From contig NZ_JAASAF010000001.1 in the NCBI RefSeq assembly GCF_012726195.1, positions 124,001 through 188,000 on the forward strand: 64,000 bases of DNA. Reading direction: 5' to 3'. The translations under genes were made by a program, and so were the position numbers. Within the stretch, counting starts at the first letter, position 1. Each line of letters opens with the position of its first letter. The notes beneath the pieces were generated by a model that did not search any database, was not told the origin of the DNA, and saw only the letters and a list, made by a program, of their open reading frames with translations. Positions 1-64,000 of this stretch are shown piece after piece. Source of the DNA: Rhodococcus sp. HNM0563 (GTDB lineage: Bacteria > Actinomycetota > Actinomycetes > Mycobacteriales > Mycobacteriaceae).

Positions 1-163
1 GCTCGGCGAGCGCGTTCCGGCAGCCGGCTCGGGCTTCTTCTGCCAGCGCGCATCCCGCGCGCAGGCCGCTGCCCGGGTCGTAGCCTGCCGGCGCCTCGGA
101 ACCGAGGGTTCCGAGCAGATCATGAAGGGGCGAGACAAGGGCGTCTGCGCCCACCCCGGCCAT
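1..163 (-). CDS. 5' end of an unknown gene coupled to an EspC-like gene (partial)
   Basis: The first 54 codons of a leftward gene run off the window edge. The ATG at 163 shares bases with the stop of the preceding EspC-like gene (TGATG), so the two should be translationally coupled. The visible part starts [20 protein letters not shown], is rich in Ala and Gly and has no stop. I do not recognise the family. EspC-like genes often precede a larger partner substrate of a type VII secretion system, so a secreted or ESX-associated partner is possible, but that rests on context only. Confidence 0.55.
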
Positions 164-540
164 CACCGGGCGCCCTCGGTGCTGCCGTGCAGGTCTGTGT
201 TGCCCTGCAGGTCGGTGCTGCCGTGCAGAGCAAGGACCGTTTCGTTTTCGGTGCGTTCGTAGGCGGCTGCGGTCAGCGTCGCCATCGTGCTCATCCCCGA
301 GAAGGCCTCGCGAATCCGATCGAGTTCGCGAGAGTGGCCGTCGTATGCGGCGGTGAAGGCGGCGAGGAAGTCGGCGCCGACCGGGCCGAGCAGGGGTGTG
401 AGCCCGGTCGGGTCGCTCGACCCGGTACGGAGTCCGGCCCGGTCGATCTGTTCGGTGAGTTCCGCGGCGACGCGACCGAAGCCCGCGATCACCCCTGTGT
501 CGGCGTGAAGTGTTCCTGTATCGGTCTGTGGGTGGGGCAC
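163..540 (-). CDS. EspC-like / DUF2580 type VII secretion-associated protein
   Basis: A protein of 125 residues, the usual size of the EspC (DUF2580) family of ESX-secreted alpha-helical proteins. It carries a short N-terminal segment followed by a helical stretch ([10 protein letters not shown], then [41 protein letters not shown]), with the late Ala-x-x-Tyr pattern typical of the group. The GTG start at 540 is preceded by a good GAGGAG ribosome site. The C-terminus repeats a short L-G-x-T-D-L motif. It overlaps the next leftward gene by one base. Family assignment is by pattern; secretion is inferred. No ESX core gene is visible in the window. Confidence 0.6.
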
Positions 541-630
541 CGCTCGTCTCCTCGTTCACCGATGGATCTGTGTCACATTGTTTCGACGCACCGGACGGCA
601 CTTCGGTTCCGTCGTTCTATCCTTCGATTC

Positions 631-1254
631 ATGGATTCGCTCGTGGTCGACCACCCGCTCGCCGCTTCCCTGCTCACAATTCTTCGGGATGAACGCAGCG
701 ACAATGCTGCATTCAGGCATGCTCTGCGCCGACTCACTCAGATGTTGATCTACGAGGCGGTGCGCGATGCCCCGCTCGAGACGTTCGACGTTCGGACTCC
801 CGTCACCGTCACGACCGGCGTCCGGTTGAAGCAACCGCCGCTGCTCGTTCCGGTACTGCGTGCCGGGCTCGGCATGGTCGAGCAAGCGCACGCCCTGATA
901 CCGCAGGCGCAGGTCGGGTTCGTGGGGCTTGCCCGCGACGAGGAGACGTTCGAACCGGTGCCGTATCTGGAATCGCTACCCGAGGATCTGTCGGGGCTGC
1001 CGGTGTTCGTGCTCGATCCGATGCTCGCGACCGGTGGCTCGATGGTGCAGACGCTGGACATGCTCGCGTCGCGCGGCGCGACCGACATCACCGCGGTGTG
1101 CGTGGTGGCTGCGCCGCAGGGAGTCGAGACGCTTGCCGCGTCGGGGCATCCGGTACGTCTGGTGACCGCGTCGATCGACGAGGGGCTCAACGAGGCGAAG
1201 TACATCGTGCCGGGGTTGGGAGACGCAGGCGACCGACAGTTCGGACCGCGCTGA
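631..1254 (+). CDS. upp: Uracil phosphoribosyltransferase
   Basis: Pyrimidine salvage: converts uracil and PRPP to UMP and pyrophosphate in the cytoplasm. The 207-residue length is normal for Upp. Visible motifs are PVLRAGLGM near residue 78, the PRPP-binding loop [17 protein letters not shown] near residue 127, and the C-terminal uracil-binding segment [15 protein letters not shown]. The frame is open far upstream to 187, but that extension is antisense to the EspC-like gene; the start at 631 ([15 protein letters not shown]) matches the family N-terminus. It sits beside pmmB and purine nucleoside phosphorylase as in M. tuberculosis, with a porin gene inserted between. Confidence 0.96.
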
Positions 1255-1431
1255 TACCAGCGGGGGGTATGTTACCAATGTGTTCGGTGGGTCTGGTGTG
1301 ACGCAAGAGTGTTTCTGATTCGTAATTGAACGGTGATCGGCTTTGCGGTGCCGCGGCTGCGACATCGTTACGCTGCTGGCTGTTCGCAACGTCCGTTGCG
1401 ACGAATTACCTCTGCGGAACAGGGAAATGCG

Positions 1432-2127
1432 ATGCGCAACAGACTGTCCTACGCATGTAAGAAACCAGCTTTCCGAGTGGCCGTACTCGGTGCGGCCGCG
1501 GCCCTCGGAGTGTTCGCCAACCCGGCCGCCGCGAGCGCCGCTGTCGACAATGCGAGGGTCCTTCCGCTCGACGGTGGCCGCGCTATAGAAGTGGCTCAGG
1601 CCGACACGTCCATCCAGTGGTACCCCCCACTCGACAGCTCACCGCTCAGCGTCGAATTCTTTGCCGACGGAACGACAACCGTCCGGATCACCGGGTACGA
1701 GGCGGCTCGAGCGACGGGGACGAAGCTCACCGTCGGGTATCAGATCGGCTATCCGGCCGCGCTCCCCGGCGCGGTCGCCCACGTCATCACCCCGGGTCTG
1801 AACATCGGTGGAGACAATACCGCCGACCTGGGCGTGGAGATCATCCCCGACCTCGCGGTGGGAGTCGATCTCGGTACCGGAACCGGCTGGGATGCCTCGA
1901 TCATTCCGGAGCAGGAACTGGAGGTCGACCTCCAACCCGGCGGTATCACCGACATACCGATCATCGAAGATCACCAATTCGACGGCGACACGGCCACAGT
2001 GCGGTTCGCGGGCATCCACGGTTCGGTCTCCGGTGCGCTCGGTCCGGTCACCTTGCGGCCGTATGCGAAGGCGGTGACCTCTTCCAATGATGTCGTCATC
2101 ACCTACGGTGCACCGCACCGCTTCTGA
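1432..2127 (+). CDS. MspA-family outer-membrane porin precursor
   Basis: A secreted beta-barrel porin subunit of the mycolate outer membrane, allowing uptake of small hydrophilic solutes as an oligomer. It has 231 residues. The signal peptide spans roughly residues 1-37 (positive start, hydrophobic VAVLGAAAALGVFA, then AAASAA). The mature part shows family motifs: LTVGYQIGYPAALPGA, the FAGIHGSVSGALGPVTLRPYAKA segment and a C-terminal VVITYG. The ATG at 1432 has an AGGGAA ribosome site five bases upstream. Convergent with pmmB, with only seven bases between stops. It interrupts the otherwise conserved upp-pmmB neighbourhood. Confidence 0.9.
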   Translation: MRNRLSYACKKPAFRVAVLGAAAALGVFANPAAASAAVDNARVLPLDGGRAIEVAQADTSIQWYPPLDSSPLSVEFFADGTTTVRITGYEAARATGTKLTVGYQIGYPAALPGAVAHVITPGLNIGGDNTADLGVEIIPDLAVGVDLGTGTGWDASIIPEQELEVDLQPGGITDIPIIEDHQFDGDTATVRFAGIHGSVSGALGPVTLRPYAKAVTSSNDVVITYGAPHRF

Positions 2128-2134
2128 CGCGCGT

Positions 2135-3610
2135 CTACTGGGGCATCAGGCCGGCTGCCCAGTGGCGTAGTGCCTCCAGCGAGGTGCTCGCAGCCTCGCG
2201 ATCGCCGCCCCGGGACACGGCTTCGAGGTAGCACTTGAGCTTCGGCTCGGTGCCCGAGGGCCTGACCACCATGCGGACCGTGCCACCCTCGAAAACGAGT
2301 GCGTCGGTGTTCAACGGGCCAGGGGCGGCGGCGAGGTCGGTCACGGTCACCGGTTGCGATGCGAGTTCGGACGGGGGGTGGGCCCTCAATCCGGACATGA
2401 TCGTGTCGATCTGCGCGGGATCGGCGACACGGATCGACACCTGGTCGCCCACGTGCACCCCGAACTCGCGATGCAGGTCGTCGAGTGCATCGACGAGGGT
2501 TCGATCCGATGCTTTCAACTCGGCCGCATAGTCGGCGACCACGACTGCTGTACCGATTCCGTCCTTGTCGCGCACGAACTCGGGATCGACGCAATGCCCG
2601 ATCGCTTCCTCGTACGCGTAGACCAGTCCTTCACCGGCGCGGGCGAGCCACTTGAAGCCGGTGAGAGTCTGGGCGAATCGGGCTCCGCGCGCGGCAGCCA
2701 GTGTGCCGAGCAGGGTCGACGAAACGATGGTCGTCGCCACCAGTGACCCGGCCGGTGCGCTCCCGAGGATGCGGTCGCCGAGCAGCACGCCGGTGTCGTC
2801 GCCGCGCAGCATCCGCCACCCGGCAGGGGTGGGTACTGCGACTGCGCACCGGTCGGCGTCCGGATCCAACGCGATCGCGATGTCGGCGTGGACGTCGGCG
2901 GCGAGGTCGAGCAGGGCATCGACAGCACCCGGTTCCTCCGGATTCGGGAATGCGACCGTCGGGAACGCGGGATCGGGTTCGAACTGCGTAGCGACGACGT
3001 GCACATCGGTGAACCCGGCCGCGTGGAGCGCGGCGACGGCGGTTGTGCCTCCGACGCCGTGCAACGGCGTCAACGCGATTCTCAGGTTCCGGTGCGGCGA
3101 GCGCGGCAGTGTCGACACCCGCGCGAGATAGCGGTCGACCACGTCGTCGCCCGAGGTCGTCACTGCTGCACGAGGAACCGAGTCGGCGTCCGGTGCGTCG
3201 TCGATCGCTGCCTCGATCTGCCTGTCGGCCGGCGAGACGATCTGGGCTCCTCCCGCTAGGTACACCTTGTAGCCGTTGTCGGATGCCGGGTTGTGTGACG
3301 CGGTGATCTGAACTCCTGCAACCGCATTCATCTCGCGAACGGCGTAAGCGGTGACCGGAGTCGGAAGCGGCCGGGGGAGAGCGACGACGTCGAATCCAGC
3401 GGCGGCGAGGACTTCGGTGGTCGCGGCGAAGAACTCGGCGGACCCGGTGCGCGCGTCGCGCCCTACGACAACTGTGCCGCCGCGACAGCCCTGCTCGACC
3501 AGCCATGCCGCGAGACCTGCTGTCGTGCGCACGACGGTTGCGACGTTCATGCAGTCCGGCCCGTCGCCGACGGGTCCGCGCAGCCCTGCTGTCCCGAACC
3601 GCAGGGTCAT
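2135..3610 (-). CDS. pmmB: Phosphomannomutase / phosphoglucomutase family enzyme (PmmB)
   Basis: An alpha-D-phosphohexomutase interconverting hexose 1- and 6-phosphates or, given its partner, possibly pentose phosphates released by nucleoside phosphorolysis. The 491 residues contain the four family signatures: FGTAGLRG at the N-terminus, the phosphoserine loop TASHNP near residue 105, the metal-binding DPDADR loop near residue 248, and the C-terminal phosphate site [14 protein letters not shown]. The start overlaps the stop of the upstream phosphorylase by four bases (ATGA), so the two are coupled. Exact substrate cannot be read from sequence. Confidence 0.93.
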
Positions 3611-4467
3611 GACCTGGCTGCCAGGTCGCGCAGCAGATCGCCCATGCGGATCGCGGCGTTTCGTCCTGCTGCGAGGACCTCCTGGTGGTCGAGGGGGGCG
3701 CCCGTGATGCCTGCCGCCGCGTTGGTGACCAGCGAAAGCCCGAGGACTCGCGCGCCTGCCGCGCGCGCGGCGATTGTCTCGTGCACCGTCGACATACCCA
3801 CGAGATCCGCGCCGAGCACACGCAGCATCCGGATCTCGGCGGGGGTTTCGTAATGGGGCCCGGGCAGACCGGCATAGACACCCTCAGGCAGGGTGGGGTC
3901 GATCTCGCGGGCGAGTGCGCGCAACTCGGGGCAGTATGCGTCGACGAGATCGACGAACTGGGCTCCGACCAGTGGTGATCGTCCGGTGAGATTGAGGTGG
4001 TCGGAGATGAGCACGGGCTGTCCCACCTCGTATTCGGGATCGATGCCACCGGCCGCGTTGGTCAGGATCACAGTGTGGGCTCCCGCCGCAACCGCGGTGC
4101 GCACCGGATGGACCACCCTGCTCAGGTCATGGCCCTCATAGGCGTGGGTGCGTCCGGCAAGGACGAGCACTGCCTTGTCCCCGACCGTGAACGAGTGGAC
4201 GGTACCGGGGTGCCCGGCAGCGGTGGGAGGCGCGAAGCCCGGCAGGTCGCTCATGGGGATGCTCGCGTCGGGTTCGCCGAAGCGGTCGACGGCGGCGCGC
4301 CAGCCCGAACCGAGGACGACGGCGATGCTGTGTGCGGTGATGCCGGTGCGTTCGGCGACGACGTCGGCCGCGGTCTTCGCTGCCGAGACAGCATCGGCTG
4401 CGGCCTTTGCCGCGGCGGCAGGATCGAGGATCTCGGGGGTTTCCATGAGGTCAGACCCTATCGGCAA
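3607..4467 (-). CDS. deoD: Purine nucleoside phosphorylase (trimeric type)
   Basis: Phosphorolysis of purine (deoxy)nucleosides to base and (deoxy)ribose 1-phosphate. At 286 residues it has the length of trimeric class I PNPs (PunA type; the M. tuberculosis orthologue is called deoD). Visible are VLGSGW, the GHPG loop, [15 protein letters not shown], the purine-site segment [13 protein letters not shown] and GMSTVHE, then VTNAAAG. An alternative start lies at 4446 (METPEILD). First gene of a two-gene operon with pmmB. The start region is next to the palindrome at 4476-4489, shared with a divergent enoyl-CoA hydratase gene. Confidence 0.94.
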
Positions 4468-4475
4468 CGCGGAAG

Positions 4476-4489
4476 TTACTCGCGAGTAA
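4476..4489. promoter_or_regulatory. Perfect palindrome TTACTCGCGAGTAA in divergent promoter
   Basis: A 14-base perfect palindrome between the divergently transcribed PNP and enoyl-CoA hydratase genes. Size and symmetry fit a TetR-type operator. A near match, CTACCCGCGAGTAG, occurs at 57274-57287 between accD5 and birA, so one regulator may serve both. The regulator cannot be named from this window. Confidence 0.55.
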
Positions 4490-4505
4490 GGAAGGGGGTA
4501 TTCTC

Positions 4506-5210
4506 GTGGTCATGCCATACCTCGAACGCGACGGCGACGTCTTCGTCCTCTATCTCGGCAACCAGGGCGAAGAGATCAACGAGAATCGTTTCCACCCCGA
4601 CATGCTGATCGAACTGCACCGCAGGCTCGACGAGGTCGAGGAGCACGACGGCCCCACCGCCCTCGTCACCGCTGCAACCGGAAAGTTCTGGAGTAACGGC
4701 CTGGACACCGACTGGATCTTCGGCAACCTGGCGGACCTGCCCGGCTATCTGGATTCGGTGCACGAACTCTTCGTGCGGCTCCTGACCTTCCAGGCACCCA
4801 CGGTCGCGGCCGTACAGGGCCATGCCTTCGGGGCGGGCGCGATGCTCGCCCTCACCCACGACTTCCGGGTGATGCGCGCCGACCGCGGTTTCTGGTGCCT
4901 GCCCGAGGTGAACCTGAACATGCCGTTCACCGTCGGCATGTCCGCGCTGATGCGTGAGCGCCTCCCCAGCCGGACCGCGGTCGACGCGATGACAACGGGT
5001 CGCCGGTTCGGTGGCGTCGATGCAGTCGCCGCAGGCATCGCCGACCAGCACGTGGACGGCGACGGTGTCCTCGCCGCCGCTGTCGAGAGGGCGGCAGCAC
5101 TGACCTCGACGCGCGGCAAGAATCTGGGCGGAATCAAGCAAGGACTGCATGCACTGCTGATCGAGGCACTCCGGACGAAGACGGACGAGTCGAACTTCCG
5201 CCTGGGCTGA
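4506..5210 (+). CDS. Enoyl-CoA hydratase/isomerase (crotonase) family protein
   Basis: A crotonase-fold protein of 234 residues, slightly short for the family. The oxyanion-hole segments are recognisable: [11 protein letters not shown] near residue 63 and [21 protein letters not shown] near residue 103. At the usual catalytic position the sequence reads [11 protein letters not shown], similar to eukaryotic delta3,delta2-enoyl-CoA isomerase-like members, so isomerase or hydratase activity on a 2- or 3-enoyl-CoA is likely but not certain. Starts are GTG at 4506 or ATG at 4512. Divergent from PNP across a 14-base palindrome. Confidence 0.8.
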
Positions 5211-5273
5211 CCACCCGACAGGATCGCGTGGCATCGTCGAACACGGCTGTCCGGGCATGACAGACTGGGCAAT

Positions 5274-6434
5274 GTGACGACCGAATCCGACAGTGCGATC
5301 GAGACTGTGTCAGACAGCTTGATCGCACTGTCGCATTCGATCCACGCGGAGCCGGAACTGGCGTTCGACGAGCACCGAAGCGCCGCCAAGATCATCGAGG
5401 TCCTGCGCGACGCCGGGTTCGAGGTCCGCACCGGCGTTGCCGACCTCCCCACCGCATTCGACGCCCGATACGGCAGCGGTGAGCTCGTGCTCGCTTTCTG
5501 TGCCGAATACGACGCGCTCCCCGGCATCGGGCATGCCTGCGGACACAACATCATCGCGGCCTCGTCTGTCGGTGCAGGGATCGGATTGGCCGCGCTCGCG
5601 GACGAACTCGGCGTGACAGTCCGTGTGATCGGCACTCCGGCCGAGGAAACCGGTGGCGGCAAGGTCCTCATGCTGGAGCGGGGCGAGTTCGACGGTGTCG
5701 GTGCCGCACTGATGGTCCATCCGGGTCCCTTCGACATCACCGGGGCCACGTCGCTCGCGCTCGCCGATATCGCCGTCTCCTACATCGGACGGGAAGCGCA
5801 TGCCTCCGCGGCACCTGAATACGGGCGCAATGCGGCCGACGCCGCAACCGTCGCGCAGGTCGCGGTAGGTCTCATGCGGCAGCACCTGATGCCGGGGCAG
5901 CAGATCCACGGCATCGTCAGCGACGGTGGGGCAGCACCCAACATCGTGCCCGGGCACTCCGAGATGCTCTACTACCTGCGCGCGACCAGCGCAGACCTGC
6001 TCGACGATCTCCGCGAACGTGCCGGACGCTGCTTCGAGGCCGGCGCCCTCGCCGCCGGCTGTACCCACAGCATCCGAACCGTGTCACCGACCTACACCGA
6101 ACTCACTCCCGACCCGTGGCTGGTGCAGGCATATCGTGAAGAGATCATCGGTCTAGGGCGCGCACCGCTGCCCGTCGAAGAGGAAGGGTTCCGCCCGCTG
6201 GGCAGCACCGACATGGGAAACGTGACGAACGTCGTGCCAGGAATACACCCCGTCATCGGTCTCGACTCGGGTGGCGCCGTCACACACCAGGAAGCCTTCG
6301 CGGCCGCGTGTATCACCGAGTCTGCCGACCGCGCTCTCCTCGATGGTGCTCGTGCACTCGCCGCAACCGCAGCCCGAGTCGCCATCGACCCCGCTCAGCG
6401 TGCGCGGCTGCTCGAAGGGGCGGCCCGCCGATGA
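5274..6434 (+). CDS. M20-family amidohydrolase, AmiB1-like
   Basis: A zinc metallo-amidohydrolase or peptidase of 386 residues. Metal-ligand motifs are visible: HACGHN near residue 90, AEET near residue 123 and a later H-P-G, with the dimerisation domain between about residues 175 and 290. It corresponds by position to amiB1 of M. tuberculosis. The GTG at 5274 is chosen because the ATG two bases upstream runs straight into TGA. Its stop overlaps the start of the next M20 gene (ATGA), so the two are coupled and may form a hetero-complex or act in sequence on N-acylated amino-acid or peptide substrates. Substrate unknown. Confidence 0.85.
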   Translation: MTTESDSAIETVSDSLIALSHSIHAEPELAFDEHRSAAKIIEVLRDAGFEVRTGVADLPTAFDARYGSGELVLAFCAEYDALPGIGHACGHNIIAASSVGAGIGLAALADELGVTVRVIGTPAEETGGGKVLMLERGEFDGVGAALMVHPGPFDITGATSLALADIAVSYIGREAHASAAPEYGRNAADAATVAQVAVGLMRQHLMPGQQIHGIVSDGGAAPNIVPGHSEMLYYLRATSADLLDDLRERAGRCFEAGALAAGCTHSIRTVSPTYTELTPDPWLVQAYREEIIGLGRAPLPVEEEGFRPLGSTDMGNVTNVVPGIHPVIGLDSGGAVTHQEAFAAACITESADRALLDGARALAATAARVAIDPAQRARLLEGAARR

Positions 6435-7591
6435 ACCCCTACGTGGAGAAGTGGCTCGACGAGCACGGCGGAGATCTGATCGCGTGGCGCCGCCACATCC
6501 ACGCGAACCCCGAGCTGGCGCGGCAGGAGTACGCCACCACCGAACTCGTCGCGACCGAGCTGACAGCTGCCGGACTCGCACCCAAGGTGCTCCCACGCGG
6601 AACCGGTCTGATCTGCGATCTCGGGCCGACGGACGGGCCACGCATCGCCCTGCGCGCCGACATGGATGCCCTTCCGCTTCAGGAGATGACAGGTCTTACC
6701 TTCTCGTCGACTGTTCCCGGCGTCTCGCACGCGTGCGGGCACGACGCACACACCACCGTGTTGCTCGGGACGGGTCTGGCGCTCGCGTCGGTTCCCGAAC
6801 TCCCCGTCGGTGTCCGGCTGGTGTTCCAGCCCGCGGAGGAGGTCATGCCCGGTGGTGCTCTCGATGTCGTCGCGGCCGGAGGTCTCGACGGGGTGTCCAG
6901 AATCTTTGCGTTGCACTGCGACCCGCGGCTCGAAGTGGGAAAGGTGGGAATGCGGGTCGGGGCGATCACCTCGGCGGCCGACACCATCGAACTTGTCCTC
7001 GATTCACCCGGCGGGCACACGTCGCGTCCGCATCTGACGGGCGACCTCGTCTACGGGCTCGGCACCGTGATCACCGGACTTCCCGGCATGCTCAGCCGCC
7101 GCATCGATCCGCGCACGGGCACCGTCATGGTGTGGGGTGCGGTCAGCGCGGGGAAGGCCCCGAACGCCATCCCACGTACCGGCATGCTCGCGGGTACCGT
7201 GCGCACGGGTGACCATGAGACCTGGGAGTTGCTCGAACCGATGGTCCGCGAGATTGTGCACGGTCTTCTTGCGCCCACCGGAGTGAGCTACGAACTCCAC
7301 TACCGCCGCGGTGTGCCGCCCGTCGTCAACGACGAGGCTTCCGCGCGGATGTTCGAGAATGCCATTCACGCTGCAGGCCCCGGCATGCTCTCCGATACAC
7401 CGCAATCCGGTGGCGGGGAAGATTTCTCGTGGTACCTCGAACAGATCCCGGGTGCGATGGGGCGGCTCGGCGTGTGGTCGGGGTCGGGCCCGGAACTCGA
7501 CATCCACCAGCCGACGTTCGATCTCGACGAACGGGCACTTCCGGTGGGTGTGCGGGTACTGACCAACCTTGCGCTCGGGCCGGTCGGATAG
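6431..7591 (+). CDS. M20-family amidohydrolase, AmiA1-like
   Basis: The second member of a tandem amidohydrolase pair, also 386 residues. Motifs are SHACGHDAHTT near residue 100 and QPAEEVMPGG near residue 134, plus GGGEDFSWYLEQIPGAM near the C-terminus, typical of the HipO/ILR1-like hydrolases that remove N-acyl groups from amino acids. The frame is open further upstream, but the ATG at 6431 (MNPYVEKWLDEHGGDLIAWR) overlaps the previous stop and gives a family-like N-terminus. It corresponds to amiA1 of M. tuberculosis. The substrate is not predictable. Confidence 0.86.
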   Translation: MNPYVEKWLDEHGGDLIAWRRHIHANPELARQEYATTELVATELTAAGLAPKVLPRGTGLICDLGPTDGPRIALRADMDALPLQEMTGLTFSSTVPGVSHACGHDAHTTVLLGTGLALASVPELPVGVRLVFQPAEEVMPGGALDVVAAGGLDGVSRIFALHCDPRLEVGKVGMRVGAITSAADTIELVLDSPGGHTSRPHLTGDLVYGLGTVITGLPGMLSRRIDPRTGTVMVWGAVSAGKAPNAIPRTGMLAGTVRTGDHETWELLEPMVREIVHGLLAPTGVSYELHYRRGVPPVVNDEASARMFENAIHAAGPGMLSDTPQSGGGEDFSWYLEQIPGAMGRLGVWSGSGPELDIHQPTFDLDERALPVGVRVLTNLALGPVG

Positions 7592-7671
7592 CTTCACCGC
7601 GCGACGGTGCGGACTCCTCGGCAGGATAAATAGCTCTCCGGGGGGATGTCCGACGACGAACCATCGACCTA

Positions 7672-8970
7672 GTGTCGGGTGTGCTCCATACGAGACCGAG
7701 GGCGAGCGCCCCATCATCACGTGTCCGGGATGTCGCCTCCGGCCAGGTCCGGGCCGTTGTCGAAGCGTGGACACCGGAGACGTCCTACGCCCCACTGCGC
7801 CCGCGCGGACGCAGCGGGACACCGGGTCTCGTCTGTGCGGTGCTGTTGCTGACCCTGCTGTTCGGCACGTCGGTCGGACAGCTGACCGACATGGTGCCGT
7901 GGGTCGTGGCGGCCTACTTGCTCGGGGCGGTACAAGTGCTTCCGCTGGTGTTCGTATTCGCGAGCCCGCTGGTGACCTGGCAATTGATGACCTTCGGGTT
8001 TGCTGCGGGCACGGTCTCGGGGCTGGCCCAGGACGAAGTCGTGCCATGGCCGGTCGCAAGTTGCATCGCGGCCGCGATAGCACTGATCGCACTCGCCTCG
8101 GACCGGCCGCTCCGGGTGGTGTCGGCTGCGGCGTCGACGTCGCTGATCCTGGTCGTCCTCCCTGCAATGTGGACGGTCGGTCTGCCGCTGCATGCGGTTG
8201 CGATGATTGCCGTTGCCGCCACGGGGATCGTGTCTGCCGGCGCGGTCTTTCGGCGACTGCGCGCGGCCGAGACACATCTGGTCGTGGAACGAGGGCTGCG
8301 CCGCGAACAGGAACACCGCGAAGCCATCGCCCGCGAGCGCACTCGCATCGCACGTGAGTTGCACGACGTGGTTGCCCACCATATGTCGATGATCGCGGTT
8401 CAGTCACAGGCCGCGACATTCACACATCCGGAACTGCCGGCCGGTGTTCACTCCACATTCGACGACATCCACGCGGCGGCAGCGACCGCGTTGACCGAGA
8501 TGCGCAGGGTCGTCGACGTCCTCCGAGGCCCCGAAACGGAGGGCGGATCGGAGGCCCCCACACTCGACGCACTCGACGACCTGGTCGCGAGATGGTGCGG
8601 TTCATCGGGGCAACAGGTGGACCTGCGAGTACACGGGGATCCGGACACAGTACCGACGGAGATATCGTGCGCGATGTACCGCATCCTCCAGGAAGCGCTG
8701 ACCAATGCACATCGGCACGGTGCAGGAAACGGCGTGGCCGTCGAGATCCGGATCGGAGCGGGACATTCACGCCTCACGGTGGGTAACGCCATCGTGCCGG
8801 GCCACCCGGCGTCCGACGGTGGCGGGCACGGGCTCATCGGAATACGCGAACGGGTCGCCGCGTACGGCGGGACCGCGGAGACGGGCCCCGACGAGAACGG
8901 ACGGTTCGTCGTCGATGTCGAGTTCGACCATCGTGCTGTGGCACACGCCGGACTCAGGAAGGAGCGGTGA
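7672..8970 (+). CDS. NarL-type sensor histidine kinase
   Basis: A membrane sensor kinase of 432 residues. After a short cytoplasmic N-terminus, about five or six hydrophobic helices span residues 52-190 without a large extracellular loop, so it probably senses a membrane or intramembrane signal. The HisKA_3 box RERTRIARELHDVVAHH puts the phosphorylated His at 231. The HATPase region has QEALTNAHRHG and GGGHGLIGIRERVAAYGG. It starts at GTG 7672 (GTG 7681 is also possible). The stop overlaps the start of the cognate regulator (TGATG). DesK/LiaS-like actinobacterial kinases have this layout; the signal is unknown. Confidence 0.9.
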   Translation: MSGVLHTRPRASAPSSRVRDVASGQVRAVVEAWTPETSYAPLRPRGRSGTPGLVCAVLLLTLLFGTSVGQLTDMVPWVVAAYLLGAVQVLPLVFVFASPLVTWQLMTFGFAAGTVSGLAQDEVVPWPVASCIAAAIALIALASDRPLRVVSAAASTSLILVVLPAMWTVGLPLHAVAMIAVAATGIVSAGAVFRRLRAAETHLVVERGLRREQEHREAIARERTRIARELHDVVAHHMSMIAVQSQAATFTHPELPAGVHSTFDDIHAAAATALTEMRRVVDVLRGPETEGGSEAPTLDALDDLVARWCGSSGQQVDLRVHGDPDTVPTEISCAMYRILQEALTNAHRHGAGNGVAVEIRIGAGHSRLTVGNAIVPGHPASDGGGHGLIGIRERVAAYGGTAETGPDENGRFVVDVEFDHRAVAHAGLRKER

Positions 8971-9623
8971 TGATTCGCGTGGTGGTGGCCGACGACCAGG
9001 CACTCGTCCGCGACGGCATTGCCGCGGTACTGAACACTCAGAGCGACATCGACGTGGTGGGATCTGCGGAGGACGGCGCGGCGGCGGTCGAGCTCATTGC
9101 AGCGTCGGATCCCGACGTCGCGGTCCTCGACATCCGCATGCCCAGGCTCGACGGAATCCGCGCTGCGGAGGCGATACTCACCAGGCCGGGCAATCGCACC
9201 AGAGTGCTGATGCTGACCACCTTCGACCTCGACGACTACGTGTACGACGCGCTGAGTCTCGGCGCCAGTGGATTCCTCCTGAAACAGTCGCCCGCATCGG
9301 ATTTCATCAGCGGAGTCCGCGCGGTGGCAGCGGGGGAGCCGATGCTCGCGCCGTCGGTCACCACGCGCCTGATCGCCGAATTCGCCAGGCGCAAGGGCAC
9401 TGCGGTCGTGGAATCCGGTCGGGCGTCGGTGTTGACGCCGAGGGAACAGGAAGTCCTGCGGGTGATGGCGCGCGGCATGTCGAATCCGGAGATCGCGTCG
9501 GAGCTGTCGGTGGCGGAGGAGACGGTGAAAACCCACATCGGGCGAATCCTCGGGAAGCTGGGCCTGCGCGACCGCACTCAGGCGGTCGTCTACTACTTCG
9601 AGCATGTCCAGGGCCGGGCCTGA
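8970..9623 (+). CDS. NarL/LuxR-family response regulator
   Basis: Partner of the preceding kinase. The receiver domain carries the acidic pair ADD at residues 7-9, phosphoacceptor Asp54 (VAVLDIRMPRLDG) and the conserved Lys in FLLKQSP. A LuxR-type helix-turn-helix follows (LTPREQEVLRVMARGMSNPEIASELSVAEETVKTHIGRILGKLGLRDRTQAV). The ATG at 8970 is preferred over GTG 8967 because AGGAAGGAG lies at 8956-8964 and the start overlaps the kinase stop. A strong hairpin follows the gene. Targets cannot be inferred, although the downstream glycosyltransferases are candidates by proximity. Confidence 0.92.
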   Translation: MIRVVVADDQALVRDGIAAVLNTQSDIDVVGSAEDGAAAVELIAASDPDVAVLDIRMPRLDGIRAAEAILTRPGNRTRVLMLTTFDLDDYVYDALSLGASGFLLKQSPASDFISGVRAVAAGEPMLAPSVTTRLIAEFARRKGTAVVESGRASVLTPREQEVLRVMARGMSNPEIASELSVAEETVKTHIGRILGKLGLRDRTQAVVYYFEHVQGRA

Positions 9624-9627
9624 GCGC

Positions 9628-9655
9628 TCGGGGTAGCTCGCCCGAGCTACCCCGA
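9628..9655 (+). terminator. Hairpin terminator after the two-component operon
   Basis: A perfect inverted repeat with 13-base arms (TCGGGGTAGCTCG and its complement) separated by two bases, starting five bases after the response-regulator stop and followed by AAAATC. There is no U tract, as is common for actinobacterial terminators. It isolates the regulator operon from the downstream membrane protein gene. Confidence 0.7.
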
Positions 9656-9709
9656 AAATCGCTGTTGCAGGGGATGTTCGGATGATCATGCGTCCGTAGC
9701 GTTTTCCGC

Positions 9710-10927
9710 ATGCTACTCGAGCGCATGCACATTCAGGACCGGGCACGTTTCATCCCGGCCGGTCTGTTCGCCCATCGATGGACCCTGACCTATACGGCCT
9801 TTTCCGTGGTCGTTCTCGCCTACGGGGTAGTGACGCAGCTGCATCCGCATCGCGTCTGGGCGCTGTGGGCAGTCGCCGGATATGCGGTGGCAGCTGTGCT
9901 TGCAGCGAGGCGGCGCCTCACAGCGGCCGCGGTGTCTGCGGTGATCGGCGCCGTGGTGGCGCCGGGAACGGCGCTGATCACTACACGCACCGCGCAGCTC
10001 GAGGTGTCGGTGGTCGCGGAGTCGGCCGCTTCCCTGATCGCCACGGGCAGCCCCTACGTTCCGGGCCCGTCGGTGCTCGCCGAGTACAACCCGTACGGCC
10101 CTGCGATGACCCTCTTCGGCGCACCTTCGCAGCTTCTTCCGGAGAACAGGATCGGTGATCCGCGAATCTGGTTCGCACTGATCTTCGTCATGGGTGTCCT
10201 GCTGGCGTCGAAGCTGGTCCTGGCGCGGCCGCTTCCGCGACGTTCCCGAACGCAGCTCATGGTTCTGATCGCGTCGCCCGTGGTTGCGCTGCCCATGGTG
10301 GTCGGAGGAGTCGATCTTCCGGTTGTCGGTGGAGCACTTCTCGGTCTTGCGGCGGCGACCCGAGGCAAGGTGGTGACGACGGCGGTGTCGTTCGCCTTCG
10401 CCTGCGCTCTCAAGCCGCTCGCGGTCCCGGTTCTCGTGGTCGCGTTGGTTCTGATGTGTGCGCGATACGACCGCCGGACGGCCCTGCGGGCAGGGTCGGC
10501 ATGCACCGCCCTGACGTTCGTGTTCCACATTCCGGTCTTCGCCGATCCGGCGGCCTTCGTCCGGCACACGCTGCTCTTCCCGTTGGGGCGCACGGACGTC
10601 GTGACCCCGGCCGGAGAGTCGCTCGTCGGAGGGGCACTGACGCGTCTGGTGCCGTACGGCGCGACGCTCATCTCGGCCGTTCTGGCCGTCGCAGTGGTCT
10701 GTGCTGCAGTGGTGCTGGTGCGGAATCCGCCGGACACCTTCGTTCGAGCCGCCTCGTTCGCCGCGGCGGGCCTCACGGTTCTCTTCCTGCTCGCACCCAC
10801 TTCGCGGTTCGGGTACTTCGTCTATCCCCTGGTGCTCGGTGGAACGGCAGCAGTGTGCGCCTTGGAATCGACCCGTCGCTCCGTGGGGACAAGGGCGCTC
10901 CCGGGCCGGATGGAGGTGTCCCGGTGA
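9710..10927 (+). CDS. Polytopic membrane protein, probable GT87-like (DUF2029) glycosyltransferase
   Basis: A 405-residue integral membrane protein with about ten hydrophobic helices. The first extracellular loop contains SPYVPGPSVLAEYNPYGPAMTLFG, similar to the loop motif of GT-C/DUF2029 polyprenol-phosphate-mannose-dependent mannosyltransferases. Its stop overlaps the GTG start of the following GT4 glycosyltransferase (GTGA), supporting a shared role in envelope glycan or glycolipid assembly. The catalytic acidic residue cannot be assigned with confidence, so the enzymatic call is an inference from topology, loop motif and context. Confidence 0.6.
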   Translation: MLLERMHIQDRARFIPAGLFAHRWTLTYTAFSVVVLAYGVVTQLHPHRVWALWAVAGYAVAAVLAARRRLTAAAVSAVIGAVVAPGTALITTRTAQLEVSVVAESAASLIATGSPYVPGPSVLAEYNPYGPAMTLFGAPSQLLPENRIGDPRIWFALIFVMGVLLASKLVLARPLPRRSRTQLMVLIASPVVALPMVVGGVDLPVVGGALLGLAAATRGKVVTTAVSFAFACALKPLAVPVLVVALVLMCARYDRRTALRAGSACTALTFVFHIPVFADPAAFVRHTLLFPLGRTDVVTPAGESLVGGALTRLVPYGATLISAVLAVAVVCAAVVLVRNPPDTFVRAASFAAAGLTVLFLLAPTSRFGYFVYPLVLGGTAAVCALESTRRSVGTRALPGRMEVSR

Positions 10928-12030
10928 ACTCGAAGAACCGCATCCTGGTCGTGACCAACGATTTCCCTCCCAGACAAGGGGGTATCGAAACGTTCGCGTT
11001 CGAAATGGTCCGCCGCTTCGATCCGGCTGACGTGATCGTCTACACCTCAGCGGAACCGGGTGCCTTCAATCATGATGAGCAGATGCCGTTTCGGGTGATC
11101 AGGGATCGTTCGCGCATGCTCCTTCCCACTAGGGGTGTGGCACGGACGGTGCAGTCGATCGCGATCGAGTTCGGGTGTGATCGTGTCTGGTTCGCCGCGG
11201 CCGCGCCGCTCTCGTCTCTTGCACGTCCCCTCCGCGCGGTCGGTGTGAAGCGCATGATCGCCTCCAGCCACGGGCACGAAACCTGGTGGGCGAAACTGCC
11301 GCCGACCCGGGCATGGTTGCGGCACATGGCTGACGGTGTGGATGTGTTCACCTACATCAGCGACCACACCGAGGCAGTGCTGCGGTCTGTCGTACCCGAC
11401 CGAACGTGCTTCACGAAGCTGTCCCCGGGTGTCGACGTCGGCCTGTTTGCGGCACCGAAACGACACCGTCCCGATCGGGCACACAGGGCACCGGTGATCG
11501 TGTGCGTTGCGAGACTCGTGCGCAGAAAAGGACAGGACGCTTTGATCCGGGCTATGCCGATGATCCGCGACCGCCACCCGGGCACCCGTCTCGTGTTGGT
11601 CGGCGACGGGCCGCGCCGTCGTGACCTGCAGGCGCTTGCGCAGCGACTCGGCTTGATCGACGCGGTGACCTTCGCCGGCGGTCTTCCTCACTCTCGGATT
11701 CCCGCCGTGCTCGCAGCATCGGACATCTTCGCGATGCCCTGCCGAACTCGCCGGGCGGGGTTCGAGGAGGAAGGACTCGGCATCGTGTTCCTGGAGGCGT
11801 CCGCGGCAGGACTTCCGGTCATTGCGGGAAACTCGGGTGGTGCGCCGGAAACTGTCCGCGCAGGTGCAACAGGCTTGGTGACGGCGAACGATGCAGAGTT
11901 GTCGAGGGCTTTGCTCATGCTGCTCGACGACGCTGACGCTGCGGCCCGAATGGGCAGCGCCGGACGGGAGTGGGCGCAGGGCTGGTCATGGGATGCGACC
12001 TGGAGGACGCTCGCCGGTCTCCTGCAGTGA
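10924..12030 (+). CDS. GT4-family glycosyltransferase, PimB-like
   Basis: A GT-B fold enzyme of 368 residues. The N-terminal domain begins ILVVTNDFPPRQGGIETFAFEM, the glycine loop typical of mycobacterial PimA/PimB-type mannosyltransferases, and has SHGHETWW near residue 117. The C-terminal donor domain shows KLSPGVD, ARLVRRKGQD and the EX7E-like stretch EEEGLGIVFLEASAAGLPVI. A nucleotide-sugar donor such as GDP-mannose and a lipid acceptor are plausible, but many actinobacteria carry several paralogues of this type. The GTG at 10924 overlaps the preceding stop; the longer open frame upstream is a shadow of the membrane protein gene. Confidence 0.85.
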   Translation: MNSKNRILVVTNDFPPRQGGIETFAFEMVRRFDPADVIVYTSAEPGAFNHDEQMPFRVIRDRSRMLLPTRGVARTVQSIAIEFGCDRVWFAAAAPLSSLARPLRAVGVKRMIASSHGHETWWAKLPPTRAWLRHMADGVDVFTYISDHTEAVLRSVVPDRTCFTKLSPGVDVGLFAAPKRHRPDRAHRAPVIVCVARLVRRKGQDALIRAMPMIRDRHPGTRLVLVGDGPRRRDLQALAQRLGLIDAVTFAGGLPHSRIPAVLAASDIFAMPCRTRRAGFEEEGLGIVFLEASAAGLPVIAGNSGGAPETVRAGATGLVTANDAELSRALLMLLDDADAAARMGSAGREWAQGWSWDATWRTLAGLLQ

Positions 12031-12065
12031 GACCGTTGAGGAGAGGCATGAAAGTTGACCTTCTG

Positions 12066-12084
12066 TTAAGAAAGCCTTACCTTA
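12066..12084. promoter_or_regulatory. DtxR/IdeR-type iron box upstream of the GATase-like pair
   Basis: TTAAGAAAGCCTTACCTTA fits the 19-base actinobacterial iron-box consensus (TWAGGTWAGSCTWACCTWA) at 17 of 19 positions by hand alignment. It lies 54 bases before the start of the next gene, in the expected promoter zone. Under iron-replete conditions a DtxR/IdeR repressor would be expected to shut the operon. Confidence 0.65.
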
Positions 12085-12137
12085 TGTGTCGTTGCGTCAC
12101 CTTACGAGCGTCCTGCTCGACCTAACGGAAGAGTCCT

Positions 12138-12782
12138 GTGTCAGCACCTGAACGCATCGCTCCCGACCCAGGCGAATCCGCCTCCGCCGCAGTCGCTCCG
12201 GTCCTACGAATCACCATGGGAAGCGACACTCTCGCGGGGGGCGTCCACGGCGACCCCCGGCTCGGGGAGGTCGACCTCTACCGCCTCCCGAACACGGACC
12301 TCTCGTCGGTGCGGGGCCTGATCGTCGGTGGCGGTTCCGACCAGATCTTCCTCGAGCGGAACCGGGAACTGCTCACCCGGTTCGTGACCTCTGGTGGCCG
12401 AATCGCGGTCATGGGTCATGTGCTCACCGATTTCCTTCCGGGACTGGGTGTGTGGCGCAAACTGGCCTACACGGGACCGAAGGATCTGGCGATCACCCTC
12501 GGCGATCCGCATCCGGTCTGGGACGGGGTCGACCCGGTCGACCTGAGCACGCGCAAAGGCGTCACAGGCTTCTATGCGCGCGGCTATATCGACAAGCTCC
12601 CGGAAGATGCGATTGTCACCACCCGGATCGGACGCCACGCCCTCCCTCTCGACTACGTCTACCCACTGGGGGAGGGGCAGGTACTTGCGCACGGCGGCAA
12701 CGACCTCACCGGCTGGGCGAACGACCCCAACAGCTCCTCGAAACTGACCACGCAACTCATCGATTGGCTGGTGCAGCGGTGA
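12138..12782 (+). CDS. GATase/ThuA-like fold protein A of a coupled pair
   Basis: An uncharacterised 214-residue protein without signal peptide or membrane helix. The pattern GLIVGGGSDQIFLERNRELLTRFVTSGGRIAVMGH, alternating beta strands and helices with glycine turns, resembles class I glutamine-amidotransferase or ThuA-like folds. No Cys occurs at all, so it cannot be a classical glutaminase. The segment GGRIAVMGHVLTDFLPGLGVW aligns with GATVVALGESGAHNWLPGVQW of the next gene, so the two are distant paralogues. GTG start at 12138. It follows a DtxR/IdeR-like box and is coupled to the downstream gene; a role in metal or metallophore handling is inferred from regulation and neighbours only. 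Confidence 0.7.
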   Translation: MSAPERIAPDPGESASAAVAPVLRITMGSDTLAGGVHGDPRLGEVDLYRLPNTDLSSVRGLIVGGGSDQIFLERNRELLTRFVTSGGRIAVMGHVLTDFLPGLGVWRKLAYTGPKDLAITLGDPHPVWDGVDPVDLSTRKGVTGFYARGYIDKLPEDAIVTTRIGRHALPLDYVYPLGEGQVLAHGGNDLTGWANDPNSSSKLTTQLIDWLVQR

Positions 12783-13453
12783 CAACCATCGAACCTTTCG
12801 CTCGCACCGACCGCGCCTTCCGGAGTGGCAAGCGACTCGCAATCGTCCACGGCGGCACCTACTACCACCTGCAGACGATGAAGGACCCCGCTGTATTGGC
12901 ATACCAACCGGACTTCCTCTATCTCCCGGAACTCGACGACGGTGATCTGGACGGATACGACACCGTCATCATCGGTGAGCGTCTCCATCCGGAACTTGTC
13001 GCGAAGAACGCCGCGCAGTTCAGATCTGTGGCCGAGCGCGGCGCCACCGTTGTCGCCCTCGGTGAAAGCGGCGCCCACAACTGGCTTCCGGGTGTGCAGT
13101 GGGAACAGCGACCCACGAATTTCTGGTGGTGGCTCACGAAAGAGGATCCGATGATCCGCACACGCAGCCACGACCACGAATCGTGGCAGTACCTGACCTC
13201 GAAGTCGGTCATCTGGCACCACCACGGCATCTACAACACCGATGCCGACGTCGTGCCTTTGCTCGTGTCGGAAGAGCCCGACGCCGAAGGTAATCCGCAC
13301 GACGCAGGCATGATGCTGTACGAGGACACCGTCACCACCGCGGGCCGCATCATCGCGACCACACTTGATCCGATGTACCACCACGGCAGCAACTTTATGC
13401 CGGGCGCGACCCGATTCCTCTACGCGCTCCTGCGTTGGGTCGACAACACCTGA
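12779..13453 (+). CDS. GATase/ThuA-like fold protein B of a coupled pair
   Basis: A 224-residue protein whose GTG start overlaps the preceding stop (GTGA). It opens with KRLAIVHGGTYYHLQTM and contains YDTVIIGERLHPELV and GATVVALGESGAHNWLPG, a ThuA/GATase-like alternating fold. It lacks Cys but is rich in His and Trp: HDHESW, VIWHHHGIY and PMYHHGSNFMPGATRFL. These clusters could bind a metal or a polar ligand. I do not recognise a characterised family. Convergent with the small DUF4287 gene six bases beyond. Confidence 0.7.
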   Translation: MTTIEPFARTDRAFRSGKRLAIVHGGTYYHLQTMKDPAVLAYQPDFLYLPELDDGDLDGYDTVIIGERLHPELVAKNAAQFRSVAERGATVVALGESGAHNWLPGVQWEQRPTNFWWWLTKEDPMIRTRSHDHESWQYLTSKSVIWHHHGIYNTDADVVPLLVSEEPDAEGNPHDAGMMLYEDTVTTAGRIIATTLDPMYHHGSNFMPGATRFLYALLRWVDNT

Positions 13454-13459
13454 GTGCGG

Positions 13460-13672
13460 CTACTGAGCTCCGGATTCCTTCAGGGTATGGGCCACAAGCG
13501 CATTCGCGTGACCGTGGCCCATACCGTGATGGGCTTTCAGCCAATTCACGAGCTCCATGTGTTTCGTCATATCGGATGAGCGGATCAAGGTCTTCCACTC
13601 TTCGATCGGGCGGCCGTATTTCTTCTCGATCGATGGGAAATACGATTCGGGGCCCTTCGTCTTCTCGGTCAT
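13460..13672 (-). CDS. DUF4287 small protein
   Basis: A 70-residue protein matching the DUF4287 pattern: SYFPSIEKKYGRPIEEWKTLI, then HMELVNWLKAHHGMGHGHANALVAHTL. Such proteins are widespread in actinobacteria and of unknown function; the repeated Gly-His pairs are characteristic. The start MTEKTKGPESYF at 13672 is chosen because the longer upstream frame has no family similarity. It is transcribed leftward, convergent with the GATase-like pair. Confidence 0.85.
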   Translation of the reverse strand: MTEKTKGPESYFPSIEKKYGRPIEEWKTLIRSSDMTKHMELVNWLKAHHGMGHGHANALVAHTLKESGAQ

Positions 13673-13881
13673 GATCGAGAGGTTAGCGGTTGGGGATGAC
13701 ACAGAATCACGGGTTGACCGTATCCGCGCCAGCGCATGCATGGTCGTCGGGGGACGGCGAACGCACGTTGTCGTTCCAGGTGGTCACCTGCTCGCGGTTC
13801 TCGACATCGACACCATGGACGGACTCGTCAGCCGGTCCAGATCATCCGAGCGTGAGCGCGCACGCCTGTCGCGATGCCACC

Positions 13882-14286
13882 TCACCGTCTTGACCGGTAC
13901 GCGTTCTGCGCGAATCGGGTGAGGACCGCGACGATCGTCAGGCCGGTGATCATGCCGAGGACCAGCAGGGTCAGCCCTATTGCCCACAAGCCGCTCGAAT
14001 CCGATGATGCCGCATCGCGCGCCCACACTGCTGCGAACCCCGCGGTGACGCATGCGATCACCGCGATGCTGCCCCTGACCGAACAGCGCAGCGCTACGCA
14101 TCCCGCGACGACGATGCAGGCGATCGTCGCTCCGCACGCGATCACCTGCATCGACGAATAGGGCCCCTCCACACTTCCGTCCGGCAGTTCGCGGTAGCCA
14201 GAGTCCCAACCGAGCCACGCGAACCAGGCCGCCGCGGATGCAGCGCTGACGACGAGCAGGGTCAGCGCTGTGCGATTGGTGGGCAT
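13882..14286 (-). CDS. Four-helix membrane protein of unknown function
   Basis: A 134-residue protein with four hydrophobic segments: LTLLVVSAASAAAWFAWLG, MQVIACGATIACIVVAGCVA, IAVIACVTAGFAAVWA, and WAIGLTLLVLGMITGLTIVAVL. The short loop GYRELPDGSVEGPYSSMQV lies between the first two. The ATG at 14286 (MPTNRTALTLL) is used; the longer frame overlaps the next gene's 3' end. No family is recognised. It lies 19 bases downstream of the ABC operon's last gene in the same direction and could be its distal member. Confidence 0.65.
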   Translation of the reverse strand: MPTNRTALTLLVVSAASAAAWFAWLGWDSGYRELPDGSVEGPYSSMQVIACGATIACIVVAGCVALRCSVRGSIAVIACVTAGFAAVWARDAASSDSSGLWAIGLTLLVLGMITGLTIVAVLTRFAQNAYRSRR

Positions 14287-14305
14287 GGTCGTACGGTACG
14301 GGGAC

Positions 14306-14812
14306 CTACCCGATGATGTCGTAGATCTCATCCGCGGGCGCCGCGAGCAGGCGATCGGCCATCTCCTGCTTGAGGACCGTGAGTCGTGCATTCTCGGTCT
14401 CGGTGCGATCCGCCTTGCGTCCGAGGCTGATGAATTCGTCGGTGACGAACCCTTCCCGGATCTCGAGGCGCACGGTGGTGCCGCGGTAGGTCAGCACGAA
14501 TACGTAGCGTTCGAGGGTCGAACCTCGGTCGGAGCGCTCGAGCGTCGAGTCGACAGCGAACCGTTCCTCCGTGACGGCGCGTGTCACCGCTTCGAACGTG
14601 TCGCGCACGCCTTGGCCGCGGTGCGCAGTGGCGACGGTGATCTCGCGACGTTCCGCTGGGGAGTCGGGGCTCAGAACCGGCAGGGCACGCTCGAGCACCT
14701 TGACGGCATGCGCGACGCCCCCGGGGAATCCTGGGCCGTGGTACTTCATGACATCGTCGACGGTGAAGTCGATTCTCATGCCGTCATCGACGAGTTGCAG
14801 TGGTGCAGACAT
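14306..14812 (-). CDS. Possible FmdE-like protein at the end of the ABC transporter operon
   Basis: A soluble 168-residue protein whose start lies inside the end of the upstream ATPase gene, with GGAGAAGAA before the ATG at 14812. An early segment KYHGPGFPGGVAHAVKVLERAL resembles the FmdE-family motif HGHxCPG...G, with the second His and the Cys replaced; the middle (ITVATAHRGQGVRDTF) and the strand-rich RYVFVLTYRGTTVRLEIREGF would fit the same fold. The resemblance is weak. Tight coupling to a Dpp/Opp-type importer suggests it processes or binds the imported ligand. I do not know of a characterised close homologue. Confidence 0.6.
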   Translation of the reverse strand: MSAPLQLVDDGMRIDFTVDDVMKYHGPGFPGGVAHAVKVLERALPVLSPDSPAERREITVATAHRGQGVRDTFEAVTRAVTEERFAVDSTLERSDRGSTLERYVFVLTYRGTTVRLEIREGFVTDEFISLGRKADRTETENARLTVLKQEMADRLLAAPADEIYDIIG

Positions 14813-15593
14813 TTCTTCTCCTGTAGGGCGGTTGGAGCGCGCCGGTCGCGGCGGCCACCAGGGACGCCGTGTACTGGTGCGAGGGGCTGGTGAGAATGTC
14901 GGTGGCACTTCCTATTTCGACGACCATCCCATCCTGCATGACCACGAAGGTGTCGCAACTCCGGGCCGCGAGTGCCAGGTCGTGGGTGATGTGGAGGACC
15001 GCGAGATCCTGGGTGCGCGCAAGTTCCGACATCAGATCGACGATCTCCACGCGAAGGGACGCGTCGAGTCCGCTGGTGGGTTCATCGGCGAGCAGGAGCC
15101 GGGGCCGGGTCACGAGTGCCCGCGCGAACGCGACGCGTTGTCGCTGCCCACCCGACAACTCGTGCGGGTAGCGATCGACGAAATCGGCAGCCGGTGCGAG
15201 CCGTACCGACGCGAGTGCATCCAGCACAGCGTCTCGCCGGCCGGCCTTGTCGCCGATGCGGTGGATCACCATCGGTTCCGCGACGATGTCGCCCACCCGC
15301 ATGCCGGGTGGGAGCGACGCATACGGGTCCTGGAACACCAGGTGCATACCACGGCGAAGCGCCCTGCTCGTGCGCCGTGGTGCGGACACGAGATCGACAC
15401 CGTCGAAGACGATGCTGCCGGACATCGCGGTCACGAGGCCTGCGATCGCGCGGGCCACCGTGGACTTCCCGGCACCCGAACCGCCCACCAGAGCAATGGA
15501 TTCCCCGGACTCGATCCGCAGACTCACGTCGGTGACCGCAGGCACCCCACCGAATACCACAGACAAGGAGTCGGCCTCCAGCAACGGGCTCAT
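14784..15593 (-). CDS. Opp/Dpp-type ABC transporter ATPase (DppF-like)
   Basis: A 269-residue ATP-binding subunit. Walker A GGSGAGKST is near residue 37, followed by VFQDPYASLPPGMRV, the ABC signature LSGGQRQRV, Walker B LLLADEPTSGLD, and the switch His in HITHDLALAA. The DPYASLPP region after the Q-loop is typical of the OppF/DppF branch. It overlaps the upstream fusion gene by four bases and the downstream gene by 29 bases. With the ATPase half of the fusion protein it would form the heterodimeric motor of the importer. Confidence 0.93.
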   Translation of the reverse strand: MSPLLEADSLSVVFGGVPAVTDVSLRIESGESIALVGGSGAGKSTVARAIAGLVTAMSGSIVFDGVDLVSAPRRTSRALRRGMHLVFQDPYASLPPGMRVGDIVAEPMVIHRIGDKAGRRDAVLDALASVRLAPAADFVDRYPHELSGGQRQRVAFARALVTRPRLLLADEPTSGLDASLRVEIVDLMSELARTQDLAVLHITHDLALAARSCDTFVVMQDGMVVEIGSATDILTSPSHQYTASLVAAATGALQPPYRRRNVCTTATRR

Positions 15594-17281
15594 CGGACCA
15601 CCTCTTCCCGGAGGAAATCGAGCCTTGGCGCGGACTCGACGAGAGTGCGGGTGTAGGAATGCTGCGGATCGGTGGAGATCTGCGAGGCCGTGCCGATCTC
15701 GACGAGATCGCCGTCCTTCATCACCGCGATACGATCGGCGATCCGTTCGATCACCGGCAGATTGTGCGTGACGATGAGCAGTGCGAGCGAATAACGCGTG
15801 CGCAGGTCGTCGAGCAGTGCCAGTACCTCCGCCTCACGGAGGACATCGAGGCCGCTGGTCGGTTCGTCGGCGATCACCACATCCGGCTCGTTGGCCAACG
15901 CCATCGCGATCACGACCCGCTGTCGCATACCGCCGGAGAGTTGGTGCGGATACGAATCGGCACGATCGGCTCCGAGCCCCACCTGGGTCAGGAGTTCGGC
16001 GGTTCGATCCCGAGCTTCACGTCGTGTGCACCTGCGGTGTGTACGAATGGCCTCGTCGAGCTGAGACCCGATGGTGCGCACGGGGTTCAGTGCGCTCAAA
16101 GCCTCCTGCGGGATGAGGGAGATCCGGTTCCCGCGTATTTCTCGGAACTCGTCTTTCGACAGTGTTGCGACATCTCGGCCGGACACGAGGATCCGTCCCG
16201 AGGTGATCTGTGCGGCGGAAGGCAGCAGTCCGATCGTGGCAGCGGCCACGGTGGACTTGCCGCTGCCCGACTCGCCGACGAGACCGACGAGTTCACCGGG
16301 CGCAACGGTGAAGGAGACATTCGTTGCGCCGCGGCCGTTCTCGCCGTACACCACCGTCAAATCGTCGACGATGAGGGGTGCGGTCGGATTCTCCTCGGTC
16401 ACAGGGATATCGACCGGGCGAGTCTTCCGGCGCAGACGTGACCGCGCACGGGTGAGAACCGGGCGTGACCGCTCTTCGATAGCGTTCCCGAGCAACGCGA
16501 ACCCGAGTACCGTGACCGCGATGGCGATGCCGGGTGGCAGGACCCACCACACCCACGCGTCGGTGAGAAACGCATTGCGTGCGTGTGCCATCGACAGCAT
16601 CGAACCCCAGCTCGCCGCCGAGATGTCGCCGAGTCCGAGGAATGCCAGTGACGCTTCGAGCAGGATCGCGGTCTTGACGGTGAGCACGAACTGCGGGATC
16701 ACGAGCGGGAAGATGGCCGGGAGAATGTGCCGGCGTAGCACATACAGCGGGCCGGCGCCCATTGCCCGTTCCGCCTGGATGTAGTCCCTCTCGCGCAGCG
16801 TGAGCACCTGCGACCGCAGTTCCCGGGCCAGGCCCGCCCACAGCACCGCCGAGATCACTGTGATCTGTGTGGTCAGGCCGGGGCCGGCGAAGACTCCGAT
16901 GACGATGGTCAGCGGCAGTACCGGCAACGACAGGATCACGTCGACGACGCGCATCAGGATTGCATCGGTGGCTCCGCGCAGGTATCCGGCGGCAATGCCC
17001 ACCACGGTGCCGATCGTCGTTGCGACGAGTGCGGCAACCACGCCGACGAACAGCGAGATCTGGGCGCCGTGGATGAGCATCGACAGCAGATCGTGTCCCA
17101 CGTCGTCCGCGCCGAGAAGGTGCTCGGCCGACGGCTTGGAGAACGGTCGTGTGACGCGCTCGGTCGGGTCGTACGGCGCGAGCCACGGTGCGGCGACCGC
17201 GCACAGCAGAGGGATGCCCAGAATGACGGTGCCCACGAGTGCGAGGCGCTGCGAGCGGGTTTTCGTGCCGAGAAGCGTCAT
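15590..17281 (-). CDS. Opp/Dpp-type permease-ATPase fusion (DppC-DppD)
   Basis: A single 563-residue polypeptide joining two usually separate subunits. Residues 1-290 are a DppC-like permease: an N-terminal helix, APYDPTERV, the ADDVGHDLLS motif, five further helices and the EAA-loop AERAMGAGPLYVLRRHILP. After a charged linker (about 285-305) comes an ATPase with Walker A GESGSGKST, LSGGMRQRV and VVIADEPTSGLD. Its start overlaps the first permease (ATGA). The fusion fixes permease to motor 1:1; similar DppC-DppD fusions occur in actinobacteria. The substrate is peptide-, nickel- or metallophore-like by family. Confidence 0.92.
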   Translation of the reverse strand: MTLLGTKTRSQRLALVGTVILGIPLLCAVAAPWLAPYDPTERVTRPFSKPSAEHLLGADDVGHDLLSMLIHGAQISLFVGVVAALVATTIGTVVGIAAGYLRGATDAILMRVVDVILSLPVLPLTIVIGVFAGPGLTTQITVISAVLWAGLARELRSQVLTLRERDYIQAERAMGAGPLYVLRRHILPAIFPLVIPQFVLTVKTAILLEASLAFLGLGDISAASWGSMLSMAHARNAFLTDAWVWWVLPPGIAIAVTVLGFALLGNAIEERSRPVLTRARSRLRRKTRPVDIPVTEENPTAPLIVDDLTVVYGENGRGATNVSFTVAPGELVGLVGESGSGKSTVAAATIGLLPSAAQITSGRILVSGRDVATLSKDEFREIRGNRISLIPQEALSALNPVRTIGSQLDEAIRTHRRCTRREARDRTAELLTQVGLGADRADSYPHQLSGGMRQRVVIAMALANEPDVVIADEPTSGLDVLREAEVLALLDDLRTRYSLALLIVTHNLPVIERIADRIAVMKDGDLVEIGTASQISTDPQHSYTRTLVESAPRLDFLREEVVR

Positions 17282-18288
17282 GCCGGTATCCCTTCCGGTG
17301 ATCGAGCGTCGTGCCGCTTCGCTGCGGTCCGGTCCTTGCGCACCCGCGGGTCCAGCAACGGATACGTCAGGTCCGCGAGCAGATTCGCCGCGATGATGCC
17401 GACGGTGGCGAGCAGGAACGCACCCTGAAGCAGCGGATAGTCACGTGCGGTGACAGCGTCGAAGGTGAGCTTGCCCAGACCGGGATAGGCGAAGACGGAC
17501 TCGACGACGACAGCTCCCGACAGCAGCACACCCACGGTGAGGGTGAGCGTGGTGTACACGGGCAGCAGAGCGTTGCGCAGGGCGTGTCCGACCGCGACAC
17601 GGAACTCGCCGAGTCCCTTCGCACGGGCGAGCCGGATGAACGGCTCGTCCAGCACGCCCACCATCGACGCACGGGTCATGAGGAAGAACCCGCCGATACC
17701 GGCGATGGTGAGCGTCGCGACGGGGAGAGCCATGCGGGACGCGACTTCGGCGAGCCATTCGAATCCGGTGGCATCGAATGAGGCCGCGCCGTACGACGGG
17801 AACCACCCGAGGGTCACCGAGAATACCGCGATGAGGATCATGCCGATCCAGAAACCGGGCATCGAGTCGATCGCGAGGACCGTGACGACGGTCCCGGTTT
17901 CCTTCGCGGAGCCACGGCGCCATGCCGCCCATGCGCCGAGCAGAGAGCCGATGACGAATGCGAGTAGCGTTCCGATGCCGACCAGTGCGATCGTCCACGG
18001 AAGCTTCTCCCACAGCACATCGAGAACGGGACGATTGTGCTGCACGGACATTCCGAGATCTCCGTGCACCAGACCGGACCAGAAGGAGACGTACTGTTCG
18101 AGGATCGGCCGGTCGAGCCCGTAGTCTGCGCGCATCTGCGCGATGTACTTCGGGTCGAGCGACTGCTGGTCGCCGCCGTAGAGATAGTTGACGGGATCAC
18201 CCGGTGCCAGGTGCGGTAGCGCGAAATTCAACGTCACCGCGGCCCACAGAACCAGGGCGTACTGCCCCGCCCGGCGCAGGACGGTCAT
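17278..18288 (-). CDS. Opp/Dpp-type ABC transporter permease (DppB-like)
   Basis: A 336-residue inner-membrane permease with six helices. Typical DppB features are the N-terminal helix followed by LAPGDPVNYL, the periplasmic domain with YGLDRPILEQYVSFWSGLVHGDLG, and the EAA loop LARAKGLGEFRVAVGHALRNALLP. The start at 18288 is chosen because it shares bases with the stop of the binding-protein frame (TGATG) and removes an Arg-rich shadow extension. This coupling implies the downstream genes were evolved to be translated after a full-length binding protein. Confidence 0.92.
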   Translation of the reverse strand: MTVLRRAGQYALVLWAAVTLNFALPHLAPGDPVNYLYGGDQQSLDPKYIAQMRADYGLDRPILEQYVSFWSGLVHGDLGMSVQHNRPVLDVLWEKLPWTIALVGIGTLLAFVIGSLLGAWAAWRRGSAKETGTVVTVLAIDSMPGFWIGMILIAVFSVTLGWFPSYGAASFDATGFEWLAEVASRMALPVATLTIAGIGGFFLMTRASMVGVLDEPFIRLARAKGLGEFRVAVGHALRNALLPVYTTLTLTVGVLLSGAVVVESVFAYPGLGKLTFDAVTARDYPLLQGAFLLATVGIIAANLLADLTYPLLDPRVRKDRTAAKRHDARSPEGIPA

Positions 18289-19964
18289 CAGTCCTGCGGC
18301 GCTTCCGCGTTCGCGGCGTCGACGACGTCGAAGGGCAGGAACGACCACTTGTGGACGATGCCGTAGCCGGGGGTCTCGACCCATCCGGCGAATCGGTCGG
18401 AGCGGAACGCCCAGGTCTCGTCCGGGTAGTACAGGGCGATGGCGGTGGGCTGGCGGTTGAACAGTTCCTGCATCTCCTGCATTGCTGCGATGCGCGACTC
18501 ATTGGTCTCGGTGACGCGCCACTTCTCTTACAGCGCATCGAATTCCGGGTAGGCGAGATCGGGATGCTTCCACAGGTTTCCCGAGCGGTGCGACATGATG
18601 AACTGTGTGGAGTCGGCCACCGCATGTGGGCTGTTCGTAGTGACGTAGAGGTCGAAGTTCTTCTTCGCAGAGGCGTCCGAGAGCGACCCGGCGTCGAGCG
18701 GGCTGACGACGACGTCGATACCGACCTCGGCGAAGTCCTCCGCAATCAATTCGGCGGCGCGGACCTGCGGCGCGTCACCACCGTTGACGATCAACGTGAA
18801 CGCCGCGGCCTCTCCGGCCGGGTTCTCGCGCGTACCGTCGCCGTCCACGTCCTTCCACCCGAGTGAGTCGAGCAGCGCGGTGGCCTGAGCCGGGTCGTAC
18901 GGGGTGTTGGCGTCCGGATCGGCGAACGGTGCATCCGGATGGACGTAGCCCTGGGTGCCGGGGCGGCCCTGACCGAGGCCGACGATGTCGAGCATCTGAT
19001 CGCGATCCACCGCGAAGTTCAGTGCGGCACGGAAGTCGGCCTGTGCGAAGGGTTCACGGGTGAAGTTGAGCTTCAGCTCGGGGTAGGTCAGCGGCGCCAC
19101 GGTGATGGTGCCGATGTCGTTCGATGCGGTGAACTGATCGACCAACTCCGGGGTGAGCGCGCGATCGACCGCGTCGACCTGGCCGGAGCTGAGAGCGGTG
19201 AATGCGGCCGAAGAATCGGCGATCACCGGCATGACCAGTTCGTCGACCGTCGGAGCACCGGGGAAGTAGTCGGCGTTGGCCTCGAACTTGTACCCGGTGG
19301 TGGGGCTGTAGTCGACAAGCTTGAACGGCCCGGTGCCGATCGGGAGGTCGGTCACCTCCTTCGCCTTCGAGGGGTCGACCTTCGACCAGATGTGCTCGGG
19401 GAGGACGGGAAGATCGGCGAGCGTGACCGTGCCGAGTTCGGGGCAAGCGTAGTCGCACACGAACCGCACCGAGGTCGGGCTCGTCGCTTCCACCGTCGAG
19501 ATCGACGGTGTGTCGTTGACGTGGTGTGTGAAACGTCCGGTCGGCGCGGCATGCATGTAGTGGAAGCTGAAAGCGACATCGTCGGCGGTGAACGCTTCGC
19601 CGTCGTGCCAGTTCACGTCGTCCCGCAGATCCACCTCCCAGGTCGTGGCGTCGACCTGTCGGACCTCGGTGGCCAGCCACGGCTGCGGTTCGGCGACGTA
19701 CGGCGAGGGGGAGAGCAACTTGTCGTAGACGAGCTCGGTCATCTGGTCGGACGCACCGGCGAAGATGTTGAGGGGTCCCGTGTCCTTCGCGACGGCGACT
19801 GTCAGGGACTCGGCTTCGGCCGGCCCGTTCGCGCTGGACGATGACGTGTCGGACGAGCCGCATGCGGCCGCGAGAAGCGCGGGCATCAGGATCAGTGCGG
19901 GTACGGCAGAGCGCGCTCCCGCCGATCGGGGCGTGGCGGGTCTACGCCGGTTACTACGAATCAC
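18288..19964 (-). pseudogene. SBP family 5 substrate-binding lipoprotein interrupted by one in-frame TAA
   Basis: The substrate-binding component of the ABC operon. GTG start at 19964; lipoprotein signal LMPALLAAACGSS puts the lipidated Cys near residue 35. The family-5 fold is clear (WLATEVRQVDATTWEVDLRDDVNWHDGEAFTADDVAFSFHYM in its first third). Codon 479, at 18530-18528, is TAA. The same frame then continues for 79 sense codons (EKWRVTETNESRIAAMQEMQ onward) to a TGA that overlaps the permease start. A single Tyr-to-stop change, FDAL-Y-EKW to FDAL-stop, explains this. The truncated product lacks the last 80 residues, which complete the closing lobe, so import is probably impaired unless there is readthrough or a sequencing error. 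Confidence 0.88.
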
Positions 19965-20009
19965 GAGGGGTCCACACTCTTTCTCGATGCCAAGATTGGC
20001 TTACCTAAG

Positions 20010-20028
20010 TTTGGTTAGCGTGACCTTA
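20010..20028. promoter_or_regulatory. DtxR/IdeR-type iron box upstream of the ABC operon
   Basis: TTTGGTTAGCGTGACCTTA matches the iron-box consensus at 16 of 19 positions by hand alignment. A second, weaker half-overlapping site (TTAGGTAAGCCAATC on the minus strand, about 19992-20007) lies next to it, giving a probable double operator 46 bases before the lipoprotein start. Repression by iron-loaded DtxR/IdeR is expected. Confidence 0.62.
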
Positions 20029-20050
20029 TATCACCGCTCGACAATGCAGA

Positions 20051-20095
20051 AAGGTGTGGTTCCGAACCCGGTATCCGGGCTCGGAACCACACCTT
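20051..20095. terminator. Strong hairpin, probable terminator stranded by the tnpB element
   Basis: A 15-base perfect stem (AAGGTGTGGTTCCGA with its complement) encloses, after one mismatch, a 5-base stem CCCGG/CCGGG and a three-base loop. No U tract on the plus side; reading leftward it is followed by TCTGCATTG. Before the tnpB element arrived it would have lain downstream of the leftward gene now at 22005, so it may be that gene's terminator, or a barrier protecting the iron promoter. Confidence 0.55.
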
Positions 20096-20127
20096 CGAGA
20101 AAGGGGTTACGAACTGCTCGACATTCT

Positions 20128-20144
20128 GTGAGCAAATGTGAACA
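20128..20144 (+). repeat. Left terminal repeat of the tnpB element
   Basis: GTGAGCAAATGTGAACA. It pairs with the complement of the right end with two mismatches. The final seven bases also pair with TGTTCAC at 20159-20165 to form a subterminal hairpin. Confidence 0.6.
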
Positions 20145-20476
20145 AACATGATCGAAGGTGTTCACAATGCGTGTGAAGCCGACCGAATGGGCGCACCCAC
20201 AGGCTACATGTCGGACCCCTCTGCGAGCATGATCATCGTGACGTACCGCAACCGTCCGGTCCGGCTCGGAGCCCTGCACCCAACGGCGGCCCTGCCGGCG
20301 CAGGGCTGCCGCAGGATCGTGGCGGGCGACCATGGCCAGCAACACGATCCGGTGCGGGACCTCATCGAGGATCCGACCTCGAGGTGTCCCCGCCTCTACC
20401 GCCACAGCCACGCGCGCACTCGTGCGATGCGGCCGGTCACCACCACGCATCACCGGCCTGTCGAGGCGAGATCCTG

Positions 20477-21955
20477 ATGGCCAGATTCGAGATCCCCGAC
20501 GGCTGGACCGCGCAGGCCTACACGTTCGCGCTCGACCCCACACCCACCCAGATACGAGCATTCCGCTCGCACGCCGGCGGGGCCCGTAAAGCGCACAACA
20601 CGATGCTCGCCGCCGTGAAAGCGGTCATGAACCAGCGGCAAGCCGAACGCACCTACGGCCTCGACGAGGACGAGTTGACACCCGCATTGGGGTGGTCACT
20701 GCCTGCGTTGCGCAAGCAGTGGAACGCCCGCAAACACGAGGTGGCGCCGTGGTGGGCCGAGAACTCCAAGGAGGCATACAACTCCGGGTTGGACGCGCTC
20801 GCTCGGGGATTGGACGCGTGGTCGAAGTCCCGCAAAGGTACGCGGGCCGGGAAAACCATCGGGTTCCCGAGATTCAAGACTGCGAAGTCCCGCAGGTCGG
20901 TGCGGTTCACCACCGGCACCATCCGTGTCGAGACCGACCGGCATCATGTCACCCTGCCGAGGTTGGGGCGGATCCACACCTGCGAATCGACCCGGAAACT
21001 GGCCCGCCGGATCGAGGCGGGCACCGCCCGGATCCTGTCTGCCACCTTGTCCGAGGATTCGGCGGGTCGGTGGCATGTGGCGTTTCAGGTTCTCGTGCAC
21101 CGTGCTGTCGCCGTGCCGGGGCATGTCGGTGAGGGTGAGTCGGTGGTCGGTGTCGACGTCGGCGTCAAAGCCGACTCCCTGATCGTTGCAACACCGGACG
21201 GACGCGAACTCGACCGGGTTCCGGCACCGAAGTCGCTGACCGCTGCCCAAGCCCGGCTGCGGGTATTGCAGCGCAGGGCCGCGCGGCAGCGTGGTCCGTA
21301 CGACCCGTCGACCAAGACGAAACGGCGGCCGTCGAAGCGGTGGGTGCGGCAGCAACGCCGGATCGGGCGCACCCATGCGCATGCGGCGGCGGTGCGACGC
21401 GACGTGGTGCACAAGCACACCACCGCCCTGGCCCAGCGGCATCGGGTGATCGTGGTGGAGACGTTGAATGCGTCGGGGATGCGTTCGGCAGGTGGTAGCC
21501 GGAAGAAGGGCCTGAACCTGGCCCTCGCGGACGCGGCGTTGGCGCAGATCCGCCGGATGCTCGACTACAAAACCCGCTGGTACGGCTCCACGTTGGTGGA
21601 AGCCGGCCGGTACTTTCCCTCCAGTAAATTGTGTTCGGGGTGTGGCAGGCGAAAATCAAACCTGACCCTCGCGGACCGAACGTATGTGTGTGACCACTGC
21701 GGCCTGACGATCGATCGTGATCATAATGCCGCGATCAACCTCGCCCGCCTCGGCGAGACCCACCGCACGGGTGCAACGGGGACCGGTACCGGGAGTAGTC
21801 CGGCCGCCACTGTTTCGGGTGGAGACGGACGTGGAGCCACGCGGGAGTCCGCGACTACGCCAGTGGTCAACGCTGCAGGCGAGGAAGCGTCAACCCGGCA
21901 CCAGCAGTTGCTGGGTGAGTCCGGGACTGTCTCATCGGAAGGTGAGGCTGCCTGA
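20477..21955 (+). CDS. tnpB: TnpB RNA-guided nuclease of a solo IS605/IS607-type element
   Basis: A 492-residue TnpB, the Cas12-related transposon nuclease guided by an RNA from the element's right end. The RuvC triad appears intact: Asp227 (GVDVG), Glu328 (VVETLN) and Asp415 (DRDHNAA). The zinc ribbon has C386-x2-C389 and C405-x2-C408. An N-terminal helical domain precedes a beta barrel. The last 65 residues form a low-complexity Gly/Thr/Ser/Glu tail that overlaps where the guide RNA scaffold is normally encoded. The ATG at 20477 (MARFEIPDGW) is used, and upstream in-frame sequence shows no homology. Confidence 0.9.
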   Translation: MARFEIPDGWTAQAYTFALDPTPTQIRAFRSHAGGARKAHNTMLAAVKAVMNQRQAERTYGLDEDELTPALGWSLPALRKQWNARKHEVAPWWAENSKEAYNSGLDALARGLDAWSKSRKGTRAGKTIGFPRFKTAKSRRSVRFTTGTIRVETDRHHVTLPRLGRIHTCESTRKLARRIEAGTARILSATLSEDSAGRWHVAFQVLVHRAVAVPGHVGEGESVVGVDVGVKADSLIVATPDGRELDRVPAPKSLTAAQARLRVLQRRAARQRGPYDPSTKTKRRPSKRWVRQQRRIGRTHAHAAAVRRDVVHKHTTALAQRHRVIVVETLNASGMRSAGGSRKKGLNLALADAALAQIRRMLDYKTRWYGSTLVEAGRYFPSSKLCSGCGRRKSNLTLADRTYVCDHCGLTIDRDHNAAINLARLGETHRTGATGTGTGSSPAATVSGGDGRGATRESATTPVVNAAGEEASTRHQQLLGESGTVSSEGEAA

Positions 21956-21974
21956 TGAAGAAGCAAACAGAGCG

Positions 21975-21991
21975 TGCTCACGTTTGCTCAC
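21975..21991 (-). repeat. Right terminal repeat of the tnpB element
   Basis: TGCTCACGTTTGCTCAC. It is the imperfect complement of the left end and part of a stem GCAAAC-a-GAGC / GCTC-ac-GTTTGC (21963-21987). The region between the tnpB stop and this end is where the 3' end of an omega RNA would be expected. Confidence 0.6.
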
Positions 21992-22004
21992 CAGAAGGCA
22001 ACGG

Positions 22005-22481
22005 CTAGAAGGAGTCGGGACGCCCCGGGCCGACGTTGCGGCTGTTGCGGGTGCGCAGGTTCATCACATAGTCCGACGGAGCGCCTGCGATCTCTGCGGC
22101 GTCGGCCATGACGCCCAGATATCGAGCGGACGGGAGCCCGCCTTCGTATCCGTCGACGACATACAGCCAGGCCAGGGTGGGGCCGTCGGCGGTGTCGATG
22201 CGGACGCGGATCTTGCGGTGGAAGCCGAGTTCGGCACCCTCCCAGCGGTCGAGACTGCGCTCGTCGTCCTCGGGGACGTCGTACAACACCACGAACACCT
22301 TGGAATCGGCGTCCTCCACAACGGTGGCCAGTGCGCCTTCCCAGCCGATATCGGCGCCCGCGAACGTCAGCCGCCACCCGTGCAGCCAGCCGGTGCCGGA
22401 CATCGGCGAGTGCGGGCAGCGCGTCAGCATCTGCTCCGGATGCATGTTGGACCCGTAGGCGGCGTAGATCGGCACGTCCAC
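22005..22481 (-). CDS. Gamma-glutamylcyclotransferase-like (AIG2/GGCT fold) protein
   Basis: A 158-residue cytoplasmic protein beginning IYAAYGSNMHPEQM, the glycine loop of the GGCT fold, with LHGWRLTFAG and VFVVLYDVPEDDERSLDRWEG; the Glu in DRWEG is a candidate catalytic acid. Members cyclise gamma-glutamyl amines or act on related amides; the physiological substrate is unknown. It corresponds by position to Rv3304 of M. tuberculosis. The tnpB element ends only about 14 bases beyond its stop, so its natural terminator was probably displaced. Confidence 0.82.
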   Translation of the reverse strand: MDVPIYAAYGSNMHPEQMLTRCPHSPMSGTGWLHGWRLTFAGADIGWEGALATVVEDADSKVFVVLYDVPEDDERSLDRWEGAELGFHRKIRVRIDTADGPTLAWLYVVDGYEGGLPSARYLGVMADAAEIAGAPSDYVMNLRTRNSRNVGPGRPDSF

Positions 22482-22673
22482 AAGGCTAACGGTTCGGTCT
22501 CGATTGCACCGTGCCGGGCGTCGTCAGCGGTGACCGGGTTGTCGACACTGTTGCGTGGTCCGTCTGCGCAGTGCGCCCGCGGTGGCATAGCGTTGTCGCG
22601 GGCGTTCGCACACCCCAGCGGATGCCCGAGTACGGCCCGATACCCTGATTCGGAATCGATACAGAGGAGAACA

Positions 22674-24071
22674 ATGACTCGGATTGTCATCATCGGCGGC
22701 GGACCCGCCGGTTACGAGGCTGCGCTCGTGGCGGCGCAGTACGGCGCATCGGTGTCTCTGATCGATTCGGATGGCATCGGCGGCGCATGCGTTCTCTTCG
22801 ACTGCGTCCCATCCAAGACCTTCATCGCCTCCACCGGTATCCGCACCGACATGCGCCGCGCCGCCGACCTCGGCATCGAACTCGAACGCACCTCCGTCGC
22901 ATTGCCGCAGGTGCATGCGCGTGTCAAGAGCCTTGCGCGTGCACAGTCGGCCGACATCCGCACGAAACTCGAGGCTGCAGGAATCTCGCTGCTGTCCGGG
23001 TACGGCGAGCTCATCGATCCCGAGATCGGGATGGCGGCCCACAAGGTCCGCGCCAAGCTGTTCACCGGTGAAGACAAGGTGCTCGACGCCGATGTGGTGC
23101 TGATCGCGACCGGCGCGAGTCCGCGCGTTCTTCCCAACGCAGAACCCGACGGCGAGCGCATCCTGACGTGGCGTCACCTCTACGACCTCGACAAACTCCC
23201 CGAGCATCTCGTGGTGGTCGGCTCCGGTGTGACCGGCGCGGAGTTCGTCTCGGCATACACCGAGGTCGGGGTCCAGGTCACTGTGGTCTCCAGTCGCGAC
23301 CGCATCCTTCCTCACGAAGACGAAGACGCGGCGCTCGTACTCGAGGAAGTGCTCACCGAACGCGGCGTCACCCTCGTCAAGCACGCGCGCGCCGATTCGG
23401 TCGAACGCACCGGCAACGGTGTCCGGGTGCTCCTCTCGGATGGTCGCGTCGTCGAGGGTAGTCACGCTCTCATGACGGTCGGATCGGTCCCGAACACCCA
23501 GGGCCTCGGGCTCGACAAGGTAGGACTAGAACTCGACCGGGGCGGCTACCTGCCCGTCGACCGTGTGTCGCGCACGTCGGTGCCGGGAATCTACGCCGCG
23601 GGCGACTGCACCGGCCTCCTGCCGCTCGCCTCGGTCGCCGCGATGCAGGGGCGCATCGCGATGTACCACGCGCTCGGCGAGGGTGTGAGTCCCATCAAAC
23701 TCAAGACGGTTGCGGCGGCGGTGTTCACCCGCCCCGAGATCGCGGCCGTGGGTGTCAGTCAGGCAACCATCGACAAGGGCGAGATCCCGGCCAGGACAGT
23801 GATGTTGCCGCTCAACACCAACCCGCGGGCAAAGATGTCCGGGTTGCGACGCGGCTTCGTCAAGATCTTCTGCCGCCCCGCGACCGGTGTGGTGATCGGC
23901 GGTGTGATCGTCGCGCCCAACGCATCCGAACTCATCCTGCCGATCGCATTGGCGGTACAGAACAACCTCAATGTGACAGACCTCGCGCAGACCTTCTCGG
24001 TGTACCCGTCGCTGAGCGGCTCGGTGACCGAGGCTGCTCGGCAGCTGATGCGGCACGACGACCTGGGTTGA
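22674..24071 (+). CDS. lpdA: NAD(P)H quinone reductase / pyridine nucleotide-disulfide family protein LpdA
   Basis: A 465-residue flavoprotein with FAD motif GGGPAGYEAA at residues 8-17, NAD motif VVGSGVTGAEFVSAYTE, and a second FAD motif GIYAAGDCTGLLPLASVAAMQGR. It is very close throughout to M. tuberculosis LpdA, which reduces quinones and is not a lipoamide dehydrogenase. Unlike that protein it keeps the C39-x4-C44 pair (GGACVLFDCVPSK), but the C-terminal His-Glu dyad is absent (YPSLSGSVTEAA). The ATG at 22674 has AGAGGAGA before it; the long upstream frame is a shadow. Adjacent to the glycerol genes as in mycobacteria. Confidence 0.92.
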   Translation: MTRIVIIGGGPAGYEAALVAAQYGASVSLIDSDGIGGACVLFDCVPSKTFIASTGIRTDMRRAADLGIELERTSVALPQVHARVKSLARAQSADIRTKLEAAGISLLSGYGELIDPEIGMAAHKVRAKLFTGEDKVLDADVVLIATGASPRVLPNAEPDGERILTWRHLYDLDKLPEHLVVVGSGVTGAEFVSAYTEVGVQVTVVSSRDRILPHEDEDAALVLEEVLTERGVTLVKHARADSVERTGNGVRVLLSDGRVVEGSHALMTVGSVPNTQGLGLDKVGLELDRGGYLPVDRVSRTSVPGIYAAGDCTGLLPLASVAAMQGRIAMYHALGEGVSPIKLKTVAAAVFTRPEIAAVGVSQATIDKGEIPARTVMLPLNTNPRAKMSGLRRGFVKIFCRPATGVVIGGVIVAPNASELILPIALAVQNNLNVTDLAQTFSVYPSLSGSVTEAARQLMRHDDLG

Positions 24072-24104
24072 TCGACCGGTCACGCGTGATGGAGGCGCCC
24101 GGTG

Positions 24105-24135
24105 TTGACTCTCCCCTCGGGGGAGGGAAGACGGT
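24105..24135 (+). promoter_or_regulatory. MerR-type promoter with 19-base spacer
   Basis: A -35 element TTGACT (24105-24110) is followed, after 19 bases, by a -10-like GACGGT (24130-24135). The spacer carries the dyad CTCCCCT-C-GGGGGAG. This layout, a long spacer with an operator between the boxes, is diagnostic of activation by MerR-family regulators; the MerR gene at 24582 is the obvious candidate. The predicted transcript start falls at or next to the ATG at 24143. Confidence 0.78.
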
Positions 24136-24142
24136 GAGATGT

Positions 24143-24571
24143 ATGAGCACCTTCACAACACGGAGTACCTCCGTCACGCAGAGCATCTTTCCCGTCGTCC
24201 CGGTCGCCGACATCGGCCGTAGTCGCGACTTCTATGTCGGCCTCCTGGGTCTGACCGTCGTGTACGACAGCGACTGGTACGTCCAGCTGCAATCATCGAC
24301 CACCGAATCGGTGCAGCTCGGGCTCGTCATACAAGACCACGACACGATCCCGGAGGGTTTCCGCGGACCGCCCGCGGGAGTGCTCGTCTCGGTCGAGGTC
24401 GACAACGTCGACGCGGTCCACGACTGTGCGAGGGCGGCAGGACTGCCCATCGCCTCGACTCTGCGCAGTGAGGACTTCGGGCAACGGCACTTCATGACCG
24501 TCGACCCCGACGGGCTCCTCGTCGATGTGATCACGGTGATTCCGTTCACGGAAGGCGTCGACGCGACATGA
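24143..24571 (+). CDS. VOC-family (glyoxalase/bleomycin-resistance fold) protein
   Basis: A 142-residue VOC-fold protein. It opens with SIFPVVPVADIGRSRDFYVGLLGLTVVYD, the first beta-alpha-beta unit, and its second half has GVLVSVEVDNVDAVHDCARAAGLPI and ends FMTVDPDGLLVDVITVIPF. The usual metal ligands are not all evident, so it could be an enzyme or a drug- or ligand-binding protein. The ATG at 24143 is immediately downstream of a MerR-type promoter, so the mRNA is probably leaderless. It is followed by the MerR gene in the same operon. Confidence 0.82.
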   Translation: MSTFTTRSTSVTQSIFPVVPVADIGRSRDFYVGLLGLTVVYDSDWYVQLQSSTTESVQLGLVIQDHDTIPEGFRGPPAGVLVSVEVDNVDAVHDCARAAGLPIASTLRSEDFGQRHFMTVDPDGLLVDVITVIPFTEGVDAT

Positions 24572-24592
24572 CCGATCCGACATGACCGATCC
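24565..24592 (+). repeat. 14-base tandem duplication at the VOC/MerR junction
   Basis: GACATGACCGATCC occurs twice in direct tandem. The first copy contains the VOC stop and an ATG that overlaps it but now hits TGA after five codons. The second copy supplies the ATG (24582) actually used by the MerR gene. Deleting one unit would restore a four-base stop/start overlap. Confidence 0.9.
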
Positions 24593-25403
24593 GACGCAGT
24601 GGATGAGTATCGGTGAGTTCGCGCGGGCGTGCCGGCTCACTGTGAAAGCCCTGCGTTACTACGACCGCGAGGGACTCCTGCCCCCGGGTCGAGTCGATCC
24701 GCACACCGGATACCGGTACTACACGCCCGCCCAGCTCGCGTCGGCGCTGAGGATCGGCCTCCTTCGTCGCGCCGGAGTTTCTGTCGCCGCGATCCGCAGC
24801 ATCGTCGACGATCCGGAGCGCGGGGCGGATGTGCTGGCCGTCGAGCGTGCCCGTATCGAGCACGAGGCCGAGCGGGCAATGCGTTCGCTCGCCCTCGTCG
24901 GGTCGCTCGAAGAGCTTGCCGCAATGGAACTTCCCGTTCGGCTGCGCCACATCGACGATCAGGTCGTACTGTGGCGCGAAGGCAGTGCTGAGGCGGATGA
25001 TCTCGACAGCACCGTCGCTGCGTCGATCGAAGGCCTCCTCGCGGATGCAGCTGCGCTCGGTGTCGATACGGAGGCGCCGGTGGTCGGTCGATATCCGGTA
25101 GTGCTCGAGGGGACCGTCGACTTCGGGGTGGGTATCGAAGTCGCTCCCGAATCCGGCGTCGAGGCACTTCTGATGCCCGGCGGTCTCTTCGCCGCCGTGG
25201 ACTTCACCGGACCGGCGGCGCTTCTGCCCGTTGCCTATCACGCTCTGTTCGCAGACCTCGCGGACCGCGGAGTCGATGCCGTGGGCCCCGTGCGCGAGTA
25301 CTACCTCACCGATCCGGCAGAGGTCGGTGCCGAGAACATGCTCACGAGGGTTGTGCACCAGGTGCCCGGACTCGATCCAAAACCGCCGACGCCACCGCAG
25401 TAA
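24582..25403 (+). CDS. MerR-family regulator with GyrI-like effector domain
   Basis: A 273-residue one-component regulator. The N-terminal winged helix-turn-helix reads MSIGEFARACRLTVKALRYYDREGLLPPGRVDPHTGYRYYTPAQ, followed by a coiled coil (about residues 75-110). The C-terminal part, from about residue 120, resembles the GyrI/BmrR-type multidrug-binding domain (FGVGIEVAPESGVEALLMPGGLFAAVDFTGPAALLPVAYHALF). It probably activates the VOC-MerR operon from the dyad in the promoter at 24105 upon binding an amphipathic ligand. Confidence 0.88.
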   Translation: MTDPTQWMSIGEFARACRLTVKALRYYDREGLLPPGRVDPHTGYRYYTPAQLASALRIGLLRRAGVSVAAIRSIVDDPERGADVLAVERARIEHEAERAMRSLALVGSLEELAAMELPVRLRHIDDQVVLWREGSAEADDLDSTVAASIEGLLADAAALGVDTEAPVVGRYPVVLEGTVDFGVGIEVAPESGVEALLMPGGLFAAVDFTGPAALLPVAYHALFADLADRGVDAVGPVREYYLTDPAEVGAENMLTRVVHQVPGLDPKPPTPPQ

Positions 25404-25473
25404 ATCTTATGGTGAGCATTACAGTAATAACGTAGTCTCGGTCTCGTCCAGACGAGGATGCCGGGAGATGCCA

Positions 25474-27063
25474 ATGTTTCGAGGAAGACGGTCATGGAGG
25501 CGGCGCAGTATCGGTGCGGCGGCCGCCGCGGTCTGTTCCGTCCTGCTGCTGAGTGCGTGCGGCGGGTCGGATTCCGGTCGCGCAGAAAATGATCCGGCGG
25601 AGGTTGGTGAACCGGTGGCGGGCGGGGTCGCGACCGTCATCCAGATGGGCGAGCCGCGCACTCTCGACCCCGCGGCCATGAGCAACACCTATGCGGGATC
25701 GTCCCTGCTGGGAAACGCGCTGTACGGCACATTGATGACCACCGACGTCGACACCCTCGAGATCGGATACGGCCTGGCCACCGATTTCTCGAGCGACGAC
25801 GGCGGCGCCACGATGCTGCTCACGCTCCGGCCCGACGTGACGTTCTCCGACGGAACACCGTTCGATGCCGGGGCGGTCAAGTTCAACTGGGATCGGTTGC
25901 GCGACCCCGCCACCGCGTCGGGATCGATCGGTGAAGCATCGCAGATCGCATCGACCGAGGTGCTCGACCCGACGACACTCCAGGTCACGTTGACCGCACC
26001 GAACCCGAACTACGCACACAGCGTGATCGTCAGTTCGATGAACTGGATCGCTTCGCCGGCGGCACTGCAACAGGGCGCGGCAGCATTCGACGAGAACCCG
26101 ATCGGTGCAGGTCCTTTCACGCTCGCAACGTGGTCCCGGCAGAACGTCATCGAGCTCGAGAAGAACCCGCGGTATTGGGACGCGCCCCGCCCTTACCTGG
26201 ACGGCCTCACGATCCGCACGTCCGCCGACACCACACAACGACTCAATTCGATCACCACCGGCGGCGCCGATCTCGCCTCGGACAGCAATTGGAACACCCT
26301 CGCCAAAGCCGAGAGCGCCGGAACGGCCGTCGAGGTCGTGCCGATGGGCGGTGGGCAGTATCTGGGTATGAACAACCGCCGCGCACCCTTCGACGATCCG
26401 CGTGCCCGACGGGCGGTGGCGCTCGCCGTGGACCTGGACGCGATGAACACGACCGTCTACAACGGCGAAGGTGTCGTTCCCGAGACCCTCTTCCTGGAAG
26501 AGTCTCCGTGGTACTCCGACATCCCGCTCGGTCGCCACGATGCAGACGCCGCACAGCAACTGTTCGATGAACTGGCGGCGGAAGGAAAGCCGGTGTCGTT
26601 CACATTCACCACCTTCCCGACCGTGGAGAACAAAGCGGTCGCGGAGACCGCGCAGGCACAGCTGAGAGCATTCGACAACGTCGACGTCGAGGTCGAGGTC
26701 CTCGATTTCCCCGCAGCCTTCGCGCGATTCGGTACGCGCGACTTCGACATGATGGTCCACGGGGTGACCATTCAGGACCCCGATCACTCGCTCTGGTCGA
26801 GTTTTCACTCGACGTCGAAGGGGAACATCGTGGGAATCGACGATCCCGACCTCGATGCGGCGCTCGATGCCGGTCGTGTCGGCACGACCGTCGAGGAGCG
26901 TGCCGCCGCGTACGAGGTCGTGCAGCAGCGCTTGGCGGAGCTGACCCCAGGCGCGTGGTACGTCCGGCCGGCGCCGGCGGTGCTCATCGGCGACCAGGTG
27001 CACGGGATCCGCCTCTCCGGTCTCGGTGCGCCGATTCCCGACGGCATGTGGGTCACCGGGTAG
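25474..27063 (+). CDS. Orphan SBP family 5 (peptide/nickel-type) substrate-binding lipoprotein
   Basis: A 529-residue extracytoplasmic binding protein. A twin-Arg-rich start (RGRRSWRRRS) and hydrophobic segment lead to the lipobox LLLSACGG. Family motifs include GEPRTLDPAAMSNTYAGSSLLGNALYGTL, LRPDVTFSDGTPFDAGAVKFNWDRLRDP and DDPRARRAVALAVDLDAM. The ATG at 25474 has GGGAG six bases before it; ATG 25468 is also possible. No permease or ATPase gene adjoins it, so it must use a transporter encoded elsewhere. Convergent with glpK with four bases between stops. The ligand is unknown; the intact protein could in principle serve the operon at 14-20 kb, but they are only distant relatives. Confidence 0.88.
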   Translation: MFRGRRSWRRRSIGAAAAAVCSVLLLSACGGSDSGRAENDPAEVGEPVAGGVATVIQMGEPRTLDPAAMSNTYAGSSLLGNALYGTLMTTDVDTLEIGYGLATDFSSDDGGATMLLTLRPDVTFSDGTPFDAGAVKFNWDRLRDPATASGSIGEASQIASTEVLDPTTLQVTLTAPNPNYAHSVIVSSMNWIASPAALQQGAAAFDENPIGAGPFTLATWSRQNVIELEKNPRYWDAPRPYLDGLTIRTSADTTQRLNSITTGGADLASDSNWNTLAKAESAGTAVEVVPMGGGQYLGMNNRRAPFDDPRARRAVALAVDLDAMNTTVYNGEGVVPETLFLEESPWYSDIPLGRHDADAAQQLFDELAAEGKPVSFTFTTFPTVENKAVAETAQAQLRAFDNVDVEVEVLDFPAAFARFGTRDFDMMVHGVTIQDPDHSLWSSFHSTSKGNIVGIDDPDLDAALDAGRVGTTVEERAAAYEVVQQRLAELTPGAWYVRPAPAVLIGDQVHGIRLSGLGAPIPDGMWVTG

Positions 27064-27067
27064 GTCG

Positions 27068-28582
27068 TCACGCCCAGTTGTAGGTGCGTTCGACCGCCTT
27101 GTTCCATGCGGCGAAGAGACGCTCACGTTCGGCCGTGGTCATGTGGGGTTCCCACGTCTTGTCGGCGGCCCAGTTCCGTCGGATGTCGTCCTCGCCACTC
27201 CAGTAGCCGACGGCGAGACCGGCTGCATAGGCCGCGCCGAGCGCAGTGGTCTCCGGCACGATCGGACGAACCACCGGCACGGCGAGCATGTCGGATTGGA
27301 ACTGCATGAGCATCTCGTTCGCGACCATTCCGCCGTCGACCTTGAGCGTGCTCAGTTCGACCTGCGAATCGGCGCGCATCGCCTCGAGCACCTCCCGTGT
27401 TTGGAATGCCGTGGCCTCCAGGGCGGCTCGGGCCAGGTGGCGCTTGTCGACGAACCGCGTAAGTCCCACGATCACTCCGCGGGCGTCGGGTCGCCAGTGC
27501 GGCGCGAACAGTCCGGAGAACGCCGGAACGATGTAGGCGCCGCCGTTGTCGGGCACCGCCGACGCGAGGGTCTCGACCTCGGCAGCGGAGTTGATGATGC
27601 CGAGGTTGTCGCGCAGCCATTGCACGAGGGAACCGGTCACCGCGATCGACCCTTCGAGGGCATACACGGCGTCGGCGTCACCGATGCGGTAACACACGGT
27701 GGTGAGCAGGCCGTGGGTGCTGTGCACCGGCGTGGTACCGGTGTTGAGAAGCAGGAAGTTGCCGGTGCCGTAGGTGTTCTTGGCCTCCCCGGGCGACAGG
27801 CACGCCTGACCGAAGGTTGCGGCCTGCTGGTCGCCGAGGATGCCGGCGACAGGAACCCCGGCGAGCGGGCCCCGCTCGCGCGCATATCCGTAGACCTCCG
27901 ACGAACTACGAATCTCCGGCAGCATGGACATGGGGATCCCGATGTCGTCACAGATCTGTGGATCCCACTGCAGGGTCTCGAGATCCATCAGCATCGTGCG
28001 CGACGCGTTGGTGACGTCCGTGACGTGGACGCCCGGTGGGTTGCCGTCCTGCCCACAGCCGCCGGTGAGGTGCCACAGGATCCAGGTGTCGACCGTGCCG
28101 AACGCGAGACGGCCCGCCTCGGCTTTCTCCCGCGCCCCGTCGACGTTGTCGAGGATCCACCGAACTTTCGGGCCGGAGAAGTAGGTGGACAGCGGCAGCC
28201 CTGTAGTGGCGCGATACCGATCGGGGCCGGCATCTCCTGCCAGTTGCTCCACCAGCCGATCGGTCCGGGTGTCCTGCCACACGATCGCGTTGTACACCGG
28301 CTTCCCGGTGGTGCGATCCCACACGATCGTGGTTTCACGCTGGTTGGTGATCCCGATCGCAGCGATGTCCTTCCTGCGCAGATCAGCCTTCGCGAGAGCC
28401 GCAGCACCCACTTCGCGAGTGTTGAGCCACAGTTCCTCGGGGTCGTGCTCGACCCAGCCGGCCTGCGGGAACACCTGCCGATGCTCCTTCTGAGCAACAG
28501 ATACGACGCGCCCGTCGTGGTCGAAGATGATGCATCGACTGGACGTGGTGCCCTGGTCGATCGCGGCGATGTACTGGTTCAC
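27068..28582 (-). CDS. glpK: Glycerol kinase
   Basis: ATP-dependent phosphorylation of glycerol to sn-glycerol 3-phosphate. A 504-residue FGGY kinase with [17 protein letters not shown] at the N-terminus, [37 protein letters not shown] and [17 protein letters not shown]. The GTG at 28582 has GAGGA seven bases upstream and gives the canonical [13 protein letters not shown] start. Divergent from glpD across 98 bases containing a 14-base palindrome. The product feeds GlpD. Confidence 0.97.
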
Positions 28583-28615
28583 GGGAGTCCTCGAGGTATC
28601 GGAAGAGTGTTCACT

Positions 28616-28629
28616 GCACAGCACTGTGC
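28616..28629. promoter_or_regulatory. Palindrome GCACAG-CA-CTGTGC between glpK and glpD
   Basis: A perfect 14-base dyad centred in the 98-base divergent interval, 34 bases from the glpK start and 52 from glpD. The position suits a repressor controlling both directions, for instance a glycerol-responsive regulator. No regulator gene for it is visible nearby. Confidence 0.5.
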
Positions 28630-28680
28630 GGTCGAACCTACTAGCGTTGTACCGGACATGTCGGCGACTGAGGGAGCGGT

Positions 28681-30414
28681 GTGGTGACCAACCGATCAGG
28701 TGTGCAGATTCTCGGTCCGCGGCAGCGCGAGGACGCATGGCGACGCCTCGGCGACGAGCAGTTCGACATCGTGGTGATAGGCGGTGGTGTCGTCGGGGCG
28801 GGGACTGCTCTGGACGCCGCGACCCGTGGCCTGCGCGTGGCACTCGTCGAGGCTCGGGACTTCGCGTCCGGCACGTCGAGCCGGTCGTCGAAGATGTTCC
28901 ACGGGGGCCTGCGGTATCTCGAGCAACTGGAGTTCGGCCTGGTCCGCGAGGCGCTGCGCGAACGCGAACTGTCGCTGTCCACGCTCGCTCCGCACCTGGT
29001 CAAGCCACTGAAGTTCCTGTTTCCCCTCACCCATCGCGGTTGGGAGCGCCCGTACATGGCGGCGGGCATCTTCCTCTACGACCGGATGGGTGGAGCGAAA
29101 TCCGTTCCCGCACAGAAGCATCTGACACGCGCGGGCGCCCTGCGCATGGCGCCGGGACTCAAGCGCAACTCCCTCGTCGGTGGGATCCGCTACTACGACA
29201 CCGTTGTGGACGACGCCCGCCACACCATGACGGTTGCGCGGACGGCCGCCCACTACGGCGCGGTGGTGCGAACCTCGACCCAGGTCGTCGGATTCCTGCG
29301 TGAGGCCGACCGTGTGTCGGGTGTGAGGGTGCGCGACAGCGAGGACGGTTCTGTCACCGAAGTGCGTGCCCACGTGGTCATCAACGCGACCGGCGTGTGG
29401 ACCGACGAAATCCAGGCGTTGTCGCGTGAACGCGGCCGATTCCGGGTGCGCGCATCGAAGGGCGTGCACATCGTGGTTCCGCGCGACCGCATCGTGAGCG
29501 ACTCGGCGATCATTCTGCGGACCGAGAAATCGGTGCTGTTCGTCATCCCGTGGGGAAACCACTGGATCATCGGCACCACCGACACTGACTGGAACCTCGA
29601 TCTGGCGCATCCCGCCGCGACGAAGGCCGATATCGACTACATCCTCGACCACGTCAACAGTGTGCTCGTCGTCCCGCTCACCCACGACGACATCGACGGT
29701 GTGTACGCGGGCCTGCGTCCGTTGCTGGCGGGGGAGAGCGACGAGACCTCGAAACTGTCGCGCGAACACGCGGTCGCCCGGGTCTCGCCGGGCCTGGTAG
29801 CGATCGCAGGGGGCAAGTACACGACCTACCGGGTGATGGCCGAGGACGCGGTGGATCTCGCGGCCGAGGACATTCCGGCCCGCATTGCGCCGTCGATCAC
29901 CGAGAAGGTGCCGCTGCTGGGTGCGGACGGATACTTCGCCCTGGTCAATCAGACGATGCACCTTGCTGAGCAGCACAGCCTCCACCCGTACCGGGTCAAG
30001 CATCTCCTCGACCGGTACGGCTCACTGGTCGAGGACGTGCTCGCGTGCGCGGAGGGCAGGCCCGAACTGCTCGAGCCGATCACCGATGCTCCGCTGTATC
30101 TTCAGGTCGAGGCCGTCTATGCGGCATTCGCCGAGGGCGCGCTGCACCTCGAGGACATTCTTGCCCGCCGGACCCGGATCTCGATCGAGTATCCGCACCG
30201 GGGCGTGCATTGCGCGGAACAGGTCGCGCATCTGGTAGCGCCGATCCTCGGCTGGGACGAGGCCGCGATCGACCGGGAGATCGAGACGTATCGGGCCCGG
30301 GTGGAGGCAGAGGTCGATTCGCAGAGCCGGATCGACGACGAATCAGCTGATGCGTTGCGCGCGGCCGCTCCGGAGGCGCGCGCCGAAATTCTCGAACCGG
30401 TGCCTGTGAAGTGA
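28681..30414 (+). CDS. glpD: Aerobic glycerol-3-phosphate dehydrogenase (GlpD2-like)
   Basis: A membrane-associated FAD enzyme oxidising glycerol 3-phosphate to dihydroxyacetone phosphate with transfer to quinone. The 577 residues include the FAD motif [86 protein letters not shown] and [13 protein letters not shown]. Closely resembles M. tuberculosis GlpD2. Two adjacent GTG codons (28681, 28684) follow GGGAG. Its partner kinase is divergent on the left, and lpdA lies one block further, as in mycobacteria. Confidence 0.96.
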
Positions 30415-30467
30415 GCAATGTCCGTGAACCGATCGGTGTCTTCGAACTGATCGGTGTTTCGAACTGA

Positions 30468-31004
30468 TCAGTGCGTGAGCAGTACCTTGACCACCACGAC
30501 AGTCGCACCCACCAGGGTGAGCGCGGCCGCAGTCATCAGCAGTCGGGTGCTGGGGCGATCACCGTTGAGTCGTCCGATCACGAACGCGATGCCGCCGATT
30601 CGCACCAGGACCGCAAGCTCCGCCAGCAACTGAGCGGTACGCGGCTCGATCCAGCCGAGCCAACCGATCGCGAGGACGACGCACGGGACCACTGCCGAGG
30701 TGAGAATCGGCACGGAGTCGCGTACTTCGGCCCGCCGTTCGGCGCCGGTGAGGCGGCTGCCCTGCCGGACGCTGTGCCCCACCGATTCCGCGAAGGCGTG
30801 CGCCACGAACGTCGACAAGGCGGTGCCGAGGACGATCGCGATTCCGACGTAGTTCGGTCCCGGGACGATCGGGATGAGCGCCGCCAGCACCAGCACGTTC
30901 CCGTAGACATACGCGCTGATGCGGCTTGCGGCATTGGTACGGTCGAGTGGCGTACTTCGGGAGAACAACGGCCCGTGGAGTAATGCGTTGGCGTCGAGTC
31001 CCAT
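30468..31004 (-). CDS. Four-helix membrane protein, weakly VIT1-like
   Basis: A 178-residue membrane protein with four or five hydrophobic segments: VYGNVLVLAALIPIV, YVGIAIVLGTALSTFVAHAFAESVGH, ILTSAVVPCVVLAIGWLGWI, LLAELAVLVRIGGIAFVIG and LLMTAAALTLVGATVVVVKVLL. The segment STFVAHAFAESVGHSV with E and H in the helix is vaguely like VIT1/CCC1 metal carriers, but the match is too weak for a functional call. Between the glpD gene and a divergent TetR gene. Confidence 0.65.
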   Translation of the reverse strand: MGLDANALLHGPLFSRSTPLDRTNAASRISAYVYGNVLVLAALIPIVPGPNYVGIAIVLGTALSTFVAHAFAESVGHSVRQGSRLTGAERRAEVRDSVPILTSAVVPCVVLAIGWLGWIEPRTAQLLAELAVLVRIGGIAFVIGRLNGDRPSTRLLMTAAALTLVGATVVVVKVLLTH

Positions 31005-31161
31005 ATCGACAGCGTGGCATGTGTCGGCGAAAATCTCAGCGTTGTTCGGAAAGGTCCTGCCGTCGCGGCCGACGTCGGCTCAGCTCCGGGCGACGAGCGC
31101 TGACTACGTATGTTGCCAGAGTAGGATCCGATCAGACGTAGTCGACGACGGGAATCGCACA

Positions 31162-31773
31162 GTGGACACCACGCGCCGAAGCTGGGCGGGAATCGGCCTG
31201 GACGAGCGTCGGCGTGTCCGAAGGGAACGTCTCCTAGGCGCAGGGATCGCCCTCATCGGTGCGCCCGACGGATCCGCCGCGAATGTGCGCGCGGTGTGCC
31301 GGGCCGCCGAACTCACCGAACGCTACTTCTACGAGAGCTTCACCGACCGCGACGCATTCGTCCGGGAGGTGTATGAACTCGTGGGTGACCGCGCCCGCGA
31401 CGTGCTCGTCGCAGCAGTGACCTCGGCGGCGCACGCCCGCCGGGCCGAAGCGGCGGTCCGGGCATTCGTTGCGCTGATGGTCGACGAACCGGCGATGGGT
31501 CGCGTGCTTCTGCTCGCACCGCTGCGCGAACCCGCAATCAGCGGCAGGGGCGTCGAACTCGCACCGGTGTTCGTCGCACTCGTCAGTGCCCAGCTCACCG
31601 AGATCGGAGACGACGCCGTCCGCAACATGGTGGCGGTAGGGCTCGTCGGTGCCTTGACCAGCTTGTTCATGGGGTACCTGGAAGGGGCGATCGCCGTCCC
31701 ACGGGAAGCGTTCGTGCAACACTGCGTCGCACTTCTCGAGCGCGCCGCGCACGACGCTCAGCGCAGGGGTTGA
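31162..31773 (+). CDS. TetR-family transcriptional regulator
   Basis: A 203-residue repressor. The helix-turn-helix spans about residues 12-58 (RRVRRERLLGAGIALIG..., ending ERYFYESFTDRDAFVREVYEL). The C-terminal ligand domain is helical and Ala-rich (HARRAEAAVRAFVALMVDEPAMGRVLLLAPLREP). The GTG at 31162 (VDTTRRSWAGIG) is chosen over a long shadow extension. It corresponds in position to Rv3295, next to lhr and nei, and its 3' end overlaps the nei stop by 16 bases in convergent orientation. Targets unknown. Confidence 0.85.
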   Translation: MDTTRRSWAGIGLDERRRVRRERLLGAGIALIGAPDGSAANVRAVCRAAELTERYFYESFTDRDAFVREVYELVGDRARDVLVAAVTSAAHARRAEAAVRAFVALMVDEPAMGRVLLLAPLREPAISGRGVELAPVFVALVSAQLTEIGDDAVRNMVAVGLVGALTSLFMGYLEGAIAVPREAFVQHCVALLERAAHDAQRRG

Positions 31774-32543
31774 CACCCGGGGCAGTGGTAGACCACGCGA
31801 TCGAGATCGGATGGACCGGCCAGGCGTCGCGATTCGATGGGCCGCCCACAGCGCAGGCATGGCCTGCCGGCGCGTCCGTACACCCACAGTCCGCGACCAC
31901 GGCGCGCATCGCCGGTCGTGACCCGCGAGGTCCTGTCCCGGTTGGCGTACAACACACGGTGGGCGAGTTCGGCCCAGCCGGCCGGGTCGCCGGCCTCCCG
32001 TACCGGTGTCGCGGGATCCACCCCGCGCAGGAAGCACAGCTCACTACGGTAGACGTTGCCCACTCCGGCCATGATGCGCTGGTCGAGCAGTGCAAGCCCG
32101 ATCGGGCGGGCAGGCTCACGCACGAGATTGGCGGCCGCAAGCACCGGATCCCAGTCCGGTCCGAGCAGATCCGGTCCGAGGTGCCCCACCGCGTCGCTCT
32201 CCTTGTCCCGGGGCAGCACTTCGACGATGCCGAGATCGAACCCCACCGCCTGCACCTGCTCGGTGCCGAGCACCGCACGAGCCTGGAAACCCGGCTTGCG
32301 CCAGCGTGTTCCGCGCTCATACACGTGCCACTGGCCGTCCATCATCAAATGTGAGTGAAAAGTGTGATGCGGCAAGCGAACCAGAATGTGCTTGCCTCGT
32401 GCGGCCACTTCCTCCACCGTTTCACCGGTGAGATCGACGGTCGCGAAGCGGGGGACCCGAAAATCGCTCTCGGTCAGGATGTTTCCCGCAAGCGCCGCGT
32501 GCAGTCGTGCAGCGGTCCGGAACACCGTATCGCCTTCGGGCAC
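31758..32543 (-). CDS. nei: Endonuclease VIII-like DNA glycosylase (Fpg/Nei family)
   Basis: Base-excision repair of oxidised pyrimidines, with AP-lyase activity. The 261-residue protein begins PEGDTVFRTAARLH, with the catalytic Pro and Glu at positions 2-3. A helix-two-turn-helix follows (IGLALLDQRIMAGVGNVYRSELCFLRG), and it ends in a zinc finger CLRCGRPIESRR...VYHCPGC. The ATG at 32543 starts two bases after the lhr stop, so the two repair genes form an operon as in M. tuberculosis (Rv3296-Rv3297). Confidence 0.94.
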   Translation of the reverse strand: MPEGDTVFRTAARLHAALAGNILTESDFRVPRFATVDLTGETVEEVAARGKHILVRLPHHTFHSHLMMDGQWHVYERGTRWRKPGFQARAVLGTEQVQAVGFDLGIVEVLPRDKESDAVGHLGPDLLGPDWDPVLAAANLVREPARPIGLALLDQRIMAGVGNVYRSELCFLRGVDPATPVREAGDPAGWAELAHRVLYANRDRTSRVTTGDARRGRGLWVYGRAGRPCLRCGRPIESRRLAGPSDLDRVVYHCPGCQPLR

Positions 32544-32544
32544 G

Positions 32545-35500
32545 TCAGGACCTCAACCGATATCCGCGCGGTGTCGCGGAGAACCCGGCCTCGCCGAGCA
32601 GTTCCGCAAGGGCGTGACCGTGGATCGAGACGCCGTCGATCTTTTCGACGACGATCTTGTCGACGCCACCGCTCTTGACGGTGTGAGCGAGCGATGCGAA
32701 CGCGGTGCGGAGCCGACCGGGATCGTCGGTGAAGGTGAGCAGAGTGCGCCCACCGCGCTCGACGAACACCACGAGGCTGCCGTCGACCAGCACCACGAGG
32801 CCGCCGGCCTTCCGGCCGGGCCGGTGTTTCGACGTGCTCGCCGCCTCTGCCGCTGCCTTGGGCCACGGGAGTGCGGCGCCGTACGGATTGGCGGGATCGC
32901 ACGCGGCGAGCGTCACCGCCTCGGTGCGGGTATGGCGACCCTCGAGGGAATCGGAGAACGAACGCAGCCGATCCACCACGTCCGGGGTCGAGAACTGTGC
33001 GCCGCCGAGAGAATCGACGAAATACCCCCGCCGGCACCGACCTGTTTCCTCGAACCGGCTCAGCACCTTGTACATGAGCGCAAACCCCCCGGGGACGGCC
33101 TCGCTCGTCACGGCGCCCCGGGTCACCACGCCGTACCGCTCGAGGAACAGTTCGGCCCTCGTGTGCGCCCGCACCGTCGGGTCGGTCTCACGCTCGGGCA
33201 GCAGCGACCACCGGCCCGCCACGGTCGGTGGCCCGGTCCGTGACGGAATGGCCGGACGCGCCCGATACATGCGAGCCCGCGGAGCCCTCCGCGGCACCCG
33301 ATGTGCGGGCGTGGCCCGTGATGTATCGCCGATGAGGGCGCGGAGCGGTGCGAGCGTGTCGCCTGCGATGTGCCCACTCCAGACCAGATCCCACAGCGCA
33401 GCACTCACAGCCGTATCGGTCGCGTCCGGCTCGAGCGCTTTCACTGCCTCCCCGAGTTGCCGTACGAAATATGCGCCCCCACCCGCGAGAGCCTCCAGGA
33501 TCGCCGAGTGGATCCCCGTCATCTCGATGTCCTCGGCAGGTGCGAGTGTGGCGGGGGCGAGGTCGGCGGGATGCAGCGCGATCCAGCCGTCCTTTCTCGA
33601 GATCGAGCCGGCGCCGGACCAGATGATCTCGCCGTTCGACGTCAACTCGTCGAGCATCGCGGGCGAATAGTCGCGCACCCGAGGCGCAAGGATCAGCGGT
33701 TCGAGGGCGCTTGCGGGAACGGGCACACCCGCGAGCTGCTCGGCGACGGCTGCGACACCATCGAGACCGTAGAGCGCGCTCGCGCCGGGCCCGCGTCCGA
33801 GATGGTGCCAGTCGGGCAGGAAGCGGCCGAGGGTTGCGGTGCTCACCGGTTCGACCTCGTGTCGTGCCGCGGCCAGGGAGCGTCGCCGCAGACGGCGCAG
33901 GACCTCGCTGTCGCACCACTCCGCTCCGGTGGCGCCAGGACGGAATTCGCCCGAGGTGACACGCTTGTCGTCGGCCAATCGCTGCAGCACGGATTCGACG
34001 ACGGCAGCGCCGAGACCGAAGCGCGCCCCCGCTGTTGCCGTGGTGAACGGCCCGTGTGTGCGGGCGTAACGAGCGACGAGGTCGCCGAGCGGATCCGCGA
34101 CCGGTTCCACGAATGCCGTGGGCACCCCGATCGGTAGCGGTACCCCGAGCGCATCGCGCAAGCGTGACGCGTCTTCGATTGCCGCCCACCACTTCCGGCC
34201 TGCGTACGACACCTGCAGAACGCGTCGCTGGGCCGACAGTTCGGCGAGCCACGGAGCACAGTCGTCGGTACTGCGCTCGCGCAGTTCGGCATCGGTCGAC
34301 GGCCCCAGCAAACGCAACAGATCCGCAACGCCCTCCGCATCCCGAGCACGCCGCTCGGGCACCAGGCGCTGCAACTCGAGCTCCGCCTGCTCGATCACGT
34401 CGGCGTCGAGCAAGTCGCGCAACTCGACCCGGCCGAGCAACTCCGCGAGCAACGTCGAATCCAAAGAGAGCGCAGCTGCGCGCCGCTCGGCGAGCGGACT
34501 GTCGCCCTCGTAGAGGAACGCACCGACATAGTCGAACAGCAACGACGCGGCGAACGGTGACGCTGTGGGTGTCTCGACCTCGACGAGCCGGATCTGGCGC
34601 TGCGCGACACGGCCGAGCAGGTCGCGCAGCGCGGGTAGGTCGTAGACGTCCTGCAGGCATTCGCGCACTGTCTCGAGCAGGATGGGGAAACTCGGGTACC
34701 GGCGGGCCACGTCGAGCAGTTGCGCGGAACGCTGACGTTGCTGCCACAGCGGCGCGCGCTTACCGGGGTTGCGCCGCGGCAACAGCAACGCGCGCGCCGA
34801 ACATTCACGGAACCGGGACGCGAACAGGGACGAGCCACCCACCTGTTCGGTGACCAGATCCTCGATCTCGTCCTGGTCGAAGACGAAGATGTCGGCGCCG
34901 GGCGGATCGTCCTCGGTATCGGGTAGCCGGACGATGATGCCGTCGTCGGACGGCGAAGGATGTGCCTCGATGCCCAACCGGTCCAGCAGTCGCGCTCCGA
35001 CTGCGAGAGCCCACGGTGCGTGGACACGCAGACCGAACGGGGAATGCAGGACGAGACGCCAATCGCCCAGTTCGTCGCGGAAGCGCTCGACGACGAGGGT
35101 GCGATCGGTGGGGAGATGACCGGTCGCGGTGCGTTGCTCGTCGAGGAGGCCGATCAGATTCGCGGTCGCGTAGTCGTCGAGTCCGCCGGATCGGCATCGC
35201 GCGACGGCGTCGTCGGGTGCAGCGTGGCCGAGCTCGCGGATGAACGCACCGAGCGCCGCGCCGAGTTCCGCAGGACGTCCTTGGTTGTCGCCGTGCCAGA
35301 ACGGCAGACGCCCGGCGCGCCCGAATGCGGGGGACACGAGCACCCGGTCGAAAGTGATCTCCTCGATTCGCCAGCTGGTCGCGCCGAGCGCGAAGACATC
35401 GCCGACCCGGGACTCGTAGACCATCTCCTCGTCGAGCTCTCCCACGCGGGTGTTCTTCTCACCCACCATGTACACGGTGAACAGACCGCGGTCCGGGATG

Positions 35501-37107
35501 GTGCCGCCGGAGGTGACGGCCAGGCGTTGTGCCCCCGGCCTGCCGGTCAGTGTGCCGTCGGTGCGGTCCCACACCACGCGGGGACGGAGTTCGGCGAACT
35601 CGTCCGACGGGTAGCGGCCCGAAAGCAGATCGAGCACCGATTCGTAGACGCCCCGCGACAGCGACGTGAACGATCCGCTCCGCCGGACAGTGTCGAACCA
35701 GTCATCGACCCCGATGGGTTCGAGTGCGGCCGCTGCCACCGTCTGCTGTGCGAGGACGTCGAGAGGATTCGCCGGGACCTGCAGGGCCTCGATGTGCCCG
35801 GCGACCATCCGCTCGACGGTGACGGCGCAATGGATCAGGTCGGTGCGGTGCTTGGGGAACAGCACTCCGCGCGAGGTCTCACCGACCTGGTGCCCTGCCC
35901 GCCCCACTCGTTGCAGCCCGCTCGCCACCGACGGCGGTGCCTCCACCTGGATCACGAGATCGACCGCGCCCATGTCGATACCCAGTTCGAGGCTGGAGGT
36001 AGCCACGACGCAGCGCAGCCGACCGGACTTCAGATCATCCTCGATGAGAGCGCGTTGGTCTTTGCTCACCGAACCGTGGTGGGCACGGGCCAGGACCGCT
36101 TCGGCGCCGTAGGTCACCTCGGTGGATGCACCGAGGAGCGCGGGCGGTGCGGTCTCGCGGTCGACGGTGCTGCCGAGGCGTTCGGTGTAGATCTCGTTGA
36201 GCCGACCGGTCAACCGCTCCGACAGTCGGCGCGAATTCGCGAACACGATCGTCGAACGGTGAGTGGTGACGAGATCGACGATCTGTTCTTCGACGTGCGG
36301 CCAGATCGATCCTGCCTTGGGAGCGGACGATTCGGAGTCCTCATTCGGATGGGACCCTCCGAGCTCGGTCATGTCCTCGACCGGAACCTGGACGGTGAGA
36401 TCCCAGGTCTTCGCCGTGGGCGGGGCCACGATCCGGATGGGTGCTCCGCCGACGAGGAAGCGGCCCACCTCTTCGTGCGGACGCACGGTTGCGGACAGCC
36501 CGATCCGCTGCGCGGGCTTCGGCAGCAGCAGGTCGAGACGTTCGAGGGACAGCGCCAGATGCGCGCCACGTTTGGTTCCGGCGACAGCGTGCACCTCGTC
36601 GACGATCACCGATTCGACGCCAGCGAGGCTCTCGCGTGTGGCCGAGGTCAGCATGAGGAACAGCGATTCGGGGGTGGTGATGAGGATGTCGGGGGGAGTG
36701 CGGGCGAGCTTGCGCCGGTCGGCCTGCGAGGTGTCGCCCGAGCGGACACCCACGGTGATCTCGGGCGGCGCCAGACCGAGCCGCTTCGCGGTCTGAGTGA
36801 TGCCGACGAGCGGCGACCTGAGGTTGCGCTCGACGTCGACCCCGAGCGCTTTCAGAGGCGAGATGTAGAGGACCCGGGTGTGGTGTTCGCGTGGCGCGTC
36901 GGTTGTCTCGGGGCGAGCAGCGAGCCTGTCGAGTGACCACAGGAACGCCGACAGCGTCTTACCCGACCCGGTGGGCGCGACGACGAGAGTATGCGCACCC
37001 GACGAGATCGCATCCCACGCGCCGAGCTGGGCGGGTGTAGGTGTGTCGAATGCGCCCGCGAACCACTCCCGGGTGGGAGCGGAGAAGCGGTCGAGGACAT
37101 CGGTCAC
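32545..37107 (-). CDS. lhr: ATP-dependent helicase Lhr (long form)
   Basis: A superfamily 2 DNA-RNA helicase of about 1,520 residues, the long Lhr typical of mycobacteria, acting in DNA damage repair. The N-terminal core has Walker A APTGSGKT, the DEVH box VIVDEVHAV, SATVRPHEEV and motif VI QRVGRAGHQVGE; next come a winged helix and beta barrel, then the large Lhr-CTD. GTG 37107 (VTDVLDRFSAPTREWFAGAF) is preferred; GTG 37122 adds five residues. First gene of the lhr-nei operon. The M. tuberculosis homologue is DNA-damage induced; no LexA box was identified here. Confidence 0.95.
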   Translation of the reverse strand: MTDVLDRFSAPTREWFAGAFDTPTPAQLGAWDAISSGAHTLVVAPTGSGKTLSAFLWSLDRLAARPETTDAPREHHTRVLYISPLKALGVDVERNLRSPLVGITQTAKRLGLAPPEITVGVRSGDTSQADRRKLARTPPDILITTPESLFLMLTSATRESLAGVESVIVDEVHAVAGTKRGAHLALSLERLDLLLPKPAQRIGLSATVRPHEEVGRFLVGGAPIRIVAPPTAKTWDLTVQVPVEDMTELGGSHPNEDSESSAPKAGSIWPHVEEQIVDLVTTHRSTIVFANSRRLSERLTGRLNEIYTERLGSTVDRETAPPALLGASTEVTYGAEAVLARAHHGSVSKDQRALIEDDLKSGRLRCVVATSSLELGIDMGAVDLVIQVEAPPSVASGLQRVGRAGHQVGETSRGVLFPKHRTDLIHCAVTVERMVAGHIEALQVPANPLDVLAQQTVAAAALEPIGVDDWFDTVRRSGSFTSLSRGVYESVLDLLSGRYPSDEFAELRPRVVWDRTDGTLTGRPGAQRLAVTSGGTIPDRGLFTVYMVGEKNTRVGELDEEMVYESRVGDVFALGATSWRIEEITFDRVLVSPAFGRAGRLPFWHGDNQGRPAELGAALGAFIRELGHAAPDDAVARCRSGGLDDYATANLIGLLDEQRTATGHLPTDRTLVVERFRDELGDWRLVLHSPFGLRVHAPWALAVGARLLDRLGIEAHPSPSDDGIIVRLPDTEDDPPGADIFVFDQDEIEDLVTEQVGGSSLFASRFRECSARALLLPRRNPGKRAPLWQQRQRSAQLLDVARRYPSFPILLETVRECLQDVYDLPALRDLLGRVAQRQIRLVEVETPTASPFAASLLFDYVGAFLYEGDSPLAERRAAALSLDSTLLAELLGRVELRDLLDADVIEQAELELQRLVPERRARDAEGVADLLRLLGPSTDAELRERSTDDCAPWLAELSAQRRVLQVSYAGRKWWAAIEDASRLRDALGVPLPIGVPTAFVEPVADPLGDLVARYARTHGPFTTATAGARFGLGAAVVESVLQRLADDKRVTSGEFRPGATGAEWCDSEVLRRLRRRSLAAARHEVEPVSTATLGRFLPDWHHLGRGPGASALYGLDGVAAVAEQLAGVPVPASALEPLILAPRVRDYSPAMLDELTSNGEIIWSGAGSISRKDGWIALHPADLAPATLAPAEDIEMTGIHSAILEALAGGGAYFVRQLGEAVKALEPDATDTAVSAALWDLVWSGHIAGDTLAPLRALIGDTSRATPAHRVPRRAPRARMYRARPAIPSRTGPPTVAGRWSLLPERETDPTVRAHTRAELFLERYGVVTRGAVTSEAVPGGFALMYKVLSRFEETGRCRRGYFVDSLGGAQFSTPDVVDRLRSFSDSLEGRHTRTEAVTLAACDPANPYGAALPWPKAAAEAASTSKHRPGRKAGGLVVLVDGSLVVFVERGGRTLLTFTDDPGRLRTAFASLAHTVKSGGVDKIVVEKIDGVSIHGHALAELLGEAGFSATPRGYRLRS

Positions 37108-37159
37108 CAGTCCATGGTGCACCCGATGTCCGACAGTCTCGGGAATTACGCGTTGCCGG

Positions 37160-37807
37160 TCACTCCAGTGCGAACATGGCGAGCTGCGGGCAGTGCCAAT
37201 CCGCCCAGTGGTTCCTGCCGTTCTGCATCAGCCGGCGGACGAGATCGTGCGCCGCAGGCCGCCACGGGAGCGCATCGAACTGCTCGCGACTCGCCGGTAT
37301 CTCACTCCACCCGATCGACACCTGATCGCCGCGACGGCGGAAACTCAGCGCGGGGGAACTTGCCGTGATCCGATCGAGGTCGGCGCCGCACGACTGCTCG
37401 AGGATTCGTATGTCGACTATCACGAAGCCACCGATCTGCCTGTCCTCGCGGACACTGGTGTCGACGTACAGGCACGCGATTTCCTGATCACCGGCATGGA
37501 CACTGATCATCCGATGTCCCTCGTCCGATGCTCCGACCGACGGCAGACACACGACGGACCAGTACTCGCGTTCGCTGATGCGTGCATTCTCGATCGTGGA
37601 GCGGACGTAGTCGCGCAACCACGCGGTGACGAAGTCGAATTCGGGGTAGAGCTCGAGCTCCCGATAGCGGGTATCGCGCAATGGAAGATCGGTAGCGGGT
37701 TCTGGTGTACGCATGTTCACGCCCCGATTATGGCGGTTTCTCTGCCACGGTGGCGCCGAGGTGGGGATCGGCATGGTCGCGGGGTCGGGCGGTCGGATAT
37801 TCGTCAC
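37160..37807 (-). CDS. Uncharacterised protein, paralogue of the gene at 54008
   Basis: A soluble protein of 215 residues (184 if the ATG at 37714, preceded by GGGG, is used). Its core reads YWSVVCLPSVGASDEGHRMISV...IACLYVDTS, then SPALSFRRRGDQVSIGW and a C-terminal helical part LVRRLMQNGRNHWADWHCP. The second paralogue at 54008 shows the same order: KWTLSCLPAV...VLYVD, LLRFRP, IDWF and ADSGGRSHARSHNPW. Function unknown. Its GTG start overlaps the preceding oxidase stop by three to four bases, hinting at coupling. Confidence 0.7.
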   Translation of the reverse strand: MTNIRPPDPATMPIPTSAPPWQRNRHNRGVNMRTPEPATDLPLRDTRYRELELYPEFDFVTAWLRDYVRSTIENARISEREYWSVVCLPSVGASDEGHRMISVHAGDQEIACLYVDTSVREDRQIGGFVIVDIRILEQSCGADLDRITASSPALSFRRRGDQVSIGWSEIPASREQFDALPWRPAAHDLVRRLMQNGRNHWADWHCPQLAMFALE

Positions 37808-39177
37808 AGGACAGCCCCTGGGTTGAGGATCGAACGGGGGTCGAGGGTGTTCTTGATCAGGCGGGTCAACGCCATCACGTCGGGGCCCACCTGATCGGGT
37901 AACCAGGGCTTCTTGAGCCTGCCCACGCCGTGTTCCCCGGTGATGGTGCCACCGAGCTCGATCGCGAGGTCCATGATCTGACCGAACGCAGCGTGTGCTC
38001 GCTCCAGCATCTTCTCGTCATCGGGGTCGTAGACGATCAGCGGGTGGGTGTTTCCGTCTCCCGCATGCGCGATCACCGCGACGGTCACCGCATTGCGCTC
38101 GGCGATCTCGGCGACGCCGGCGACCAGGACCGGGAGCATCGGCAACGGTACTCCCACATCCTCGAGGAGAAGGCTTCCGAGGCGTTCGACCGCGGGAATC
38201 GCCATCCGCCGCGCAGCGGTGAACGCGGCGCCCTCATCAGGATCGGACGTGTCGAAGACGTCGTGAGCCCCGGCGTCCCGGCACGCACGCACCATCACCT
38301 CGATTTCGTGCTCCGCGGCCGCACCCGGAGCGTCGGATTGTGCGATCAGCATGGCCTCGGCGCCGCGGTCCAGATCCATCCGCAGTGCGTCCTCGACGGC
38401 GTTGATCGTGGTGCGGTCCATGAATTCGAGCATGGCCGGGCGAAGTGTTGCGGTGATCGCGATGACGGCGTCCGCCGCGGACTTCACCGAACCGAAGGTC
38501 GCGACCATCGTCGATGCCGGTGGCTGCGGTGGGATCAAGCGGAGCGTCACCTCGGTGATCACTCCGAGAGTGCCCTCACTACCTACGAACAGTTTCGTCA
38601 GCGATAGACCCGCGACGTCCTTGAGCCGGGGGCCACCGAGCCGCACCGCGGTGCCGTCGGCGAGAACCACTTCGAGCCCGAGCACGTAGTCGGAGGTCAC
38701 CCCGTACTTGACGCAGCACAGCCCACCCGCATTGGTCGCGGCGTTGCCGCCGATCGAGCAGATCTCGAACGACGACGGATCCGGCGGATACCACAGGCCG
38801 TGTTCGGCTGCGGCTGCCTTGACCTCGGCATTGAGCAGACCCGGCCCCGCGACGGCGGTGCGTGTGGCCGGGTCGATCGTGATATCACGCATCTTCTCGG
38901 TGCTGAGAACGATTCCGTCGGCGAGACCGCCGGAGCCTCCGGACAGGCTCGTTCCGGCGCCGCGGGGCACCACCGGGACACGGTTCTCGTACGCCCACCG
39001 CAACGTGGTCTGCACATCAGCGGTGGAGGTCGCGCGGACGAGCGCGAGCGGCACGGCCGCGTCCGGGTCGATCGCACGATCGTGCCGGTACCCCGCGAGG
39101 ATGTCGGGATCGGTGACGAGGACCCCGGCCGGAAGCTGCCCGGCCAGGGCCGTCGGGTCGGCACGCGGTGACGTCAC
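37804..39177 (-). CDS. FAD-linked oxidase (GlcD / D-lactate dehydrogenase type)
   Basis: A 457-residue VAO-family flavoprotein oxidising a 2-hydroxy acid such as glycolate or D-lactate. The FAD-binding PP-loop PVVPRGAGTSLSGGSGGLADG is near residue 70; GPGLLNAEVKAAAAEHGLWYPPDPSS, IGGNAATNAGGLCCVKYGVTSDYVLGLEVV and FVGSEGTLGVITEVTL complete the domain. The C-terminal cap ends with the typical HAGDGNTHPLIVYD and GGTITGEHGVGRLK. It overlaps the stop of the upstream acyl-CoA ligase by four bases, so they form an operon. Confidence 0.92.
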   Translation of the reverse strand: MTSPRADPTALAGQLPAGVLVTDPDILAGYRHDRAIDPDAAVPLALVRATSTADVQTTLRWAYENRVPVVPRGAGTSLSGGSGGLADGIVLSTEKMRDITIDPATRTAVAGPGLLNAEVKAAAAEHGLWYPPDPSSFEICSIGGNAATNAGGLCCVKYGVTSDYVLGLEVVLADGTAVRLGGPRLKDVAGLSLTKLFVGSEGTLGVITEVTLRLIPPQPPASTMVATFGSVKSAADAVIAITATLRPAMLEFMDRTTINAVEDALRMDLDRGAEAMLIAQSDAPGAAAEHEIEVMVRACRDAGAHDVFDTSDPDEGAAFTAARRMAIPAVERLGSLLLEDVGVPLPMLPVLVAGVAEIAERNAVTVAVIAHAGDGNTHPLIVYDPDDEKMLERAHAAFGQIMDLAIELGGTITGEHGVGRLKKPWLPDQVGPDVMALTRLIKNTLDPRSILNPGAVL

Positions 39178-40718
39178 GACACAGCCGGAACGTACCGGGC
39201 GCGCAGCTTGTGTTTGACGAGCTTGCCGGTCGGAGTGCGAGGCAGGTCGTCGGAGAAGTCGATGCTGCGCGGGGCCTTGAACTTCGACACCTTGGACCGC
39301 ACGTACTCGAGTAGTTCCTGCTCGACCTCGGGTCCGGGTTCGACACCTTCAGCGAGTTGCACCACGGCCTTGACCTCTTCGCCGAACTCTTCGTTCGGCA
39401 CGCCGATGACCGCGACGTCGAACACCTTGGGATGAAGGGTCAGGACGTTCTCCGATTCCTGCGGATAGATGTTCACACCGCCCGAGATGATCATGAATGC
39501 AGCGCGGTCGGTGAGATACAGGAACCGATCCTCGTCCAGATATCCGATGTCGCCGCTGGTCGTCCACGTGGGGTGATCGGGATGCGTTGCCTTCTCGGTC
39601 TTCTCGGGGTCGTTGTGGTACTCGAACGGACGCTCGTCGCGCTCCCACCACACCGTCCCGATTGATCCCGTGGGTAGTTCCTGGCCGTCCTCACCGCAGA
39701 TCCGGACGTGGCCCATCACGCCGTCGTGTCCGACCGAACCCGGACGAGCGAGGGCCTGTTCGGAGTTGATGAAGGTCACGCCGGAGCCTTCGGTGGAGGC
39801 GTAGTACTCGTTGATCACCGGCCCCCACCACTCGATCATCGCCCGCTTGATCTCGGGTGGGCACGGTGCTGCAGCGTGAATTGCGACCTTCATGCTCGAC
39901 ACGTCGTACTTCAGGCGGGTTTGCTCGGGAAGTTTGAGCATGCGCACGAACATCGTCGGCACCCACTGGCTGGCGGTGACCTCGTACCGATCGATCAGCG
40001 CGAGCGCTTCTTCCGCATCGAACCGGTCCATGAGGATCACCGTGCCACCCACCGACTGGATTGTGCCGCAGAACCGCAGTGGCGCAGCGTGGTACAGCGG
40101 TGCGGGGCACAGGTACACCGTGTCCGAATCGAAGCCGTACATCGGGGCGAACACAGCTGTGTACGGGTCGGGAATGTCCTGGACCTGCCCGTCCCGCAGC
40201 TTCGGCTTGATGCCTTTGGGGCGGCCCGTGGTGCCGGACGAGTACAGCATGTCCTGGCCGCGCGGCTGATCGTCGAGAGGTGTGGTGTCGAAGCGTTCGA
40301 CGGCCCGTGCGTAATCCTCGAATCCGGGCAGCGTTCCGCCGTACGCGAGCCGGTGCTCCACGTTCGGATATGCGTCGGCAGAGGTGTCCACCGCGTCGGC
40401 GGCATTCGCGGAGACGATCAATGCCTTCGCGCCGCAGTCGTCGACCACATATGCGGCTTCGTGAGCGGTGAGGTGCCAGTTCACGACGGTGATGTACAGG
40501 CCGGAGCGCAGTGCGGCCCAGTACACCTCCATCACGCGGAGGTCGTTGTCGGAGATGAGGGCGATGTGGTCACCAGGTTTCAGTCCTAGTTCGCGCAGGT
40601 ACTTCGCGAGCCGGAGCGAGTTCTCGTCGAGTTGTCGGTAGGTCAGTGACTCGCCAGTGGCGGGGCGCACGATAGCGGCCTTGTTCGGTGAGGTGGCGAC
40701 GAAGTTACCTGGGTACAT
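39174..40718 (-). CDS. Acyl-CoA synthetase / fatty-acid-CoA ligase
   Basis: An AMP-forming ligase of 514 residues. Motifs are the P-loop YSSGTTGRPKGIK, the A5 region NEYYASTEGSG, the hinge DRAAFMIISGGVNIYPQE and the catalytic Lys in TPTGKLVKHKL. It activates a carboxylic acid as acyl-adenylate, then forms the CoA thioester. The ATG at 40718 (MYPGNFVATSPNKAAI) has AGGG just upstream; the longer frame reads through a palindromic promoter region and is unlikely. First gene of an operon with the FAD oxidase and a hypothetical protein. The acyl substrate is unknown. Confidence 0.92.
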   Translation of the reverse strand: MYPGNFVATSPNKAAIVRPATGESLTYRQLDENSLRLAKYLRELGLKPGDHIALISDNDLRVMEVYWAALRSGLYITVVNWHLTAHEAAYVVDDCGAKALIVSANAADAVDTSADAYPNVEHRLAYGGTLPGFEDYARAVERFDTTPLDDQPRGQDMLYSSGTTGRPKGIKPKLRDGQVQDIPDPYTAVFAPMYGFDSDTVYLCPAPLYHAAPLRFCGTIQSVGGTVILMDRFDAEEALALIDRYEVTASQWVPTMFVRMLKLPEQTRLKYDVSSMKVAIHAAAPCPPEIKRAMIEWWGPVINEYYASTEGSGVTFINSEQALARPGSVGHDGVMGHVRICGEDGQELPTGSIGTVWWERDERPFEYHNDPEKTEKATHPDHPTWTTSGDIGYLDEDRFLYLTDRAAFMIISGGVNIYPQESENVLTLHPKVFDVAVIGVPNEEFGEEVKAVVQLAEGVEPGPEVEQELLEYVRSKVSKFKAPRSIDFSDDLPRTPTGKLVKHKLRARYVPAVS

Positions 40719-40739
40719 GCACCCTGGTTTATCACAGGT

Positions 40740-40755
40740 TGTGGCGCGCGCCACA
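40740..40755. promoter_or_regulatory. 16-base perfect palindrome TGTGGCGCGCGCCACA before the ligase operon
   Basis: The palindrome lies 22 bases upstream of the acyl-CoA ligase start, where a repressor would block transcription or the start region. Length and symmetry are consistent with a TetR-type operator. It could alternatively form an RNA hairpin in the 5' leader. Confidence 0.5.
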
Positions 40756-40875
40756 GTGTCCGTTCCGGTTGGACGATCGAGTGGTACTCCGACATGAAAA
40801 AGAGCGAGCTCATCGACGCGCTGGGCAACCGTTGACGCCGCGGGTGGCCACAGAAATTCATCCGAACTCGACTGT

Positions 40876-42381
40876 TCACCCGAACTCGACGCCCTGGGCG
40901 AGCGGAAGCTCGTCGGAGTAGTTCACAGTGTTGGTCGCGCGACGCATGTACGCCTTCCAGGAGTCGGAGCCGGATTCGCGCCCCCCGCCTGTCTCCTTCT
41001 CCCCGCCGAACGCGCCGCCGATCTCGGCGCCGGACGTGCCGATGTTCACGTTGGCGATACCGCAGTCCGAACCCGCAAGAAAGCGCTCGGCCTCGCGTTG
41101 GTCGGTGGTGAAGATCGACGACGACAATCCCTGGGGAACATCGTTGTGCAGAGCGATCGCTTCGTCGAAGTCGTCGTAGGGGAGCACATACAGGACAGGT
41201 GCGAACGTCTCCTCGCGTACGACGTCGGTCTGCGCGGGCATCCGTACGAGCGCTGGAGAGACGTAGATGCCGTCCCCGAGCACCTGCACCCGTTGCCCAC
41301 CTGCCACGAGGATGCCACCGTCGAGTTCTGCGCGGTCGAGGGCCGATCGCATCGCATCGTACGCGCGTGAGGAAATCAGTGGTCCCACGAGAACGCCGTC
41401 GTCGAACGGGTTCCCCACCCGGAGTCCGCGGTATACGGTCGCGAGGCGCTCCACGAGATCGTCGATGACGGAGCGATGCACGATCAGCCGGCGCAGCGTG
41501 GTGCAGCGTTGTCCTGCGGTGCCTGCCGCGGCGAACACGACTCCCCGCACCGTGAGTTCCAGATCTGCCGAGGCGGTCACGATCGCGGCGTTGTTGCCAC
41601 TGAGTTCGAGCAGACAGCGGCCGAACCGTGCGGCGACGCGGGGCGCGACTATCCGTCCCATCGGGACCGAACCGGTGGCGCTGACCAACGCTATCCGTGG
41701 ATCGTCGACGAGCGCTTCACCTGCGGTAGCGTCGCCGAGCAGCACATGATGCAGGCCGGCGGGCGCATCGACGTCCGCCGCGGCACGACGCAGCAGTGCG
41801 TCACACGCGAGAGCGGTCAGCGGAGTGGTCTCCGAGGGCTTCCATACCACGGGGTTGCCACACACCAACGCGATCGCGGTGTTCCACGACCACACCGCCA
41901 CCGGGAAGTTGAACGCGGATATCACGCCGACCACACCGAGGGGGTGCCACGTCTCCATCAAGCGGTGGCCGGGTCGCTCGGATGGCATCGTGCGTCCGTA
42001 GAGCTGCCGCGACAGGCCCACGGCGAAGTCGCACACGTCGATCATTTCCTGGACCTCGCCGAGTGCCTCGGACGGAATCTTTCCGACCTCGAGCGTGACG
42101 ATCTCGGCGAGATCATGCTTGTGCTCGACGAGTAGATCACCGAACCGGCGGACGAGTCGGCCTCGTACAGGAGCGGGGACGTTGCGCCACTGCTCGAATG
42201 TGTCTGCGGCAGAGGTTATGGCCGTGTCGATCCGGGCCGCGGTGTGAGGTTCCAGCTGTGCGAGTTCGGTGCCGTCGATGGGTGTGGCGACCGCCAGAGC
42301 ACCACCGTCGTCGGGCAGCGTGGCGCCGCACCTCTGCACAGCGGTGCGCGCACGATTACTGAAAGTGTCCGTTGCATTCAT
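40876..42381 (-). CDS. pcd: Piperideine-6-carboxylate (alpha-aminoadipate semialdehyde) dehydrogenase
   Basis: An NAD(P)-dependent aldehyde dehydrogenase of 501 residues. Visible are VISAFNFPVAVWSWNTAIALVCGNPVVWKPSE, the catalytic Glu loop LELSGNNA, the catalytic Cys in TAGQRCTTLRRL, and the ALDH7-like ending GAFGGEKETGGGRESGSDSWKAYMRR. It would oxidise the semialdehyde formed by Lat to alpha-aminoadipate. The ATG at 42381 has AGGA upstream. Divergent from the lrp-type regulator with only 35 bases between, mirroring pcd-lrpA-lat of M. tuberculosis. Confidence 0.93.
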   Translation of the reverse strand: MNATDTFSNRARTAVQRCGATLPDDGGALAVATPIDGTELAQLEPHTAARIDTAITSAADTFEQWRNVPAPVRGRLVRRFGDLLVEHKHDLAEIVTLEVGKIPSEALGEVQEMIDVCDFAVGLSRQLYGRTMPSERPGHRLMETWHPLGVVGVISAFNFPVAVWSWNTAIALVCGNPVVWKPSETTPLTALACDALLRRAAADVDAPAGLHHVLLGDATAGEALVDDPRIALVSATGSVPMGRIVAPRVAARFGRCLLELSGNNAAIVTASADLELTVRGVVFAAAGTAGQRCTTLRRLIVHRSVIDDLVERLATVYRGLRVGNPFDDGVLVGPLISSRAYDAMRSALDRAELDGGILVAGGQRVQVLGDGIYVSPALVRMPAQTDVVREETFAPVLYVLPYDDFDEAIALHNDVPQGLSSSIFTTDQREAERFLAGSDCGIANVNIGTSGAEIGGAFGGEKETGGGRESGSDSWKAYMRRATNTVNYSDELPLAQGVEFG

Positions 42382-42416
42382 CGGTGGGTCCTTGGTCGCT
42401 CGGTTAACCTGCGCTG

Positions 42417-42866
42417 GTGCCGGAATCTTCGAAAGAATCGCTGGACGAGATCGATAGGTTGCTGTTGCGCGAACTGATTGCGGACGGACGCGCCACGTTG
42501 TCGGTGCTTGCCGAGAAAGCCGGGTTGTCGATTTCCGCGGTCCAGTCGCGAGTGCGCAGACTGGAATCCCGGAACGTGATTCGCGGCTACACCGCGAAAG
42601 TGGACCCGGAAGCGCTCGGCCTCATGCTGTCGGCGTTTGTCGCAATCACCCCTCTCGACCCGTCCCAGCCCGACGACGCGCCCTCTCGTCTACGTCACAT
42701 CGAGGCAATCGAATCGTGTCACTCGGTGGCGGGCGATGAAAGCTATGTGCTGCTTGTGCGTGTTGCGACGCCGCGGGAACTCGAGTATCTCCTCCAGGAG
42801 ATCCGCGCGACCGCGAATGTTGCCACTCGAAGCACCGTCGTGCTGCAGACATTTTACGAGAAGTGA
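42417..42866 (+). CDS. lrpA: Lrp/AsnC-family regulator of lysine catabolism
   Basis: A 149-residue feast/famine regulator. The N-terminal helix-turn-helix is LDEIDRLLLRELIADGRATLSVLAEKAGLSISAVQSRVRRLESRNVIRGYTAKVDPE, and the C-terminal RAM domain begins LMLSAFVAITPLD and contains CHSVAGDESYVLLVRVATPRELEYLLQEI. GTG start at 42417. It lies between divergent pcd and co-directional lat; the M. tuberculosis orthologue LrpA controls lat. It probably binds in the 35-base divergent interval and perhaps at the inverted repeat before lat. Confidence 0.93.
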   Translation: MPESSKESLDEIDRLLLRELIADGRATLSVLAEKAGLSISAVQSRVRRLESRNVIRGYTAKVDPEALGLMLSAFVAITPLDPSQPDDAPSRLRHIEAIESCHSVAGDESYVLLVRVATPRELEYLLQEIRATANVATRSTVVLQTFYEK

Positions 42867-42912
42867 CGTATCGACGCTTTGTTCTTCAATTGAAACCACG
42901 GCTGGACTGAAA

Positions 42913-42936
42913 ATATTCGCGTACCCTCGCGAATAT
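42913..42936 (+). promoter_or_regulatory. Inverted repeat overlapping the lat start codon
   Basis: ATATTCGCG and its exact complement CGCGAATAT flank a six-base loop. The last two bases are the first two of the lat ATG. No clear Shine-Dalgarno lies upstream. It may be a protein site (Lrp-type) or, if transcribed, a hairpin that hides the start codon. Confidence 0.65.
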
Positions 42937-44272
42937 GAGCACTGCATTCCGTGATCGGGACGGTGCCGATGTTGTGGCACCCGACCGGGTACACGCCGTC
43001 CTCGGGTCGCACATGCTGACCGACGGGTTTCCCCTTGTCCTGGATCTCGAACGCTCGAGAGGGGTGCGCCTCGTCGACCGCCGCGACCGCACATGCTATC
43101 TCGACATGTTCGGCTTCTTCGCGTCATCCGCACTCGGAATGAACCATCCCGACATTGCCGACGATCCCGAGCTTCGGGACGAACTTGCCGCGGTTGCCGC
43201 CAACAAACCCAGCAACTCCGATATCTACACAGTGGTGATGGCCCGTTTCGTCGACGCATTCGCGCGAATACTCGGCGATCCGGCACTACCGCACCTGTTC
43301 TTCATCGACGGTGGCGCACTCGCGGTCGAGAACGCACTCAAGGCCGCGTTCGACTGGAAGAGCCGGCTGAACGAATCGCACGGTCGCGATCCTGCACTGG
43401 GGACCAAGGTTCTGCACCTGACAGAAGCGTTCCACGGGCGCACCGGATACACGATGTCGCTGACCAACACCGACCCCGTCAAGACCGATCGATTCCCGAA
43501 ATTCGACTGGCCTCGCATCGACGCTCCGTACCTGCGTGACGGTGGCGCCGTCGAGGAGGACGAAGCACGCGCGCTCGCGCAGGCGCGTGCTGCTTTCGCG
43601 GACAATCCTCACGACATCGCGTGCTTCATCGCCGAACCCATTCAGGGTGAAGGCGGCGATCACCATTTCCGGCCGGAGTTCTTCCAGGCGATCGCGGCAC
43701 TCTGCCGCGAGCACGATGCACTGCTGGTCGTCGACGAGGTGCAGACCGGAGTCGGCATCACGGGAACGATGTGGGCGTACCAGCAGTTCGGCATCGAGCC
43801 CGACATCGTTGCGTTCGGTAAGAAGACCCAGGTGTGCGGGATCATGGCCGGTGGGCGTCTCGACGAGGTCCCGGACAACGTCTTTGCGGTGTCTTCGCGG
43901 CTGAACTCCACCTGGGGTGGCAATCTCACCGACATGGTGCGTGCCCGCCGGATCTTCGAAGTGATCGAGCGCGATCGACTGGTCGATAACGCGCGGACGA
44001 CCGGCGCGCATCTGCTGGCTGCGCTGCGGCAGCTCGCGGCGCAGCATCCGATCGTCACCGAGCCGCGGGGCCGTGGGCTGATGTGCGCGATCACATTGCC
44101 ATCACAGGAATTTCGTGATCGAGTACTTGCTCGTCTCTACCGCGAAGAGCAGGTCCTCATGATCGGCTCGGGGTCGCGCGGAATCCGCTTCCGGCCGCCG
44201 CTCACCGTCACCTCCGCCGAACTCGACGAGGCGGTTACCGCGCTCGACAGGGTGCTCGCGGCTGTCGTCTGA
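42935..44272 (+). CDS. lat: L-lysine 6-aminotransferase
   Basis: A class III PLP aminotransferase of 445 residues moving the epsilon-amino group of lysine to 2-oxoglutarate. It is near-identical in layout to M. tuberculosis Lat: FASSALGMNHPD, NKPSNSDIYTVVMARF, HLFFIDGGALAVENALKAAFDWKSR, EPIQGEGGDHHFRPEFF, VVDEVQTGVG, and the PLP-lysine motif FGKKTQVCG (Lys296 or 297). The product cyclises to piperideine-6-carboxylate, the substrate of the divergent dehydrogenase. The start codon lies within an inverted repeat. Confidence 0.96.
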   Translation: MSTAFRDRDGADVVAPDRVHAVLGSHMLTDGFPLVLDLERSRGVRLVDRRDRTCYLDMFGFFASSALGMNHPDIADDPELRDELAAVAANKPSNSDIYTVVMARFVDAFARILGDPALPHLFFIDGGALAVENALKAAFDWKSRLNESHGRDPALGTKVLHLTEAFHGRTGYTMSLTNTDPVKTDRFPKFDWPRIDAPYLRDGGAVEEDEARALAQARAAFADNPHDIACFIAEPIQGEGGDHHFRPEFFQAIAALCREHDALLVVDEVQTGVGITGTMWAYQQFGIEPDIVAFGKKTQVCGIMAGGRLDEVPDNVFAVSSRLNSTWGGNLTDMVRARRIFEVIERDRLVDNARTTGAHLLAALRQLAAQHPIVTEPRGRGLMCAITLPSQEFRDRVLARLYREEQVLMIGSGSRGIRFRPPLTVTSAELDEAVTALDRVLAAVV

Positions 44273-44301
44273 ACAAGAGCTGTCGTCTGAGAAGTGTTGT
44301 G

Positions 44302-44323
44302 CTCGAGGTGTGCTTGCCTCGAG
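44302..44323 (+). terminator. Hairpin downstream of lat
   Basis: CTCGAGG and CCTCGAG form a seven-base stem with an eight-base loop, 30 bases after the lat stop. No U tract. A probable weak terminator ending the lrpA-lat transcript. Confidence 0.4.
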
Positions 44324-44488
44324 ATGTCGTAGCACCCTGGGCCATGAGCGTGAGCACCTCGCGTTCCCCTCGCCGACAGGTCAGTGGTACCCGCGTGACT
44401 GTGGAATCGGCAGCGACAAATGCAGCAGTTCAGGGGACGTGTCTCGATGGGATTGACCTCCCGTCAAGCAGAAGGAACGCTTGGCGGT

Positions 44489-44863
44489 ATGAGCATCAAG
44501 GTCGACCTCGACGCACTCGACGCCGCGCTCGGTGACTTCGAGTATGCCTACCTGCTGACCACCGGTACCGACGCCAAGCCGCACGCGGTTGCGGTGACTC
44601 CGGTCCTCGTCGATGGTGTGTTCCGCATCGGCGAACCGGGTCGCCGGACCGGTACCAACGCGCAGGTGCATCCGGGCGTCTCACTCGTTTACCCACCGGC
44701 GATCCCGGGCGGATACTCGTTGATCGTCGACGGGGAGGCGGAACTGGATGGGTCGGTGTTGCATGTCCGGCCGACCTCGGGAGTGCTGCACCGGCCCGCC
44801 ACCGCCGAGCATCCCGCGATCAACCCTGGGTGTGATGCCGACTGCAGACCACTGGCGAACTAG
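44489..44863 (+). CDS. Pyridoxamine 5'-phosphate oxidase-like (flavin split-barrel) protein
   Basis: A short 124-residue split-barrel protein. The sequence DFEYAYLLTTGTDAKPHAVAVTPVLVDGVFRIGEPGRRTGTNAQVHPGVSLVYPP has the strand order of F420- or flavin-binding PPOX-like proteins, and the C-terminus has the segment SGVLHRPA followed by a Cys pair, NPGCDADCRPL. The ATG at 44489 is used; it has no strong ribosome site, and the longer frame upstream has no similarity. It could be an oxidoreductase or a cofactor-binding protein. Convergent with a DUF222-HNH gene, separated by a hairpin. Confidence 0.7.
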   Translation: MSIKVDLDALDAALGDFEYAYLLTTGTDAKPHAVAVTPVLVDGVFRIGEPGRRTGTNAQVHPGVSLVYPPAIPGGYSLIVDGEAELDGSVLHVRPTSGVLHRPATAEHPAINPGCDADCRPLAN

Positions 44864-44880
44864 AAGTTGAGCCGGCCGCC

Positions 44881-44910
44881 GTTACCAGGACACACGAGTG
44901 CCCTGGTAAC
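44881..44910. terminator. Bidirectional hairpin between convergent genes
   Basis: GTTACCAGG and CCTGGTAAC form a nine-base stem, with an inner CAC/GTG pairing, midway between the stops at 44863 and 44954. Symmetry and position suggest a shared terminator. No U tract on either side. Confidence 0.6.
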
Positions 44911-44953
44911 TGTGGCTGATTCTGTGTTCTGTGGTGGAGGTTCTGTGATGGAG

Positions 44954-46207
44954 CTAGGCGACCAGATCCGGCCGGTTCCCCGGGATCGGTGCCTGGAACA
45001 GATCCACACTCGCCGGCGGGATGAACTGCGGCCGACGCTCGCCGGTCATCTCCACCTCCCACTCGGTGTGATGCATCAACCGATGGTGATGACCACAGAG
45101 CAACACCAGATTGTCGAGATCGGTATCACCACCATCGACCCAATGGTGAAGATGATGCGCATCTGCCCATGCCGGGGGTGTCGAACACCCCGGGAAAGCG
45201 CATCCACCGTCACGGACTGCCAGGGCTCGACGCTGCTCCCGGCTCGCGGTGCGGCGGGTCTGCCCGTGCGCGAGCAGCACCCCGTGTTCGTCGAGAAGGA
45301 TCCGGGTGACCTGACAATCACACGCAAGCATCCGGGCAGCGTCGATCGACAACGGCCCGGCCCACGGCTCGGTCGCATATCCAAGCTCGGGACTGTTCGC
45401 GAATAGTTCTTTCACCGCAGTGTTGTTCGTCAGGTCGTTGATCGACGCGGTGACCGTCACGTGCGGTTTCACGCCGCCCTCGACGGGGACAAGTCCGGCG
45501 GCCTCGACGAACTGCAGGAGTTGATCGAACGCGTCGGCGTTGCGTTTCGACGCCGGCCGGTCATCCTTGACGCCATTTACCTCCGGTCGTGGTGCGGCCA
45601 GCGGGGACAGCGGATGCCGCAGACGCGCGCCGGTGACGGCATCGAACTCGCCTTTGATGACGACCCGGCCGTGCCAGGTGGTCGAGACGAACAGTTCGTT
45701 GCGGCCCGAGTCCTCACCCGGTGGTGGCCCGTCGCCGGTGCCGTAGAGGTGTTCGAGTCGGCGGATCAATGCCCTCACGGTCGCTGTGGTCGCGACGTTC
45801 GTGCCGGCGTGCTCGATCAGGATGTCGCGGGCCTTCTCGAACTCGCAAGGGTTCATGGTGCGGGGATAGTGCTGGCAGAAGTAGGCGATCTGCCGTGCCT
45901 TCTGTGCATCGAGCAGGCCGGATGAATAGGCTTCGCGGACTTCCGGTTCCAACCGTAAGAGCCGAGCGAGTGTTTCGATGCGGTGGCATTCGCCGAGTTC
46001 GAGATTCGTCGCTGCGCACAACCAGTGGGCGGGGCTGCGGTAACCATGGTCTTTGACGGTTTCGCGTTCGAACATCGCGATCATCAGATCCACTCGCTGC
46101 ACCTGCACGGTGTGGATCTCGGCGGAGACGGCGAGCGTCTCGGCCATGAGTTTGTGCGTCGTTGTATTTCCAGAGGTCCCCACCCATGATCGAAGCCTAT
46201 CGAACAA
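44954..46207 (-). CDS. DUF222 / HNH endonuclease domain protein (13E12-type family)
   Basis: A 417-residue protein of the family expanded in mycolic-acid actinobacteria. The N-terminal DUF222 region includes YRSPAHWLCAATNLELGECHRIETLARLL. The C-terminal HNH module has CAFPGCSTPPAWADAHHLHHWVDGGDTDLDNLVLLCGHHHRLMHH with intact metal and catalytic His residues. These proteins are often linked to repetitive or mobile DNA; their biological role is unclear. An alternative start is the ATG at 46147. It lies in a non-conserved block where M. tuberculosis has the sigF region. Confidence 0.88.
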   Translation of the reverse strand: MFDRLRSWVGTSGNTTTHKLMAETLAVSAEIHTVQVQRVDLMIAMFERETVKDHGYRSPAHWLCAATNLELGECHRIETLARLLRLEPEVREAYSSGLLDAQKARQIAYFCQHYPRTMNPCEFEKARDILIEHAGTNVATTATVRALIRRLEHLYGTGDGPPPGEDSGRNELFVSTTWHGRVVIKGEFDAVTGARLRHPLSPLAAPRPEVNGVKDDRPASKRNADAFDQLLQFVEAAGLVPVEGGVKPHVTVTASINDLTNNTAVKELFANSPELGYATEPWAGPLSIDAARMLACDCQVTRILLDEHGVLLAHGQTRRTASREQRRALAVRDGGCAFPGCSTPPAWADAHHLHHWVDGGDTDLDNLVLLCGHHHRLMHHTEWEVEMTGERRPQFIPPASVDLFQAPIPGNRPDLVA

Positions 46208-46301
46208 GCGATATACAAGGAAAATCGAACAATTGATCTACTGCAACGAAAGCCGGGACCGTGTGCTGCTGGATCGGATCATGTTGCGTAACTTGGGTGG
46301 C

Positions 46302-47138
46302 ATGACCGATGCCGTGGATGCAACCGATGTCACGCCGACCTTTGCGGTTCCGTCGCTGGTCAACCTCCGAGACATCGGTGGCCGAGCGAGCTCGTTCGGT
46401 GGTGTCATTCGCACCGGTGTGGTCTTTCGCTCGACAGCGTTGGCCGATCTCACCGACACCGACATCGATGTGCTCACCTCGCTGCAGATTTCGGCTGTGT
46501 ACGACCTCCGGACGGCTGCGGAACGTGAGCGACGTCCGGACCGGCTACCCGACGGCGCGAAACTCATCGGTCTCGATGTACTCGCGGATCGTCCGACGGG
46601 CTCGGTCGCGGGATCCCTCGCCGACGTGGTCGCCGACCCTGTCGCTGCCGCAACTCACTTGGGGGACGGGCGCGCCGAGCAGCATCTGCTCGGCACCTAC
46701 CGGGAACTCATCACCCTGCCGAGTGCAGTGACCTCGTACCGTCAGCTGTACACCGGTATCGCCCACGGAGATGTTCCGGCGCTCATTCACTGCACCGCAG
46801 GCAAGGATCGCACGGGTTGGGCCGCCGCAGCGCTGCTCATGTTCGCCGGCGCGACCGAGCAGGACGTCTTCGACGACTACCTGTTGACGAACGAGATGCT
46901 GCTCCCGAAGTTCGAGGAGATGTTCGCCAGGTTCGAAGCCGCCGGCGGCGACCGCGCTCTGTTTCTCCCACTGCTCGGAGTCCAGCGCGCTTATCTCGAG
47001 AGTGCCTTCGACGAGGCGCTCCGTCGGTACGGCACGATCGACGAGTATTTCGCAGCCGGTCTCGGACTCGACGACGACAGCCTGCAGGCGTTGCGTACCC
47101 GGATGATCGACACCGAGAACGCCCGGCCTGTCGAATAG
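46302..47138 (+). CDS. PtpB-like tyrosine/phosphoinositide phosphatase
   Basis: A 278-residue cysteine phosphatase. It opens VPSLVNLRDIGGRASSFGGVIRTGVVFRSTAL, as in the MptpB/Y_phosphatase3 family, and carries the P-loop HCTAGKDRTG with nucleophile Cys164, Lys167, Asp168 and Arg169, the pattern linked with both phosphotyrosine and phosphoinositide activity. The general-acid region is not assigned. The ATG at 46302 (MTDAVDATDV) is preferred over ATG 46281. No signal peptide, although MptpB-type enzymes can be secreted. Convergent with the VanZ-like gene. Confidence 0.88.
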   Translation: MTDAVDATDVTPTFAVPSLVNLRDIGGRASSFGGVIRTGVVFRSTALADLTDTDIDVLTSLQISAVYDLRTAAERERRPDRLPDGAKLIGLDVLADRPTGSVAGSLADVVADPVAAATHLGDGRAEQHLLGTYRELITLPSAVTSYRQLYTGIAHGDVPALIHCTAGKDRTGWAAAALLMFAGATEQDVFDDYLLTNEMLLPKFEEMFARFEAAGGDRALFLPLLGVQRAYLESAFDEALRRYGTIDEYFAAGLGLDDDSLQALRTRMIDTENARPVE

Positions 47139-47148
47139 GGCTTGTGGT

Positions 47149-47541
47149 CTACGGCGTCCGGCCGGCACGAACTCGCCGCCCGATGCCGGCGGCGATCGCA
47201 AGGCCGATGGCGATACCCACCAGATCGGCGCACCAGTCCCACACCGACCCGGACCGCCGCACCGCGACCGTGGCCTGCAGGATCTCGGTGACGATCCCGT
47301 AGGCCGCGAGCCACGCCACGGTGATGGCAGGGGAGATGCGGGCGGATCGAGAGCAGTAGGCCAGCACGGCGAACATCAATGCGTGCGTGACCTTGTCGGT
47401 ATGAGGCGGGCCACTGGGGACGGTGCCACCGGGTGTGAGCAGCATGAAGGTGATGATGACGGTGGCGAGTACCAGCGGGACGACGCGATACGAGACACCC
47501 TGGAACGGGGAACGCCAGCGATCCTGGGACACACAGGACAC
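47149..47541 (-). CDS. VanZ-like membrane protein
   Basis: A 130-residue protein with about four helices and the VanZ-like pattern TDKVTHALMFAVLAYCSRSA, followed by YGIVTEILQATVAVRRSGSVWDWCADLVGIAIGLAIA. The His, Glu and Asp residues at these spots are conserved in the VanZ family, whose general function is unclear outside teicoplanin resistance. GTG start at 47541, three bases after the stop of the upstream DUF1707 gene, so an operon is likely. Confidence 0.75.
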   Translation of the reverse strand: MSCVSQDRWRSPFQGVSYRVVPLVLATVIITFMLLTPGGTVPSGPPHTDKVTHALMFAVLAYCSRSARISPAITVAWLAAYGIVTEILQATVAVRRSGSVWDWCADLVGIAIGLAIAAGIGRRVRAGRTP

Positions 47542-47544
47542 GGG

Positions 47545-47946
47545 TCAGTTCTTCTTTTTCTTCTCGGGCTTGTCGTCATCGTTGTCTCGTCCCGCATACA
47601 GGACGATCGATACGGCCGGAACGAGAAGGAACCAGAGCCACGTGTCGAATACGAAGAACAGTACGAGAGCCAGGAGCGGCGTCAGGCCCATCACGATCTC
47701 TCGCCAATGATCGAGGGTGCCCGATGCATTGTCCTTCTCCTGCACGGTCTCCGGCACGTTCGCCGTTACTGCGGGGAGATCGGTGAACAGGATCTCGAGT
47801 TCCCCGCGGGTGGTCGCAGACGTAGCCTGCGCGCTTCGTTCCTCGAACTCGGACAGGTTGAGGCGGCCGTGGCTGAAATGCTCGCCCAGCAGATTCAACG
47901 CTTCGGCTCGCTCGTTGTCGCCGACGCGGATTTCGGGGGAGTCCAT
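47545..47946 (-). CDS. DUF1707 membrane protein (copy 1)
   Basis: A 133-residue protein. The N-terminal DUF1707 motif is EIRVGDNERAEALNLLGEHFSHGRLNLSEFEERSAQATSATTRGELEILFTDLPA; two membrane helices (LTPLLALVLFFVFDTWLWFLLVPAVSIVLYA) follow, and a Lys-rich tail ends KPEKKKKN. It is a paralogue of the next gene at 48023. DUF1707 modules occur in actinobacterial membrane and signalling proteins and may mediate protein contacts. Function unknown. Confidence 0.85.
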   Translation of the reverse strand: MDSPEIRVGDNERAEALNLLGEHFSHGRLNLSEFEERSAQATSATTRGELEILFTDLPAVTANVPETVQEKDNASGTLDHWREIVMGLTPLLALVLFFVFDTWLWFLLVPAVSIVLYAGRDNDDDKPEKKKKN

Positions 47947-48022
47947 GATCAGAGCCTAGATCACGACATTCTGCTCAGTGCTCGCTGCGGCGACGAAATC
48001 GTCCCGTGGGTCGGCCCGACGG

Positions 48023-48397
48023 TTACCCGGTTCCGGAATCACGCATCAGTCGCAGTCCGCGCCTGACGACCATGAACAGGATTACGAAGCTCAGCAAGAT
48101 GGCGATCGGATGGCGGACCGCGATCATGATGACCAATGCCACGAGCGCGAACGGCACCAACGTGAGGAGGTCCGTGGCGACGTTTCCCGCTGCGGGTGTG
48201 TGCAGGAACGACGGTGCTGACGGTAGGTCCGAGAACAACGGAACGAGATCGGCGCGAGTGACGGCCTGTGTCGCAAGCGCGACTCGATCATCGAACTCGA
48301 CGAGTGACAGCCGACCGGCCGAGAAGTGTTCACCGAGCAACGCGATCGCTTCTTCGCGCTCCGCGGTGCCGATCCGGATCTCGGGCAGTTCGGCCAT
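48023..48397 (-). CDS. DUF1707 membrane protein (copy 2)
   Basis: A 124-residue paralogue of the preceding entry: EIRIGTAEREEAIALLGEHFSAGRLSLVEFDDRVALATQAVTRADLVPLFSDLPS, then two helices (LLTLVPFALVALVIMIAV and IAILLSFVILFMVVRRGL). The ATG at 48397 (MAELPEIRIG) is chosen; the extension to 48436 has no similarity and overlaps the upstream gene's end. The two copies probably arose by tandem duplication and then diverged in the membrane part. Confidence 0.85.
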   Translation of the reverse strand: MAELPEIRIGTAEREEAIALLGEHFSAGRLSLVEFDDRVALATQAVTRADLVPLFSDLPSAPSFLHTPAAGNVATDLLTLVPFALVALVIMIAVRHPIAILLSFVILFMVVRRGLRLMRDSGTG

Positions 48398-48432
48398 ACG
48401 CCCAGAGTAGTAGGAGCCGGGCGACGGGTGGA

Positions 48433-48690
48433 TCACTCACCGCGCACGGTCAGGCCCAGCGCTCCCGTGGCAAATCTCGTGACCGCGGCGCGGGCAGCGT
48501 CGAGCGCGTCGGTGTGTCCGTCGATCGCGGTCCCGCTCAACGCACCGTCGGGCAACAATGTGATGATGGCCTGCACGCCGGCGGTCGTCGACTCACACAC
48601 CGACCAGCCGTATGCGGTGTCGTCGGCCCACGCGTCGAGCTCACGCGCGAGGAGGTACCAGTTGCCGGCGTTGATCTCGACAGGTTCCAT
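48433..48690 (-). CDS. Small conserved-looking hypothetical protein
   Basis: An 85-residue acidic protein: MEPVEINAGNWYLLARELDAWADDT, then a central GWSVCESTTAGVQAIITLLPDGALSGTAIDG and a helical end HTDALDAARAAVTRFATGALGLTV. No membrane helix or signal. I do not recognise the family. Same direction as the DUF1707 genes, 35 bases upstream of copy 2, and about 110 bases downstream of accA3. Confidence 0.65.
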   Translation of the reverse strand: MEPVEINAGNWYLLARELDAWADDTAYGWSVCESTTAGVQAIITLLPDGALSGTAIDGHTDALDAARAAVTRFATGALGLTVRGE

Positions 48691-48799
48691 CGAATGCCTT
48701 CCGAACTTCTGTGAGGTGGAGAAGCGACGGCGCCCGATCCCCTGTGCGGGGACGGGCGCCGTCGATGGTGTTCAGCGCGCGTGATAACTCAGCGCGTCA

Positions 48800-50590
48800 T
48801 CACTTGAGTTCGGCGAGGACCGTCCCCTGGGTGATGGCTGCACCCGGCTCCACCGACAGACCGGTGACGACACCGGCCTTGTGTGCGGTGACCGGGTTCT
48901 CCATCTTCATGGCCTCGAGCACTGCGATGAGGTCGCCCTCGGCGACTTCCTGTCCCTCGGCCACCGCGACCTTGACGACGGTGCCCTGCATCGGAGCGGT
49001 CACGGCATCACCCGACGCCTTGCCGCCACCGGCGCCGCCGCGCTTGCGTGCCTTCGGCTTCTTGCGGATCGCGCCTGCGGCGCCGCCGTTGCCGCTGAGC
49101 GAGAACTGCCCGGGCAGCGACACCTCGACGCGGCGACCGCCGACCTCGACGACCACATTCTGACGCGGCAGGGCCTCGTCCTCGTCATCGGCTGCACCGC
49201 CGCCGGTGAACGGCTCGATGGTGTTGTCCCACTCGTTCTCGATCCACTTGGTGTAGACGTCGAAACTCTCGCCGTCGCCCACGAAGGCGGGGTTCTCGAC
49301 GATGTGGCGGTGGAACGGGATGACCGTGGCGAGGCCGTCGACCTCGAACTCGGCGAGGGCGCGGGCGGCGCGCTGCAGAGCCTGCTCGCGGTTCTCGCCG
49401 GTGACGATCAATTTGGCGAGCATCGAGTCGAACTGACCGCCGATGACGTCGCCCTGGACGACACCCGAGTCGACGCGCACGCCCGGGCCCGTCGGCTCCT
49501 TGTAGACGGTGATGGGGCCGGGGGCGGGCATGAAGCCACGGCCGGCGTCCTCGCCGTTGATGCGGAACTCGAAGGAGTGGCCGCGCGGCGTCGGGTCCTC
49601 GGTCAGCTCGAGCTTCTCGCCGTTGGCGATACGGAACTGCTGGCGAACGAGATCGATGCCTGCGGTCTCCTCGGTGACCGGATGCTCGACCTGCAGGCGG
49701 GTGTTGACCTCGAGGAACGAGACCGTGTCGCCCTGAACCAGGTACTCGACGGTGCCCGCGCCGTAGTAGCCGGCTTCCTTGCAGATGGCCTTGGCGGACG
49801 CGTGGATGCGACCACGCTGGTCGTCGGTGAGGAACGGTGCGGGAGCCTCCTCGACGAGCTTCTGGAAGCGACGCTGCAGCGAGCAGTCGCGCGTGCCCGC
49901 GACGATGACGTTGCCGTGCTGGTCGGCGATGACCTGTGCCTCGACGTGGCGGGCCTTGTCCAGGTACTGCTCGACGAAGCACTCGCCGCGACCGAAGGCG
50001 GCAATGGCCTCGCGGGTGGCGGACTCGAACAGCTCGGGGATCTCTTCGATGGTCTGCGCGACCTTCATGCCGCGACCGCCACCACCGAAGGCCGCCTTGA
50101 TGGCGACGGGCACGCCGTACTGCTTGGCGAACTCGACGACCTCGTCGGCGTCCTTGACCGGGTCCTTGGTGCCTGCTGCCATCGGAGCGTTGGCCCGCTC
50201 GGCGATGTGGCGTGCCGTCACCTTGTCGCCCAGGTCGCGGATGGACTGCGGCGACGGGCCGATCCAGATCAGGCCCGCGTCGATGACCGCCTGCGCGAAG
50301 TCGGCGTTCTCGGAGAGGAAGCCGTAGCCGGGGTGGATCGCGTCGGCGCCGGACTTGGCCGCGGCGTCGAGGATCTTGTCGAACACCAGGTAGGACTCGG
50401 CCGAGGTCTGGCCACCGAGGGCGAACGCCTCGTCTGCGAGCTTCACGAACTGTGCGTCTGCGTCGGGTTCGGCGTAGACCGCGACACTTCCGTAGCCTGC
50501 ATCCTTGGCGGCTCGGATGACCCGCACAGCGATCTCGCCGCGGTTCGCGACGAGCACCTTCGAGATCTGCGCGCTGGCATGACTGGGCAC
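48800..50590 (-). CDS. accA3: Acyl-CoA carboxylase alpha subunit (biotin carboxylase + BCCP)
   Basis: A 596-residue alpha chain shared by acetyl-, propionyl- and long-chain acyl-CoA carboxylases. The biotin carboxylase part runs from [24 protein letters not shown] to about residue 450, with the ATP-grasp glycine loop [13 protein letters not shown] and [18 protein letters not shown]. After a Gly/Ala/Lys linker the BCCP domain carries the biotinylated Lys in [12 protein letters not shown] at 50590 has AGGAGG five bases before it. It pairs with AccD5 and AccE, and is biotinylated by the BirA homologue, all within 8 kb. Confidence 0.97.
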
Positions 50591-50710
50591 GGAGCCTCCT
50601 GTTGATCGATCGTTAGGTTATTTCAGTCGTCGGCAGTCTAAGCGCCAATCGGATAGACGATGTAACCGGATGGCCTCTACACACTACGGCGCGCACTCGA
50701 ACGCACAATG

Positions 50711-52180
50711 CTACTGACCAGTAGCTGGAAGGCCGGCGTGCTCCAGGTCGGGTGCCCACGGTCCGGATGTGTTGAGCCGGTCCATGAGCAGGCGGACACG
50801 TTCCAGGAATCGCGGAACGTTCGTCGTCGCCTCGGGATTGTCGGGGAATCTGGCGGAGACATTGATTCCCTCGGGTGTCCGATTGATCCATACATAGACG
50901 TCGTGCGTGTAACTGCGGCTACGCAGCGCCCGGGCGTTCGTTTCCGGCCATTGGGCCGCCATGGGCACGAACCGGACGTCCATATACGACACGAGGAACC
51001 GAGGGCGGATCGGTACGCCGAGCAGTTCAGCAACCCTGTCGAACGGAATGCGCGCACTCGCGCGAGTTCGGTGCAACTCCCGTGCTGATCGGCTCGCGAG
51101 GGTGACGAAACCGGGCGAACCTCCGAGGTTGAGATCGATCGGCCGGAGCCCGACGAACCACCCCAGAGAACCCGCCCACATCGGTCCGGTCCGGGTATGC
51201 GAGGGAACGACGGTGCGGAAGTGGCCGGCGTCCGTGAGGTCCGTGGTGGCCTGAGCGAAACACGCCAGCACCCCTGAGAAGAATCCGGCATCGGCGTCAC
51301 GGCATCGTTCCGAGAACCGGGTCGCATCCTCGCTGTCGAACCATCGCTCGGACAGACGTGCCTGGGGAGAGGTTCTGGTGGTGCGTCGGCCGATCGGCAG
51401 CGGGAACTCCGGGATCACGCCTCCGCTCTCTTGCAGGGTGGTGCGCCAGATCCGGACCGCCTCGTGATTGACGTCGAGGTCGCTGGCGTTGGCACGCTCG
51501 GACGCTCCGAAATCGATGTAACTGCCGACGGGGAACAGATCGGCCGGTCGGCCGGTCCTTTCCTCCTCGTACAGTGCCGTGATCTCGTGCGCCACGAGCA
51601 CGATGGAGTAGCCGTCGATGATCGAGTGATCGGCTCCGAAGAACACCGTGAAGGCCCGGTCGGCGTCCCGCTCGCTCTGCCCGCCTGATTCCCCGTGCGA
51701 ATGGGCGGATTCGTGAGTCAGCGTCGCGAAGACATACGCGGGCCACAGCTGTGGTGTCGTGTAGTCGTCGTACAACGAATGGAGCAGAGTCCGGATGGTG
51801 GCGGAATCCGCCGGGTCGTGTTGCACCCGCCGCACCGCAACCTTTCCGGGTGGTGCTGTCCGGCGGATCAGCGCGCTGCCCGGATTGCCCTTCGAGGCGA
51901 ACGTCGCCTGACTGCGCAGTGGCTCATGACGGTCGATCCACCGTTGGAGGGCGCGACCGAAGACCTCCGGGTCGAGTGGGCCCGCAATCTCGAATGCGGT
52001 GCCCAACCACGATTCCCGGCCCTGGCCGGTCCGCGGATCAGCAGACCGGCGCAGGTGCGCCTCGTGGATGTACGACGCTGGACGAGGATCCTGACGCCAA
52101 GCGTCTTCCGCGGCGCAAGGCAACCACTCGGTCAAGATCCCCGCCGGGATGGAGTAGTCGGCGAGCTCCGTGAACTCCAT
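50711..52180 (-). CDS. Stand-alone condensation-domain / PapA-type acyltransferase
   Basis: A 489-residue enzyme of the NRPS condensation fold. The active-site motif reads DHSIIDG at residues 184-190: the second His and the Asp are kept, while the first His of HHxxxDG is Asp. VPSHTRTGPMWAGSLGWFVGLRPID is the typical latch/floor-loop region. It resembles mycobacterial Pap proteins that acylate trehalose or phenolic lipids with polyketide acyl groups. No polyketide synthase adjoins it. Six bases separate it from the sufE stop, so it is co-directional with sseA-sufE. The acceptor and donor are unknown. Confidence 0.8.
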   Translation of the reverse strand: MEFTELADYSIPAGILTEWLPCAAEDAWRQDPRPASYIHEAHLRRSADPRTGQGRESWLGTAFEIAGPLDPEVFGRALQRWIDRHEPLRSQATFASKGNPGSALIRRTAPPGKVAVRRVQHDPADSATIRTLLHSLYDDYTTPQLWPAYVFATLTHESAHSHGESGGQSERDADRAFTVFFGADHSIIDGYSIVLVAHEITALYEEERTGRPADLFPVGSYIDFGASERANASDLDVNHEAVRIWRTTLQESGGVIPEFPLPIGRRTTRTSPQARLSERWFDSEDATRFSERCRDADAGFFSGVLACFAQATTDLTDAGHFRTVVPSHTRTGPMWAGSLGWFVGLRPIDLNLGGSPGFVTLASRSARELHRTRASARIPFDRVAELLGVPIRPRFLVSYMDVRFVPMAAQWPETNARALRSRSYTHDVYVWINRTPEGINVSARFPDNPEATTNVPRFLERVRLLMDRLNTSGPWAPDLEHAGLPATGQ

Positions 52181-52186
52181 GGCCTT

Positions 52187-52600
52187 TCAGGCTCGCAGAT
52201 GCCGCTTGATACGTGCGAGCATCGCGCTCATGCCGCGAAGCCGCAGCGGACTGACCGCGTCGGCGAGACCGAGATCGGAGTAGAAGTCGTCAGGGACGTC
52301 GAGGATCTCCTGTGCGCTGAGGCCGTCGAGTCCCTGGTGCAGGATCGATGCGAAACCACGCGTGGTGGGTGCCTCGGCGGGCGCACTGAAATGCAGCTTC
52401 ACGTGCGCCCGGTCGGCGGCATCGACCGAAAGGAACAGGGGCGACTGGCATTCGGGGACCGGCTCCATCGCTGCTTCCTCGAGTTCGGCAGGCAGCGGAG
52501 GCAACTCGCGGCTGAACTCGAGGAGCAACTGGAGTTTGTCCTGACCCTCGACGGCGGCGAAGTCGTCCACGATCTCGGCGAGCGGTGCGGGGATGCTCAT
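52187..52600 (-). CDS. sufE: SufE-family sulfur acceptor
   Basis: A 137-residue SufE fold protein: [31 protein letters not shown], then [10 protein letters not shown] with the acceptor Cys, and [22 protein letters not shown]. It could take persulfide sulfur from a desulfurase or from the rhodanese SseA encoded just upstream. The ATG at 52600 overlaps the sseA stop by four bases, so they are coupled. Corresponds to Rv3284. Confidence 0.9.
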
Positions 52601-53490
52601 GACGCCGGGAGGCTTCCGGGCTCCTCGCCCCGGGCGATCGGGACGCGCACGGCGTTGCCCCATTCGGTCCACGAACCGTCGTAGTTCCGCACATTCGGGT
52701 AGCCGAGCAGATGGGTCAGGACGAACCAGGTGTGGCTCGACCGCTCACCGATTCGGCAGTACGCGACGGTGTCGTCGTCCTTGCTGATACCTGCATAGAT
52801 CTCGTCGAGTTCGCCGCGCGAACGGAATCGGCCGTCAGGCGCCGCAGCCTTCGCCCACGGGATCGACACGGCGGTGGGGATGTGGCCACCGCGCAGCGCG
52901 CCTTCCTCCGGGTAGTCGGGCATATGGGTGCGCTCACCGGTGTACTCCTGCGGCGACCGGACATCCACCAGCGGACCCTTACCCAGGTGGTCGAGCACGT
53001 CGTCTTTGAAAGCCCGGATGGGAGCGTCGTTGCGTTCGACGACGGGGTAGCCGCTGGTCGTCGTGACGGGAATGTCGAGGGTGGTATCGCGGTTCTCGGA
53101 GATCCACGCGTCGCGGCCGCCGTCGAGCAGGCGGACGTCCTCGTGACCGAACAGCGTGAACACCCACAGTGCGTATGCGGCCCACCAATTGGACTTGTCG
53201 CCGTAGATCACGACCGTGTCGGTGCGCCGGATTCCCTTGCGGTCCATGAGCGCGGCGAACGCAGCACCGTCGATGTAGTCGCGGGTGACCGGATCGTTGA
53301 GGTCGAGATGCCAGTCGATCTTCACCGCGCCGGGGATGTGTCCGACGTCGTAGAGAAGCACGTCCTCGTCGGACTCGACGACCTTCACCTCGGGGTGGCC
53401 CAGATGAGCGGACAGCCACTCGGAGGACACGAGGCGGCCGGGATCTGCGTAGGCAGCGAAGGAGGGGTGGGGGTCGGGCGCGACGGGCAC
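52597..53490 (-). CDS. sseA: Thiosulfate sulfurtransferase (tandem rhodanese) SseA
   Basis: A 297-residue two-domain rhodanese. The inactive N-terminal domain has [26 protein letters not shown]; the C-terminal catalytic domain has [24 protein letters not shown] and the active-site loop [15 protein letters not shown], with the persulfide-carrying Cys. It transfers sulfane sulfur from thiosulfate or 3-mercaptopyruvate, possibly to the coupled SufE. Divergent from a truncated haemoglobin gene. Confidence 0.94.
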
Positions 53491-53552
53491 AGGGGCTCCT
53501 GAGGCAGTGGTGGCAGGTGCGTCGTCGATTCTAGGCGGTACCTTCGATCGGT

Positions 53553-53945
53553 GTGATGTCCAGTCGACCCGGCCCCGCCGAACTGTCCTCGCGTGCTGAT
53601 ATCGACCGCTTGGTCGAGTTCTTCTACGAACGGGCGATGGCCGACCCCCTGCTCGCCCCGGTCTTCGAAGTCCTCGCCATCGTAGGGCTCGACGAGCACC
53701 TCGTGGTCGTCGGTGATTTCTGGGAACAGATCCTCTTCCGCACGACCCGTTACGAGGGGGCGTTCACCCCCGTTCACCGTGCATTGCACGGGAAATACGG
53801 CCTCACCCCCGAGCATTTCGAGCGCTGGCGCGAGCTGTGGCACGACTCGGTCGACGAACTCTTCATCGGCGTCGACGCCCACCGAGCGAAGTCGAAAGCG
53901 GACGCCATGGTCACGGCACTGCGACGCGCGACGATCGGAGTGTGA
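53553..53945 (+). CDS. Group III truncated haemoglobin
   Basis: A 130-residue 2-over-2 globin. Features of group III (P) truncated globins are visible: [21 protein letters not shown], the B/E region [49 protein letters not shown] with the likely proximal His in PEHF, and [19 protein letters not shown]. Group III globins bind haem, O2 and NO; their role is uncertain. Start GTG 53553 or ATG 53556. Divergent from sseA. Confidence 0.88.
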
Positions 53946-54007
53946 CCGACCACCAGTTCGGCGCAACGGACTCGAAGGACGGCAGCTGTGGGCGCGCGAT
54001 CGGAAGG

Positions 54008-54586
54008 TCAGTCGTCGTCTTCCATTGCGTCGAGCACATACTCCGCAAACCACGGGTTGTGAGACCGGGCATGAGAGCGGCCGCCGCTGTCGGCCAGCAG
54101 CGCGGCAAGAGGTCCGATCGTGGACTCGTCGAGCGGCAGCGTGAAGAACTGATCGTCGGCACCCTCGTCGGAGAGGAACCAGTCGATCGCCACAGCGTCC
54201 CCTTCCGCAGCCGCATTCTCGACCGGCCGGAAACGCAGCAGCGGGTAGCGCGCGGGGAGTTCGTCGAGTCGACGTCCGAGTTGTCGCAGGAGAGCGGAGG
54301 TCGAGATGACCATCACGGTGTGGTAGTCGACCGTCTCGCCGTTCTCGGTGTATCGGTCGACGTAGAGCACATCGAGCGACCCGAGGCCGAGTGAGAACAG
54401 ACGGGTCGCCCCGGACGGTGCGTCGACGGCCGGGAGGCAGCTCAACGTCCACTTCTCGCCCGCGACCGAATCCGGATCGTCGAATGCGGTGGCAAGGTAG
54501 CCCGCGACGAGATCGACGACCACCTCGAAGAACGGTTCCGCGCGGAGGCGCTCGAAGCTTCCCTCCGTCGCGCTGCCATCACTCAT
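54008..54586 (-). CDS. Uncharacterised protein, paralogue of the gene at 37160
   Basis: A 192-residue soluble protein. Core pattern: FFEVVVDLVAGYLATAF, KWTLSCLPAVDAPSGATRLFSLG, DVLYVDRYTENGE, LLRFRPVENAAAEGDAVAIDWF, QFFTLPLD and ADSGGRSHARSHNPWFAEYVLDAMEDDD. The same blocks in the same order occur in the protein at 37160. The ATG at 54586 overlaps the end of the maf gene by eight bases, so it belongs to the accD5-accE-maf direction. Function unknown. Confidence 0.72.
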   Translation of the reverse strand: MSDGSATEGSFERLRAEPFFEVVVDLVAGYLATAFDDPDSVAGEKWTLSCLPAVDAPSGATRLFSLGLGSLDVLYVDRYTENGETVDYHTVMVISTSALLRQLGRRLDELPARYPLLRFRPVENAAAEGDAVAIDWFLSDEGADDQFFTLPLDESTIGPLAALLADSGGRSHARSHNPWFAEYVLDAMEDDD

Positions 54587-55241
54587 CGGCGAAGGAGTTC
54601 GAGGACCAGAGGTCTGCGATGGAGACCCCGACATCGAGGAGGAGGCGCCGGACGAGCGGCAGGCCGATTCCGATCACCGACGACGGATCGCCTTCGATAC
54701 CGTCGATGAACCAGCCACCGAGTCCGTCGAGTGTGAACGCTCCGGCGACGCCGAGCGCCTCACCGGTCGCGAGATAGGCTTCGAGGTCGGCATCGGATGG
54801 AGTGCCGAAACGCACTGTCGTGCCGGAATGGTCGTCGACCTGCGAGACGATCTGCCCGCCGCGTGCACGCAGCACACTGTGCCCGGTCAGCAATTCTGCG
54901 CTGTGCCCGGACATTCGCTTCCATCGGGCCCGGGCCATGTCGACGGTGCCGGGTTTTCCCTGGAGCTTCCCGTCGAACAACAGCATCGAATCGCAGCCGA
55001 TCACCACGAGATCCTCGAGTTGGTCACGGGCGCGACCGTCCGCGGTGAGTGCACGAAACACGTCGGTTGCCTTGGCGCGGGCCAGTGTGGTGACCACAGC
55101 TTCGGGTGCCGCGGTGGGGCTGAGTTCCGCGATGAGTGCGTCCTCGTCGACTTCGGAAACCTGGACGAGCGGGTCGACCCCGGCGCCGCGCAGCACGGAC
55201 AACCGTGCCGGCGACGCCGAGGCGAGGACCAAGCGGGGCAT
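54579..55241 (-). CDS. maf: Maf-family nucleotide pyrophosphatase
   Basis: A 220-residue Maf/HAM1-like house-cleaning enzyme hydrolysing non-canonical or methylated nucleoside triphosphates. Motifs: LVLASASPARLSVLRGAGVDPLV (phosphate loop), VIGCDSMLLFDGKLQGKP, and SGHSAELLTGHSVL; the end has GAFTLDGLGGWFIDGIEGDPSSVIGIGLPLVRRLL. Three bases follow the accE stop. Position matches Rv3282. Confidence 0.93.
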   Translation of the reverse strand: MPRLVLASASPARLSVLRGAGVDPLVQVSEVDEDALIAELSPTAAPEAVVTTLARAKATDVFRALTADGRARDQLEDLVVIGCDSMLLFDGKLQGKPGTVDMARARWKRMSGHSAELLTGHSVLRARGGQIVSQVDDHSGTTVRFGTPSDADLEAYLATGEALGVAGAFTLDGLGGWFIDGIEGDPSSVIGIGLPLVRRLLLDVGVSIADLWSSNSFADE

Positions 55242-55244
55242 GGA

Positions 55245-55562
55245 TCAGCCGCGGTTGGGGTAGGAGTACGGCGAGAACGGCGCCCACTGCCGATGCATCC
55301 GGGTGGGTGCCCCCCATGTCTCCGGCGGTTTTCCGTCGCCCTCGGGGGCGGCGCCGGCGCTCGCGGCCGCGAGCACTGTGACCAACGCTGCGACATCGGC
55401 GTCGGTCGGGTTTCCCTTCACGATCCGGATCGCGGGCGCGTCGGGAGTCGCTGCCGGCTCCGTGTCCGAAGGCGCCGAGGTCTCGGTGCCCTCGAGGGCA
55501 CCGTCGGTCACGGCGGTCAACTCTGCGTCAGTGATGATCTTTTCCTCGGTCAGCGCGGTCAC
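55245..55562 (-). CDS. accE: Acyl-CoA carboxylase epsilon subunit
   Basis: A 105-residue AccE-like protein. An acidic Thr/Glu-rich N-terminus is followed by the conserved epsilon motif [24 protein letters not shown] and a C-terminal tail with [18 protein letters not shown]. The epsilon subunit stimulates AccD5-containing carboxylases by bridging alpha and beta subunits. Its start overlaps the accD5 stop by four bases, confirming coupled expression. Confidence 0.9.
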
Positions 55563-57199
55563 AGCGGAATGTTCCCATGCTTCTTCGGCGGGAGCGAGAC
55601 CATCTTGCGTTCGAGGAGTCGCAGTGCGGACACGATCTGGCCGCGGGTATGCGACGGCGGGATGACCGCGTCGACGTAGCCGCGCTCTGCCGCGACGTAC
55701 GGGTTCACGAGAGTGTCCTCGTACTCGTTCTGCAGTTCGAGGCGCAGTGCGTCGACGTCCTGACCGTTCGCGGCGGCCTCCTTGAGCTTGCCGCGGTACA
55801 CGAATCCGACGGCACCGGAGGCGCCCATGACGGCGATCTGCGCGGTCGGCCAGGCGAGGTTCACGTCGGCGCCCATGTGCTTCGAACCCATCACGTCGTA
55901 CGCTCCGCCGTAGGCCTTGCGGGTGATGACGGTGATCTTGCCGACGGTGGCTTCGCCGTATGCGTAGAGGAGCTTCGCGCCGCGGCGGATGATGCCGTTG
56001 TACTCCTGCTCGGTGCCGGGGAGGAAGCCCGGGACGTCGACCAGCGTGATGATCGGGACGTTGAACGCGTCGCAGGTGCGGACGAAACGGGCAGCCTTCT
56101 CGGAGGCGTCGATGTCGAGGCAGCCGGCGAACTGTGTCGGCTGGTTGGCGACGATGCCGACGCTGCGGCCGTCGACGCGACCGAAGCCCACGATGACGTT
56201 CTGGGCGCGCTCTGCCTGGACCTCGAGGAACTCGTCGTCGTCGAGCAGACGACGGATGACCTCGTGCATGTCGTACGGCTGGTTCGCCGAATCCGGGATG
56301 ATCGTGTCGAGCTCGAGATCCTCGTCGGTGAGCGAGTCCTCGATCGATCCGGAGATCGGGTCGGTCGGCGCCATGCGCGGTGCTGCGGCCTGGTTGTTCG
56401 ACGGCAGGTAGGAGAGCAGATCCTTGACGTAGTCGAGGGCGTCCTGCTCGTCGCTGCCGACGTAGTGGGCGACACCCGACTTGACCATGTGGGTGTGGGC
56501 GCCACCGAGGTCTTCCATGGTGACGTCTTCGCCGGTGACGGTCTTGATGACGTCGGGGCCGGTGACGAACATCTGGCTGGTCTGGTCGACCATCACCACG
56601 AAGTCGGTCAGGGCAGGGGAGTAGACGTGCCCACCGGCAGCCGGGCCCATGATCAGCGAGATCTGCGGGATCACGCCGGAGGCCTGCACGTTGCGGTGGA
56701 AGATCTCGCCGTAGAGGCCGAGGGAGACGACGCCTTCCTGGATGCGGGCGCCCGCGCCTTCGTTGATACCGATCAGCGGTCGGCCGGTGCGCAGCGCCAG
56801 GTCCATCACCTTGACGATCTTCTCGCCGTAGACCTCACCGAGGCTGCCGCCGAAGACGGTCGCATCCTGGGAGAACACACAGACGTCGCGACCGTCGACG
56901 GTGCCGTAGCCGGTGACGACGCCGTCACCGACGGGACGGTTGTCGGCGAGGCCGAAGTTGGTGCTGCGGTGGCGGGCAAGCGCGTCGATCTCGACGAACG
57001 AGCCTTCGTCGAGGAGCGCAGTGATGCGCTCGCGGGCGGTCATCTTGCCTTTGGCATGGACCTTCTCGATGGCTGCTTCACCGACCGGAGCCTGAGCCTT
57101 GGCCTGGCGTTCGCGCAGGTCTGCCAGCTTACCGGCGGTGGTGTGGATATCGGGCGTACTCGCCGCCTCGGGCGCGGACGGCTCCTGGACAGTGGTCAT
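55559..57199 (-). CDS. accD5: Propionyl-CoA carboxylase beta subunit AccD5
   Basis: The 546-residue carboxyltransferase subunit making methylmalonyl-CoA (and malonyl-CoA) for lipid synthesis. The N-half has [49 protein letters not shown] and [22 protein letters not shown]; the C-half has [54 protein letters not shown] and [33 protein letters not shown]. It works with AccA3 (48800) and AccE. Divergent from birA, with a near-palindromic site between. Confidence 0.97.
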
Positions 57200-57273
57200 G
57201 GGCAGTCAGCTTAGCGATCGTCAATCTGCGCCGCCGCACGGAGGTCCGTGTGCGTTGAATTATTGAACTGGAG

Positions 57274-57287
57274 CTACCCGCGAGTAG
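57274..57287. promoter_or_regulatory. Near-palindrome CTACCCGCGAGTAG between accD5 and birA
   Basis: Only one base pair departs from perfect symmetry. It shares ACYCGCGAGTA with the perfect palindrome at 4476-4489. Located 30 bases before birA and 75 before accD5, so it could control either or both; both flank acyl-CoA-related genes. Confidence 0.5.
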
Positions 57288-57316
57288 TTGTTTCCGGTCA
57301 CTTTAGGCTGGGGCGC

Positions 57317-58165
57317 ATGTCCCGCAACCCCGAATTGCCGAATGATTCCGACCTGCGTGTTCCGCTCGACGTGTCGCAGCTGCGACGCGTGCTGGTGGAC
57401 GGCGCAGGAGGTGGCGAAGGGTTCTACGAACGCGTCGACGTCGTCGACGAAACGGGGTCGACGAACGCCGACCTCCTCGCCGAGGCCGCATCCGGCGACC
57501 GTCGCGTTCTGCTCGCCGAGTTCCAGAGCGGAGGGCGCGGACGGCACTCGCGTGCCTGGAACGGAATTCCCCGGGCACAGGTGATCGTGTCGGTGCTGCT
57601 GAAGCTGCCCGGTGTCGCCCTTCCGGATCTCGGTTGGCTTCCGCTGCTCACCGGTATCGCGATCGTCGATGCGGTCCGTGAAGTCACCGGTGTTCCGGCA
57701 GAGCTCAAGTGGCCCAATGACGTCCTCGTCGACGACCGTAAGCTTGCGGGCATCCTTGTCGAGGTAGCGTCGACAGCCCCGGTTCCCACAGTCGTCGTCG
57801 GTGTGGGGCTCAACGTCACGCTCACCGACGACGAACTGCCCGTACCCACTGCGACGTCACTGCTGCTCGCCGGTGCGAACGAACTCGATCGCACGAGGCT
57901 CACAGAGGCTCTGCTGGCTTCGTTCGCCGAGCGCATCCGGCAGTGGGAACGGCACGGCTGGGATCCGACGGCCGCCGCGGACGCGTACCGGGATCGGTGC
58001 AGCACCATCGGCAGGCGGGTGCGCGCAATCCTGCCCGGCGACACAGAACTGCACGGCAAGGCCGTGAACATCGACGAGCAGGGTCGCATCGTCATCCAAC
58101 CGGACGGCGAAGGTGAGCCTGTCGCGGTGGCGGCGGGCGACATCACGCACCTGCGGCCGGTGTAG
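57317..58165 (+). CDS. birA: Biotin-[acetyl-CoA carboxylase] ligase
   Basis: A 282-residue biotin protein ligase without the N-terminal DNA-binding domain of E. coli BirA, the usual monofunctional actinobacterial form. Motifs: DETGSTNADLL, the biotinyl-AMP loop EFQSGGRGRHSRAW, the biotin-binding KWPNDVLVDDRKLAGILVE, and VGVGLNVTLT; a small C-terminal SH3-like domain follows (GRRVRAILPGDTELHGKAVNIDEQGRIVIQ). It would biotinylate AccA3. The ATG at 57317 (MSRNPELP) is chosen over a shadow extension. Confidence 0.95.
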   Translation: MSRNPELPNDSDLRVPLDVSQLRRVLVDGAGGGEGFYERVDVVDETGSTNADLLAEAASGDRRVLLAEFQSGGRGRHSRAWNGIPRAQVIVSVLLKLPGVALPDLGWLPLLTGIAIVDAVREVTGVPAELKWPNDVLVDDRKLAGILVEVASTAPVPTVVVGVGLNVTLTDDELPVPTATSLLLAGANELDRTRLTEALLASFAERIRQWERHGWDPTAAADAYRDRCSTIGRRVRAILPGDTELHGKAVNIDEQGRIVIQPDGEGEPVAVAAGDITHLRPV

Positions 58166-58179
58166 GGCGGTGTGCCATC

Positions 58180-58752
58180 GTGGTGTCCATGGGATACCCG
58201 GAGGATGCTCTCGCACCGGATGAGAATCTGCTGCTGCACCGGCATCCGCACGCGAAGATGCTGATCGTTCCGGTCGTCGTATTCCTACTGGCCACGGCCG
58301 TCACGGGGTTCCTGGTCGGGCTTGCGCAGACCCGCCTCGACGGCGGTGCATCCGCAGCTCTGGTGATAGCGGTGCTGGTGTTGTGGGCGATCCTCGTGGG
58401 GTGGCGCTGTCTCGTCCCCTTGATTCGGTGGCTGACCACCCATTTCATCGTTACGGATCGGCGAGTGCTCGTGCGCCAGGGCGTGATCACTCATACCGGC
58501 ATCGACATCCCGATGGGGCGCATCAGCAATGTGCAGTTCCGGCACGGGCTCGTCGACCGGATCCTGCGCACGGGCACGCTCGTGGTGGTCTCTGCCGCTG
58601 ACGACCCCCTCGAGTTCGACAACATTCCCGACGTCCAGAAGGTGCACGCCCTGCTGTACCGGACGGCGTTCGAGGCACAGGACGGTTCGCCTACCGGCCG
58701 TCCCGCGGCGCAACCTTCCGGCGAAGGTGAAGGACATCGCAAGGCATGGTGA
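58180..58752 (+). CDS. Membrane protein with bacterial PH domain (DUF304)
   Basis: A 190-residue protein (187 from the ATG at 58189). Two helices near the N-terminus (MLIVPVVVFLLATAVTGFLVGL and AALVIAVLVLWAILVGW) precede a DUF304-type PH fold: THFIVTDRRVLVRQGVITHTGIDIPMGRISNVQFRHGLVDRILRTGTLVVVSAADDPLEFDNIPD. Corresponds in position to Rv3278c. Function unknown; similar proteins are inner-membrane adaptors. It lies between birA and a two-component system. Confidence 0.88.
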   Translation: MVSMGYPEDALAPDENLLLHRHPHAKMLIVPVVVFLLATAVTGFLVGLAQTRLDGGASAALVIAVLVLWAILVGWRCLVPLIRWLTTHFIVTDRRVLVRQGVITHTGIDIPMGRISNVQFRHGLVDRILRTGTLVVVSAADDPLEFDNIPDVQKVHALLYRTAFEAQDGSPTGRPAAQPSGEGEGHRKAW

Positions 58753-58800
58753 CTGGCGTGGTGATCCGGTTTCGCGTCGGCCTGTCCGTAGGCTGAGCGA

Positions 58801-59484
58801 GTGACTGCCGTTCTGCTAGCGGAAGACGATGAAGCAATCGCTGCGCCTCTGTCCCGAGCGCTGGGGCGCGAGGGCTACGACGTGACCGTCGAGGCCACCG
58901 GCCCCCGAGCGCTCGAACAAGCGCTTTCCGGGAACTACGAGTTGCTGATCCTGGACCTCGGGTTGCCGGGCATGGACGGCCTCGAAGTGTGCCGTCAGAT
59001 CAGAGCGAATCGTTCCGACCTGGCGGTGCTGATGCTCACAGCGCGCACCGACGAGGTCGATTTCGTGGTGGGGCTCGACGCAGGCGCCGACGACTATGTC
59101 GGTAAGCCGTTCCGGCTCGCCGAACTGATGGCGCGGGTACGCGCGCTGCTGCGCCGCCGCGGGGGCGGTGACGCGGACGAAGTTGTCGAGGTCTCCGGGA
59201 TCCGCCTCGAACGCGCAGCGCGGCGTGTTCTTGTGGACGGCTCCGAGGTGACTCTTGCGAACAAGGAGTACGAACTCCTGCGTGTCCTGCTCGAGCACGC
59301 CGGGCAGGTCGTCTCGCGCGACGCAATCCTCGACGAGGTGTGGGGCGACGCCGATCTCCGAGGTTCGAAGACCCTCGACATGCACATGTCGTGGCTGCGT
59401 CGGAAGATCGGCGACGAGGGGCCGGCCGGGGAACGACGCATCGCGACCGTGCGCGGGGTCGGTTTCCGACTGAACACCGACTAG
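58801..59484 (+). CDS. OmpR-family response regulator
   Basis: A 227-residue regulator. The receiver domain has acidic residues LAEDDEA, phosphoacceptor Asp52 (LLILDLGLPGMDGL), Thr in MLTART and Lys in VGKPF. The C-terminal winged helix reads VTLANKEYELLRVLLEHAGQVVSRDAILDEVWGDADLRGSKTLDMHMSWLRRKIG. GTG start at 58801. It precedes its kinase by 12 bases. Regulated genes cannot be read from the window. Confidence 0.94.
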   Translation: MTAVLLAEDDEAIAAPLSRALGREGYDVTVEATGPRALEQALSGNYELLILDLGLPGMDGLEVCRQIRANRSDLAVLMLTARTDEVDFVVGLDAGADDYVGKPFRLAELMARVRALLRRRGGGDADEVVEVSGIRLERAARRVLVDGSEVTLANKEYELLRVLLEHAGQVVSRDAILDEVWGDADLRGSKTLDMHMSWLRRKIGDEGPAGERRIATVRGVGFRLNTD

Positions 59485-59496
59485 AAGGGGCGGACG

Positions 59497-60804
59497 GTGC
59501 GCAGGCGCATCCTCAACGCCGTCCTGGCTGCGGTGCTGCTCGTCGCCCTTCTGCTCGGGATCCCACTCGCTTTCACCGCTTACCTGTTCGTGGAGGACAC
59601 CACACGCAGAGACCTCCGAAATCGGCTCGAGCGGATGTCGGACGAGATCATTGCGCAGGAAGGCACGGACGGCCTCGTGGTGGGAGGACTCGATACCGGT
59701 TCGTTGCGGCTTCTCGTACCCGACGGCGGGCGCGTGGTCGTGGTCTATCCCACTCCTGAGAACGAGGCAGCGCGTCTCGACATCGGTGACGTCACCCCGG
59801 AGTATCCCCTCGTCGAATCCTTGTCGATGGGTACCTCCGGGTCGCTGCGGATCGAGGCCCCCTCCGAGAACATGCGCACGCTGCAACGACAGGTACTCGC
59901 CGCGGTCGGCTTCCTTGTCCTGTTGTCCGTTGCAGTAGGGGCGCTGGTGGCGGTGGCTACCGCCAGACGGCTGGCCTTCCCGCTGCGTGATGTGGCCGCG
60001 CGCGCAGCCAGGCTCGCCGAGGGAGACTTCAAACCGGTGCCGCAGCGTCATTCCATTGCCGAGCTCGACCGGGTCTCGGATGTGCTGGACTCCGCTGCGG
60101 TGGAGATCTCCGGCCGCCTGCAACGCGAGCATGCGCTGGTCGGTGACGTCTCCCATCAACTCCGCTCCCGCATGACCGCGATCCGCCTTCGACTCGACGA
60201 GCTGTCCACGCACGAGGATCCGACAGTGGTCGAGGAGGCCGAGGCGGCGATGGCTCAGGTCGACCGCCTGACCACAGCCATCGCCGGGCTCGTGCGTCAG
60301 TCTCGGAACAGTGGAGCCGAACTACGGACCGAAGTCTCCGTGGTGGGTGAGCTTGCCGGCGTAATCGCGGACTGGCGCGGTCCGTACCACGATGCAGGTC
60401 GCGATCTGGTCCTTCGGGGCGACCCGTCCTTGCGCTCGTCCGTGACGGCATCGCGTCTGCGTGAAGCAGTTGCCGTCCTCGTCGACAACGCTCTTGCTCA
60501 CGGCGGCGGCACGTGCACGGTATCCGTGCGGCGTGTCGCCATGCGGGGGGATTCGACGGTGTGCGTCGAAGTCAGCGACGAAGGCGAGGGCGTCGGCGAC
60601 GACCTCGTGCCGCACATCTTCGATCGAGGTTTCTCAGGACGAGGATCGACCGGGGTCGGTCTCGCGCTCGCTCGTGCGCTCGCGGAGGCAGACGGTGGGC
60701 GACTCGAATTGCAGCGACGGCGACCAGCCCTGTTCGCGCTGTTCCTCGGCGCGGCGCGCGACTGGACGTCGGTGCACATGGACGGAGTCCGGGAACCGAG
60801 GTGA
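59497..60804 (+). CDS. Sensor histidine kinase of the OmpR-type pair
   Basis: A 435-residue kinase with helices at about 8-30 and 134-156 enclosing a roughly 100-residue extracytoplasmic sensor, a HAMP segment (157-208), and an H-box with His220 (VGDVSHQLRSRMTAIRLRLDEL). The box has Arg-Met where Pro-Leu is usual after the phospho-His. The ATPase region shows VLVDNALAHGGGTCTV, VSDEGEGV and GFSGRGSTGVGLALARALAEADGG. GTG start at 59497. The signal is unknown. Confidence 0.92.
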   Translation: MRRRILNAVLAAVLLVALLLGIPLAFTAYLFVEDTTRRDLRNRLERMSDEIIAQEGTDGLVVGGLDTGSLRLLVPDGGRVVVVYPTPENEAARLDIGDVTPEYPLVESLSMGTSGSLRIEAPSENMRTLQRQVLAAVGFLVLLSVAVGALVAVATARRLAFPLRDVAARAARLAEGDFKPVPQRHSIAELDRVSDVLDSAAVEISGRLQREHALVGDVSHQLRSRMTAIRLRLDELSTHEDPTVVEEAEAAMAQVDRLTTAIAGLVRQSRNSGAELRTEVSVVGELAGVIADWRGPYHDAGRDLVLRGDPSLRSSVTASRLREAVAVLVDNALAHGGGTCTVSVRRVAMRGDSTVCVEVSDEGEGVGDDLVPHIFDRGFSGRGSTGVGLALARALAEADGGRLELQRRRPALFALFLGAARDWTSVHMDGVREPR

Positions 60805-60810
60805 AGGCGG

Positions 60811-61371
60811 TCAGGTCCGGTCGAGGTCGGACTTGTCCAGTTCGTCCACCGTGCGCACATCCGGGACGGTTTCGTCAGGGAATACGAACCGCTTGAAACA
60901 GTAGAAGCGGAAGAACATCTGCAGCAGGTTTCCGATGATGTACGCACTGACGAAGTCGGCGATGTTCTCGACGGCAAGGCTGACCTCGGGTACCCGCAAG
61001 TTGAAGACGTAACTCGAGATCCACAGCGGAATGAAGCTGAGAACCACTCCGATCCCGCTGACGAAGAAGAACAGGAACGCCTCGTGCGCCCGTTCTCGTC
61101 CCCCGCGGTTTCGGAACGACCATTCGCGGTTGAGGATGTACGAGCAGATCACTGCAACCACACCGGCGATGATCTTCGCGGTGACGGGCTTCTCCGCGAG
61201 GACCGTCAGCTTCAAGGTGTAGAAGATCCCGGAGTCGATCAAGAAGGTCGTGCCTCCGACGATCGCGAACTTGATGAGTTCGCGGTGACGCAGCATCAGC
61301 TCCCGTAATGGTGCGGGAAAGCGGCTCAGAGCATCATCGACGACGGACACTCGGCCGAGTCTACGAAACAT
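60811..61371 (-). CDS. GtrA-family membrane protein
   Basis: A 186-residue protein with four helices in the GtrA pattern: LIKFAIVGGTTFLIDSGIFYTL, ITAKIIAGVVAVICSYILNREWSFRNRG (with the family's RxWxF-like motif), a third helix FFFVSGIGVVLSFIPLWISS, and FVSAYIIGNLLQMFFRFYCFKRFVF. GtrA proteins are thought to flip or present lipid-linked sugars. The ATG at 61371 (MFRRLGRVSVV) is chosen; the longer frame to 61512 is probably not translated. Position matches Rv3277. Convergent with the histidine kinase. Confidence 0.9.
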   Translation of the reverse strand: MFRRLGRVSVVDDALSRFPAPLRELMLRHRELIKFAIVGGTTFLIDSGIFYTLKLTVLAEKPVTAKIIAGVVAVICSYILNREWSFRNRGGRERAHEAFLFFFVSGIGVVLSFIPLWISSYVFNLRVPEVSLAVENIADFVSAYIIGNLLQMFFRFYCFKRFVFPDETVPDVRTVDELDKSDLDRT

Positions 61372-61528
61372 GGAGCGATTTCCACGAACTACATCGAAAA
61401 TTTTCAGACTTACCACAGGAAAGTGACGATTCGGAATATTCGTCCCGAAATGTTCGCCGGGCCGCGAAAGTGATCGGTCCGGTGACCCGGGGCGGCTTGC
61501 TTGCCCTGTCACGACGGCGCTCCGGCCT

Positions 61529-62818
61529 GTGACACCATTGTCAACCGTGACCGGTAGACCTGACTCGCTCCCCAGATCCGACTCTCCCCGCGCGCTGACT
61601 GCGGGGATGCCCGTCGTGACGATGATCGGCGGTGGCCAGCTCGCGCGGATGACGCATCAGGCTGCGATCGCGCTCGGCCAGACGCTGCGTGTACTCTCGG
61701 GCAGTGAGGACGAACCGGCCGCTCAGGTGAGCCCCGACGTCGTATTCGGCAGCCACGACGATCTCGACGCGCTGCGGCGCGCCGCCACCGGTGCCCATGC
61801 GCTGACCTTCGACCATGAAGGCGTTCCGACCGAACACCTCGAAATTCTGCAGAGCGAGGGCGTCGCAGTACTGCCTCCGCCGCAGGCGCTGATCTTCGCG
61901 CAGGACAAGATCGCGATGCGTAAGCGGCTCGGCGCGTTCGGTGCGCCCATGCCGAAGTTCGCGGAGATCACTTCGATCGGCGACCTAGCCTCGGCTCGTG
62001 AACACCTCGGATGGCCGTTCGTGCTCAAGGCCGCCCGCGGCGGGTACGACGGCCGCGGGGTGTGGATCGTCGACGAGGTGGCCGAACTCGAGCGGATCGT
62101 CTCCGAGCAACTCGACCGCGGTGTGCCGCTGCTAGCGGAGGAGAAGGTCGCATGGCGTCGGGAGCTGTCGGCGATGGTCGCCCGCTCACCGTTCGGGCAG
62201 GGCGCAAGCTGGCCGGTCGTGGAGACTGTGCAACGAGACGGCCAGTGCTCCGTCGTGATCGCACCGGCACCGGGTCTGCCCGCCCACCTTGCCGCTGACG
62301 CGGAGCAGCTTGCGTTGCGGATCGCAGGTGAGCTCGGGGTGGTCGGTGTGATGGCCGTCGAACTGTTCGAGACTCAGGCCGGCGAGCTGATCGTCAACGA
62401 GCTCGCGATGCGCCCACACAACTCGGGACACTGGGGAATGGACGGTGCGCGAACGGGCCAGTTCGAGCAGCATCTGCGCGCGGTGCTCGACTACCCCCTC
62501 GGCGACACGACTCCCCTCGCACCCGTCGTGGTGATGGCCAACGTCCTCGGTGCTCCGGAGGCTCCGGCGATGAGCATGGACGAGCGACTCCATCATCTGT
62601 TCGCCCGGATGCCCGACGTGCGTGTACACCTCTACGGCAAGGGCGAACGCAAGGACCGCAAGATCGGGCACGTCAACCTGCTCGGCGACCCGTCCGGCTC
62701 ACTCGACGACCCCGAGTACGTCGCAGCGGTTCGGGAACGCGCCGAACGTGCCGCGCATTGGCTCTCGCACGCACAGTGGACCGACGGCTGGAACGAACAC
62801 ACGGGAGAATCAGAATGA
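61529..62818 (+). CDS. purK: 5-(carboxyamino)imidazole ribonucleotide synthase
   Basis: The ATP-dependent step converting AIR and bicarbonate to N5-CAIR in purine synthesis. An ATP-grasp protein of up to 429 residues: [105 protein letters not shown], and a C-terminal domain ending [19 protein letters not shown]. Start GTG 61529, or GTG 61547 (VTGRPDS). The stop overlaps the purE start (ATGA). Confidence 0.96.
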
Positions 62819-63345
62819 CGGACACGGCACAGGGGACCCCGATGACGCAGGGCGCACAGGTCGGCCTGATCATGGGCAGCGATTCGGATTGGCCCACGAT
62901 GGAAGCCGCTGCCGAGGCGCTGGCCGAGTTCGGTATCCGATTCGAGGTCGGTGTCGTCTCCGCCCATCGCACTCCCCAGCGCATGCTCGACTATGCGAAG
63001 GACGCCGCCGGTCGCGGGATCAAAGTCATCATCGCCGGCGCCGGCGGTGCAGCTCACCTGCCGGGAATGGTCGCGTCCGCGACCCCACTGCCCGTGATCG
63101 GGGTTCCGGTTCCGTTGAAGTACCTCGACGGAATGGACTCACTGCTGTCGATCGTGCAGATGCCGGCCGGTGTTCCCGTGGCCACCGTGTCGATCGGCGG
63201 GGCACGTAACGCCGGCCTGCTCGCGGCCCGCATCCTCGGGGCTGCCGACCCGGCGCTGCGTGAACGCATGGAGCGGTTCCGGGCCGGACTCGAGAGCATG
63301 GTGCTCGACAAGGACGAGGCGTTGCGGCAGAAGCTGCTCGGCTGA
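62815..63345 (+). CDS. purE: N5-carboxyaminoimidazole ribonucleotide mutase
   Basis: Class I PurE of 176 residues, converting N5-CAIR to CAIR. Signature loops: [20 protein letters not shown], the catalytic-His loop [32 protein letters not shown] and [46 protein letters not shown]. The ATG at 62815 overlaps the purK stop; translational coupling ensures matched levels of the two enzymes. Confidence 0.97.
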
Positions 63346-63356
63346 CGGCCGGGTGG

Positions 63357-63836
63357 TCACGAACTCTTCGGGTGCCCGATATCGGCGCGCCGGGTCCACG
63401 GCGAGCCGGACAAGCGTTCGATGTCGGTGTTGAACCGTTCTAGATAGCGCGCGAATTCGGCCACGTCGTCGGCGTCCCAATCGACCAGAACGCGTTCGAG
63501 TGATTCGATAGCTCGGGCGCGTTCGTGGTCCAGGCGTCGGGCGCCGTCCTCGGTGATCTGGAACTTGCGTGCGATGCCCCCGTCAGGGTCGGGGATGCGC
63601 TCGGCCAACCCTGTCTTCAACAGTGCCGAGGTCTGGCGATTGACCGTGGATGAATCGAGTCCGAATGCGTCGCTCAGCTGGCCGATGCTCATCGGTCCCT
63701 GGGCTGAGAGGCGACTGAGCATGGTGTACGCACTGCGGTCCAGACGTCCGGCATCTCGCCGGCGGGGGCCGAAGAAGTTGAGATGCCGCCCGACGAGCAT
63801 CATTTCGAACTCGATCAGGTGCGTCGGCTTGTCCAT
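63357..63836 (-). CDS. MarR-family transcriptional regulator
   Basis: A 159-residue winged-helix regulator: RLDRSAYTMLSRLSAQGPMSIGQLSDAFGLDSSTVNRQTSALLKTGLAERIPDPDGGIARKFQITEDG, followed by a helical dimerisation end. Divergent from a gene starting at about 63984. A perfect 15-base palindrome lies 67 bases upstream of its start, between the two genes, as expected for an autoregulated MarR system controlling its neighbour. Effector unknown. Confidence 0.92.
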   Translation of the reverse strand: MDKPTHLIEFEMMLVGRHLNFFGPRRRDAGRLDRSAYTMLSRLSAQGPMSIGQLSDAFGLDSSTVNRQTSALLKTGLAERIPDPDGGIARKFQITEDGARRLDHERARAIESLERVLVDWDADDVAEFARYLERFNTDIERLSGSPWTRRADIGHPKSS

Positions 63837-63902
63837 CTGTGTGTCTCATCACTCCTAGGTCGCGTTTTCCCAGTATGGGCGAACTCGGTGTTGACCCGTG
63901 TA

Positions 63903-63917
63903 TATGCATCATGCATA
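63903..63917. promoter_or_regulatory. Perfect palindrome TATGCATCATGCATA, candidate MarR operator
   Basis: Lies 15 bases after a TTGACC at 63891-63896, in the divergent interval between the MarR gene (start 63836) and the rightward gene at 63984. Binding here could block both promoters. Size fits MarR-type operators. Confidence 0.65.
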
Positions 63918-63983
63918 CCATGTGCTCAATACATATTACCCGCTGGTTTGGGTTTTTCTTTACTCGAAGACGGAGTTCGTTTC

Positions 63984-64000
63984 ATGCAAGGTTCTGTCGA
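63984..64000 (+). CDS. 5' end of a gene divergent from the MarR regulator (partial)
   Basis: An ATG at 63984 with GGAG at 63972-63975, reading MQGSV before the window ends. Orientation opposite to a MarR gene, with an operator-like palindrome between, makes it the likely target gene, often an efflux pump or detoxification enzyme. Too short for any family call. Confidence 0.4.

Follow-up and report, generated by a model that had tools for sequence, protein, structure and literature searches.

An in-frame TAA interrupts the gene for a family-5 solute-binding protein that, judged from its sequence, heads an importer operon in the window, the whole 64,000-nucleotide stretch of Rhodococcus DNA analyzed here. 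The interruption is probably a recent nonsense mutation in this strain or species, which would disable an accessory importer by inactivating its substrate-capturing, putative lipoprotein. The event appears to be of an ordinary kind, and nothing points to a special recoding mechanism. The locus offers a clean snapshot of a gene at or just after its first lesion. Its main use is for annotation, where the importer is better labeled as probably inactive, or as in need of resequencing, than listed among working systems.

The lipoprotein frame runs on the minus strand from a GTG start at 19964 to 18288 and comprises 559 codons (558 and a final TGA), with stops at codons 479 and 559 and none elsewhere. 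The internal stop, TAA at 18530-18528, separates an upstream part of 478 codons (18531..19964) from an orphaned C-terminal part (18288..18527) of 79 sense codons followed by TGA at 18290-18288. A random sequence of equal base composition is expected to contain ∼12.5 stops per 558 codons, with a probability of 5e-5 of finding one or fewer. Third-position GC is 0.90 downstream of the TAA and 0.85 across the entire frame. The final base of the TGA, at 18288, is also the first base of the permease ATG (TGATG), an overlap also present in the two nearest relatives. The preliminary description had presented the TAA as the only internal stop of a binding-protein frame whose terminal TGA overlaps the permease start, and the stop count across the frame and the one shared base bear out both points.

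The 478-residue upstream part matches SBP_bac_5 (PF00496) with an E value of 1.3e-76 and 258.6 bits against a cut-off of 32.4, spanning profile positions 1 to 358 of 368. A lipobox-like AAAC, read by eye, ends at residue 35 after a hydrophobic stretch, and AAC occupies this putative lipobox position in all seven relatives of one alignment. Ten NCBIfam families were matched by the binding protein, none of them at its cut-off. Identities as the NikA equivalog (TIGR02294, 144.5 bits with 393 required) and as staphylopine CntA (NF047575, 89.5 bits with 800 required) were rejected for missing these cut-offs. NikA, CntA, and the oligopeptide-binding proteins share the SBP_bac_5 family and the operon type with the Rhodococcus importer but differ in that the Rhodococcus lipoprotein does not reach their NCBIfam cut-offs. 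The genome holds 17 matches to PF00496 including the broken gene, two of which are pieces of one split gene. This second family-5 gene is divided between two frames (locus L129, 2562-4143; G000:C33, about 145561-147142) and adjoins an intact tandem paralogue (L129, 4185-5747). Another family-5 binding-protein frame lies in the window itself at 25231-27063 on the plus strand, ∼5 kb from the broken one.

The codon at the position of the TAA was compared in 21 distinct orthologues, made up of the genus matches (E ≤ 1e-100), the family and order matches (E ≤ 1e-120), and the seven closest of a set of 44 loci; the remaining 37 of the 44, with 22 to 32% identity, were left out of the codon count. 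All 21 have a sense codon there, and 18 encode Tyr, 2 Phe, and 1 Ile, which supports the earlier proposal that a Tyr codon was altered at a single base. Every orthologue runs on to the full C terminus, with HKWS near the end in 19 and QKWS in 2 as read from the alignment. Orthologues that end naturally at the TAA position had been named beforehand as a finding that would speak against the proposal; none of the 21 ends there, and a natural shorter form was rejected on this ground. By binding-protein sequence, Rhodococcus sp. SMB37 is the nearest relative, with 93% identity, followed by Rhodococcus sp. JCM 9791 with 88%. At E ≤ 1e-100, the importer is carried by 8 of the 18 genus genomes, and by 20 of 401 family-sample and 8 of 397 order-sample genomes at E ≤ 1e-120, the own genome being counted in each case. 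Plasmid copies were also sought, and in no record did a single place span 80% of the query. The patchy distribution across the genus indicates that loss of the importer is tolerable.

The 79 residues behind the TAA match the C termini of eight distinct full-length orthologues (14 loci) with 65 to 96% identity, so that they still read as a binding-protein C terminus, as first described. With this short query, no match to more distant loci was obtained at an E value of 1e-5. Searched by itself, the piece reaches neither a Pfam nor an NCBIfam family at E 0.001, and solved chains gave nothing convincing; its identity therefore comes from the orthologue matches, not from family profiles. No spare copy of the piece is found in the genome at E 0.01, the sole match being the piece itself. 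A profile of 14 relatives aligns almost over its full length with AppA (1xoc, to residue 519 of 520) and with the family-5 protein 8efz (to residue 492 of 497). Counted by eye, the TAA falls at about residue 454 of 1xoc and about residue 427 of 8efz. Most of the lost residues pair with the last ∼65 residues of these two structures, and the final ∼15 lie beyond the aligned profile.

These observations suggest how the mutation would act. Translation would stop at codon 479 and yield a product without the conserved last 79 residues. Since the lost part mostly aligns with the C terminus of solved relatives, the shortened lipoprotein would be expected to misfold or to be unable to retain its substrate, and destruction of the fold is, on the alignments, the most likely consequence. 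The ribosome would also halt 239 bases short of the permease start that overlaps the TGA; with coupling lost, permease synthesis may fall. Against inactivation stands the nearly complete Pfam core of the truncated protein, which might retain weak binding.

The operon partners of the lipoprotein gene follow on the same strand. The importer permease (17278..18288; BPD_transp_1, E value of 6.3e-36) is succeeded by a permease fused to an ATP-binding domain in one frame of 563 amino acids (15590..17281; BPD_transp_1 and ABC_tran) and by a second ATP-binding subunit (14784..15593; ABC_tran, E value of 6.3e-33). The last gene, at 14306..14806, encodes a conserved operon partner with a weak resemblance to FmdE (PF02663, E value of 0.013, 16.0 bits, under the cut-off of 22.9 bits). 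A homologue of this partner is located downstream of the importer in six of seven relatives; the seventh stretch stops at a contig end. No description of an importer operon with an FmdE-like partner, an arrangement present in several genera, was found in the open-licence literature. All four partner genes are open, with dN/dS values against SMB37 of 0.082, 0.145, 0.136 (over 242 of 269 residues), and 0.135 in the order given. Against JCM 9791, whose genome is rated 75% complete, the values are 0.071, 0.119, 0.244, and 0.106, the second and third coming from partial alignments of 497 columns for the fused permease-ATPase and 163 columns for the second ATPase.

The broken gene itself gives a similar picture. 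Its dN/dS against SMB37 is 0.077 before and 0.086 after the TAA, and against JCM 9791 it is 0.103 before and 0.091 after, values that indicate continuing purifying selection on the coding sequence before as well as behind the stop. With JCM 9791 as the outgroup, the region behind the stop shows two amino-acid and four silent changes in the lineage of the window, compared to one and three in that of SMB37. No clear trace of relaxed selection emerges from the dN/dS comparisons of the broken gene or of its partners. Constraint on both sides of the TAA, together with open partner genes, means that the stop is very young or that the base is wrong. The lower synonymous divergence from SMB37 after the TAA (0.193, compared to 0.378 before it) was taken as chance (Fisher P value of 0.069). 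Higher dN/dS values after than before the TAA were obtained with zopfii (0.219 versus 0.130) and Tomitella (0.148 versus 0.090). A comparison of SMB37 with zopfii gives the same rise behind the stop position (0.251 versus 0.133); the elevation is therefore not special to the window and was dismissed as a signal of its own.

The preliminary description left three options: a recent loss, a readthrough mechanism, and a wrong base. Readthrough at a useful rate, with full-length lipoprotein made at a reduced level, would account for the coding constraint that persists after the TAA, and PMC7918605 claims such stops to be widespread, with dN/dS below 1. The youth of the stop explains the constraint equally well, however, and the same study finds in-frame stops to be short-lived. 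No tRNA with a tta, cta, or tca anticodon was detected by ARAGORN in loci covering all 53 Rfam tRNA matches, and the TAA is shared by none of the 21 relatives compared. The 101-base stretch beginning ten bases before the TAA has a folding energy of −23.9 kcal/mol, which is less stable than the average of its shuffles at −28.35 (z of 1.22). Of the 200 shuffles, 187 equal or exceed it in stability, leaving no stimulatory RNA structure at the TAA. TAA is a real but rare stop in this genome, serving as the normal end of 4 of 128 conserved genes; together with the missing suppressor tRNA, this excludes a recoded genetic code, and the rarity makes a chance mutation fit better than a designed end. 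With neither a suppressor tRNA nor a conserved stop nor a stimulatory RNA structure found, dedicated readthrough is unsupported, and readthrough at a useful rate is highly improbable. Slighter still is the chance that the TAA acts as a reversible, leaky dimmer, with low readthrough keeping a little full-length importer under iron limitation; if true, the codon would tune the importer system rather than kill it. Equally faint is the prospect that the shortened lipoprotein still works, as a natural variant of the family. The retained profile positions speak for it, but the segment it lacks is present in all 21 orthologues and is mostly matched by the C terminus of the solved relatives.

A wrong base in the draft assembly, with the gene intact, is the most serious competitor of a recent loss, although less likely. 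The genome of 5.54 Mb is a draft in 53 contigs, another family-5 gene in it is split by an apparent frameshift, and an error would equally predict the absence of further decay in gene and operon. Under a recent nonsense mutation, this absence is explained by the youth of the event. Against an error, the site lies inside a contig of 805,762 bases, not at its end. The same contig was also scanned crudely against SMB37 over 400 kb, by means of mechanical open reading frames of at least 150 amino acids from SMB37; 221 frames were compared, and 48 rows showed an in-frame stop. Thirty-two of these were set aside as not coding-like, with fewer than 60% of their differences at third positions. Among the 16 remaining, the stop was judged by position to lie near the mechanical start in 8 and at the extreme end in 1. 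The last seven comprise the broken lipoprotein gene and six shadows (row 1141 among them) of frames open in both genomes. The closest call was row 819, where the rival frame, which reads by eye as a LysR-type regulator, is 94% conserved versus 92%; the rival frames of the broken lipoprotein are less conserved than the gene (78% versus 93%). The lipoprotein gene is thus the only mid-gene nonsense to survive the filters; errors of this type are therefore not plentiful in the stretch, which argues against a wrong base. The favored recent nonsense mutation looks like one more instance of the in-frame stops that PMC7918605 describes as widespread and short-lived in constrained bacterial genes. As there, a single nonsense codon stands in an otherwise constrained gene. 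That study kept stops common to at least two species, limiting artefacts, whereas the Rhodococcus stop comes from one genome only, so that an artefact is less well excluded here.

Upstream of the gene, a predicted DtxR/IdeR-like box (20010..20028, minus strand) is located 45 bases before the GTG. This candidate agrees with a DtxR/IdeR consensus at 15 of 19 positions and has the top score over all positions on both strands of the window, in support of the iron link suggested in the preliminary description. A second, weaker box-like stretch (19990..20008) matches 13 of 19 positions of the consensus on the plus strand and 12 on the minus strand. By the same consensus, the best score upstream of the orthologues is 14 to 17 of 19 in 19 of 21, with 11 and 12 in the other two (L073 and L075). 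The importer is probably under iron control and probably belongs to the peptide/nickel/metallophore type, and iron or a metallophore is a plausible cargo. In Corynebacterium diphtheriae, DIP2162-2164 are listed as iron- and DtxR-repressed in PMC13001254. According to the same paper, the nikA2 genes DIP2162-2165 encode a peptide/nickel-type binding protein and permeases, as in the Rhodococcus importer, but adjoin the metallophore synthase gene sidA, a counterpart of which was not seen among the window genes checked; the two systems are likened by gene type. Among siderophore clusters, the survey PMC13293324 gives Peripla_BP_2 as the main siderophore binder, with 6,023 genes compared to 221 for SBP_bac_5.

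Several further features surround the importer. At 12126-13453 on the plus strand, two adjacent frames (12126-12782 and another ending at 13453) match the halves of a protein of 440 to 470 amino acids with 29 to 36% identity. More distant relatives carry this protein as one fused frame inside the importer operon (L186, 14281-15603; L185, 7149-8489; L183, 4497-5909), and the two-frame layout recurs in SMB37 and L187. These layouts suggest a protein that some genera encode as a fusion and Rhodococcus as two pieces. None of the three fused proteins gave a convincing Pfam match, and the two tried against NCBIfam gave none there. Just upstream of the 12126 frame, positions 12066-12084 form a DtxR/IdeR-like site whose score, 14 of 19, is the second best in the window. 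On the other side, beside the importer promoter, a TnpB/OrfB-type IS605 transposase frame occupies 20384-21955 on the plus strand. The surrounding region, ∼20035-22014, cannot be aligned with the same place in SMB37 and JCM 9791, where TauD-like and IclR-like frames (named by eye) are found. A long, near-perfect inverted repeat, also seen by eye, lies at 20051-20095 between the importer and the transposase frame.
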